From: Spirochaetales bacterium
Lineage (GTDB): Bacteria; Spirochaetota; Spirochaetia; SZUA-6; JAFGRV01
Assembly (NCBI GenBank): GCA_016930085.1
Contig: JAFGHO010000106.1
Coordinates: 1-38,465, forward strand
DNA: 38,465 nt
Direction of reading: 5' to 3'
The stretch's first letter is position 1, and each line of letters begins with the position of its first letter. Shown in pieces: positions 1 through 38,465 of the stretch. The translations under genes were made by a program, and so were the position numbers. The notes beneath the pieces were generated by a model. It was not told the origin of the DNA, did not search any database, and saw nothing but the letters and a program-made list of their open reading frames with translations.

Positions 1-530
1 GCGGATGCACGCGGATGATTGCAGGTGGAAGTGACACTTGTCTGGTGATAAAGTGAAACAATAAAGCAATAGAATTAATGTAGATAAAGAAAACAGTAAG
101 GAATAAATTAAAATAAAAACAACAGGGTCCGATGAATCAATAGAAGACGAAACTTTTTTAGCGGGGAAAGCGTACACTGAAATATGACATCATCTGCGCA
201 GCCCGACCCGTTTGATTGAGGAGTGATTTGTTTTATGGATGTGAAGGCAGGCGTTATTCGATAAGGCCGTCGGGCATCTGCGGAAGCCCCGCAGGGAAAA
301 TAGAAAAAGCCGCCGTTCATTTATTTTAAGGTGACTGCATAAAAAAAATCGCGGGGCGATCTGTAGTTTATCAATAAAAAATGAAATCTACACAAAAAGC
401 TTTCGCAAAGGGGAAACCGTCACCGTGCCGGGAATCAAAAGAATCTATAGTCGGTTTATAGTGACAATAATGTAAAAGAAAAAGGAATAACCGGTACGGT
501 ATCGAGTTAACAGGGCCATAACGTGATCGC
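1..530. other. Non-coding stretch downstream of the histidine kinase
   Basis: No convincing gene is visible in these 530 bases. The open frames are AT-rich, lack ribosome binding sites and resemble nothing I know. The first 17 bases contain GCGGATG twice, 10 bases apart, which looks like the edge of a degenerate short repeat. A small perfect hairpin, CTGCGG-aagcc-CCGCAG, lies at 278-294 without a T-run. The terminator candidate at 341-360 is listed separately. The rest is AT-rich spacer. Confidence 0.5.
341..360 (-). terminator. Candidate intrinsic terminator of the seven-gene operon
   Basis: Read on the minus strand, the stem ATCGC-CCC-GCGAT is followed directly by a run of eight T (plus-strand A run 341-348, stem arms 348-352 and 356-360). 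It lies about 170 bases beyond the kinase stop codon and faces the right way to end the operon that begins near 8405. The stem is only five base pairs, so it may be weak. Confidence 0.5.
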
Positions 531-1868
531 TTACAATGGTATACCGATGTGAAACGCTGTCCCGCAGCCCCGCCGCGATGTCACGCCGATGTCCCATCCG
601 TGGGCGTTGATGATCGATTTTACCGTCGAAAGCCCCAAACCGAATCCCCTCGTCTCGTTCGGTCGGCCGCCGCGGAAGAAGGGATCGAAGATCCGTTCCA
701 GTTCGTGCGCTTCGATCCCGGCCCCCGTGTCGCGGATCGTGAGGACGATCTTTTCCTTTTCAATCACCGCATCGATGGCGATTTCGTCTCCTTCTTTCGT
801 GTAACGGAGTGAATTATAGAAGAGATTCTCGAGGGCGCGGAGGAGGAGACCCTGGTCGATCTCGACCGTGACGGTATCCGGAATATCGATGGCGAACGAA
901 AAGCGGCGTTTGAATATATGCGCGTCGTCCCGGTAAATCGTTGCGGCCTGCATCAGAAAATCCCCGAAACTGACACGCTCGCATTTGAGACGCCACTCCC
1001 CCGTTTCCATTTTCACGAATTCGATGAGTTCCTCGATCCTCGCTTCGAGCAGGCCCGTCTTGTCCGAAATAATCGAAAGATACTTTTCGAGGGTCTTTCG
1101 GTCGCCGGCGAGTCCGTCGGTTATCGCTTCCGTGTATCCTTTTATCGTCGTAAGCGGCGTTGAGAGGTCGTGGGAAACGGCCATGAGAAAGCGGGAACGC
1201 TTGGCCAGTTCCTCTTTCAGCGCTTCCCGCATGCCGTCGAACGCGCGCGTCAGCGATGCGATTTCGTCGTTTCCTTTGGGCTCGAGCTCGAAATCGAGGT
1301 CGCCCCCGGCGATGCTGCACGCCGCTTTTTCGAGGCCCATGATCGATCTTCTGAACGAACTCACAAAGACGACACCCGCGATCGAACTTGCCGTCAAGAG
1401 AAATAAAAAGACCGGTCCTATCCAGCGTAAAAATCTGAAAGGATTGGCGAAATTTTGCGTTTGTTGATCGACACTGATAAAGACCTTTATCCCTTCCTGG
1501 GCGGTGATAAAGCGCGGATCGTAAAGCTGGCTTCGTTCGGGAAACTCCCGTGTCAGGTACGATATGAGGTCCTCCGGCGGAATGATCCTTCCCGTTTCAA
1601 TGTCCTCGAGTGATGAAAAGAGAACCCTGTTGTCCGGGGCGAGCGCCGCTATATCGACGCCGTCGGGAATCGTGTGAAGAATCTCATCTGCGTCTTCGCC
1701 TGCCTTGAGAATGGCGTTGTGCATCCATTTCATTATTTCCACGTGCCTGTTCGCTTCCTCGTCCTGCATCAGTATAATCGAATATACCAGACCGATAAGG
1801 AGGGTTATAACAGCCGGTATGGTGATGATCGCCGCGATGACGACGGCGAATTTGGTGGTCAATTTCAT
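531..1868 (-). CDS. Sensor histidine kinase, membrane-bound
   Basis: This 445-residue two-component kinase should autophosphorylate on a histidine and pass the phosphate to the regulator encoded just upstream. A membrane helix at about 8-33, a roughly 110-residue extracytoplasmic sensor region, a second helix at about 148-170 and a HAMP region precede the catalytic core. The H-box VSHDLSTPLT places the acceptor at His233. The N-box lies near Asn348/Asn352, with G1 DTGAGI at 380, F-box FDPFF at 394 and G2 GFGLGLS at 408. The core is complete and looks active. The start codon overlaps the regulator stop by four bases (ATGA), implying translational coupling. It is the last gene of the minus-strand operon. 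The sensor region belongs to no family I can name; an envelope signal linked to the export genes is an inference from context. Confidence 0.93.
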   Translation of the reverse strand: MKLTTKFAVVIAAIITIPAVITLLIGLVYSIILMQDEEANRHVEIMKWMHNAILKAGEDADEILHTIPDGVDIAALAPDNRVLFSSLEDIETGRIIPPEDLISYLTREFPERSQLYDPRFITAQEGIKVFISVDQQTQNFANPFRFLRWIGPVFLFLLTASSIAGVVFVSSFRRSIMGLEKAACSIAGGDLDFELEPKGNDEIASLTRAFDGMREALKEELAKRSRFLMAVSHDLSTPLTTIKGYTEAITDGLAGDRKTLEKYLSIISDKTGLLEARIEELIEFVKMETGEWRLKCERVSFGDFLMQAATIYRDDAHIFKRRFSFAIDIPDTVTVEIDQGLLLRALENLFYNSLRYTKEGDEIAIDAVIEKEKIVLTIRDTGAGIEAHELERIFDPFFRGGRPNETRGFGLGLSTVKSIINAHGWDIGVTSRRGCGTAFHIGIPL

Positions 1869-2575
1869 ACGTTTCCTCCCCCCGTATCGAGCGCTTTTTC
1901 GTTAAAAAAGTATCCCGCGCCGTAGATATTCTGAATATAGACGGGCTGCGAGGGGTCGTCTTCGATTTTCCTCCGAAGCCGCTGTATGTGAATCGCCACG
2001 GTGGCGAGTTCCCCGTACTTCCGGTTCCAGACGTGCTCATATATTTCGTTTGCCGTAAAGGCTTTTCCCGCGTTGCCGGCAAGGAAAAGGAGTACTTCGA
2101 ATTCCTTTACCGTGAGCGCCACCCGTTTGTCGCCCTTCATCAGGGTATAGGCGTCCGGGGAGAGGGTGAAGGCGCCGAAGTGTATGGCGGCTTTCCCGTG
2201 ATCCGGGCGTTCACCGGCGCGACGGAGCAGGGCGCGGATCCGCGCGGCGAGGACCCGCGGTGAAAAGGGTTTGACGACATATTCGTCCGCCCCGATTCCC
2301 AGCCCCAGAATGAGGTCTTCGTCCGTCTTTCGCGCTGAAACGATGATCGTCGGGACGCCGCTTTCCTTTCGTATCCTCTGGAGAAACTCGAACCCGTCCA
2401 TGCCGGGAAGGTTGATGTCGAGAACGATGAGATCGTAATCGCGCGAGGAAAGTTCTTCCATCCCACGCTCCGCCGTGGCGCAGATCACCGAATCCATTCC
2501 TTCGTTTTTCAGGTAAAGACCGATAAGCCGGGCTATGTCCTCTTCGTCTTCGATAATCAGAATGTTCGCTTTCAT
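1865..2575 (-). CDS. OmpR/PhoB-family response regulator
   Basis: This 236-residue DNA-binding regulator has a receiver domain (1-115) with acidic pocket Glu9/Asp10, phosphoacceptor Asp53 in VLDINLPGMDG, Ser80 and Lys102. A winged-helix output domain (about 135-230) contains the family-typical run ending in a YGAGYFF hairpin. It is the expected partner of the kinase whose start overlaps its stop. The start is set by AGGAAA about eight bases upstream, which itself overlaps the stop codon of the preceding barrel-protein gene, so this gene is co-transcribed with the transport genes. OmpR-family regulators bind as dimers to direct repeats with about 11-bp spacing. One such array lies at 14827-14859 in this window, but no link between the two is shown. 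Confidence 0.94.
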   Translation of the reverse strand: MKANILIIEDEEDIARLIGLYLKNEGMDSVICATAERGMEELSSRDYDLIVLDINLPGMDGFEFLQRIRKESGVPTIIVSARKTDEDLILGLGIGADEYVVKPFSPRVLAARIRALLRRAGERPDHGKAAIHFGAFTLSPDAYTLMKGDKRVALTVKEFEVLLFLAGNAGKAFTANEIYEHVWNRKYGELATVAIHIQRLRRKIEDDPSQPVYIQNIYGAGYFFNEKALDTGGGNV

Positions 2576-2583
2576 GGGATTTC

Positions 2584-4041
2584 CTAAAAACTTCCCCTGC
2601 CCAAAACAAAGTCGATTGCGGCGCCGGCACCAGGTCCCGCCGGGGTGTACTCGTCATATTGGCCGCCGTAGAATACCGGAATACTCAGCCGTACAAATGC
2701 GTAATCCGTGACGTTCCACGTGATCTGCGGCAAAAGCTGTCCGGAACCGTCGGAAAGATCCCCGATCCAGAAAAAGGAGGCGGTAATATCGGAATCGAAT
2801 ATCTCCGTCCAGATGACGCTCACCGCGGCGTAGTGCATCCCCCGTTGAAGAAGATCCCGGAAGGTGATGTCCCCCGCGGCAAGAAGGGCGCCGAGACCCG
2901 CCTGGTTCTCGAAGACTTCGAGATCGCCGTACCCTGTCCCATTGAAAAGGTATTGGCCGGTGAAGGTAATGTTTTCAAACGATGTATCGATCTGTCTCAG
3001 GTTGTACATGAAACCCGCGGTACCGGAAAAGAAAAACTCGTTGTCCCTTTCGACCGTCTTGAGCCCGAAGGGATGTTCGAGGCTTACCGCCGTCGATTCG
3101 ACGAATGTCCTGTTGGCGCCGTAGCTTCCCACCGCTTCGGCGAACATATCGGTGTCAAACAATGGGAAGGTGAAGGTGAGCATGCCCGTCGGGGCGATGT
3201 CGACCTGATAAATCCCGCCGATTCCCACTTCGAGCGTGCCGATGACGAACTCCGCCTTCGGTGCCACATAGATCTCGTTCGGTTTGTCGATCTCGTGGGC
3301 GATGAGGTAGAGGTAGAGGTTGTGGACGCCGAACGGATACTGCGCTTTGAGCGACACGGGGCCTTCACGTTCCGCCGTGGGATCGGCCGGGTCGATCGGC
3401 GTGAGATTGAGGATGTCGGCCGGGCTGAAGAAGTAACCGACCCCCCACCTGATCGTATGCTTTCCGCCGCGGAAGAAAACGGTATTGCCGATGTTGAAAT
3501 CCGCGAAGAGTTCCCTGATCGCGATAATATCGTCCATTTCCCTTCCGGCATCCTCGTCTACGGTAAAGGGATAGGAGAGGACGGCCTTTCCGTAAACGCG
3601 GAAATCTTCTTCCGGGCGCGCGTCGAAATAGAGGACGCTTTCCAGTGTCGTTGTGAGAGTCGTCTCGTCGGGGTCGGCGATATTGTCAATGATATACCCC
3701 GCGTCGAGGGCGGGATCCGTCCACATGACCGCGGGGGTGAGTGAAAACTCGAACCTGCCCCCTATTTCAACGGTATCGGACCGGAGGAGGAGCGTGTCGA
3801 TACCGGAGGTGAGGTCTTCCTCCTTGTAATCCTTCACAACGTCGTCCTCGAAGAGCCCCCTGTCTTCTTCACCGGCGGCCGGGGGTTCCTCTTCGCCTCC
3901 CCCTCCGGCGCCGGCCGCCGTTCCCTCTCCTTCGATCATGTCATCGCCGAAAAGCTCATCTTCGTCGATATCCTGCGCGTACAGCGAAACCGCGCTGGTA
4001 AGCGTTATAAAAATAAGCAGGCATAATATTGTCCGTTTCAT
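2584..4041 (-). CDS. Predicted beta-barrel outer-membrane protein with acidic N-terminal linker
   Basis: This 485-residue protein has a clear signal peptide (MKRT, hydrophobic core, cleavage near YAQ-D at 23/24). The mature N-terminus (24-78) is highly acidic and low in complexity, with a Gly/Glu/Ala/Pro stretch at 40-60. It carries two related motifs, ELFGDDMIE (29-37) and LFEDDVV (63-69). From about residue 80 to the end, the sequence alternates hydrophobic and polar residues, is rich in Phe, Tyr and Gly, and ends in a terminal Phe, the usual outer-membrane barrel signature. The stretch RGGKHTIRWGVGYFF followed by a D-I-L-N turn is reminiscent of DUF1302-like barrels, but I do not assign the family. 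It follows the LolA-like gene by 9 bases and precedes the response regulator by 8. Likely role: the outer-membrane end of the export system. Confidence 0.85.
   Translation of the reverse strand: MKRTILCLLIFITLTSAVSLYAQDIDEDELFGDDMIEGEGTAAGAGGGGEEEPPAAGEEDRGLFEDDVVKDYKEEDLTSGIDTLLLRSDTVEIGGRFEFSLTPAVMWTDPALDAGYIIDNIADPDETTLTTTLESVLYFDARPEEDFRVYGKAVLSYPFTVDEDAGREMDDIIAIRELFADFNIGNTVFFRGGKHTIRWGVGYFFSPADILNLTPIDPADPTAEREGPVSLKAQYPFGVHNLYLYLIAHEIDKPNEIYVAPKAEFVIGTLEVGIGGIYQVDIAPTGMLTFTFPLFDTDMFAEAVGSYGANRTFVESTAVSLEHPFGLKTVERDNEFFFSGTAGFMYNLRQIDTSFENITFTGQYLFNGTGYGDLEVFENQAGLGALLAAGDITFRDLLQRGMHYAAVSVIWTEIFDSDITASFFWIGDLSDGSGQLLPQITWNVTDYAFVRLSIPVFYGGQYDEYTPAGPGAGAAIDFVLGRGSF
3835..3963 (-). other. 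Acidic linker with two LF-x-DD motifs in the barrel protein
   Basis: The segment covers residues 27-69 of the barrel protein. It starts with EDELFGDDMIE and ends with LFEDDVV, separated by a Gly/Ala/Glu/Pro spacer. The first copy matches EDDMFGSDIVE in the first permease (6899-6931) at E, D, F, G, D and E, with conservative changes elsewhere. Shared short motifs between two proteins of one export path could be a docking site; this is an inference. Confidence 0.5.
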
Positions 4042-4050
4042 GGCGCCCCC

Positions 4051-4797
4051 TTACCTGTTGACCCGTTCGACATAGGCTTTTGAGAAGACGTCATCGGGAA
4101 GGTTGTCGAGCGATATGTCGGTAATGGTCACCTGTGTTTTTTTCCCTTGGACAAGTTCGTCGACAAAAAGCATTTTCGTCGGCACGTACTTGTCTTTCAC
4201 CTTCGCGTATCCGGGGAAATAGGAGGTACGCATGTGGCGCCTGTTGAGGCTGTAATCCTCCATCTTGAGAATGAGGTTGTTGTCTTTTCGTACCCAGATC
4301 TTCTGATAAGGGTAGGTCACCTCGTCGTTCAGCGCTTCGAGATCGAGGATATACACCCCGAATTTCCCCAGCGTTCCCTCCTCCCACGAAACGGCTTTGT
4401 AATCTTCCTTGTAGCTTCTCGTGCGGAAATCGGAATGCCGCGTGTCCGTTCCTTCGAAACTTTCTTTCATCGACGTGTGATTGAACTTCCTGCTTTCCGG
4501 ATCGTAGAACCAGAGGTTGTCGTCGATCATCAGGTAGCCCTGTCCCTTCCGTGTTTTCGGTTCGAGAATGAGAAGGAGGAACTTGTCGTCCCTGTCCCGC
4601 CGGAACTGGTTTACCTTGAGGACTTCCCTCCCTTTTTCAGGGTCGTCGGACACCATGGTAAGGACGGATGAAAAGTCGTTCTCGTCGAACCTCCCCATGG
4701 TGTCGATCTGCGTGAGGATGGCGTCGATGTCGGGCGATGCGGCGCAAAGCCGTATCATGAACATCGCCATAATGACAATTAATATCGGTTTTTTCAT
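4051..4797 (-). CDS. Outer-membrane lipoprotein-sorting (LolA-like) periplasmic protein
   Basis: This 248-residue exported protein resembles the LolA-like family often annotated as outer membrane lipoprotein-sorting protein (the PF17131 type). The signal peptide is MKKPILIVIMAMFMIRLCAA. Family hallmarks include LEPKTRKGQGYLMIDDNLWFY near 79-99 (normally Pro-x-x-x-G-x-G-Tyr-Leu then Trp-x-Tyr), then Met-Lys-x-Ser-Phe-x-Gly-Thr-Asp, and a late basic-aromatic strand. The fold is an open half-barrel that binds a lipid or acyl chain in the periplasm. The start is the ATG at 4797, preceded by AAGGAG with eight bases of spacing; a longer in-frame start at 4818 lacks this support. With the ABC genes upstream and the barrel gene downstream, it is the likely periplasmic carrier. 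The cargo cannot be read from the sequence. Confidence 0.88.
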   Translation of the reverse strand: MKKPILIVIMAMFMIRLCAASPDIDAILTQIDTMGRFDENDFSSVLTMVSDDPEKGREVLKVNQFRRDRDDKFLLLILEPKTRKGQGYLMIDDNLWFYDPESRKFNHTSMKESFEGTDTRHSDFRTRSYKEDYKAVSWEEGTLGKFGVYILDLEALNDEVTYPYQKIWVRKDNNLILKMEDYSLNRRHMRTSYFPGYAKVKDKYVPTKMLFVDELVQGKKTQVTITDISLDNLPDDVFSKAYVERVNR

Positions 4798-4816
4798 ATA
4801 TGTATCTCCTTGTAAC

Positions 4817-4831
4817 ACGGGCCGGGCCCGT
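4817..4831. promoter_or_regulatory. Perfect 15-bp palindrome inside the operon
   Basis: ACGGGCC-G-GGCCCGT is a perfect inverted repeat in the 72-base gap between the second permease and the LolA-like gene, the only long gap in the operon. It could fold as a GC-rich hairpin without a T-run, and so act as an mRNA processing or stability element, or it could be a protein site. It lies just upstream of the AAGGAG ribosome binding site. Confidence 0.4.
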
Positions 4832-4869
4832 CATATTGTCGCACGGCACATACGCTTTCGTCAAACCGC

Positions 4870-6204
4870 TTAGTAGTGTGTGCCGAGCGCCTTCGCCGGA
4901 TCGAGTTTCGCCGCCCTCCGCGCCGGGAAGTAGGCGGCGAGCAGGCTGATCCCCCCGATAAGGACGGTACTGCCGAGGATGCCCGCGATCGAAGGCACGA
5001 ACGTCGGGTGTCCGTTCTTCAAAAAAATGAAAAACGGATTGTTGATGTCAAAGGACACGAACGAAAAGAGGCCCATCAGCGCGAGTGAGAGAGCGATACC
5101 GGCGGCAGTACCGAATATCGCGATCGAAAGGGCCTCGAGGAGGAACATGTTGCGGACCCCGCTCCGCTGCATGCCGATGGCCCGGATGGTTCCTATCTCC
5201 CTCGTCCGTTCGATGAGAATCATCCTGAAGGTATTGGTGATACCCACCATGGTGATGAGAAGGAGGATGAGAAAAACGAAGAATCCCACGTAATTGAGGA
5301 CATTTACCATGTCCATGACATGGGACATCAGGTCGTTCAGGGTCGTGATACTGTATTTCGTTCCCTCCCACGGTTCTTCCTCCTCGCCGCCCATCATCAA
5401 ACCGAACATGCCGTGTACTTGTTCCGGTCCGTCCTCCGCCTCCCCGTTTTCTTCTTCCCTCGGATACACGGGCGCTTCGGCGGATAGCGCGTTGTAGATA
5501 CGTTTCGCCTGGACATCCATCTCCTCCATGTTTTGAAGAAAAATATTGAAGGACTGGAATTCTCCGGGTCTGAGATTTATCAGCTCGTTCAAATAATCGC
5601 CGTGCACATAACAGGAGAAATCGCCGATGATGTCGGTGCTTTGCGAAAACGCGATGACCCGAAACTCCCCGACGTTTTGCTGGCCGGTGATCGTCTGTAT
5701 GCGGGCGAGCAGGGTTTCCCCCACCTCGACGCCGAGTTTTTCCCCGACGTTCGAAGAGATAATGATCGCGCGGGGATCGCTCAGTCCTGCGAGGCTTCCC
5801 TCCTTGATAAGGAGGCGGTCCCTGAAAAAGGACTCGTTCGCCCACTGGATGCCTTCGATCCCCTGCAGCATTTCACGCGATCCGAAGATAAGGGTCGCCA
5901 TCGCGCTCGAACGCTTCGTGATATATCCGACCTTGATATCGAGGTCCGCGATGATCCGCTGTAACAGTGAATCGTCACGTATCACATTGATCGTCTTTCC
6001 CGATTCACTCAGTTCGCTTCCCCGTATGTAAATGTGACCGGCTAATATCTGTGAAAAATTTTCCTTCACATTGGCGACCATTCCCCCGGTAAGACTCATA
6101 AGCAGTGTGATGACGAGCATCCCGAAAGCGATGGCCCCGCCGAGCAGGAAACTCCGTTTTTTCTGCCTGCTTATGTTTCTGAATGCAATGTTCAACGTTG
6201 TCAT
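4870..6204 (-). CDS. ABC transporter permease, FtsX/LolE/MacB type (second permease)
   Basis: This 444-residue inner-membrane permease belongs to the type VII ABC superfamily (LolCDE, MacB, FtsX), which extracts or pushes substrates from the inner membrane using mechanical transmission. One N-terminal helix (about 18-40) is followed by a MacB-like periplasmic domain (about 45-290) and three C-terminal helices (about 303-327, 355-383, 405-427). Between helices two and three lies the conserved cytoplasmic motif REIGTIRAIGMQRSGV that contacts the ATPase. The periplasmic domain holds an unusual Glu/Gly/Met-rich insert at about 249-280 (HGMFGLMMGGEEEE). The start is preceded by GAGGAGG, which overlaps the stop of the first permease. 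Two unlike permeases plus one ATPase suggest a LolC/LolE-like heterodimer. Confidence 0.92.
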   Translation of the reverse strand: MTTLNIAFRNISRQKKRSFLLGGAIAFGMLVITLLMSLTGGMVANVKENFSQILAGHIYIRGSELSESGKTINVIRDDSLLQRIIADLDIKVGYITKRSSAMATLIFGSREMLQGIEGIQWANESFFRDRLLIKEGSLAGLSDPRAIIISSNVGEKLGVEVGETLLARIQTITGQQNVGEFRVIAFSQSTDIIGDFSCYVHGDYLNELINLRPGEFQSFNIFLQNMEEMDVQAKRIYNALSAEAPVYPREEENGEAEDGPEQVHGMFGLMMGGEEEEPWEGTKYSITTLNDLMSHVMDMVNVLNYVGFFVFLILLLITMVGITNTFRMILIERTREIGTIRAIGMQRSGVRNMFLLEALSIAIFGTAAGIALSLALMGLFSFVSFDINNPFFIFLKNGHPTFVPSIAGILGSTVLIGGISLLAAYFPARRAAKLDPAKALGTHY

Positions 6205-6217
6205 TTTTGTACCTCCT

Positions 6218-7708
6218 CTACGCGGCCTGTATCGCTCTTACCGGCTGGATTCTCAGGGCGATGGAAACCGGATAGAGACTGGCGAGAATCCCGATGCCGA
6301 CAATGATGGCCAGGGACATGGCGATCGACGGCAGAGAGACGGCGGGGTAGAGTATTTTCCCGCCGAAAATGATCTCAAAAAATATATTCGGCGCCTCGAT
6401 GCCGGTCTTTCCCAGAATGAAAAGTATCGCCGAGCCCAGGACGATACCGATGAGGCCGGCTGCGGTTGAAATCATCGTCGTTTCGATAATGATCATCTTT
6501 CTGACAAATCCCTTTTGGGCGCCGAGTGCCCTCATCGTCCCTATTTCCGGAATACGTTCGGTGACTGAGATGACGAGGGTGTTCATGATGATGATGACCG
6601 CCACCACTGCGATAATGAGGACGACGGCGTTGAATACGATCTGTATCACGTCCGCCATCTGCCCCATCGGACCGGCGCCGGATTTCCAGTCGGCGATGTC
6701 CGCGAGCAGCCCCTTTTCCCTGAAAAAGGAGATCAATTCGGCCTTTACTTTTGAAATGAAGTCCTGGGATTTCAGCTTGATCAGGAGGAAATGCCACGCG
6801 CCAGAATCGACCTGTGAATACAGTTCGCGTTCTGCGATATCGCCGAGTATCGAGTCGAGATTTTCTGAGGTATGTTTTCCGCTTTCTTCATCGACGGCCT
6901 CGACGATGTCGCTTCCGAACATGTCGTCTTCCGATGCGGACGGTGAAGTGCCGTCGAAGGTCTCGATGAGATTCGTTTCTTCTTTCGTCGTTTCGACTTC
7001 GAGTTCGGCCCCGAGAGTCATGCCGTTCAATGCCCTGAGGCTGTCGATATCGATGAGGCTTACCATGTCGAGCTGGACGTTGGAGCTTTTGAACCGGAAT
7101 ATGCCGGTAACATTAAGTTCGCGGATCTTCGCGCCGGCGCCCGCGCTGAATCCGGTCAAAAGCACCTTGTCGCCGGCCTTGATTTCGGCGCCGTCTCCGT
7201 TGTTCATTCGCTTTGCCACCCGCTTCGACAGTAATATCCCTTTCACGCCGGGTGTAAGGAATTCGCCGTCGAGGATATCGATATTGCCGGGAAACATGGC
7301 GGCATACTCGCCGGGTTCGATACCGAACAGAATGGTGAAGGATCTGTTATCCTCGCCGTATGAGATCTGGGCCCTTCCCGCCGCCTGGCCGGAGACGGCT
7401 TCCACTTCGGGGAGGGATGCCGCGAATTCCTTTATTTCGGAATAGTGGGGGACGACGGGCATCGCTTCGTTGAAACTGTTGATGTCCATGGCGCCCAGGA
7501 GGGTGAGATTCATATCGCTTTCTCCCGTGACGATAAGGTGCCCGGTATAGTTTTCGATATAATTTTTTCTGATTCCCCGCGCTGCCGTTTCCATCATCGA
7601 ATTGCCGGTCACGAGAATCGTAATGCCTAAGGTGACGATAATCCCGATGATGAATGTCTTGACCTTGTGTTCCCTGATGTTTCTCCACGCGATTTTAATG
7701 AGTGCCAT
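6218..7708 (-). CDS. ABC transporter permease, FtsX/LolC/MacB type (first permease)
   Basis: This 496-residue permease has the same layout as its neighbour: an N-terminal helix (about 17-38), a large periplasmic domain and three C-terminal helices (about 354-382, 408-432, 462-482). Its coupling segment is RIPEIGTMRALGAQKGF (385-401). The periplasmic domain carries an acidic insert at 252-282 that includes EDDMFGSDIVE (260-270), a near match to the N-terminal motif of the barrel protein. The ATG at 7708 is chosen because AAGGGGA precedes it; the longer frame to 7750 has no such site and would add a basic, unlikely leader. The gene overlaps the ATPase gene by 14 bases, a sign of coupled translation. 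Substrate unknown; lipoprotein or lipid release toward the LolA-like protein is the simplest reading. Confidence 0.92.
   Translation of the reverse strand: MALIKIAWRNIREHKVKTFIIGIIVTLGITILVTGNSMMETAARGIRKNYIENYTGHLIVTGESDMNLTLLGAMDINSFNEAMPVVPHYSEIKEFAASLPEVEAVSGQAAGRAQISYGEDNRSFTILFGIEPGEYAAMFPGNIDILDGEFLTPGVKGILLSKRVAKRMNNGDGAEIKAGDKVLLTGFSAGAGAKIRELNVTGIFRFKSSNVQLDMVSLIDIDSLRALNGMTLGAELEVETTKEETNLIETFDGTSPSASEDDMFGSDIVEAVDEESGKHTSENLDSILGDIAERELYSQVDSGAWHFLLIKLKSQDFISKVKAELISFFREKGLLADIADWKSGAGPMGQMADVIQIVFNAVVLIIAVVAVIIIMNTLVISVTERIPEIGTMRALGAQKGFVRKMIIIETTMISTAAGLIGIVLGSAILFILGKTGIEAPNIFFEIIFGGKILYPAVSLPSIAMSLAIIVGIGILASLYPVSIALRIQPVRAIQAA
6899..6931 (-). other. Acidic EDDMFGSDIVE motif in the first permease
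   Basis: Residues 260-270 of the first permease lie in the predicted periplasmic domain, within an acidic, Ser-rich, probably disordered insert. The motif aligns without gaps to EDELFGDDMIE in the mature N-terminus of the barrel protein. The codons differ between the two genes, so this is not a recent DNA duplication but protein-level similarity, shared ancestry or chance. Confidence 0.45.
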
Positions 7709-8405
7709 TGGATGTCCCCTTGCGCGTTTCCTTGTCGATACGGCCGTCATGAAGATAGATGATGTGGTCGGCGATTCCGACGATGGCAGGATCGTGGGTG
7801 GAAAAAATGAATGTCGTTTCCTGGTCCCGGTTCATCTTTTTCATGAGTTCGATAATTGATCCGCCCGTTTTCGAATCGAGGTTCGCCGTCGGTTCGTCCG
7901 CGAGAACGATCTGTGGTTTTGTCGCGAGCGCCCTCGCGATCGCCACGCGCTGCCGCTGGCCCCCGGAAAGTTCGGAAGGACGGTGTTGAATCCAGTCCGA
8001 AAGCCCGACCTCGCCGATGATATAATTGACCCACTCGCGTCGTTCGGTTTTGTTCATATCGGTTTTACCGAGAAGCAGGGGAAACTCGACGTTTTCATAT
8101 ACGGTGAGGACCGGGATGAGGTTGAATGTCTGAAAGATGAATCCGATCACCCTGTGCCGCAGCGTGGTTATTTTCCGGTCGCTGAGTCCGTTCGTTTTCC
8201 TCCCCGCGATCTCGACGGTCCCTTCCGTCGGAACGTCGATACAGCCGATGAGGTTCAGGATCGTCGTCTTCCCCGATCCCGACGGACCCGCTATCGAAAT
8301 AAAGTCCCCTTTTTCAATTTCGAAGCTGATTCCCTTAAGGGCTTCCACATCGTGTTTCCCGAGTGGATATGTCTTTCTGACGCCGGTAAGCTTTACTATA
8401 CCCAT
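7695..8405 (-). CDS. ABC transporter ATP-binding protein, LolD/MacB type
   Basis: This 236-residue ATPase powers the two permeases encoded downstream. It has Walker A GPSGSGKTT (40-48), Q-loop FQTFNL (91-96), signature LSGGQRQR (146-153), Walker B IVLADEPT (166-173) with catalytic Glu171, and the H-loop in STHD. Length and sequence fit the LolD/MacB/FtsE group rather than importers. AAAGGAGCGGGT precedes the ATG with good spacing. It is the first gene of the minus-strand operon and overlaps the first permease by 14 bases. It acts at the cytoplasmic face of the inner membrane. Confidence 0.95.
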   Translation of the reverse strand: MGIVKLTGVRKTYPLGKHDVEALKGISFEIEKGDFISIAGPSGSGKTTILNLIGCIDVPTEGTVEIAGRKTNGLSDRKITTLRHRVIGFIFQTFNLIPVLTVYENVEFPLLLGKTDMNKTERREWVNYIIGEVGLSDWIQHRPSELSGGQRQRVAIARALATKPQIVLADEPTANLDSKTGGSIIELMKKMNRDQETTFIFSTHDPAIVGIADHIIYLHDGRIDKETRKGTSNGTH

Positions 8406-8704
8406 ACCCGCTCCTTTCCATATTGTTTGCTACTGCTAAAATACCATAACTTCACTAAAAAATACATAAACCGGATATAAAGAGAGTATAAATAAATAGT
8501 TTAGATTTCCTCTTTCTCGATGCGGGGAGGCCGTCAAGTCGGGGAGGAAAAGCGGAAGAGGACCGGTTTCTCCCCATGTCGATACGTTAAAAATCGGACT
8601 ATATAATAGAGGAATTTGAATATAATGAAATGATCGATTATCATTTGAGGAAGCGGCCGGGTGAATATCGTATGAAGCCCGGTCGAGGAAAAAGGGGATC
8701 GAAT
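8406..8704. other. Divergent intergenic region between the ABC operon and the ankyrin gene
   Basis: The left half is AT-rich and must hold the promoter of the minus-strand operon; several TATA-like hexamers are visible, but none has a good -35 at normal spacing, so I do not mark one. The right half holds the promoter at 8579-8607. No gene of its own was found here: the upstream in-frame starts of the ankyrin gene lack a ribosome binding site. Confidence 0.5.
8579..8607 (+). promoter_or_regulatory. Promoter candidate for the ankyrin-repeat gene
   Basis: TCGATA (8579-8584), a 17-base spacer and a perfect TATAAT (8602-8607) form a sigma-70-like promoter. Transcription would begin near 8614, giving a leader of about 90 bases before the ATG at 8705. 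A second TATAAT lies at 8621-8626 without a matching -35. Confidence 0.5.
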
Positions 8705-10435
8705 ATGGCACGAAAAAGCGACGAAGATAAAATACTCGATGAAATACGGGAAAGGGTGATCCGGGAAAGCGCCAACCTGAAAGAAGAAAGGGAACGTCTT
8801 GAAAAGGAAAAGGTGACCCTGGAAGCGCTCAAGGAATTGACGGACCTCCCCATAGACAAAATCGAGGCTATCGCGGATGAAGTGAGAAAGGATTTTCGTA
8901 AAAAGGAAAAACGGCCGTCTTCCGGGAAAGTCCGCCCTTCGGGAGCGTCCGTTGCGCCCGCAATCATTTCCTTCGCGGTAACCGCCGTCGTCATCGGCAT
9001 TGTGGTGTTTATCGTTGGGGGTATCGCCGTGTCAATTATACAGTATAACATCGATAAAGCGGAAACGGAGAAACGACTCGCGCTCGAGGGACAATACAGG
9101 GAACTCGTGTCCGCCGCCGAAACCGGGAACATGGAAACGCTCGAGGAACTCGTCGGCCGGGGAATCCCCGTCGAACTGGAAGGATACGAGGGGGAAAGCG
9201 CACTCATGGCCGCGGCCGGCGGCGTCAACGTGCGGGTCGTGGAGTTCCTCCTGGAATCGGGGGCGGATGTGACGAAGAAGAACAGGGACGGGAAAACCGC
9301 CCTCGACATCGCGGAAGAAGGGCCGAATCTTCGCATCCGGGGCGAACTCGCCGGGGCGATGGTAAAGGCCGCCCCTGCCGGGAGTACGATTCCCCTGCTC
9401 TGGGAAAAAGGGTTTTCTTATTCGCAGACGGCTTTCGATCAACGGGTCGAAAAACGGGACCTGGACGCGGTCCGTCTTTTTCTCCGGGCGGATCGCGGGG
9501 CTTTCTCCAACAATTGGGACGACGGCGGCATCGCTGAGGCGGCCTCTCTGGGTTATTCAGACATGGTGGAACTCATCGCGGAAGAGGGAAAGGATTTGTC
9601 GCCGGATTCCGTTAACATCGCACTGCTTCGCGCCTCGGAAACGGGTTCGGTCCCGGCGATCGAGGTGCTGCTCGGGCACGGGGCGTATATCGATTTCCGG
9701 ATGGAAGGATCCGCGACCGATCCGGAAGACGGATTTACCCCCCTCATGTGGGCGTTGTGGGAAGACAACGAGGCCCTTCAGTACCTTCTCGATAAAGGGG
9801 CGGACCCGGATGCGATGGGAAGTTACCATCTCGTCCCGCCGCTTTTCATACCCATGGATTATGTTCATAATTTCAGGCTGACGCAACGTCGCGTCGAGCA
9901 GTTCAGACTGCTCATCGCTTACGGGGCGGATATCAACAGGAAGGATTACTACGGCATGACCGCCATCGAATACGCCTGGTCCGTCCTTCGGAGCGACGAA
10001 GCGAAACCCTTTGTCAGGGTACTCAAGGAGGCGGGGGTGGAAATACCATTTACCCCGGACTCCTTTATACGGCTTGTTTTCGAGGGCGATCTCGAAAATG
10101 TACGCGATTTCCTTACGAGGGGATTCGATCCGAATCTCGAGGGATTCGAACGGTATGATGAAGAGGTAAACGCATTGATTAAAGCGGCAATGCTGGGATA
10201 TACCGGAATGGTAAAGCTGCTTCTGGAATACGGCGCCGATATCGATTACACCACCGCTTCGAAGAGGAACGCCCTTTTCGAAGCGGTAAAAAAGGAAAAT
10301 GTCGCAATGGTGAAACTCCTTTTGGAACACAACGCCGCGGTGACTCAGGATATGATGAATTATGTCAATAAATGGGGAGGATACGGCTCCCGGGTAACGA
10401 TTCGATCAATGCTTAAAAACGCGAAAAATAAATAA
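8705..10435 (+). CDS. Membrane-anchored ankyrin-repeat protein
   Basis: This 576-residue protein has three parts. Residues 1-75 are charged and helical, with a likely coiled coil in the Glu/Arg/Lys-rich stretch 8-45. A single membrane helix lies at about 85-113. The remaining 460 residues form ankyrin-type repeats, seen as recurrent ALMAAA-then-VEFLLESGADV, TPLMWAL-then-LQYLLDKGADP, and ALIKAAMLGYTGMVKLLLEYGADI patterns, with weaker repeats between. Ankyrin repeats bind proteins; no enzymatic motif is visible. With no signal peptide and a basic N-terminal flank, the coiled coil is probably cytoplasmic and the repeats periplasmic, though the reverse is possible. The ATG at 8705 is preceded by AAGGGGA. 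It stands alone between two promoters, so the partner is unknown. Confidence 0.88.
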   Translation: MARKSDEDKILDEIRERVIRESANLKEERERLEKEKVTLEALKELTDLPIDKIEAIADEVRKDFRKKEKRPSSGKVRPSGASVAPAIISFAVTAVVIGIVVFIVGGIAVSIIQYNIDKAETEKRLALEGQYRELVSAAETGNMETLEELVGRGIPVELEGYEGESALMAAAGGVNVRVVEFLLESGADVTKKNRDGKTALDIAEEGPNLRIRGELAGAMVKAAPAGSTIPLLWEKGFSYSQTAFDQRVEKRDLDAVRLFLRADRGAFSNNWDDGGIAEAASLGYSDMVELIAEEGKDLSPDSVNIALLRASETGSVPAIEVLLGHGAYIDFRMEGSATDPEDGFTPLMWALWEDNEALQYLLDKGADPDAMGSYHLVPPLFIPMDYVHNFRLTQRRVEQFRLLIAYGADINRKDYYGMTAIEYAWSVLRSDEAKPFVRVLKEAGVEIPFTPDSFIRLVFEGDLENVRDFLTRGFDPNLEGFERYDEEVNALIKAAMLGYTGMVKLLLEYGADIDYTTASKRNALFEAVKKENVAMVKLLLEHNAAVTQDMMNYVNKWGGYGSRVTIRSMLKNAKNK

Positions 10436-10449
10436 GGGCACCTTTATAA

Positions 10450-10464
10450 ACCTGCTTTGCAGGT
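10450..10464. terminator. Hairpin after the ankyrin gene
   Basis: ACCTGC-ttt-GCAGGT is a perfect six-pair stem about 15 bases after the stop codon. On the plus strand no T-run follows; on the minus strand TTTATAAAGG follows. It may be a weak or Rho-assisted terminator, or a processing hairpin. Confidence 0.35.
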
Positions 10465-10527
10465 CCTACAAGCGCCACAAAAGGTTCGACGCGGTACGGC
10501 GGACAAAAATCAGCATGCTGAGATTTC

Positions 10528-10556
10528 TTGAATACTCATCCTGTTTGCGATATAGT
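10528..10556 (+). promoter_or_regulatory. Promoter of the GH5 gene, almost touching its start codon
   Basis: TTGAAT (10528-10533), a 17-base spacer and TATAGT (10551-10556) match the sigma-70 consensus at five and four-to-five of six positions. The gene's ATG is at 10565, eight bases after the -10 box, so the transcript would be leaderless or nearly so. Confidence 0.6.
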
Positions 10557-10564
10557 GAGGGTAT

Positions 10565-12283
10565 ATGGGGTCATACATACTGCACTATACCGCTTTTCTT
10601 TTTCCCGTGGTCCTGCTTTCAGGGATTATATGCTGTGCGACCGGATCGTATTGGGACAACTGGCCGGAATACCCCGGTTCGCCGGGGGGACCTGACAACT
10701 TTATACGGATCGACGAAACGGACGCCGCGCGCCTTGCCACACCGCAGGGAACACCCTTTCTCATCAGGGGGATCTCCTTCGGGAATCATGTATGGGGTAA
10801 CCCGCCGTCACCCGCCGGTTTTACCCACCACCGGGCGGATGATTACGGGCGAATCGCGGGAATGGGGTTCAACGCGGTGCGTTTTTACATGAATTACGGT
10901 ATTTTCGAAGACGACACGCGCCATTACCAATACAAGGACGGCGGTTTTGCATGGCTCGATGCGAACATCGCGGCCGCGCGGACGTACGGCATACGGCTCG
11001 TCCTCAACATGCATTACCCGCAGGGCGGGTTCCAGTCAAACGGGAACGGGGATGCACTCTGGTCGGACAGGATAAACCAGCTCAGGCTTATCGCGCTGTG
11101 GAAGGAGATCGCCCGCCGTTACAGGAACGAGGATTACATCATCGGCTACGGCCTGGTCAATGAACCGGTCCCCCTTGAAGGGGTGCCGCAATGGAAGGCG
11201 CTCGCCCAGGAGATCATCGACGCGATACGGGAGGTCGACCCGTATCATCTCATCTTTGTCGAACGGGCCAACTGGTTGAAATCGGAATCGACACAGACCG
11301 ATGAGGACAACCTTTACTTTCCCGCCGGTCTTGACGATCCGGGGCCGGAAAACAACATCGTTTACGAATATCACATGTACGAACCGTTCGCTTTCACGCA
11401 CCAGAACGCCGGCTGGGTCGAATCGACAGCCGGTAAATTTTCCGTCTTTCCCGATCCGAACCGCGTCGTCGCCGGGGCGGGGGAGTGGGCGGGCTTTGCC
11501 GGCGGCAACCCGCAGGCCCCGACGGGCACCTCTTCATGGACGGTCCTCGAAGGGAATCTCTACCGGGTTACCGATCCCGCTTATCGTCTGGGCAGGGCGG
11601 TCGTTCAGGCGCATTCGATCGGGAAGAACGGGACGGTCTATGCCGATGACTTCGTCGTGGAAGCCTACGATGAGGACGGGAGATTCGTGCGCGAAGCGGC
11701 GGACATTCCGGTCGGCACCGGAAGCGAATGGTACTTCTGGTCGGCAGACGGTTCGGGAAGCGGGGGCATCGCAACGGGTGTCTCCGGTTCGAGCGGGGGG
11801 GCGTGTCTTCGAATTTCAGGCACGACAGACGACGCCGTCTCGAGCAACGCCCGTGTTTTTATCGTCAGGCAGGGGTACCGGTATAAAATAAGCGGCAGAA
11901 TCAGGGGTGACGATGTCGCCTCGGGGGCAACGGTCCGTTTCCGCGTCGACTTCTATTCGTGCGACGGCGATATATACACTTGGAACAGGGACTACCTCCG
12001 GGCGCTCGTCTCAAGATACGCCGCTTTTTCCCGAAAAAACGGCCTGCCGCTTTATCTCGGCGAGTTCGGGACGATTACCGACAGCTTCAGGGAAAACCGC
12101 GGCGGTCTTTCCTGGGTTGGCGCCATGCTCGATATACTCGGAAAGGAAAACGTCAATTACAATTACCATACCTTCCACGAGACCGCTTTCGGACTGTACG
12201 CCAATCCGGCGGATGAATATCCGCGCCAATCCGCGCTCAACGTTCCGCTTGCGGACCTCTTCATGTCGAAACAGACGCTATAA
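10565..12283 (+). CDS. Secreted glycoside hydrolase family 5 (cellulase/mannanase-like) with inserted domain
   Basis: This 572-residue retaining glycosidase (clan GH-A TIM barrel) has an N-terminal hydrophobic signal (4-24) ending in Cys-Cys, so it is exported and possibly lipidated, although the lipobox is poor. Barrel landmarks are RGISF (68-72), the acid/base in LVNEP (Glu200), the YEYHMYEPF strand (267-275) and the nucleophile in YLGEFG (Glu500). Between the last two, where a short loop is usual, sits a segment of about 185 residues (290-475) rich in Gly, Ser and beta-strand pattern, resembling a carbohydrate-binding jelly roll. The substrate is a beta-1,4-glucan or mannan by family inference. 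No other start has a ribosome binding site. Its 3' end faces the 793-residue lipoprotein gene with 13 bases between. Confidence 0.87.
   Translation: MGSYILHYTAFLFPVVLLSGIICCATGSYWDNWPEYPGSPGGPDNFIRIDETDAARLATPQGTPFLIRGISFGNHVWGNPPSPAGFTHHRADDYGRIAGMGFNAVRFYMNYGIFEDDTRHYQYKDGGFAWLDANIAAARTYGIRLVLNMHYPQGGFQSNGNGDALWSDRINQLRLIALWKEIARRYRNEDYIIGYGLVNEPVPLEGVPQWKALAQEIIDAIREVDPYHLIFVERANWLKSESTQTDEDNLYFPAGLDDPGPENNIVYEYHMYEPFAFTHQNAGWVESTAGKFSVFPDPNRVVAGAGEWAGFAGGNPQAPTGTSSWTVLEGNLYRVTDPAYRLGRAVVQAHSIGKNGTVYADDFVVEAYDEDGRFVREAADIPVGTGSEWYFWSADGSGSGGIATGVSGSSGGACLRISGTTDDAVSSNARVFIVRQGYRYKISGRIRGDDVASGATVRFRVDFYSCDGDIYTWNRDYLRALVSRYAAFSRKNGLPLYLGEFGTITDSFRENRGGLSWVGAMLDILGKENVNYNYHTFHETAFGLYANPADEYPRQSALNVPLADLFMSKQTL
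11432..11989 (+). other. Candidate CBM-like domain nested in the GH5 barrel
   Basis: Residues 290-475 of the glycosidase interrupt the barrel between the YEYH strand and the helix leading to the catalytic YLGEFG. The insert has alternating strands (VVQAHSIGKNGTVYADDFVVEAY; VFIVRQGYRYKISGRIRG; ATVRFRVDFYS) typical of a CBM4/9-like beta-sandwich. The sequence on each side rejoins as a normal GH5 barrel, so it is an insertion rather than a fusion at an end. Family membership is not proven. Confidence 0.5.
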
Positions 12284-12296
12284 AAATATAAGGCCG

Positions 12297-14678
12297 CTAT
12301 GGTGAGTATTTTTTGATATACCAGTCGGAGCCGCCTCCCGAGCGGTACATGCCCCCGATCCCGTACGCGTAATTCATCGAATCGACGACAATGGCGCGGC
12401 ACCAGTCGGAGCCCGTGTTGGTAATCACGTCCCGCCACAACTCGGTGCCGGCCGAATCGTATTTGATCACCGCCCAGTCGTTGTCGGAAAAAAGCAGCCT
12501 GCCGCCGACATATACATTGTCGTTCGAGTCCGTTCCGATTCCCCAGACGACGTCGTTCGTCCCATTGTCCACGGTCTTGTCCCAGTTCGTCGTGTCTTCG
12601 TCACCCAACGTATTGAATTTCTTGACGGCCCAGTCGATGCCGTCGGAACTGTCGGTGGAGTATCCTGCCGCGTACACGCCGCCGGCCGAATCCACGGTAA
12701 CCGTGTAGGCCTTGTCTGTTTTGTGATTCGCGGCCCGGTTGTACTGGAAGCCCCATACGAAAGCACCGTTTGCGCCGTATTTCCTGACCATCCAGTCGAC
12801 ATCCCCGTTCGAGCTTGTCATAGTGCCCGCGATATAGACATTGTCCGAGGAGTCGGTCGCGACCGATACCGCCGTGTCGCTTCCGTAGCCGCCGTCGAAC
12901 CCGAAGTTCCAGTTCTCCGTGTCGTCCGTGCCGTCCGGAGAGTATTTTTTCATCCACCAGTCGAGGTTGCCGGAGCCGTTCGTAATGAAGCCGGCCACAT
13001 ACACATTGTCTTCGGAATCGATCGCGATACCCTGCGCGATGTCGCTTCCCGTCCCGTAGTTCCATTCCTTTGTCCAGCATTCGGCGCCTTCGGAATCGAA
13101 TTTTTTCACGCCCCAGATATTGTCCGAACCGTTTGTCAGATATCCGCAGACATAGACATTGTTCGCCGAATCCGTTACCGCGGACTGTGCGCAGTCCGAA
13201 CCCCCGTACCAGTCGATCTCCTTGTTCCAGTGAGAGGTGTCTTCGCTTCCGTCCGGCAGGAGTTTGATGATCTTCCAGTCGGAACTCGCGTTCTGTTTGA
13301 GACCCACGATATAGATGTTGTCGTCGTAGTCGATCGCGGCGCCCGTGGGAAGGTCCTCGGAGGGTTCGTTTTCCTCGAAGCTCCAGCTCGATGCGCCCGT
13401 ATATTCGATCACCACCCCGAAATGTGAATTCGCGTTTGCCTCGCCGACATTCGACGCTGCGTCTTTCGCCCATGCGTATATTGTCTTGGTCCCGTAGCCC
13501 GGACTGGTTCTGTATGTTCCCGGCTTTTCGGAAACCCATCCCGGATCGACGGGGGAGGGTTTGGTTCCAGTCTCATTGACGAGCCAGTGGGTGATACCGC
13601 TGCCGCCGTCGGTACCGTCCATGCTGAAAGTGATGAAGTGGCTTGTCGACGGAGAACCGCTTGTGAGGGTAAATGCCGATATAACGGGGGCGATTCCGTC
13701 GACCGTGATGTCGCTTCCGTCGGCGATAGTGACGGACGGGAGTCCCGTGTAGACGGGGTTGCCCGATGTATCGGTAAGCAGACCCCCGTCGAGTTCGACG
13801 CCGGTCGCATCGAGTCTGGCGCTCGATTCTCCGGATGCGATCGTGTATGTGCACGAAACCGTATCCTCCGGACCGAAGGGATCGACGGAGGCGACCGCGC
13901 CCGCATCGAGCGTGATGTTCAGCGTGCCGCCGGAAAGGATCACGGATTCGCTGAAGGCGACCGTCACGTTTACCTCGTCACCGGTCCCGTAGATCCCGTC
14001 ACCGGTCGTCGAGGTGATGCCGGTAATCACCGGGTACCGGATCGAATAGCTTTCCGTTCGGATGGGGCTGTCGAGCATTCCGGTCTTTGTCGCAAACGCC
14101 TTTATGATCATATCGGTATTATGATTCGATACGGGAACCGGTTCCGTGTAAACGGGGGACAGGGCCGTCGGGTCGTCACCGTTCGTGGTATAGCGGATGG
14201 TCGCGTCCTGGGTGGAGCAGGCGATTGTGACGCTTTGATCCGATTCATAGGTACCCCCCGGCGGATTCATGGACGGTGTGGACACCTGGCCGTCATTGAT
14301 CGTATAGTATTCGGTAGTGACGGCGCTGTCGGACATGCCGGATTTCGAGGCAAAGGCTTTTATCGTCATCGTTGTCCCGTTTCCGGCTACGATTATCGGT
14401 ATGGTAAACTCGGGGGAGTCCTCATTCGGTTCCGTCCCGTCTGTCGTGTAGCGGATAACGGCCCCGGCTGTTTCGCAGGTGATGTCGATGCTCTGATCGG
14501 AATCATAGGTGCCCCCGGCCGGATTCATGACCGGGGATGCCGCCGCCATCGCCGGTACCGGGGTGGTTTTCGGTTTGTATGTGTCTTCGATAAACGGATT
14601 GTAGAGGGCGATATCGCAGGAATGCAGGAAAAAGGCAAAGGGTATCATATAAAAAAGAAGTTTTTCGCGTTTTCGCAT
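12297..14678 (-). CDS. Large surface lipoprotein: chitobiase-C-terminal-like repeats plus seven-repeat beta-propeller
   Basis: This 793-residue protein starts with a lipoprotein signal (hydrophobic 8-18, FFLHSC, lipidated Cys21). Two tandem domains at about 48-126 and 135-212 each contain MNP-GGTY-SDQS and IRYTT-G-EP, the signature of the chitobiase/beta-hexosaminidase C-terminal domain family. Next come bacterial Ig/cadherin-like segments (about 216-330 and 331-425). The C-terminus (about 444-793) has seven repeats of D-x-x-(D/N)-N-x-Y-(V/I)-x-G with (W/I)-x-(V/I)-K-K-(F/Y) ends, matching SBBP-type propeller repeats; seven make a closed ring. No catalytic residue is evident, so adhesion or glycan binding is likely. 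It converges on the GH5 gene, which may serve the same polysaccharide niche. The ribosome binding site is poor. Confidence 0.82.
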   Translation of the reverse strand: MRKREKLLFYMIPFAFFLHSCDIALYNPFIEDTYKPKTTPVPAMAAASPVMNPAGGTYDSDQSIDITCETAGAVIRYTTDGTEPNEDSPEFTIPIIVAGNGTTMTIKAFASKSGMSDSAVTTEYYTINDGQVSTPSMNPPGGTYESDQSVTIACSTQDATIRYTTNGDDPTALSPVYTEPVPVSNHNTDMIIKAFATKTGMLDSPIRTESYSIRYPVITGITSTTGDGIYGTGDEVNVTVAFSESVILSGGTLNITLDAGAVASVDPFGPEDTVSCTYTIASGESSARLDATGVELDGGLLTDTSGNPVYTGLPSVTIADGSDITVDGIAPVISAFTLTSGSPSTSHFITFSMDGTDGGSGITHWLVNETGTKPSPVDPGWVSEKPGTYRTSPGYGTKTIYAWAKDAASNVGEANANSHFGVVIEYTGASSWSFEENEPSEDLPTGAAIDYDDNIYIVGLKQNASSDWKIIKLLPDGSEDTSHWNKEIDWYGGSDCAQSAVTDSANNVYVCGYLTNGSDNIWGVKKFDSEGAECWTKEWNYGTGSDIAQGIAIDSEDNVYVAGFITNGSGNLDWWMKKYSPDGTDDTENWNFGFDGGYGSDTAVSVATDSSDNVYIAGTMTSSNGDVDWMVRKYGANGAFVWGFQYNRAANHKTDKAYTVTVDSAGGVYAAGYSTDSSDGIDWAVKKFNTLGDEDTTNWDKTVDNGTNDVVWGIGTDSNDNVYVGGRLLFSDNDWAVIKYDSAGTELWRDVITNTGSDWCRAIVVDSMNYAYGIGGMYRSGGGSDWYIKKYSP

Positions 14679-14721
14679 GAAAGCCGGTTCCGCCGGGTAT
14701 GACTATTCCTCCGACATGATA

Positions 14722-14750
14722 AATGTATTGCTTTTTTTTATGGAATTCAA
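14722..14750 (-). promoter_or_regulatory. Promoter candidate for the 793-residue lipoprotein
   Basis: On the minus strand, TTGAAT (14745-14750), a 17-base A-rich spacer and TACATT (14722-14727) form a sigma-70-like promoter. The leader would be about 37 bases and contains GGAGGAATAG, placed too far from the ATG (about 25 bases) to be a standard ribosome binding site. Confidence 0.45.
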
Positions 14751-14826
14751 GTACGATACGGCGGAACACGCCTGAGGAAACCATGCCGGAACGAAGCCTC
14801 TCTTTCCATGCGGATTTTGGCTTTTT

Positions 14827-14859
14827 CTTCACATACTCTTCACATTCTCTTCAAACGGT
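14827..14859 (+). promoter_or_regulatory. Three tandem 11-bp repeats resembling a PhoP/PhoB-type operator
   Basis: The units CTTCACATACT, CTTCACATTCT and CTTCAAACGGT follow each other without gaps. Read as TTCACA-N5-TTCACA-N5-TTCAAA they fit the TT(A/C/T)ACA-N5 pattern known for Bacillus PhoP and the 11-bp spacing used by OmpR/PhoB regulators generally. A TATGTT hexamer at 14876-14881 could be the -10 box of an activator-dependent promoter for the gene at 14983. Confidence 0.5.
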
Positions 14860-14982
14860 CTCCATGGGAAACGGATATGTTTTCATTGTGATGAGGAACC
14901 ACCCCGGCCCGGCGGCCGGATGGGCGCCTTGTTACATGCCGGGCGTATGTCCGGCAGAAAAGATCGCTTTAAGGAGTATATG

Positions 14983-15396
14983 ATGAAGACATTACGTTTG
15001 AGTTTTCTGGTAATGGCACTTGTGATCGCCGCCGCTTTTTATGGAACCGCGGAAGGCAGGGATGTGGTCGACCGGGGCGAATACCATGAACTCGATGGGA
15101 CGCTGTACAGCGACGGCGCCGAGTACTATCTCGATACGGGAAGCGTGGTCTATTCGATTCATCTTGGTCCGGACTGGTATTCGACGGAAATCGGGTTCCC
15201 CGCGGATGTCCGGGACCATGCGGTGGTGAAAGGATTCGTCTGTGACATGGATGCGGCCCCGGTCGCGATTACATTGGCGGACGAGGTGTATGCCTTCCGG
15301 GGGGACGACGGGCGTCCGCTCTGGGCCGGCCGCGGGAATGGGCGGAACCGTCCGGCAGGCGGCGGCACGGGCAGGGGAACCGGCGGAAACAGATAG
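14983..15396 (+). CDS. Small exported protein of the redox cassette, OB-fold-like
   Basis: This 137-residue exported protein is of unknown function. The signal peptide is MKTLRLSFLVMALVIAAAF with cleavage near TAEG (about 22-25). The mature part is strand-rich: a Tyr/Leu-Asp-Gly opening, SIHLGPDWYSTEIGFP, then VVKGFVCD, ITLADEVYAFRGDDG and PLWAG. I recall this order of motifs (L-G-P-x-W-Y, V-x-G-F, then R-x-x-D-G-x-P-x-W) from uncharacterised periplasmic OB-fold-like proteins found near 4Fe-4S membrane proteins, but I cannot name a family. The tail is a Gly/Arg/Asn-rich stretch. Two adjacent ATGs exist; the second is chosen because AAGGAG sits six bases upstream. It is followed by the next gene after nine bases. 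Confidence 0.72.
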   Translation: MKTLRLSFLVMALVIAAAFYGTAEGRDVVDRGEYHELDGTLYSDGAEYYLDTGSVVYSIHLGPDWYSTEIGFPADVRDHAVVKGFVCDMDAAPVAITLADEVYAFRGDDGRPLWAGRGNGRNRPAGGGTGRGTGGNR

Positions 15397-15405
15397 GAGG
15401 AGGCA

Positions 15406-15840
15406 ATGCGGTATACAGCTTGTGCGGTTATTATGGTTGCCGTTTTCGGTTTCGGTGTCGTCCGGGCCGAGGCCTGCGTTCTGGATTATGTCCTTACCGA
15501 TACCGGGGGCAATACCCTGCGAATTCGGCCCGGCGGCGTCGCGGAACTCGATATCGGTGAAACCTACTCCCTGAAGGTCGATTTTACCAGTGATCACGGC
15601 AACTGCCTGGTCCCGGCGGAGGATACCGTTTTTTTGCTCGAAGAAGAAAAATGGAAAACCGGAAAAGATTATCTTCCGCTTCTGCTAAAGGAGCCCGTGA
15701 TATGGAAGAAAACCGGTTCACGGACGTATTCGGCCGATCTCGTCTTCGAAGCCGCATTAAAAGGCGACGTCGCGCTTGAAGTCCTCCGGGAATGCACGAA
15801 GGGCGGCTACGATGAGTATCTCGGTTTCACGGTACGATAG
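15406..15840 (+). CDS. Small exported cysteine-containing protein of the redox cassette
   Basis: This 144-residue protein has no family I recognise. The signal peptide (1-23) ends Ala-Glu-Ala before Cys24, so signal peptidase I cleavage would leave Cys as the first mature residue; lipidation is possible but the lipobox is atypical. Two further cysteines, in HGNC (Cys67) and RECTKGG (Cys130), give three in the mature protein. The strand-rich core (TLRIRPGGVAELDIGETYSL) looks like an Ig-like or cupredoxin-like fold. GGAGGAGG precedes the start. It lies between the OB-like protein and the 4Fe-4S membrane protein, so a periplasmic electron-transfer or metal-handling role is an inference from context. 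Confidence 0.7.
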   Translation: MRYTACAVIMVAVFGFGVVRAEACVLDYVLTDTGGNTLRIRPGGVAELDIGETYSLKVDFTSDHGNCLVPAEDTVFLLEEEKWKTGKDYLPLLLKEPVIWKKTGSRTYSADLVFEAALKGDVALEVLRECTKGGYDEYLGFTVR

Positions 15841-15874
15841 GTATGTACCGGCTGGGACACGGCGGTTTTTATCG

Positions 15875-16012
15875 ATGTGTCCGCCGGGAGGATACCGGGT
15901 CTGCGGCGGTCCGGACGATGGTGCCGGCCGCCGCGGTCCGTGTCCGCCGGATATGACCGGTTTTATACCGGGTGTCTTGTTCAAGGAAACAAGGAAAGGA
16001 ATAGACCGATGA
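15875..16012 (+). CDS. Possible 45-residue ORF overlapping the 4Fe-4S gene start
   Basis: An ATG at 15875 opens a 45-residue frame (MCPPGGYRVCGG...) that ends TGA at 16010-16012, overlapping the 4Fe-4S gene ATG by four bases (ATGA). It has three Cys and many Gly and Pro. No ribosome binding site is visible and the local GC is high, so it may be a chance frame; the coupled overlap is the only reason to list it. Confidence 0.2.
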   Translation: MCPPGGYRVCGGPDDGAGRRGPCPPDMTGFIPGVLFKETRKGIDR

Positions 16013-17232
16013 AATCTCGTCATCAATCGATCGGAAAGGCAATAAAGGCCGTTATCCAGGTACTCTTTCTGCTTTTTGTGTTCTGGCTTGTGGCGGCGAA
16101 AACCCTCGGTGAACGGGGTATAATCCTCCCTTTTTCCCCCGCCTCCGTCCCCGGGCTTCACGCTGTGTGCCCTTTCGGGGCGGTTGAAACCGCGGGCAGG
16201 CTTGTCATTGAAGGAGAGTTTATCCCAAAGACATTTCCCTCCAATTTCTGGGTGCTGCTCGGTGCGCTGGGGATGACCCTGGTGTTCGGTCCCCTTTTCT
16301 GCAGCCGTCTGTGCCCGCTCGGTTCGGTTCAGGAATGGATAGGGAAAGCGGGAAGAAAAATTTTCGGAAAGCGGTTCAACAGGTTCATTCCGCGGAAAAT
16401 CGATTATGCGCTGGGATTCCTCAGATTTATCGTGCTTGGGCTTGTGCTCGTCAAGACCTGGCAGTCGCTCGCTTTAGTATTCGTCAATGTCGATCCCTAT
16501 TACGCCCTCTTTCACTTCTGGACGGGCGATGCCCTCCCGACCGCCATCCTTGTGCTGGCCGTTGTTTTGATCGCTTCACTCTTTACCGAGCGTCCATGGT
16601 GCCGCTGGCTGTGTCCCTTTGGCGCCGTTCAGGGGATCGTTCAGCTTTTTTCTCCATGGAAAATCAGGCGGAATCGGAAAGCCTGTGTCGGCTGCGGTAA
16701 ATGCAGCGGCGCCTGTCCGATGAGGATACGGATCCACGAGAAAACATCGGTTTCGGATACCCGCTGCAACCGCTGCGGGGAATGCGTCGGCGCCTGTCCC
16801 GTAAGCGGCGGTCTTTCCCTCTCACTGCCCGGCTCAAGAGTCGGCATTGCCGGAAGGGCCGCGGGCGCGGTTATCGCGCTGGCCCTCTTTTTTACGCCGC
16901 TCGTCTCGGCCCGTATCGCCGGGGTGTTCGATGACGGCGCGGCGGACCATGATCCGGTCCAGGCGGACCGCGATCCGGTCCAGGCGGACCGCGATCCGGT
17001 CCGTACGGAAATGAAGGCCGAAGAAATCGAGCCTGCCATGACCATTGCCGATGTCGCTAAAGGATTCGGCATGACCCCCGAAACCCTGAACGGAATTCTC
17101 GCACTCCCGCCGGACATTCCCGGTTCGACAAAAATACGCGATCTTGAAGATATCCGGGATGGGTTGACGACGAGGCTGGTTCGGGAGTTGTTGGGGCCGT
17201 ACGGCCCGCTTTCGACTATGAACGATCAATAA
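16009..17232 (+). CDS. NapH/NosR-like 4Fe-4S membrane protein
   Basis: This 407-residue inner-membrane ferredoxin-like electron carrier is of the NapH/NosR/CcoG-type. Helices lie at about 12-30, 80-98, 135-160, 177-193 and 283-300. The family-typical C-x-x-x-C-P-x-G repeats are CSRLCPLGSVQ (98-108) and CRWLCPFGAVQ (198-208), with CPFGA also at 54. Two 4Fe-4S sets follow: Cys226, 229, 232, 236 and Cys253, 256, 259, 263. After the last helix comes a linker with three copies of ADxDPV(Q/R), then a small helical domain (343-395, MTIADVAKGFGMTPETL) often found at the end of such proteins. GGAAAGGA precedes the ATG. Electrons probably pass between the quinone pool or a cytoplasmic donor and periplasmic partners, perhaps the two small proteins upstream. 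Confidence 0.87.
   Translation: MKSRHQSIGKAIKAVIQVLFLLFVFWLVAAKTLGERGIILPFSPASVPGLHAVCPFGAVETAGRLVIEGEFIPKTFPSNFWVLLGALGMTLVFGPLFCSRLCPLGSVQEWIGKAGRKIFGKRFNRFIPRKIDYALGFLRFIVLGLVLVKTWQSLALVFVNVDPYYALFHFWTGDALPTAILVLAVVLIASLFTERPWCRWLCPFGAVQGIVQLFSPWKIRRNRKACVGCGKCSGACPMRIRIHEKTSVSDTRCNRCGECVGACPVSGGLSLSLPGSRVGIAGRAAGAVIALALFFTPLVSARIAGVFDDGAADHDPVQADRDPVQADRDPVRTEMKAEEIEPAMTIADVAKGFGMTPETLNGILALPPDIPGSTKIRDLEDIRDGLTTRLVRELLGPYGPLSTMNDQ
16942..17004 (+). repeat. Three 21-bp tandem repeats in the 4Fe-4S gene
   Basis: Three units of 21 bp start at 16942, 16963 and 16984, differing at one to three positions. Each encodes seven residues (ADHDPVQ, ADRDPVQ, ADRDPVR), and each contains the inverted repeat GGACCG/CGGTCC. 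The unit length keeps the frame, so copy number can vary without breaking the protein. Confidence 0.85.
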
Positions 17233-17310
17233 AAAAACGCTTGCCATAAATCCGTCGATATGGTGTATTGACAATCAAACGTAAAAATAAATCGAAAGGA
17301 GAGTCGTGCG

Positions 17311-18456
17311 ATGAAAAAAATATCGGTAGCCGGCTTCATGCTTGTTCTGGTAATTCTTTTTGGAAGCTGTGATTTGAGGCCGGCAGATGATGACGTGACG
17401 GGGGTGGCGGGGTTGTCGTTCGCGGAGTTTCTCGAACGGAACAATTTCACGGAAGCGGGGGATTCCTACCTGTTCGAAGGTGATATCGCCATGTCGAAAA
17501 GCAGGGTAGAATCGATGTACCTTCGATACGGAATAAATGGCGGCCGCGGCAATATCGCCGTCAACGCCAGGGGTGAATATTTTACCTGGAGTATGACCGA
17601 AAGAGATAATCTGACATACGGTTTTTCGACGACGATGACGACAAGGTACCTGACGGATACGCAGGTGAGGGACGCTTTTCGCGAGGCAACGGAAATATGG
17701 ATGGCCGCCGCGGGGGTGACGTTCAGGGAAGTGCCGTCGTCACCCCTTTTCACGGTCAAAAAGGTGTATACGACGGAAGATTATACCGCTTCGTCGTTTT
17801 TTCCGCATGATACCGATCCGTACGAGATCAAGATAAACACGCGAACGATTAATAACACCTACACCACCTATGACAGGATGGTGGGGCTGTTTACCCATGA
17901 ATTGGGACACAGTCTCGGACTCGCGCACGAGCACGCGAGGACGGATTCGCAGAGTACGGCGAACTGGGCGGACGATTACCGGTCCGGATACGGTGAAAAA
18001 TACGGGCCGTACGACGGCAAATCGGTCATGGATTATCAGAATCAGCCGTATCTGTCCGGACTCAGCACGGGAGATAAAGCGGTCATCTCGTATTTATATC
18101 CGAACATCACAAACACCTTCATGATTCCCTACAAGGTCGCCTATACCCTCGATGTGTCGGCAAGGACCGTGAGTGGAAGCAGACAGGCGAGGGTGACGGG
18201 TATGATAAAATCGAACGCGATATCCATCGATTTATTGCGAATTATCGTGTATTCGGCCACCCCCCACAGTTCCGGGCTTTATGTCTCGAATTCCACCCGT
18301 GACAGCGACAGGGTGTATATCGATTCGGGGTGGGTGACGGTGTATTACGGGGATCCCTCCATTACCGTCTACGCTGATTTCACGGCCCTGGATCCGCAAT
18401 ACGGGTTGACTGAAAAGAACGCCAGGAAGGTGTTGAAGGATACCGCTTCATTTTAG
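17311..18456 (+). CDS. Astacin/matrixin-type zinc metalloprotease lipoprotein
   Basis: This 381-residue metzincin peptidase has a lipoprotein signal peptide (MKKISVAGF..., ILFGSC, lipidated Cys20). The zinc site is HELGHSLGLAHEH (196-208): His196, Glu197 catalytic, His200, His206, with the Glu and Arg after the third His typical of astacins (HEHAR). The Met-turn is SVMDYQ (Met240). The catalytic domain spans about 80-265, preceded by a roughly 60-residue pro-like segment. The C-terminal 115 residues form a strand-rich domain of unknown type. It is probably anchored in the outer membrane or exposed at the surface, where it degrades proteins. GAAAGGAGAG precedes the ATG. A TTGCCA-17-TGTATT promoter is possible just upstream but weak. 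No partner gene is adjacent. Confidence 0.88.
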   Translation: MKKISVAGFMLVLVILFGSCDLRPADDDVTGVAGLSFAEFLERNNFTEAGDSYLFEGDIAMSKSRVESMYLRYGINGGRGNIAVNARGEYFTWSMTERDNLTYGFSTTMTTRYLTDTQVRDAFREATEIWMAAAGVTFREVPSSPLFTVKKVYTTEDYTASSFFPHDTDPYEIKINTRTINNTYTTYDRMVGLFTHELGHSLGLAHEHARTDSQSTANWADDYRSGYGEKYGPYDGKSVMDYQNQPYLSGLSTGDKAVISYLYPNITNTFMIPYKVAYTLDVSARTVSGSRQARVTGMIKSNAISIDLLRIIVYSATPHSSGLYVSNSTRDSDRVYIDSGWVTVYYGDPSITVYADFTALDPQYGLTEKNARKVLKDTASF

Positions 18457-18499
18457 GGACATGATCGGTAAAATTCCGGCCGTTCGCAGAAAGTCCGGA

Positions 18500-19462
18500 T
18501 TATTCGATATTCAGTTTATCGAGCTCTTCGGAAATGATCTTTTTGGATTGCCGGTATCTCTTTTTTATCTTTTTTGCCATTCGTGCAAGTGAGGCGGAAA
18601 TTTTTTTTCTTATCGTCAAGAAATCATTGTGTGTTTTATAGAGGTTGTCGCTTGATTTGAGGAGTTTTTTCAATGCCCCGTACATGTCCTTTTTCAATAT
18701 ATTGTGATCTTTGCCGTATCCGAAATTCTCGACGGGCCTGATAAAATCAAAATGTCCCGAATTGTGGACAACGGGAATGACGGTGCCGTCCATTGTATGA
18801 AAGACGCCGTCGGAAATATAGATATCAGTCAGGGACGTATTGATGACAAAGTTGTATATGGTCGGAAGGGGAACAAACCCTTCTTTATGAAGCACATAGT
18901 TGACGACAAGCTGGTCGGGCCCGAATTTTCTTTTATTCTTTATGCTTTCTTCAATGCGTTGACAGAGCTGCAGCATCTTCATTCGCGGACCCAGCACGAA
19001 GCCGGCGTTGATCATTCTGTTTTCGATAAAACTACGTTCGATCTCTTTTTTCATATCTTTGCGAAAAAACTCGTCGGTAATAAACAGTGAAAAGGGAGAT
19101 TTGATATCTTCATATACCGCCCTGAAGGAATCCCCGTTTTCCAGGAATAAATGCGAGATATCCGTCTGAAAAATGATATCGCCGCTGTCGCACAAGAGGA
19201 CCTGATCGAAATTGTACGTCAGGAGTATCGCTTTCAGGTCCCTGTATCGAAGGATAACGACATGCCCGTCGTTGGGTGCGATAAAGAGCAGCACGTTGTG
19301 TTCTTTCAAATAAAAACGCTGCGCTTTGGACATGCCGTAATCGATGACACAGACATCGATATCGGTCAGATCGATATTGTCCTGTATCGATGCGAACCAG
19401 TTCTCTATGAGTACATCGCCGTACTTCCTGTCCGAAGCGGTAACAATCGCGTTTTTCTTCAT
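18500..19462 (-). CDS. Glycosyltransferase-like protein
   Basis: This 320-residue cytoplasmic protein has an N-terminal nucleotide-sugar-binding fold: MKKNAIVTASDRKYG opens a Rossmann-type strand, and LTYNFDQVLLCDSGDIIFQTD (82-101) has the position and character of a GT-A metal-binding D-x-D motif, here Asp92-Ser-Gly-Asp95. A late VVHNSGHFDFIRP segment resembles the second metal/donor His region of family 8-type enzymes. The last 45 residues are strongly basic and may contact the membrane. The ATG at 19462 is used; the frame extends two codons to a TTG at 19468. It follows the PilZ gene by 47 bases on the same strand, so cell-surface glycan synthesis under c-di-GMP influence is possible but unproven. 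Exact family uncertain. Confidence 0.72.
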   Translation of the reverse strand: MKKNAIVTASDRKYGDVLIENWFASIQDNIDLTDIDVCVIDYGMSKAQRFYLKEHNVLLFIAPNDGHVVILRYRDLKAILLTYNFDQVLLCDSGDIIFQTDISHLFLENGDSFRAVYEDIKSPFSLFITDEFFRKDMKKEIERSFIENRMINAGFVLGPRMKMLQLCQRIEESIKNKRKFGPDQLVVNYVLHKEGFVPLPTIYNFVINTSLTDIYISDGVFHTMDGTVIPVVHNSGHFDFIRPVENFGYGKDHNILKKDMYGALKKLLKSSDNLYKTHNDFLTIRKKISASLARMAKKIKKRYRQSKKIISEELDKLNIE

Positions 19463-19509
19463 ATGCAAAGCACTCTTGCTATCATATCAGGCGTCCGGAA
19501 ATATCGAGG

Positions 19510-20616
19510 TCATACCGGAGACTCTGCTTTTTTATGATCCGTGAACAGATAATTGAATATACGGTCGCGGTCGGCGTCCGGGATATGATGAAATTTGACG
19601 TGAAGGTATTTCCTGTCATGCGAGACCCGGACGACGGTCGCGTTGAGCGCCAGCCGGTCCATTTTTTTCAGCGTGAGAAAAAGAACGACATTGTCGTTTT
19701 CCCCGTAACGTTTATGGGGATTCCATAATGTCGCCCCGTCCCCGCCGAGATCGATGAGTAAGGTCGAAAGCGGCGATTTCATCTCACCCCCGTGTTTGAT
19801 TTTCACCCGCTCCTTCATTCTTTTTCTGTAATATTTTCTCCGCTGAAGTTTCATGACGTCTTCGGTATGTCTGATGAGGATCGTATCGCCGTGAACGGAA
19901 AGGATCGATGAATTAAAATAAAAGATACCGTTTTTTTTCGCGAAAAAAACACGAAGGGGTTCCCCTGAAACGAGGATATCGCCTTGTATCTTCTCAACTC
20001 TGATTCTGACGCCGGTGACTTCCTGTCCGGTTATTCTTCCGTGAAACGAATGATTCTTCCCGTGTACGATATAGACGGGCAACTCCGTTATGAGATCGGC
20101 CGTCGAGTGTACCGTGCTTTCGTCGCTGAAAACGGTGAAACCCAATCGAATCCTAAGCGCTGCGATAAGCGCTTCATGTGATTTGTCTTTTTGGAGGTAG
20201 TTATGGACGGCCGTGTTGAAAAAGACGGGATCGGTCACGAGAAGGTATTTTTTGTATTTACCCCCGCGAATCTCGGATTCGAGCCGCCTGAGCATATCTC
20301 TTTCCCGTTCCGACAATCCGAGTCTTAACGAGACGCTTTTGACAATGTCTTCCGATCGTTTTATCAATCGCTTTCGGATCGCTTTTGTTTGCATGACCGA
20401 CCCGGCAATCAGGAATACAAGGAGAACACAGAGGATCGCGACGAATAAGATGATTTCAAAGGTATCGATATTGAATATACTGAAAAGCCGTGTATCTCTC
20501 CCCACATCTATTTGCAGCAATGGTGCAGCCAGGGTGTATACGAAGTCTTTCACGATCGAAGGCGTAACCATAGTCATTGGAATACTATACCCACATTGTC
20601 TGGAAATTTCGATCAT
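19510..20616 (-). CDS. Membrane-anchored YcgR-like PilZ domain protein
   Basis: This 368-residue putative c-di-GMP receptor has one membrane helix near 55-78 (FEIILFVAILCVLLVFLIAG), a charged helical middle, a YcgR N-domain-like beta segment at about 175-255, then PilZ. The PilZ R-x-x-x-R motif is RKYYR (Arg260, Arg264). The second motif, normally (D/N)-x-S-x-x-G, is DLGGDG (Asp289-Gly294) with Gly in place of Ser, so binding may be altered. Such proteins modulate flagellar motors or exopolysaccharide output. The frame extends to a TTG at 20676, but the ATG at 20616 has AAAGG eight bases upstream and is preferred. The glycosyltransferase-like gene follows on the same strand. Confidence 0.78.
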   Translation of the reverse strand: MIEISRQCGYSIPMTMVTPSIVKDFVYTLAAPLLQIDVGRDTRLFSIFNIDTFEIILFVAILCVLLVFLIAGSVMQTKAIRKRLIKRSEDIVKSVSLRLGLSERERDMLRRLESEIRGGKYKKYLLVTDPVFFNTAVHNYLQKDKSHEALIAALRIRLGFTVFSDESTVHSTADLITELPVYIVHGKNHSFHGRITGQEVTGVRIRVEKIQGDILVSGEPLRVFFAKKNGIFYFNSSILSVHGDTILIRHTEDVMKLQRRKYYRKRMKERVKIKHGGEMKSPLSTLLIDLGGDGATLWNPHKRYGENDNVVLFLTLKKMDRLALNATVVRVSHDRKYLHVKFHHIPDADRDRIFNYLFTDHKKAESPV

Positions 20617-20926
20617 CAGATTCGCCTTTCTGTTGACCGGTTTCTCATTCTTGTATCGCCGATGGAAAAACGTCAATAGATCAGGGAATACGGCAATACA
20701 GTATCATGACGGGTATTGTTACCATTGAAAACGCTGGAATATATCCCGTGCAGCGGGTATTGACAGTGATATTAAAATGAGAGAAACTTCATTTATTGTA
20801 TTATGACTGTTACGATCATTGACATCATCGGCAGCGGTAAAAGTGCCGCATCGTTTTCGGAAATGCCCGAATCGTCCGGCTTTTCCGGCCGCCTGGTTAT
20901 AGTATAAATGAAAGCGGGAGATGACT
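20617..20926. other. Divergent intergenic region upstream of glgX
   Basis: This 310-base region contains two perfect TTGACA hexamers (20760-20765 and 20819-20824), neither with a good -10 at 16-18 bases, and a TATAGT close to the glgX start. A 34-residue open frame (20803-20907) has no ribosome binding site and is not called. I mark no promoter with confidence. Confidence 0.4.
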
Positions 20927-23020
20927 ATGGAAGTATGGCCCGGAAATCCGTATCCCCTGGGCGCGACATTCGACGGGGCGGGTACCAATTTTTCGATATT
21001 CTCGGAAATAGCTGAAAAAATTGAACTGTGCCTGTTCGATAAACAGGAACGGGAAATACGGGTCCCGATGCCCGAAGTGACCGGCGGGTGCTGGCACGCC
21101 TATATCCCGACCATTTATCCCGGACAGATGTACGGCTATCGAGTCTACGGTCCCTGGGAGCCGCACAATGGTCTGCTGTGTAATCCCTCGAAATTGCTGC
21201 TCGATCCTTACGCGAAGGCGATCAAGGGCGCGATAAGGTGGAATGATGCGATATTTCCCTTTCTCGCAGAAAACGGTATCAATGAAAAGGACAGTGCCCC
21301 GTTCGTTCCAAAGGGTGTGGTCATCAATCCTTACTTTGATTGGACCGAGGATCATAAACCGCGGTTGCCGTGGTCTGAAATGATTGTCTATGAAGTGCAT
21401 GTCAAGGGTTTTTCATATCTGAATACGGAGATCCCTTCGGAAATAAGCGGGACGTTCAATGCCCTCTGCCATCCGGTTTCCATCGAGTACTTTAAAAAAC
21501 TCGGGATTACCGCCATCGAACTTATGCCGATCCACCAGTTTATCCATGACGGGCACCTGAAAGAAAAGGGACTCAGGAATTACTGGGGCTATAACACCCT
21601 TTCTTTCTTTTCACCACATAACGAGTATGCGATGCATGAAGATCCGGTGATCCGCATCACGGAGTTCAAAAATATGGTAAAGCTGCTGCATAAAGAGGGA
21701 ATAGAGGTGATTCTCGATGTGGTGTACAACCATACGGCGGAGGGGAACCATCTGGGGCCGATGCTTTCCTTCAAGGGAATCGACAATTCGGCGTATTACC
21801 GTCTTTCACCCGAAGACGCCGGCTATTATATCGATTATACGGGAACCGGAAACAGCCTCAATATGAGGAATCCCGCCGTCCTGAGACTCATCATGGATTC
21901 GCTGCGGTATTGGGTCGAAGAGATGCATGTCGACGGGTTCCGTTTCGACCTGGCTTCGGCGCTCGCGCGGGAACTCCACGACGTCGACAAATTGTCCGCC
22001 TTTTTCGATGTTATCCAGCAGGACCCGGTGATAAGCCAGGTAAAGCTTATCGCGGAGCCATGGGACGTTGGGGAAGGGGGGTACCAGGTCGGTAATTTTC
22101 CGACCGGATGGTCCGAATGGAACGGGAAATACCGGGATTGCATCCGTGACTTCTGGCGGGGAACGGATGAAACCCTCAATGAGTTCGCCTACAGAATAAC
22201 GGGCAGTTCGGATCTCTACGAAAATACAAGCCGGCTTCCCTTCGCGAGTATTAATTTCATTACCTGTCACGACGGGTTCACGCTGCACGATCTCGTTTCA
22301 TATAACGAGAAACACAATGAAGCCAATGGCGAGGACAACCGCGACGGTGAAAACGAAAACAGATCGTGGAACTGCGGCGTGGAGGGTGAAACGGACGACA
22401 CGGACATTATCGCGCTGCGGAACCGGCAGAAGAGAAACCTTTTAACCACCCTCATGCTTTCTCAGGGCGTACCGATGCTTTTGGGCGGCGATGAAATCTC
22501 AAGGACGCAGGGCGGCAACAACAACGCGTATTGCCAGGACAATGACATCACCTGGTTTCATTGGGACAAAAAAGACGAGGAACTGCTTGATTTCACGACA
22601 CGCCTCATCCGGTTCAGACAGGACCATCCCGTCTTCAGGCGGCGGCACTGGTTTAAAGGCAGATTCATCCACGGGAGTAATGTGGAGGATATCGGATGGT
22701 TTACCATCGCAGGAGATGAGATGGAAGAAAATCATTGGGGGGAAGGATTCGCGAAATCCATCGGTGTATTCCTCAATGGCAAGGCGATATCCAGGCAGGA
22801 TGAACGGGGCAGGCCGATTGTCGATGATTCGTTTTATCTGCTGTTCAATTCACACCACGAACCCCTTCCCTTCATCCTTCCGGACAAAACGTGGGGGAGG
22901 GTTTGGAAAGTGGTGCTGGACACAGCCCGGGGCTGGATGAACAGGGAAATCACTCTCAAAGCACGGGGAAAAATAGACGTAAAAGACAGAAGTCTTGTCG
23001 TATTACAGAAAAAGGAATAA
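20927..23020 (+). CDS. glgX: Glycogen debranching enzyme GlgX/TreX type
   Basis: This 697-residue isoamylase-type GH13 enzyme cleaves alpha-1,6 branches of glycogen to release linear maltodextrins. An N-terminal CBM48-like domain (about 1-150, YPLGATFDGAGTNFSIFS) precedes the barrel. Catalytic residues are the nucleophile Asp341 (DGFRFDLA), acid/base Glu377 (LIAEPWD) and Asp449 (TCHDGFTLHD). GGDEISRTQGGNNNAYCQDN is the usual GlgX/isoamylase segment. Of two nearby ATGs (20921, 20927), the second has GGGAG six bases upstream. It is the first gene of glgX-treY-treZ, with the next start three bases after its stop; here it takes the TreX role, supplying linear chains to TreY. Confidence 0.95.
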   Translation: MEVWPGNPYPLGATFDGAGTNFSIFSEIAEKIELCLFDKQEREIRVPMPEVTGGCWHAYIPTIYPGQMYGYRVYGPWEPHNGLLCNPSKLLLDPYAKAIKGAIRWNDAIFPFLAENGINEKDSAPFVPKGVVINPYFDWTEDHKPRLPWSEMIVYEVHVKGFSYLNTEIPSEISGTFNALCHPVSIEYFKKLGITAIELMPIHQFIHDGHLKEKGLRNYWGYNTLSFFSPHNEYAMHEDPVIRITEFKNMVKLLHKEGIEVILDVVYNHTAEGNHLGPMLSFKGIDNSAYYRLSPEDAGYYIDYTGTGNSLNMRNPAVLRLIMDSLRYWVEEMHVDGFRFDLASALARELHDVDKLSAFFDVIQQDPVISQVKLIAEPWDVGEGGYQVGNFPTGWSEWNGKYRDCIRDFWRGTDETLNEFAYRITGSSDLYENTSRLPFASINFITCHDGFTLHDLVSYNEKHNEANGEDNRDGENENRSWNCGVEGETDDTDIIALRNRQKRNLLTTLMLSQGVPMLLGGDEISRTQGGNNNAYCQDNDITWFHWDKKDEELLDFTTRLIRFRQDHPVFRRRHWFKGRFIHGSNVEDIGWFTIAGDEMEENHWGEGFAKSIGVFLNGKAISRQDERGRPIVDDSFYLLFNSHHEPLPFILPDKTWGRVWKVVLDTARGWMNREITLKARGKIDVKDRSLVVLQKKE

Positions 23021-23023
23021 GCA

Positions 23024-25687
23024 ATGGCGATACCATCAAGCACATACCGTTTGCAGCTTCACGGGGATTTTGCCTTTGACGATGCGACGGCACAGGTTGA
23101 TTATCTCGATAAACTGGGAATCAGTCATATATACGCCTCACCGTATCTTCAGGCCGTGCCGGGAAGCAGACACGGCTATGACGTCGTCGACCATACCCTG
23201 ATAAACGAAGAACTGGGAGGGGAGAAGGCGTACACGAGACTCTTCAGGGAACTCAGAAAAAAGAAGATGGGTATTGTCATGGATATCGTCCCGAATCACA
23301 TGGCCATTCATGGACCCGAAAACAAGTGGTGGTGGGACGTCCTCGAAAACGGCCCGTCCAGTTCGTATTCGACATATTTTGACGTTGACTGGGAATATCC
23401 GCAGGACAGGCCGGACAACAAGGTCCTCCTGCCTATATTGGGCGATCATTACGGCAAGGTACTGGAAAAAGGGGAGATCTTCTGCGAACGGAGGGAAAAC
23501 AGGTTCCTGATCCGGTATTACGATTATATCTTTCCCGCGGCGCCCAAGTCTCTAATCGAAATATTGATGCCGGTGGCAAACAAATCAAAATCGGATGAAC
23601 TCGGGTTCGTCGTCAGCGCACTGCACTACCTTCCCAATCCGGATCTGACGGAGAGGGTAAAAACGCGAAGAAGAAGGCGAGACAAGGGTATCCTTATAAG
23701 CATCCTCGATCGAATAATTACCGAACAACCGGCGGTAAGGAGACTGATCGACGAGGAAATCGAGTTATTGAACTCGGACAGTGACCGGATGGACAGATTC
23801 ATTGATTTACAGAATTACCGCCTTGCGTTCTGGAAACTGGCGCGTACGGATCTCGGTTACAGGCGATTTTTCAATATCAACAATCTCGTCGCGTTACGAA
23901 TGGAGGACGAGGAAGTCTTCGCGGATACGCACGAACTCGTTTTCCGTCTCATCGAGGAGAAAAAAATCGACGGGCTGCGGGTCGACCACCCGGACGGGCT
24001 GCGCGATCCCGAAGTATATTTCATACGGTTAAGGGGAAAGGCGCCCGATTTGTGGGTTATCGCCGAGAAAATTCTTCACCGGGGTGAATCCCTGCCGCGG
24101 TCATGGCCGGTCCATGGGACGACCGGCTATGATTTTCTCAATTACGCCGGCGGACTTTATGTCGATCCCGGCGGAGAAAGCCTTCTCGACGGTTTCTACT
24201 CCCGGTTTACCGGCGAACAACGTGATTACGCGACGATACTTTACGAAAAGAAAAAAATGGTGATGAAGGAAATTCTCGCGAGCGACGTGAACAGGCTGAC
24301 CGAGCAGCTATTCAGGTTATGCGGAGAAGACAGGATGTACAGGGATTTTATCCGGGAAGAAGTCAAGGCGACCATCGTTGAATATATCGCGTTGCTGCCC
24401 GTTTACCGGACATATGTCAGGGACAGCGACGGGAATAAGGTATCCGATATCGACAGGAAAATGATCGACGAGACTATCGCGCGTGCGAAAAAGATGAGGG
24501 AAGACATCGATCCGCTTCTTTTTGATTTTCTTAATTCGATCGTGCTTCTGGAAACCGGTGATAAAGAAGCGAAAGAGTTCGCCCTGAGTCTGCAGCAGAT
24601 GTCCGGACCGGTAATGGCGAAGGGCGCCGAGGACACGGCGTTTTATTGTTACAACAGATTCGTGATGCTGAATGAGGTCGGGGGCGACCCCGGTATATTC
24701 GGCACCGCCGTCGAATCCTTTCACCGTTATATGACCCTTGTCTCCGAGGAGTTTCCCCATACCATGACGACGACCTCGACTCACGACACGAAACGGAGTG
24801 AGGATGTGAGGGCGAGATTGGCGGTTATTTCGGAGATTCCGGATAAGTGGACGATGTACGTAATCAATGCGGCCCAGAACAATGAGGGGTTCAGAAAAGA
24901 CGGCATACCGGACAGGAACATGGAATACCTCCTCTACCAGACGATCGTCGGCGCATGGCCGATTACCGCGGAACGCCTTGCGGCTTTCACTGAAAAAGCG
25001 GCGAGAGAGGCGAAAATTCACTCGTCCTGGGCACAACCGGATTCTCATTACGAGGAGGTATGCAGGGAGTTCATCGAGACGATTTTGAACAATGAGACAT
25101 TTCTGGAATATACAAGATCGTTTGTTTCTGAAATAAGTACCGCCGGGAGAATCAACTCACTGTCGCAGACACTCCTCAAGCTGACGGCCCCGGGCGTTCC
25201 GGATATTTACCAGGGCACGGAACTGTGGGACTTGAGTCTTGTCGATCCGGACAATAGACGGGCAGTCGATTTCAGGCGGAGAATGGAAATCCTCGGCGAA
25301 TGCGAAGCGATGAAAGCGGAAGAGGTAATGGACCACATCGATAACGGACACCCGAAATTATGGCTCATATATAAAACACTGAATGTCAGGAAAGAACACC
25401 CGGAGTATTTCCACAACGCATCATACAAACCGGCCGAGGTCAAAGGCGGAAAGAGCGATCATGTCGTCGCTTTTATGCGGGGTGAGAATTGCATTACCGT
25501 CGTACCGCGGCTGATTAAAAAAAACGGCGGTCTTTGGGATGATACGGAAATCAAACTCGGTGAGGGACGGTGGAAAAATGTGTATGACGGCCGTCTTTAC
25601 GGGGAGGGCTTTACGAGTATCGCCGAAATATTCCGTGATTTCCCCGTGGCCTTTTTAGTGAGGGAAAAAGAAGGCGGCGGCCCATGA
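23024..25687 (+). CDS. treY: Maltooligosyltrehalose synthase (TreY)
   Basis: This 887-residue intramolecular transglucosylase (GH13 subfamily) converts the reducing-end alpha-1,4 bond of maltodextrins to alpha,alpha-1,1, forming maltooligosyltrehalose. The N-terminus STYRLQLHGDFAFDDA and the SRHGYDVVDH segment are hallmarks of TreY. Catalytic residues are Asp321 (LRVDHPDGL), Glu348 (VIAEKIL) and Asp588 (TSTHDTKRSEDVRARL). The length is typical, slightly above average for the family. AAGGAATAA precedes the start and overlaps the glgX stop codon. Its TGA overlaps the treZ ATG by four bases, so the three proteins are made together. It acts in the cytoplasm. Confidence 0.96.
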   Translation: MAIPSSTYRLQLHGDFAFDDATAQVDYLDKLGISHIYASPYLQAVPGSRHGYDVVDHTLINEELGGEKAYTRLFRELRKKKMGIVMDIVPNHMAIHGPENKWWWDVLENGPSSSYSTYFDVDWEYPQDRPDNKVLLPILGDHYGKVLEKGEIFCERRENRFLIRYYDYIFPAAPKSLIEILMPVANKSKSDELGFVVSALHYLPNPDLTERVKTRRRRRDKGILISILDRIITEQPAVRRLIDEEIELLNSDSDRMDRFIDLQNYRLAFWKLARTDLGYRRFFNINNLVALRMEDEEVFADTHELVFRLIEEKKIDGLRVDHPDGLRDPEVYFIRLRGKAPDLWVIAEKILHRGESLPRSWPVHGTTGYDFLNYAGGLYVDPGGESLLDGFYSRFTGEQRDYATILYEKKKMVMKEILASDVNRLTEQLFRLCGEDRMYRDFIREEVKATIVEYIALLPVYRTYVRDSDGNKVSDIDRKMIDETIARAKKMREDIDPLLFDFLNSIVLLETGDKEAKEFALSLQQMSGPVMAKGAEDTAFYCYNRFVMLNEVGGDPGIFGTAVESFHRYMTLVSEEFPHTMTTTSTHDTKRSEDVRARLAVISEIPDKWTMYVINAAQNNEGFRKDGIPDRNMEYLLYQTIVGAWPITAERLAAFTEKAAREAKIHSSWAQPDSHYEEVCREFIETILNNETFLEYTRSFVSEISTAGRINSLSQTLLKLTAPGVPDIYQGTELWDLSLVDPDNRRAVDFRRRMEILGECEAMKAEEVMDHIDNGHPKLWLIYKTLNVRKEHPEYFHNASYKPAEVKGGKSDHVVAFMRGENCITVVPRLIKKNGGLWDDTEIKLGEGRWKNVYDGRLYGEGFTSIAEIFRDFPVAFLVREKEGGGP

Positions 25688-27420
25688 AAAGACGAATATC
25701 CGTCTGGTCGCCTTTTAGCCGTAAGGTGGAACTTGTCGCGGGCGACAGACGCTTTGCGATGCGAAAAGAAGACGGCGGGTGGTGGAAAAGCGAGCTGCCG
25801 GAAGCCTCATTGGGGGGGGGATATTATTTTTACGTCGACGGAAGCAAACCGCTCCCCGATCCCCGTTCGCTTTCTCAACCATGGGGAGTACATGGGGCGT
25901 CATCGGCGGTCGACCACGATTTATTTGAATGGCACGATGGGGGATTCCGGCAAATACCGCTTTCTCAAGCAATCATCTACGAACTTCATATCGGCACATT
26001 TACGTCCGAAGGAACCTTCAACGGGTGTATTTCAAAACTGGATTACCTGAAAGATCTTGGTATCACTCATCTTGAACTGATGCCCGTCGCCGGTTATTCC
26101 GGCCTGCGGGGATGGGGCTATGACGGCGTCAATCTGTTCGCTCCGCACCGCGCGTACGGCACACCGGATTCCCTCAAACACCTCGTCGACGCGTGCCACC
26201 GTAAGGACATGGCCGTTATTCTCGATGTGGTCTACAACCACCTCGGCCCGGAAGGAAACTACCTCGGTTTTTTCGCTCCGTATTTCACCGATATGTATAA
26301 AACCCCGTGGGGGAACGCGGTCAATTTCGACGGGGCGTACAGTAATGAAGTAAGACGATTTTATATCGACAATGCCCTCATGTGGCTCAGGGATTATCAT
26401 TTTGACGGCCTCAGACTCGACGCGGTTCATTCAATCCACGACAGGTCGGCGCTTCACTTTCTCGAGGAATTATCAGTGGCGGTAGACGCCCTGGAAACGG
26501 AAACGGGAAGAAATCTGGCGCTGATCGCGGAAAGCGACCTTAATGATCCCCGTTTGATTTTGTCGAGGGACGCCCATGGATACGGGCTTGACGCGCAGTG
26601 GAATGACGATTTTCACCACGCCCTTCATGCAATGCTTACCGGAGAAAAAAACGGGTATTACGGCGATTTCGGGTCCATCGAGCACTTCATTCGGGCCTAT
26701 TGTCACGGATATGTGTATACCGGACAGTACAGCGGTTTCCGAAAACGAAACCACGGAAGACCGGTCCCCGAACGCGCGGGCGAAAGGTTCGTCGTTTTCA
26801 GTCAGAATCACGACCAAATCGGAAACAGGGCAAAGGGGGACCGTATCGGGCATCTCGTCGATAAAGAAAAAGTAAAAATTGCGGCGGCTTTAGTTTTGAC
26901 GTCGCCGTTCGTTCCCCTTATTTTCCAGGGGGAGGAATGGGGGGCTTCCACCCCTTTTCTTTATTTTACCGATCACGGGGACGAGGAGTTGGGTAAGGCA
27001 GTGGTCAGGGGGAGAAGGGAAGAGTTTGCCGGGTTCGGATGGAGACCCGAGGATATCCCCGATCCGCAAAAAGAGGAAACCTTTCTCCGTTCGCGCCTCA
27101 GGTGGGAGGAAATGGAACGGGAACCGCATGGTGAGCTTCACGACTGGTATGAATCGCTTATAACTCTGCGGAAAAAACATCCCGGTCTCTCGTGCGGAAG
27201 GTTCGGCGGCGGAAACGTCACCTTCGATCCGGACCGGATGTGGATGGTCATTCAACGAAACAATTTTCTTGTTTTTTGCAATATATCGGATAAAACAATA
27301 CGGATTGATAAAGGGTACAAAGGGAAAATTCTCCTCGCCTCATCCGGCAATATCGGTTTCAATGAAGGAAATATCGTTTTGCCGCCCCGCAGTCTCGCGA
27401 TAATGGAAACCGACGGCTGA
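25684..27420 (+). CDS. treZ: Maltooligosyltrehalose trehalohydrolase (TreZ)
   Basis: This 578-residue GH13 enzyme releases trehalose from maltooligosyltrehalose made by TreY. A short N-terminal CBM48-like domain (VWSPFSRKVELV) precedes the barrel. Catalytic residues are Asp246 (GLRLDAVHSI), Glu283 (LIAESDLNDPR) and Asp377 (SQNHDQIGNR). The FQGEEWGASTPFLYFTDH segment is diagnostic for TreZ. The ATG lies inside the treY stop (ATGA). The last codons, ETDG-stop, form the first unit of a 20-bp tandem repeat that runs on into the non-coding region, unusual for a housekeeping gene end. The product trehalose is an osmo- and stress protectant. No treS or otsA/otsB is seen in the window. Confidence 0.96.
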   Translation: MKRRISVWSPFSRKVELVAGDRRFAMRKEDGGWWKSELPEASLGGGYYFYVDGSKPLPDPRSLSQPWGVHGASSAVDHDLFEWHDGGFRQIPLSQAIIYELHIGTFTSEGTFNGCISKLDYLKDLGITHLELMPVAGYSGLRGWGYDGVNLFAPHRAYGTPDSLKHLVDACHRKDMAVILDVVYNHLGPEGNYLGFFAPYFTDMYKTPWGNAVNFDGAYSNEVRRFYIDNALMWLRDYHFDGLRLDAVHSIHDRSALHFLEELSVAVDALETETGRNLALIAESDLNDPRLILSRDAHGYGLDAQWNDDFHHALHAMLTGEKNGYYGDFGSIEHFIRAYCHGYVYTGQYSGFRKRNHGRPVPERAGERFVVFSQNHDQIGNRAKGDRIGHLVDKEKVKIAAALVLTSPFVPLIFQGEEWGASTPFLYFTDHGDEELGKAVVRGRREEFAGFGWRPEDIPDPQKEETFLRSRLRWEEMEREPHGELHDWYESLITLRKKHPGLSCGRFGGGNVTFDPDRMWMVIQRNNFLVFCNISDKTIRIDKGYKGKILLASSGNIGFNEGNIVLPPRSLAIMETDG

Positions 27421-27468
27421 AGGCCGAAATCGACGGCTGAAAGCCGAAATCGACGGCTGAAAGCCGAA
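27404..27468 (+). repeat. 20-bp tandem repeat starting at the treZ stop codon
   Basis: Two full units (27421-27440 and 27441-27460, differing at one base) are flanked by partial ones at 27404-27420 and 27461-27468. Every unit ends CGACGGCTGA, which in the first includes the treZ stop. The junctions form three equal mini-hairpins, CGGCT-GAA-(A/G)GCCG, at 27414-27426, 27434-27446 and 27454-27466, exactly 20 bp apart. No T-run follows. Confidence 0.85.
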
Positions 27469-27590
27469 TGGGAGTGTGTTCTCGTTCAAGTTTGTCATTG
27501 GAATATGTATAATAACATCAGCAATATAGGGATTTACGTAATACACATGCAGCGGGCGGTGTGTCATATTATAAAAAAGGGACCGTTATC

Positions 27591-28250
27591 ATGACGGAAG
27601 AAACCGATTTAAAGAACAGAATTCTCGATTATTGTCTCGATAACAATATGGATATTTCCAGGATATCGTTTGAGGTAAAGGATGACGAAATCATTTTGAA
27701 CGGGATACTCGATGATGAGGCGCGAAAAAACAAGATGCTCGCCGACATTAACGCATTCTCAGGAGGAAGACGCATAGAAGACCGGATTACCGTAAAGCGA
27801 TATCCCGAAAAGACAAACGACGAACTCCTTGCGATTCATCTGAATAATCTCCTCCATATCGATCCGCTCATTGATGAACAAAAACTAAACATTGATGTTT
27901 TAAACGGGTGTGTGACGATACGCGGAAAACTCGAGACGGGGCTCGAAAAAGACCTGATGAACAGACTCATAACAACGAATCCGCTTGTGAAACGCTTCAC
28001 GGATTCGACCAGCGTCGAATTAAAACAAAAAGATCAGGAAAAGGTACTTAAAAGAAAAATACATCATATTCTTGCAGATCTGAAATATTTTCGAAGCGAC
28101 GATATCGATGTCTCGGTGAAAGGCGATATCATCGTCCTTTCGGGCAGGACCGTCAATTGGATACATCGAAACCTCGCCGAAAATGTCATTGCATCCGTAT
28201 GCCGCAACAGGGAAATTAGAAATAATATAACAATTGTCAAGCGGAGATGA
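27591..28250 (+). CDS. Triple BON-domain protein
   Basis: This 219-residue cytoplasmic protein (no signal peptide) is made of three BON-type units at about 5-70, 76-145 and 150-219. Each pairs an amphipathic helix (L-x-x-x-L near an acidic start) with strands of the type (I/V)-x-(V/L)-x-x-G-x-(V/I)-x-L-x-G: DEIILNGILDD, GCVTIRGKLET and GDIIVLSGRTVN. BON domains bind phospholipid or other hydrophobic ligands and often occur in osmotically induced proteins, which fits its place after the trehalose operon. The ATG at 27591 has AAAAAAGGGA upstream; the frame extends to a GTG at 27561. No enzymatic site is visible. Confidence 0.85.
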   Translation: MTEETDLKNRILDYCLDNNMDISRISFEVKDDEIILNGILDDEARKNKMLADINAFSGGRRIEDRITVKRYPEKTNDELLAIHLNNLLHIDPLIDEQKLNIDVLNGCVTIRGKLETGLEKDLMNRLITTNPLVKRFTDSTSVELKQKDQEKVLKRKIHHILADLKYFRSDDIDVSVKGDIIVLSGRTVNWIHRNLAENVIASVCRNREIRNNITIVKRR

Positions 28251-28297
28251 TGAATCCTCGTAATCGTGTTGAATAATAACGGAAAAATATGATTAAA

Positions 28298-28348
28298 TAT
28301 AATATAAGAAGATTGCGGCGTATTTCCGTCATTATACGCCGTTTTATT
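28298..28348 (+). promoter_or_regulatory. -10 box and leader hairpin upstream of the first FKBP gene
   Basis: A perfect TATAAT at 28298-28303 (weak -35) is followed by the stem CGGCGTA/TACGCCG (28316-28322 and 28335-28341) and TTTTATT. As a terminator it would close the BON gene transcript. As a leader element, if transcription starts near 28310, it would sit at the mRNA 5' end, about 30 bases before the AGGAAGGAGG ribosome binding site of the gene at 28380. Confidence 0.5.
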
Positions 28349-28379
28349 AGTGCGATAGCGCGAGGAAGGAGGAAAACAA

Positions 28380-28808
28380 ATGAAAGTAAAACAAGGTGAC
28401 AGCGTTAAAATAAAATGTGTGGGGAAAATGTTCAACGGCAGCAATTTGTTTTCGTACGAGGGGGATAATTCACTCGAGTTTAAAGTGGGAAAAGGGGAGA
28501 TCATTCCCGGTATCGATGAAATCGTCATGGATATGCATGAAGGCCAGACCAGGGAAGCCGTGCTTCCTCCGGAAAAAGCGTTCGGCAATAAAAGGAATGA
28601 ACTCGTTATCGATTATTCAAAAGAACTCGTACCGGTCGGAAATATCTATATCGGGGAAGTCCTGGATTTCAAGGATAGAAAGTCGGGCAGGATCGTCAAG
28701 GGAAAAATAATCGATATCGATCGTGATAACGTCAAGATTGATTTCAATAATCCTTTTGCCGGGAAGACCATCAAATTCGAGGTGACTGTTTTGGAGATAA
28801 ACCGGTAG
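28380..28808 (+). CDS. FKBP-type peptidyl-prolyl isomerase, SlyD-like (first copy)
   Basis: This 142-residue cytoplasmic prolyl isomerase/chaperone has the SlyD arrangement: an FKBP half-barrel (1-60, VGKGEIIPGIDEIVMDMHEGQT), an inserted flap-like domain (about 68-120, with PPEKAFGNKRNE and GEVLDFKD) and the closing strand NPFAGKTIKFEVTVLEI. The His/Cys-rich metal-binding tail of E. coli SlyD is absent. GGAAGGAGGA precedes the ATG, a strong site. A second, diverged copy lies 670 bases downstream; they share layout but are only moderately similar, so the duplication is old. It assists folding of proline-containing or exported proteins. Confidence 0.9.
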   Translation: MKVKQGDSVKIKCVGKMFNGSNLFSYEGDNSLEFKVGKGEIIPGIDEIVMDMHEGQTREAVLPPEKAFGNKRNELVIDYSKELVPVGNIYIGEVLDFKDRKSGRIVKGKIIDIDRDNVKIDFNNPFAGKTIKFEVTVLEINR

Positions 28809-28821
28809 CGGTTTACCGGAT

Positions 28822-28868
28822 AAGCGATTTTTTACCGTTATTTTATCGCAATCGCTTGTTTTCGTTTT
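28822..28868 (+). terminator. Terminator-like hairpin after the first FKBP gene
   Basis: AAGCGATT (28822-28829) pairs with AATCGCTT (28850-28857) around a 20-base loop and is followed by GTTTTCGTTTTTT. The long loop and interrupted T-run make this a moderate candidate. Confidence 0.4.
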
Positions 28869-28879
28869 TTGGCGCGCAA

Positions 28880-29094
28880 TTCAAACACGGCTACAGGTTT
28901 GATGGGAACCGCGGTATAACACGGATGGAAAATTACACAGAGGACATGCGTGATCCGCCGTTTCCCGTACGGAAATAAATGGATTCACCCTCGCCCGTTT
29001 CGGCGAAGCGATCTGGCACTATGACGATGGGGAATTCCCCTGCGGCAGATTCCGGCTTACCGCTTTGGGATACAATGCCGGCATGAAACGGTAA
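28880..29094 (+). pseudogene. Possible remnant of a small protein gene, frame broken
   Basis: Two adjoining stop-free stretches in different frames have a protein-like composition. The first (28880-28978) reads FKHGYRFDGNRGIT and ends DPPFPVRK-stop. The second (28981-29094) reads GFTLARFGEAIWHYDDG, then LTALGYNAGMKR-stop. The first is in a different frame from the second, so one gene would need a frameshift near 28965-28980. There is no start codon with a ribosome binding site, and I cannot name the parent family. Confidence 0.3.
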
Positions 29095-29194
29095 AAGTCC
29101 GTCATGTCCGGCGGTATGCGGGAATAATAGTATGTGACTGATATATATAAGTATTCTGAATTCATAAGATTTCTAATCAGATTTGCATCAAGAA

Positions 29195-29278
29195 AATTTC
29201 ACACAGAGCCCGCAGAGGGCACGGAGGAAGAGGATTACAATTATTTCTCTGTATGCTCTTGAAGCTCTGTGAGAGACC
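29195..29278. repeat. Degenerate CACAGAG/CTCTGTG palindromic intergenic repeat
   Basis: TTTCACACAGAGCCCGCAGAGG with GGCACGGAGG on the left and CTCTGTATGCTC with GAAGCTCTGTGAGAG on the right form an interrupted palindrome; the best arms are CACAGAGC (29202-29209) and GCTCTGTG (29264-29271). Repeats built of CACAGAG, GCACGGAG and similar words are scattered between genes in many environmental bacterial genomes. Confidence 0.6.
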
Positions 29279-29479
29279 TTGTTGGCGATTTCCTTTTCTC
29301 AAATTTTTCAGTAACGATCTTTCCGTTATTTATTGATCTTGTTCGTCATTACGCCACCGTGGGGGTTGTATAAATTTCCGCTGGCTTATAGTATTGTATT
29401 AATGCCGCTTTGTATGCCAATCACCCGGTCAAGCCGGGAATATCAATAAAATCCGGATAATGTTTAAGGGAGGTATTCG

Positions 29480-29926
29480 ATGAGTGTAAAAAAAGGCGAT
29501 GTCGTTAAAATTCGTTATACGGAAAAAACAGATAAAGGTAAAGTGCTTTTTTCGAATAAAGACGGGGATCCGATTGAGGTGACGGTAGGTGAGGGGGATC
29601 TGGTAAAGGGGTTTGAAGAAGCGTTGATCGGTATGGAAAAAGGAGATGAGAAAAAGATTGCCGTTGACCCGGAAAAGGGATATGGCCGTAGAAATGACGA
29701 ACGGATCAAAACCCTGACAAAGGGATACCGTGATGGGGGCGTCAAGAAAGGGGAGGAATATCTTCATTATGATTTCTATACCAAAAGACCGATTAAAGGG
29801 ACCGTTCTGGAGGTGAAGCCCAAGATATTCATAGTGGATTTCAATCACCGGCTCTGTGACAAGACGCTTCAATACGACATCGAGGTCGTCGGGATCGAAA
29901 AACCCGTTTCTCCGCCTTCCGAATAG
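29480..29926 (+). CDS. FKBP-type peptidyl-prolyl isomerase, SlyD-like (second copy)
   Basis: This 148-residue prolyl isomerase has the SlyD layout: the FKBP core (VGEGDLVKGFEEALIGMEKGDEKKIAV, 36-62), an inserted domain (about 65-120, with DPEKGYGRRNDE and GTVLEVKP) and the closing strand HRLCDKTLQYDIEVVGIE. The metal-binding tail is replaced by a short Pro/Ser end. AAGGGAGG precedes the ATG. Compared with the first copy it is slightly longer and has its own promoter region, so the two may be expressed under different conditions. It converges on the M61 peptidase gene with 57 bases between. Confidence 0.9.
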   Translation: MSVKKGDVVKIRYTEKTDKGKVLFSNKDGDPIEVTVGEGDLVKGFEEALIGMEKGDEKKIAVDPEKGYGRRNDERIKTLTKGYRDGGVKKGEEYLHYDFYTKRPIKGTVLEVKPKIFIVDFNHRLCDKTLQYDIEVVGIEKPVSPPSE

Positions 29927-29983
29927 AAGAAGTACGGAGAAACGCCGCTTTTTTAATACGTATGGACTCGTAAACGAATGATT

Positions 29984-31834
29984 TTAAGGTTTTTTACCCG
30001 TATAAAAGGCGTTGCGAATATATTTTGTTTCGGTATCGAGGGCTGATTTTTCACTGAAAATAAAATCGACGGGAAGAGATGAGCCGATGTCGACAAGAAT
30101 ATCGCGTTCCAGACCGTTACGGCTGACGGTGACGCCGACCCTGTCTCCCGGGGCAAGGCCGTTCAATGCTTCTGTCAGGTCTCCGCTGAATGGTTCTCCG
30201 TTGAGTCTGTCTATCCGGTCATATTTCTGGCACCCCGCTTTTTCGGCGGGTGAACCGGGAAATATGTTTATGATCACCGATTCATCAAGGAGTACGCCAA
30301 AATAGGGTCGGGGTGTCTTGTTCGCATTCTCAATGACAAACCCACAGGGTGCGGCGCATTGTGCATAAGGAAGTTCTCCGACACCCCTGACGGCGGTGGA
30401 AAAAAAGTCATCTAATGACAGACCGGCGATCCGGGAACAGACGGTATAGAAATCATCAATCATATAGCATTTGTTTTTCAGATAGTAATTACGGTAAAGG
30501 TAACGGAAAACATCGTCGAGCCCTTTTTCTCCTCCGGTGAGTCCCCGAATACGCAGATCGAGAAGCAGCCCGACTACCGCGCCCTTGTTGTAATAGCTGA
30601 CTCGCGTGTTGTTACGGTCTGAGTCTTCAGGACCCGAACGGTCGAGCCATGTTAGCAACGATGAGTCGTTGAGGGACGTCTGTGTACGGCCGGGATTCGA
30701 TTCATATCCGGAGATAACCGCTTCCAGTTTCTCCCTGAACTCCTTTCTCGAAATGAGTCCAGCGCGCAGCAAAAGGACATACTGATAATATTTTGTGAGT
30801 CCTTCGACGACCCAGAGACTCTCCGTGTACGTTTCCTTCGATAAATCATAATGGGCGAAACAGCAGGGCCGGATGCATTTGACATTCCATACGTGAAAAA
30901 GCTCATGCGCCGTCAGCGTTGTCTTTTCCATAAGGTGCCGCCCGGTGTTCTTCATTTCGGGATCGGTAATCACGGCGGATGACCGGTGTTCCATCGCATC
31001 CCATTCGCCCGGACGGACATTGAAGTGAAAGATAAAGCGATAATGAAAAAAGGGGAACCCGCCGAAGAGGTCGCCGGCGGCATCGCAGACACGACGACAA
31101 TTGTCCGAGAGTTTTTCTTCGAAATCGAAGGTGAAAGGCGACTGATAGACGATGGAAATCCGTTTCCCGTGACTTTGAAAGGCGTATGTCCGTATATGAC
31201 CGATCGAGATGGGACAATCGACAAGATGCAGATAGTTCCGGGCATGAAAGACGAATGGATCTTTAGTTGCGGGGAGTGCGGTCGCGATCTCCCAATCCTT
31301 TTCTTCAGGGAGTTTGACGGAAAGCAGTATCGGCAGGCGGCGTAATGCGACCGGATACATAAAGACCGATGCTCCGTTGATGAGCGCGCCGTTTGAATGA
31401 AGCTGGCTGAACGTCCCCGACATATAGTTTGCGTACACACGGTACGTGACGGTAATGCCTTCAGGCGCTGGGCCGGATATCCGCCATGTCTGTTTGTCCC
31501 GTCTCCGCAGCGCAAGTTCTTCTCCGCTCCCGTTCCGATACGCCCTCACATCGCGGACATGCCGGGCAAAATCCATGATCCTGTATTTCCCGGGCGACCA
31601 CGCGGGCATCGCGATGTCGAAAAAAGACGGGATTGCGGTGTCGGTCAGGATTGAAATTGAAATGTAATGTGTATGTGGTGCTTTCATATCGACGGTATAG
31701 TGCAATACGCGGCTATCGCGGGGTGCAATCGCTTTGGCATCCGGAGGAAAGAGGTCTTCGATCGAGCGGCACCCGGCGACATGGAGCAGTACGGTACAAA
31801 CCATCGCCGTAAAGACCCGATATCTTTTTTTCAT
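29984..31834 (-). CDS. M61-family (glycyl aminopeptidase-like) metallopeptidase lipoprotein with PDZ domain
   Basis: This 616-residue exported zinc peptidase has lipobox VAGC (Cys22), so it is probably membrane-anchored on the periplasmic side or exposed. An N-terminal beta domain (about 40-225) is followed by the thermolysin-like catalytic domain with HELFH (His310, Glu311, His314) and third ligand Glu344 in WVVEGLTKYY. A PDZ domain at about 505-590 (SVIINIFPGSPAEKAGCQKYDRI) should position substrate C-termini. This order matches the M61 family. AGGATGG lies before the ATG. It sits 39 bases after the rarA-like gene on the same strand and may be read through from it, although the functions are unrelated. 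Confidence 0.9.
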   Translation of the reverse strand: MKKRYRVFTAMVCTVLLHVAGCRSIEDLFPPDAKAIAPRDSRVLHYTVDMKAPHTHYISISILTDTAIPSFFDIAMPAWSPGKYRIMDFARHVRDVRAYRNGSGEELALRRRDKQTWRISGPAPEGITVTYRVYANYMSGTFSQLHSNGALINGASVFMYPVALRRLPILLSVKLPEEKDWEIATALPATKDPFVFHARNYLHLVDCPISIGHIRTYAFQSHGKRISIVYQSPFTFDFEEKLSDNCRRVCDAAGDLFGGFPFFHYRFIFHFNVRPGEWDAMEHRSSAVITDPEMKNTGRHLMEKTTLTAHELFHVWNVKCIRPCCFAHYDLSKETYTESLWVVEGLTKYYQYVLLLRAGLISRKEFREKLEAVISGYESNPGRTQTSLNDSSLLTWLDRSGPEDSDRNNTRVSYYNKGAVVGLLLDLRIRGLTGGEKGLDDVFRYLYRNYYLKNKCYMIDDFYTVCSRIAGLSLDDFFSTAVRGVGELPYAQCAAPCGFVIENANKTPRPYFGVLLDESVIINIFPGSPAEKAGCQKYDRIDRLNGEPFSGDLTEALNGLAPGDRVGVTVSRNGLERDILVDIGSSLPVDFIFSEKSALDTETKYIRNAFYTGKKP

Positions 31835-31873
31835 CGTGTTACCATCCTGTATCGCGTACGACCGGCGCGCCCG

Positions 31874-34093
31874 CTACTTTACCGCCCTGAGAAAAGCGAC
31901 CGTATGCTTCCATACAACACTCGTTTCCCCCAGTTCCCGTTTCATACCGGCAACCATATCTTCGAACTCCGAATCCGTGAGTATCTTTTTGAGGGCCGTT
32001 CCGTAGCCCGTCCGTTCACCTCCGTCCGTCCTGAACCACCGTTCGATATCCTTTTCACGGATGTACCGTTCCTCCCTGTATGTCTTTCGTTTTTTTTCGA
32101 TATCGCGGAACTTCATGTCGCGAAACAGTGAATAGAGGTCGTCTTCCGTCCAGTTGACGATGGGATTGTCGGGTGAATGGTACACTTCATCCTCCACGGT
32201 TCGCATCGCGGCAAGGAGTTTTTCGCCCAGCGGAAGGAGTTCCTCGAGGCCGGAGAGTCTCTGGGTCCGTGAGGGGATGATTTCGGCAATCGAAATTTTT
32301 CCTCCCCCGGACAGAAGAGAATGGTATCGGTTCACCGTTATCTGTTTATCGGTACGGCCGGTGAGGGTGTTGCGCCCGACGATCGCGTCGAATTGCGTTA
32401 TATCCGTATCCCCATCAGGGCCGCCGAAGGCGACCGTCTCGATGTCACCCGTTACCAGTATCGGTTTTTCGAATTCGGCGAAACTTCCGGCATAATGTTC
32501 GAGGGATTTCCTTTCCTCATCGCGGGCGACAATACCGACGACACCCCCTTCGGGAACCTTGCGCAAAGCCTCCCAGAGAAGCAGGCCGTCCTTACAAGAA
32601 AGGACGAGCACCGTTTCATGGCGCCGGAACGGGATACCCGAAAATATTTCATCGCGAATGTCGCCGAGCATCACCGAACGCGTGCTTGCCGCCCGCTCGA
32701 ACCACACGTCCCTGGTTCTGTCCGGCGGGGAAAAGGTGAGAACCTCGGGCGAAGCCTGTCCCGTGACGGCGGCGAGCTGGGCTTCCCTCCGGCGGTTGAG
32801 AAGCGTCTTTATGGCCGCCTCATATCCCGTTTCTCCGGGCCGATAGAAGACACTTCCTTTCAGCGAATCGGGCAGGTATTGTTGAGCGACCCAGTGATCT
32901 CTGTAGGCGTGCGGATAGAGGTACCCTTTTCCGTGACCGAAAGCGTTTTTGTCCCTGTTCGAGTCTTTCAGGTGATTCGGGACATCCATATCCGCCTCGT
33001 TACTCACGGTATCTATCGCATCGAAAAAACCGAACGCGGAATGGGATTTCGGACAGGTGGAAAGATAAAGCACGGCATGGGCCAGATGAAAGCGTCCTTC
33101 CGGCATACCGACGCGATCGAATGAGGCGGCCGCCGCTTCCGTGATCGTGAGTGCCGTGGGATCGGCCATTCCCACATCCTCACAGGCAAAGATAAGCATT
33201 CTTCGGAAGATAAAGCGGGGATCTTCACCGGCGTGAACCATTTTCGCGCACCAGTAGAGGGCGGCATCGGGGTCCGAACCGCGCAATGATTTGATGAACG
33301 CGCTTGCGGTGTCAAAGTGGTAGTCCCCTTCCTTGTCATAGAGGACCGCCTTTTTTTGTATACTTTGTTCGGCGATTTCAAGGGTAATGTGAATTGTTTC
33401 TCCGTCAGGCGGTGGAAATAACTCAGGGGTCGTTTCGACCGCCAGTTCAAGCGCGTTGAGCAGGCTGCGTGCATCCCCATTCGCCACATGGATGAGGTGA
33501 TCGAGGGCATCATCGTCGCAGATGACCGTGAATTTCCCGTACCCCCGTTCCGTGTCGCAGAACGTCATCCGAACGATACGCCTGAGATCAAAGGCGGTCA
33601 AGGGCTTTAACTGAAATATCCTGCTTCTGCTTAGAAGCGCCCGATTGACTTCGAAGTAGGGATTTTCAATCGTCGCGCCGATGAGGATGATCGTGCCGTT
33701 TTCAACCCAGGGGAGCAGGGCGTCCTGCTGTGCCTTGTTCCAGCGATGCACTTCATCGACGAAGAGGATCGTTTTCTGATCGTAGGCAACGCGGTAATCC
33801 TGAGCTTTTTTTACGGTTTCCCGGATTTCCTTTACGCCGGCAAGAACGGCATTTATGGTAACGAAATTGCTCTTTGTCGTATTCGCGATAACGCGTGCCA
33901 GGGTGGTTTTGCCGGTACCGGGGGGGCCGTAAAAGATGACGGATGTTATCTGATCCGCCTTGATCGCCCTTCGGAGAAGTCTTCCCGGACCGATTATATG
34001 CTCCTGGCCGACATACTCATTGAGTGTTCGCGGGCGCATTCTCGCGGCGAGGGGTTCGAATCCGGGGGAGGCGGCGGAAGAGAAAAGTTCCAT
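31874..34093 (-). CDS. rarA: RarA/MgsA-type AAA ATPase fused to a methyltransferase-like domain
   Basis: The first 430 residues of this 739-residue protein are a complete RarA (replication-associated recombination protein A) clamp-loader-like ATPase that acts at stalled forks. It has Walker [10 protein letters not shown] (56-64), Walker [11 protein letters not shown] (111-120), sensor [10 protein letters not shown] and the C-terminal tetramer domain ([28 protein letters not shown], then NHLKDS and YLYPH). Residues 430-739 form a Rossmann-like domain with a weak SAM-methyltransferase pattern ([47 protein letters not shown]); its glycine motif is degenerate. RarA/unknown-domain fusions of this size are known (PRK13341), mainly in cyanobacteria. 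A TATACT -10 box ends six bases before the ATG and no ribosome binding site is present, so translation may be leaderless. Confidence 0.9.
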
Positions 34094-34099
34094 GGATGC

Positions 34100-34105
34100 A
34101 GTATA
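34100..34105 (-). promoter_or_regulatory. -10 box adjoining the rarA start codon
   Basis: TATACT on the minus strand ends six bases before the ATG at 34093. The expected start of transcription, about seven bases downstream, coincides with the A of that ATG. The -35 region at 17 bases (TGGTAT) is poor, so the promoter is tentative. Confidence 0.35.
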
Positions 34106-34157
34106 AAGGAAAAAAATCGTTTATACCAGTATCATGTTTGGCCGCGGTATATCCGGG

Positions 34158-35090
34158 TTAATGATCAACGTATTCCGCTTCGTCTTTCAAGGTCTCCTTG
34201 ATGAGTTGCATCTCCCGTTCCCGTAAAAAGTAGTTCCTGTTGATAATTTCATTCTCTTCGTTTTCCGCGTCGCCGCTAAACGGTATTTTCAGGTTGTTCA
34301 GAAAAGCGAGTCGTTTGTTCAGAAGCCTTGAACCCTCCTTTTTATTTCCCATGTTGATGAGGGTTTTCGACAGTTCATAACAATAAGTGTATTCTCCTTC
34401 TTCTCCGTATGTATCCGCGGTGTGGCATTCATTCGTGACAAGATTATGGATTTTCTCCACATATTCCCTCAGATCCATCATTCGAATAAAAGCAAATACT
34501 TCCCTGTAGAGATCGTCTTTTTTTTTGCCCAGGAGTATCGAAAAGAGTTCCGGAGCCGCTTTTTTACTTTTAAGGTTGCCCAGGGTGATAATGATTTCCT
34601 TCAGGATGGCGGACTGTTTTTCCGTCTTGAGCAGCTGTATGAGAATATCCTCGATTTCGATGATATTGTATTTTCCGATAAGGTGAATTGCCTTGATTCG
34701 GGAAAAATCGGTGTTCCAATGATTGGCGACAATATCGATGATAAGTCCTTTGTATGCTTCAACGCCCCGTTTCGAAAGCCGTTCGATAATCATATCGATT
34801 GAGAGATAGGCTTCTTCACAGATGTCCATGTCTTCATCGTGCCTTAGCGTCTCGATAAGCTGGGGCAGCGCCTTCAGTGTCCCGTCTTTTCGCAGCGCTC
34901 TGATCGCAAAATACCGCTCATACGGGTCTTCGTTATCGAGCTTGCTGAGATGCCATTTCTCGCGGTATATCCAGGTGAGGAGGAACATCACCAGTTTTCT
35001 AATGGCAAAGAAGCCAATGATAAAAAGAACAACCCCGGCAATATAGATTATCCACATATTTTGAGAAAAAACGTCGGTAAAAATATCCAT
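34158..35090 (-). CDS. Membrane-anchored HEAT-repeat protein
   Basis: This 310-residue protein has one N-terminal membrane helix (about 13-40, IIYIAGVVLFIIGFFAIRKLV) and then an alpha-helical solenoid. HEAT-like units include DPYERYFAIRALRKDGTLKALPQLIETLRHD (55-85), FSRIKAIHLIGKYNIIEIEDILIQLLKT and SAILKEIIITLGNLKSKKAAPELFSILLG. The C-terminus is acidic and charged. Such proteins act as scaffolds; no catalytic motif is seen. The orientation is probably with the solenoid in the cytoplasm, since basic residues follow the helix. The ribosome binding site is weak and distant (AGGGA about 17 bases before the ATG). It lies upstream of the rarA gene with a 64-base gap. Confidence 0.78.
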   Translation of the reverse strand: MDIFTDVFSQNMWIIYIAGVVLFIIGFFAIRKLVMFLLTWIYREKWHLSKLDNEDPYERYFAIRALRKDGTLKALPQLIETLRHDEDMDICEEAYLSIDMIIERLSKRGVEAYKGLIIDIVANHWNTDFSRIKAIHLIGKYNIIEIEDILIQLLKTEKQSAILKEIIITLGNLKSKKAAPELFSILLGKKKDDLYREVFAFIRMMDLREYVEKIHNLVTNECHTADTYGEEGEYTYCYELSKTLINMGNKKEGSRLLNKRLAFLNNLKIPFSGDAENEENEIINRNYFLREREMQLIKETLKDEAEYVDH

Positions 35091-35269
35091 GAATAATGTT
35101 TATTTATCCCTGCTATGCTTAAATAAATTATCCGAGAAGTCGCACGTAACAAGATGATACCGCATTCTCATACTCTCATTATAATTTAAAAAACCAAAAT
35201 TACAAGCGTCTGTTTTATCCGTATGGCGGATTTCCGCCTGTCGCCAAAGGTACTTTTTTTCTTCGTTTA

Positions 35270-35297
35270 TTGAAATTGGCGGCGGATATAGTATACT
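35270..35297 (+). promoter_or_regulatory. Promoter candidate of the methyl-accepting protein gene
   Basis: TTGAAA (35270-35275), a 16-base spacer and TATACT (35292-35297) form a good sigma-70-type promoter. Transcription would start near 35304, inside the GAGGAG ribosome binding site (35302-35307), leaving a leader of only about ten bases before the ATG at 35315. No sigma-28-like flagellar promoter is seen. Confidence 0.5.
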
Positions 35298-35314
35298 TTA
35301 TGAGGAGTGCATGA

Positions 35315-36967
35315 ATGAATGTGAATAAACGGCTTCGTCGGATATATTCGAACGCGGGTCCTGAAATTCAATCGAAATCGATCGCGCTTTTCTATGTCGT
35401 CGTCTTTCTGGCAATCGCGGGAATCGTCCTTACCGCACGCTCGTTTCTCACCCGGTTTTCCGTTGCGGCGTTCGGGGGATTCATCCTTGTCATCGCAAAC
35501 ATCGTCACGATCGCACTGCTTATTTCCGGCAGATACAAGGTTGCGGTCAATATTACGCTTGCCGTCTCGTATCTCGTCATCTCGTATGTTAATCTGACGA
35601 CACAATCGGTCGGACCGTCGGAATATTTGACCTCGACCATCGGCTATTTCGCACCGATTATCGTCTCTGTCGCCGTTTACGGGTACGCTAGGTGGCAGGG
35701 CGCCGCGATGAGCGCCGGCGCCGTCATTAATCTGGTGCTTGTCTATATTTTCCGGTCCCTGCCGGCGTTCAGGGAAGGCCTTATCGATCATCCTTTCTCG
35801 AACCTCATCGCCACATTCATCTCTCCCGTCCTCATCGGGCTTTTTATTTTTATTATTCAGACCAATTATCAGACGGCGCTGCGCATGTCGAGAAGCGCGG
35901 AACTGCGCTCGCGGACGGGATACGAAAAGGCGGCGGGCGTGATTGAATCGGTGCGCCGGGGGCTTTCGGCGGGAAAGGAACTGAACGCATCCGCGGAAAA
36001 GACGGTGACACTCACCGAATCCATCAAGAAGGAACTGGAGTCGATGCGGAACGAGATCGCCCGGTTGTGCGGGCAGGTCGTCGAGGTGCAGGAGTATCAG
36101 CGGAAGATGCTCGATCGGCGTGATATCATCCGGGCAAGGATGGACGATCAGTCCGCCGCGGTAAACGAATCGTCGAGTTCGATCAATCAGATGGCCTCAT
36201 CGATCCGGTCCATTTCCGTTTCGGCAAGGGAACGGCAGGCACTTCTGGAATCGCTCCGGCAGTCGGCAAAGGACGGCGCCGAACAGCTTGATGAATCGCT
36301 TTCCGCCTTTGACGGGATAAAAAAATCGTCCGAGGAAATGATGGAGATAATAAGCGTGATCGAAGGGATCGCCGGAAGAACGAACCTTCTCGCCATGAAT
36401 GCCGCCATCGAAGCGGCACATGCGGGTGAAGCGGGGAAGGGGTTTTCGATAGTCGCGGATGAAATCCGCACGCTTTCAGAGGAGACGAATGAGAACTCGC
36501 GGGCAATAAGGAATTTACTCGAAGAGAACGCCCGGTTGATCGGGACGACAAGTGAAACGGGAAGCGTGAACATCCGGCAAATATTCGGGCTGGTCGAAAA
36601 ACTCGGCGGAATATCGAGCGCCATGGAGGAGATTCTCTACGGCATGGAAGAGTTGGGAAGCGGTGCCGGAGAAATACTTTCAACCGTGGGAGTCTTGAAA
36701 GACTCAAATGATGAAGCGAATGTCTCTCTTAATGAAATAGGTTCTCTTATTTCGGGCGGTTCGGATACGGTCGAAACAATCCATGAAGTAGCCGGTGTCG
36801 TCGAAGTGCGTATCGCAACGATCATCGATAGTTCGGACGCGATCGTAAACGAGGCGAAAACGGTATTTTCCATAGGAAGGCGGAACGAGCAGAATATACG
36901 CGGCCTGGAAGAGGCGGTCGACGACATCAAGACCGCCATGGATGAAGAAGATAAAGTCGATACGTAG
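35315..36967 (+). CDS. Methyl-accepting chemotaxis-type protein with six membrane helices
   Basis: This 550-residue chemoreceptor-like signal protein has six predicted membrane helices (about 24-45, 49-71, 75-95, 104-125, 127-147, 160-183) with short loops and no periplasmic ligand domain, so it senses within the membrane or through the cytoplasm. No HAMP domain is clear. The long cytoplasmic coiled coil carries the conserved signalling hairpin IEGIAGRTNLLAMNAAIEAAHAG followed by GKGFSIVADEIRTLSEET, the site for CheA and CheW contact. The C-terminus lacks the pentapeptide that tethers CheR/CheB in enterics. GAGGAG seven bases upstream fixes the start at 35315; an overlapping ATG at 35311 in another frame codes only five residues. 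Confidence 0.9.
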   Translation: MNVNKRLRRIYSNAGPEIQSKSIALFYVVVFLAIAGIVLTARSFLTRFSVAAFGGFILVIANIVTIALLISGRYKVAVNITLAVSYLVISYVNLTTQSVGPSEYLTSTIGYFAPIIVSVAVYGYARWQGAAMSAGAVINLVLVYIFRSLPAFREGLIDHPFSNLIATFISPVLIGLFIFIIQTNYQTALRMSRSAELRSRTGYEKAAGVIESVRRGLSAGKELNASAEKTVTLTESIKKELESMRNEIARLCGQVVEVQEYQRKMLDRRDIIRARMDDQSAAVNESSSSINQMASSIRSISVSARERQALLESLRQSAKDGAEQLDESLSAFDGIKKSSEEMMEIISVIEGIAGRTNLLAMNAAIEAAHAGEAGKGFSIVADEIRTLSEETNENSRAIRNLLEENARLIGTTSETGSVNIRQIFGLVEKLGGISSAMEEILYGMEELGSGAGEILSTVGVLKDSNDEANVSLNEIGSLISGGSDTVETIHEVAGVVEVRIATIIDSSDAIVNEAKTVFSIGRRNEQNIRGLEEAVDDIKTAMDEEDKVDT

Positions 36968-37013
36968 AAGCGGAAGATGAGCGGGGATTGAGAACGAATG
37001 CCCCGTCCTCTGC

Positions 37014-37042
37014 TTGACACGGTTCGATCCTTCATTTACCAT
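37014..37042 (+). promoter_or_regulatory. Promoter candidate for the PIN-PhoH gene
   Basis: A perfect TTGACA (37014-37019), a 17-base spacer and TACCAT (37037-37042) lie 55 bases before the ATG at 37097. The leader includes AAAAGGGA as ribosome binding site. Confidence 0.5.
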
Positions 37043-37096
37043 GATACCGCATTCGGCCGGATGTGCATAAATGATCGTTAACGGAAAAGGGAATAT

Positions 37097-38413
37097 ATGC
37101 CTGAAAACAACAAATTGAAAACCTTTGTCATCGACACAAACGTCCTTATACATAAACCCGACGCCATCCTCTCCTTTCGGGACAATGAGGTTGTCATACC
37201 CCTTTGGGTCCTCGAAGAATTGGATAATCTGAAAACAGCCGGCGGTGAAAAAGGAAGAAACGCGCGAAGCGCGGTACGTTTTCTCGATGAAATGGGTAAG
37301 AAGGGTTCTTTGAGTGAGGGGGTGATGATGGACAATGGGTCTGTCCTTCGCGTTGTCCTCACCTTCGACAACAAGATACCTATCGGTTTCAATGTCGAAA
37401 AAACCGATAACAAGATTTTACTGACCGCCGTCTCGCTTCACCAGGAGGGGAAGCAGGTGTTTTTTGTTTCAAAAGATATCAACGCGCGGGTCAAGGCGAT
37501 TTCTCTGGGATTAAAGGCCGTCGACTATGAAAAGCAGAAGGTGGACATCCATAACCTTTACCCGGGAGTAAAGGAGCTGGACGGTTCCGAGCAGATTATG
37601 AAGACACTGATAGAAGAAGGACAGATCGAATGGAAAGAGTCGTGTTATCCGAATCAGTATGTCGTTTTCAAACGCGGGAATGAGGGCAAACGGGAAGATA
37701 TTATCATCACCCGCTTCAACAGGACCAAGAAAAAGCTGGTTCGAATTACTTCACATTCACGAAGCGTGTGGGGGGTGAAGCCATTGAACGCGCGGCAGAA
37801 GATCGCCTTTGATCTCCTCCTCGACGATTCGATCCCGCTTGTCACCCTTGTGGGAAAAGCGGGAACCGGCAAAACCCTTCTTTCGATTGCGGCCGGGCTC
37901 AAAAAAGCGCATGACACCGACAGTTATACCAGGCTGCTTATATCGCGCCCGCTTGTTCCACTTGGAAAGGATATCGGATATCTGCCCGGGGACAAGGAGG
38001 CAAAACTCAAAAACTGGATGCAGCCCCTTTTCGATAATCTCGAATACATAATCAACAGCTACAAAAAAGTCAATTTTACCACGATCCAGGAACTTGTCAC
38101 GCAGAATTTCATTGAAATCGAGGCGCTTACCTTTATACGGGGCAGAAGCCTTCCTCATCAGTTTATCATTATCGATGAGGCGCAAAATCTTTCCCCGCAC
38201 GAGGTAAAAACGATTGTCAGCAGGGCGGGGGAGGGGACGAAGGTCGTACTGACCGGAGATCCTTACCAGATCGATACCCCCTACCTCGATTCCAATTCAA
38301 ACGGGCTGAGTTACCTTGTGGAAACATTCAAGGGCCAGGATCTCTACGGTCATATCACACTGGAAAAGTCGGAAAGAAGTACCCTCGCCGAACTCGCAGC
38401 CGAATTGCTGTAA
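37097..38413 (+). CDS. PhoH-family ATPase with N-terminal PIN domain (PhoH2/YlaK type)
   Basis: This 438-residue cytoplasmic protein is a PIN nuclease-like domain fused to a PhoH ATPase. The PIN part (1-145) opens with VIDTNVLIHKPD (metal-binding Asp13) and continues with LEELDNLK and an acidic pocket. The PhoH part (about 220-438) has Walker A GKAGTGKT (253-260), Walker B FIIIDEAQNLSPHE and the LTGDPYQID motif, typical of SF1-like PhoH proteins. PIN-PhoH proteins studied elsewhere combine RNA unwinding with RNA cleavage, so an RNA-processing role is likely. AAAAGGGAA precedes the ATG. The 52 bases after the stop to the window end hold nothing recognisable. Confidence 0.93.
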   Translation: MPENNKLKTFVIDTNVLIHKPDAILSFRDNEVVIPLWVLEELDNLKTAGGEKGRNARSAVRFLDEMGKKGSLSEGVMMDNGSVLRVVLTFDNKIPIGFNVEKTDNKILLTAVSLHQEGKQVFFVSKDINARVKAISLGLKAVDYEKQKVDIHNLYPGVKELDGSEQIMKTLIEEGQIEWKESCYPNQYVVFKRGNEGKREDIIITRFNRTKKKLVRITSHSRSVWGVKPLNARQKIAFDLLLDDSIPLVTLVGKAGTGKTLLSIAAGLKKAHDTDSYTRLLISRPLVPLGKDIGYLPGDKEAKLKNWMQPLFDNLEYIINSYKKVNFTTIQELVTQNFIEIEALTFIRGRSLPHQFIIIDEAQNLSPHEVKTIVSRAGEGTKVVLTGDPYQIDTPYLDSNSNGLSYLVETFKGQDLYGHITLEKSERSTLAELAAELL

Positions 38414-38465
38414 TTCATTCGTTTTTACGATATGCGATGGTGCGTATCGATCGCTTCCCCGCAGC

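Follow-up and report, generated by a model that had tools for sequence, protein, structure and literature searches.

The BBJ23-BBJ29 cluster of Borrelia encodes a MacB/LolE-like ABC transporter, a LolA-like protein and an Omp85 protein, and has been proposed as a route by which non-polar ligands or lipoproteins reach the outer membrane (PMC13078400, 2026); according to its authors, this seven-gene cluster is found only in Borrelia, where LolB is lacking and the route of surface lipoproteins is disputed (PMC13078400). In Castellaniella defragrans, the AmeABCD cassette, with an RND pump and LolA-superfamily and DUF1302 proteins, affects tolerance to apolar compounds (PMC6394551), while TP0790 of T. 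pallidum is described as an RND transporter (PMC8407342). The locus described here lies in a window of 38,465 nucleotides (the whole stretch of DNA analyzed), part of the 5.36-Mb, 135-contig genome of a Spirochaetales bacterium whose relatives are Spirochaetota MAGs. Like the Borrelia cluster, it belongs to a spirochaete and brings together a MacB/LolE-like ABC transporter, a LolA-like carrier and an outer-membrane barrel. It differs in having two permease genes instead of one permease modelled as a homodimer, in the absence of any TPR match (Pfam) among its seven genes, where the Borrelia cluster has two TPR proteins and a protein of unknown function, in its barrel, whose best fold matches are OprD/AlgE-type porins where that of Borrelia is of the Omp85 type, and in the presence of a two-component system. 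With AmeABCD it shares a LolA-superfamily periplasmic protein and an inner-membrane pump, and the AmeABCD barrel is a DUF1302 protein, to which ours may be distantly related; however, AmeABCD relies on an HAE3 RND pump rather than on a LolCDE-type ABC transporter, has DUF1329 in place of PF17131 and includes the extra periplasmic protein AmeC. The pump of the operon is ABC, not RND (MMPL), RND versions being present elsewhere in the genome. The LolCDE-LolA(-LolB) system also consists of an ATPase, two unlike 4-TM permeases and a LolA-superfamily carrier, but the operon proteins fall far under the curated LolCE and LolD cut-offs, the carrier is PF17131 and not PF03548, and a dedicated barrel and regulator are added. 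The transporter superfamily fold is the same in MacAB-TolC, from which the operon differs by the lack of a MacA adaptor and a TolC-type channel and by an ATPase that is not fused to the permease. Neither the 10-TM permease nor the kinase without extracellular domain that define BceAB-BceRS is present. In the literature searched, which included few subscription papers, no article on an ABC-PF17131-porin-like-barrel module or its regulator was found. The sequence-only reading that drew attention to this locus considered that the combined system had no described function, which stands for the exact module in the literature covered but has to be qualified, given that related clusters have been proposed or tested (PMC13078400, PMC6394551).

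All seven genes indicated by that reading were found on the minus strand between positions 531 and 8405, at the places and with the families that it had assigned. In the direction of transcription, they encode a LolD-type ABC ATPase (7695..8405, 236 aa), permease 1 (6218..7750, 510 aa), permease 2 (4870..6204, 444 aa), a periplasmic carrier (4051..4818, 255 aa), an outer-membrane beta-barrel (2584..4041, 485 aa), an OmpR/PhoB-family response regulator (1865..2575, 236 aa) and a sensor histidine kinase (531..1868, 445 aa). The ATPase and permease 1 genes overlap in window coordinates, and 13 nt separate permease 1 from permease 2. The gap between permease 2 and the carrier is 51 nt, or 72 nt if translation of the carrier starts at the likely ATG at 4797, which accounts for the 72-base gap mentioned in the earlier reading. 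The carrier and barrel genes are 9 nt apart, the barrel and regulator genes 8 nt, and the regulator and kinase genes overlap by 4 nt. Median gaps in relatives, along the same seven-gene order, are -1, 10, 14, 9, 13 and -4 nt, and this tight arrangement is not due to chance, because the order is kept in them. A candidate intrinsic terminator, a hairpin at 346..362 on the minus strand identified by pattern scan only, follows the kinase stop codon, and no Rfam matches were obtained within the window. From this layout, the seven genes are predicted to form one operon.

Best among NCBIfam models for the ATPase (ABC_tran, 3e-34) is LolD, although the score with TIGR02211, 237.4 bits, is under the cut-off of 307.75; the permeases reach 66.9 and 71.1 bits with the LolCE model TIGR02212, also under its cut-off (362). 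Each permease has FtsX and MacB_PCD domains (Pfam) and 4-5 TM helices predicted from hydropathy, the helices of permease 1 flanking a large periplasmic domain. Alignment with orthologs indicates that permease 1 probably begins at the ATG at 7705, with the sequence MALIKIAWRN. A plasmid search with permease 2 as query returned matches to its generic FtsX part only. The AF2 model of this protein (pLDDT 84.5) has LolE and LolC as its best PDB matches (Z 27.6, rmsd 4.2 and 386 residues aligned with LolE), followed by MacB (Z 21.3), the heme exporter HrtB (20.6), FtsX (about 13-17) and BceB (13.6). Residues 164-187 form a hairpin in which the motif T.TGQ.NVGEF is near-invariant among orthologs. The region of E. 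coli LolC that aligns with it is the Hook, on which LolA docks; with 16-28% identity in the alignment and a model without the carrier, the putative correspondence is a lead, not a test.

The carrier matches PF17131 (LolA_like) at 4e-44, with no match to PF03548 (Pfam), and its nearest solved relative is PDB 3buu (7e-20). Its N-terminus is a hydrophobic segment according to hydropathy, and no proper lipobox was seen. Nine PF17131 carriers, including this one, are encoded in the genome, and three others adjoin large, RND-sized genes (contigs C105, C99 and C128); C105 and C99 were confirmed to have an MMPL pump and a TetR regulator, and C105 also a DUF1302 barrel. Within this single cell, PF17131 genes thus adjoin pumps of the RND or the ABC type. 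For the barrel, searches of Pfam and PDB with the sequence gave no match, but AF2 yielded a confident beta-barrel (pLDDT 82.6) whose fold resembles OprD/Occ porins, at Z about 19, and AlgE, for which sequence identity is higher and Z about 18. DUF1302 was matched weakly by seven of 28 orthologs (best value 1.2e-5) and not by the window protein itself. Profile comparison connected the operon barrel with those at C128 and C20 of the same genome, and gave no significant match with the RND-linked barrels at C105 and C99. A POTRA domain was not found in the operon barrel by Pfam or among the fold matches, where the absence of a structural match does not exclude a family. The C-terminal Phe expected of BAM substrates is invariant in the ortholog alignment.

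The neighborhood was analyzed in 94 non-redundant loci around barrel homologs, 58 of which have enough upstream sequence. The exact order ATPase-permease 1-permease 2-carrier-barrel is kept in 44 of these 58, and several of the remaining loci look broken by draft-genome frameshifts or contig ends. The five transport genes are thus a conserved module across Spirochaetia, and the possibility raised at the outset that gene order might not be maintained in relatives does not hold. Homologous operons are also present in Trueperaceae (two loci) and in MAGs filed as Bacillota or Clostridia (six loci), and Rectinema subterraneum SURF-ANA1, a named isolate, has one locus with the two-component system and another without it.

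Unlike the transport genes, the regulatory genes are not part of the conserved core. The regulator has the receiver and winged-helix output domains required of the OmpR/PhoB class (Response_reg, PF00072; Trans_reg_C, PF00486), and the kinase consists of a TM segment, a periplasmic domain of about 120 aa, a second TM segment, HAMP, HisKA and HATPase_c. A regulator-kinase pair follows the barrel gene in 23 of 76 loci, and on a tree built with 56 rows and 1606 columns its gain and loss takes four changes, versus 14.8 with shuffled labels. The operon regulators form one clade (100/100 support), separate from seven paralogs of the same genome, and the distances between them track transport-protein distances (Mantel r 0.92; none of 2000 permutations as high). 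These three results together indicate that the pair is of old standing in one branch, as a regulatory part inherited together with the transport genes, so that an operon with its own two-component system describes this locus correctly but not the family. The proposal that the kinase senses the load of the pathway found no support: mean pairwise identity of its periplasmic domain is 14.5%, versus 46.5% in the HAMP-kinase part and 41-55% in the transport proteins, and tighter constraint would be expected of a domain that senses a conserved cargo or carrier.

A new element revealed by this analysis is a conserved operator upstream of the loci that have the pair, absent from those that do not. A 6-mer search for a direct-repeat box was uninformative, and the element, with consensus TAACAAAAtgTTATtaTTTcTTTATCcCCTGTtTATGG, emerged from aligned upstream DNA. 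In the window it corresponds to a 40-bp predicted operator/promoter region (8462..8501, minus strand) with a score of 23.5 when leave-one-out matrices were compared with dinucleotide shuffles (z 5.1; none of 200 shuffles as high). Sixteen of the 18 loci with the pair beat all 200 shuffles, the other two being equalled or exceeded by one and two of them, while only one of 33 loci without the pair did so; median scores were 29.3 and 0.0, respectively (Mann-Whitney p 5e-9). The core of the predicted regulator site, TTTATACTCTCTTTATATCCGGTTTAT (8466..8492, minus strand), contains three TTTAT repeats separated by N6, i.e. with an 11-bp period (15/15 positions match; 0/500 shuffles), and, on average, loci with the pair scored highest at this period, with no preference in the others. 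The 5.36-Mb genome contains the exact repeat pattern at two places (none for the control), and the second match, at C5:48608 in the 5' end of a PAS-kinase gene, may be due to chance. In each of five related genomes searched with the consensus, the operon promoter was the sole match. OmpR/PhoB-type regulators usually bind DNA at direct repeats spaced in this way, which leads us to predict that the encoded regulator binds here and that the operon is autoregulated through these repeats. Some caution is needed, as conservation of the operator is confounded with kinship: the loci that carry it are mostly from one branch, even though their proteins have diverged to 41-55% identity.

Genes adjoining the module in relatives offer some hints on its cargo. 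In a sister clade without the pair, the gene directly 3' of the barrel gene, often with zero gap, encodes a lipoprotein of FN3-propeller-like type whose lipobox Cys is invariant. This protein could be what the module transports, or else a partner in the outer membrane. A profile of it matched only FN3/propeller repeats of other proteins in the genome analyzed here, which were not taken as orthologs. In two genomes of one genus (G107 and G136), extra copies of the operator are found a few kb upstream on the contig of the operon. Each of them precedes a gene for a DUF3108-like protein, with a GDSL lipase in between; in one DUF3108 set a small POTRA/Omp85-like gene comes next, joined in G107 by a PLD-type lipoprotein. 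These candidate co-regulated neighbours point towards envelope lipid handling, with no proof of it. As a separate observation, an Omp85-like protein beside a LolE-like ABC and LolA-like set resembles the arrangement of BBJ25 in Borrelia. In one clade, a recurrent gene of around 404 aa 3' of the barrel had been taken as a possible cargo clue and was discarded: it encodes a metallo-beta-lactamase/flavodoxin (ODP) protein, lies at a distance of 63-262 bp and was judged a separate unit. The genes upstream of the operon (aminotransferase, MFS, aldo/keto reductase and EamA proteins, among others) vary by lineage and gave no signal.

Taken as a whole, these results make it reasonably probable that the operon encodes a dedicated pathway of the LolCDE superfamily for export across the envelope, with autoregulation. 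The export module itself is real, conserved and dedicated, in this branch under a regulator of its own, and this mechanism class is likely for it. The ATPase and the two permeases would assemble into a complex that extracts a lipid or lipoprotein and hands it to the soluble PF17131 carrier, which perhaps docks on the permease 2 hairpin located where LolC has its Hook; the carrier would then traverse the periplasm, and the OprD/AlgE/DUF1302-like barrel would serve as the site or the passage by which the cargo reaches the outer membrane. The kinase and the OmpR/PhoB-type regulator would control the operon through the three direct repeats of 11-bp period that lie about 90 bp ahead of the ATPase gene. 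As cargo, we favour an endogenous lipid or lipoprotein over a toxin to be expelled. A counterpoint to lipid export is that the best matches of the barrel, porins and AlgE, pass hydrophilic substrates.

An inducible efflux system for hydrophobic or amphiphilic toxins, or for membrane-active antimicrobials, with the two-component system acting as an envelope-stress switch, seems to us an unlikely but serious alternative, because the functionally tested analogue AmeABCD exports apolar small molecules and its deletion lowers monoterpene tolerance and increases Nile Red accumulation (PMC6394551). An adjoining inducible two-component system fits detoxification, as the fast-diverging sensor domain fits lineage-specific ligands, and the similarity of permease 2 to MacB and HrtB could be read in the same way, but LolE and LolC are closer to it, and the operon includes neither a MacA-type adaptor nor a TolC-type channel. 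The lipoprotein gene that abuts the module in the sister clade, and the envelope and lipid-type proteins that are the candidate co-regulated neighbours in one genus, also argue against efflux.

It is very improbable that the locus joins two loosely related units, one made up of a porin and its OmpR/EnvZ-like regulator, the other of an ABC transporter and carrier that have nothing to do with them. Porins are the classical targets of OmpR-type regulators, and the barrel has a porin-like fold; however, most loci keep the barrel, carrier and ABC genes as a group though they lack the regulator pair, and RND cassettes in the same genome also combine PF17131 with a barrel, one of them DUF1302. Identity with the housekeeping LolCDE-LolA set of the genome, suggested by LolD as best model of the ATPase and LolE/LolC as best structural matches of permease 2, is hardly credible and was rejected. 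A better LolCDE candidate is found at C69, where the permease pair reaches 208 and 176 bits with TIGR02212 (also under the cut-off of 362) and LolD 258 bits, compared to 67 and 71 for the permeases and 237 for the ATPase of the operon; the only PF03548 LolA of the genome is at C81, eight more PF17131 carriers are present besides that of the operon, and the carrier profile, at 1e-20, finds a match in 164 of 297 genomes of the class but none in the other 133. The notion of a dedicated LolCDE/LolA-like route with a barrel between both membranes thus gains support, as regards its non-housekeeping nature and its conserved neighborhood, and the objection that no other LolCDE/LolA set might exist is answered. 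Although FtsX-type permeases do adjoin a two-component system, a Bce-like flux sensor for antimicrobial peptides, formed by transporter and kinase, is scarcely tenable with two permeases of 4-5 predicted helices each versus the single 10-TM BceB, a kinase with a periplasmic domain of about 120 aa, a far weaker structural match to BceAB (Z 13.6) and a module that also has a carrier and a barrel.

Returning to the export pathway that we favour, a broader proposal, for which we would claim somewhat less than an even chance, is that these genes represent an undescribed and ancient ABC-LolA_like-barrel route, widespread in spirochaetes and common to Deinococcota and some Bacillota, that dispenses with LolB in taking one specific cargo, a lipid or a surface lipoprotein, to the outer membrane, and that one branch put under a co-inherited two-component system reading an 11-bp-repeat operator. 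The delivery of lipids and lipoproteins to the spirochaete outer membrane is largely an open matter, and this module, widespread in the class, unites the types of hardware that such a route needs, while the operator gives direct experimental access to the question of when the cell uses the pathway.

Matches to the predicted operator could also be found away from the operon promoter. In one genus, extra copies lie close to the operon and 5' of DUF3108-like genes (L216:2939-2974, L216:5923-5958 and L217:1324-1359), one of these gene sets continuing with Omp85-like and PLD-type genes. In the window's own genome (G000), a second exact match to TTTAT-N6-TTTAT-N6-TTTAT is located at contig C5:48608-48634 (L206:1501-1527), at the 5' end of a gene that encodes a PAS-type sensor kinase. 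Within the window, the operon has its upstream region in common with a divergently oriented gene (8630-10435, forward strand) whose product is a membrane-anchored ankyrin-repeat protein; beside that gene lies one for a GH5 (cellulase-family) glycosidase (10565-12283, forward strand).

The same genome carries RND-type cassettes with PF17131 carriers on contigs C105, C99 and C128 (L062, L063 and L064); an MMPL pump and TetR were confirmed in the first two, and a DUF1302 barrel in that of C105.

The five-gene transport module was also found in MAGs labelled Bacillota or Clostridia (L124, L127, L136, L144, L165 and L177) and in Trueperaceae (L141 and L176). Those placed on the tree fall within the two-component branch, yet lack the regulator-kinase pair, and lateral transfer or mislabelled bins are possible explanations. 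A Smithella sp. SCADC contig (L187), on which the Rectinema subterraneum locus (L186) recurs in near-identical form, looks like spirochaete contamination in a public assembly.

In a sister clade that lacks the pair, the operons end in a gene for an FN3-propeller-like lipoprotein (L185:9050-10378, L160:9455-10942, L150:9440-10903 and L178:9305-10888), whose start coincides with the stop of the barrel gene. This lipoprotein is a possible cargo or partner.
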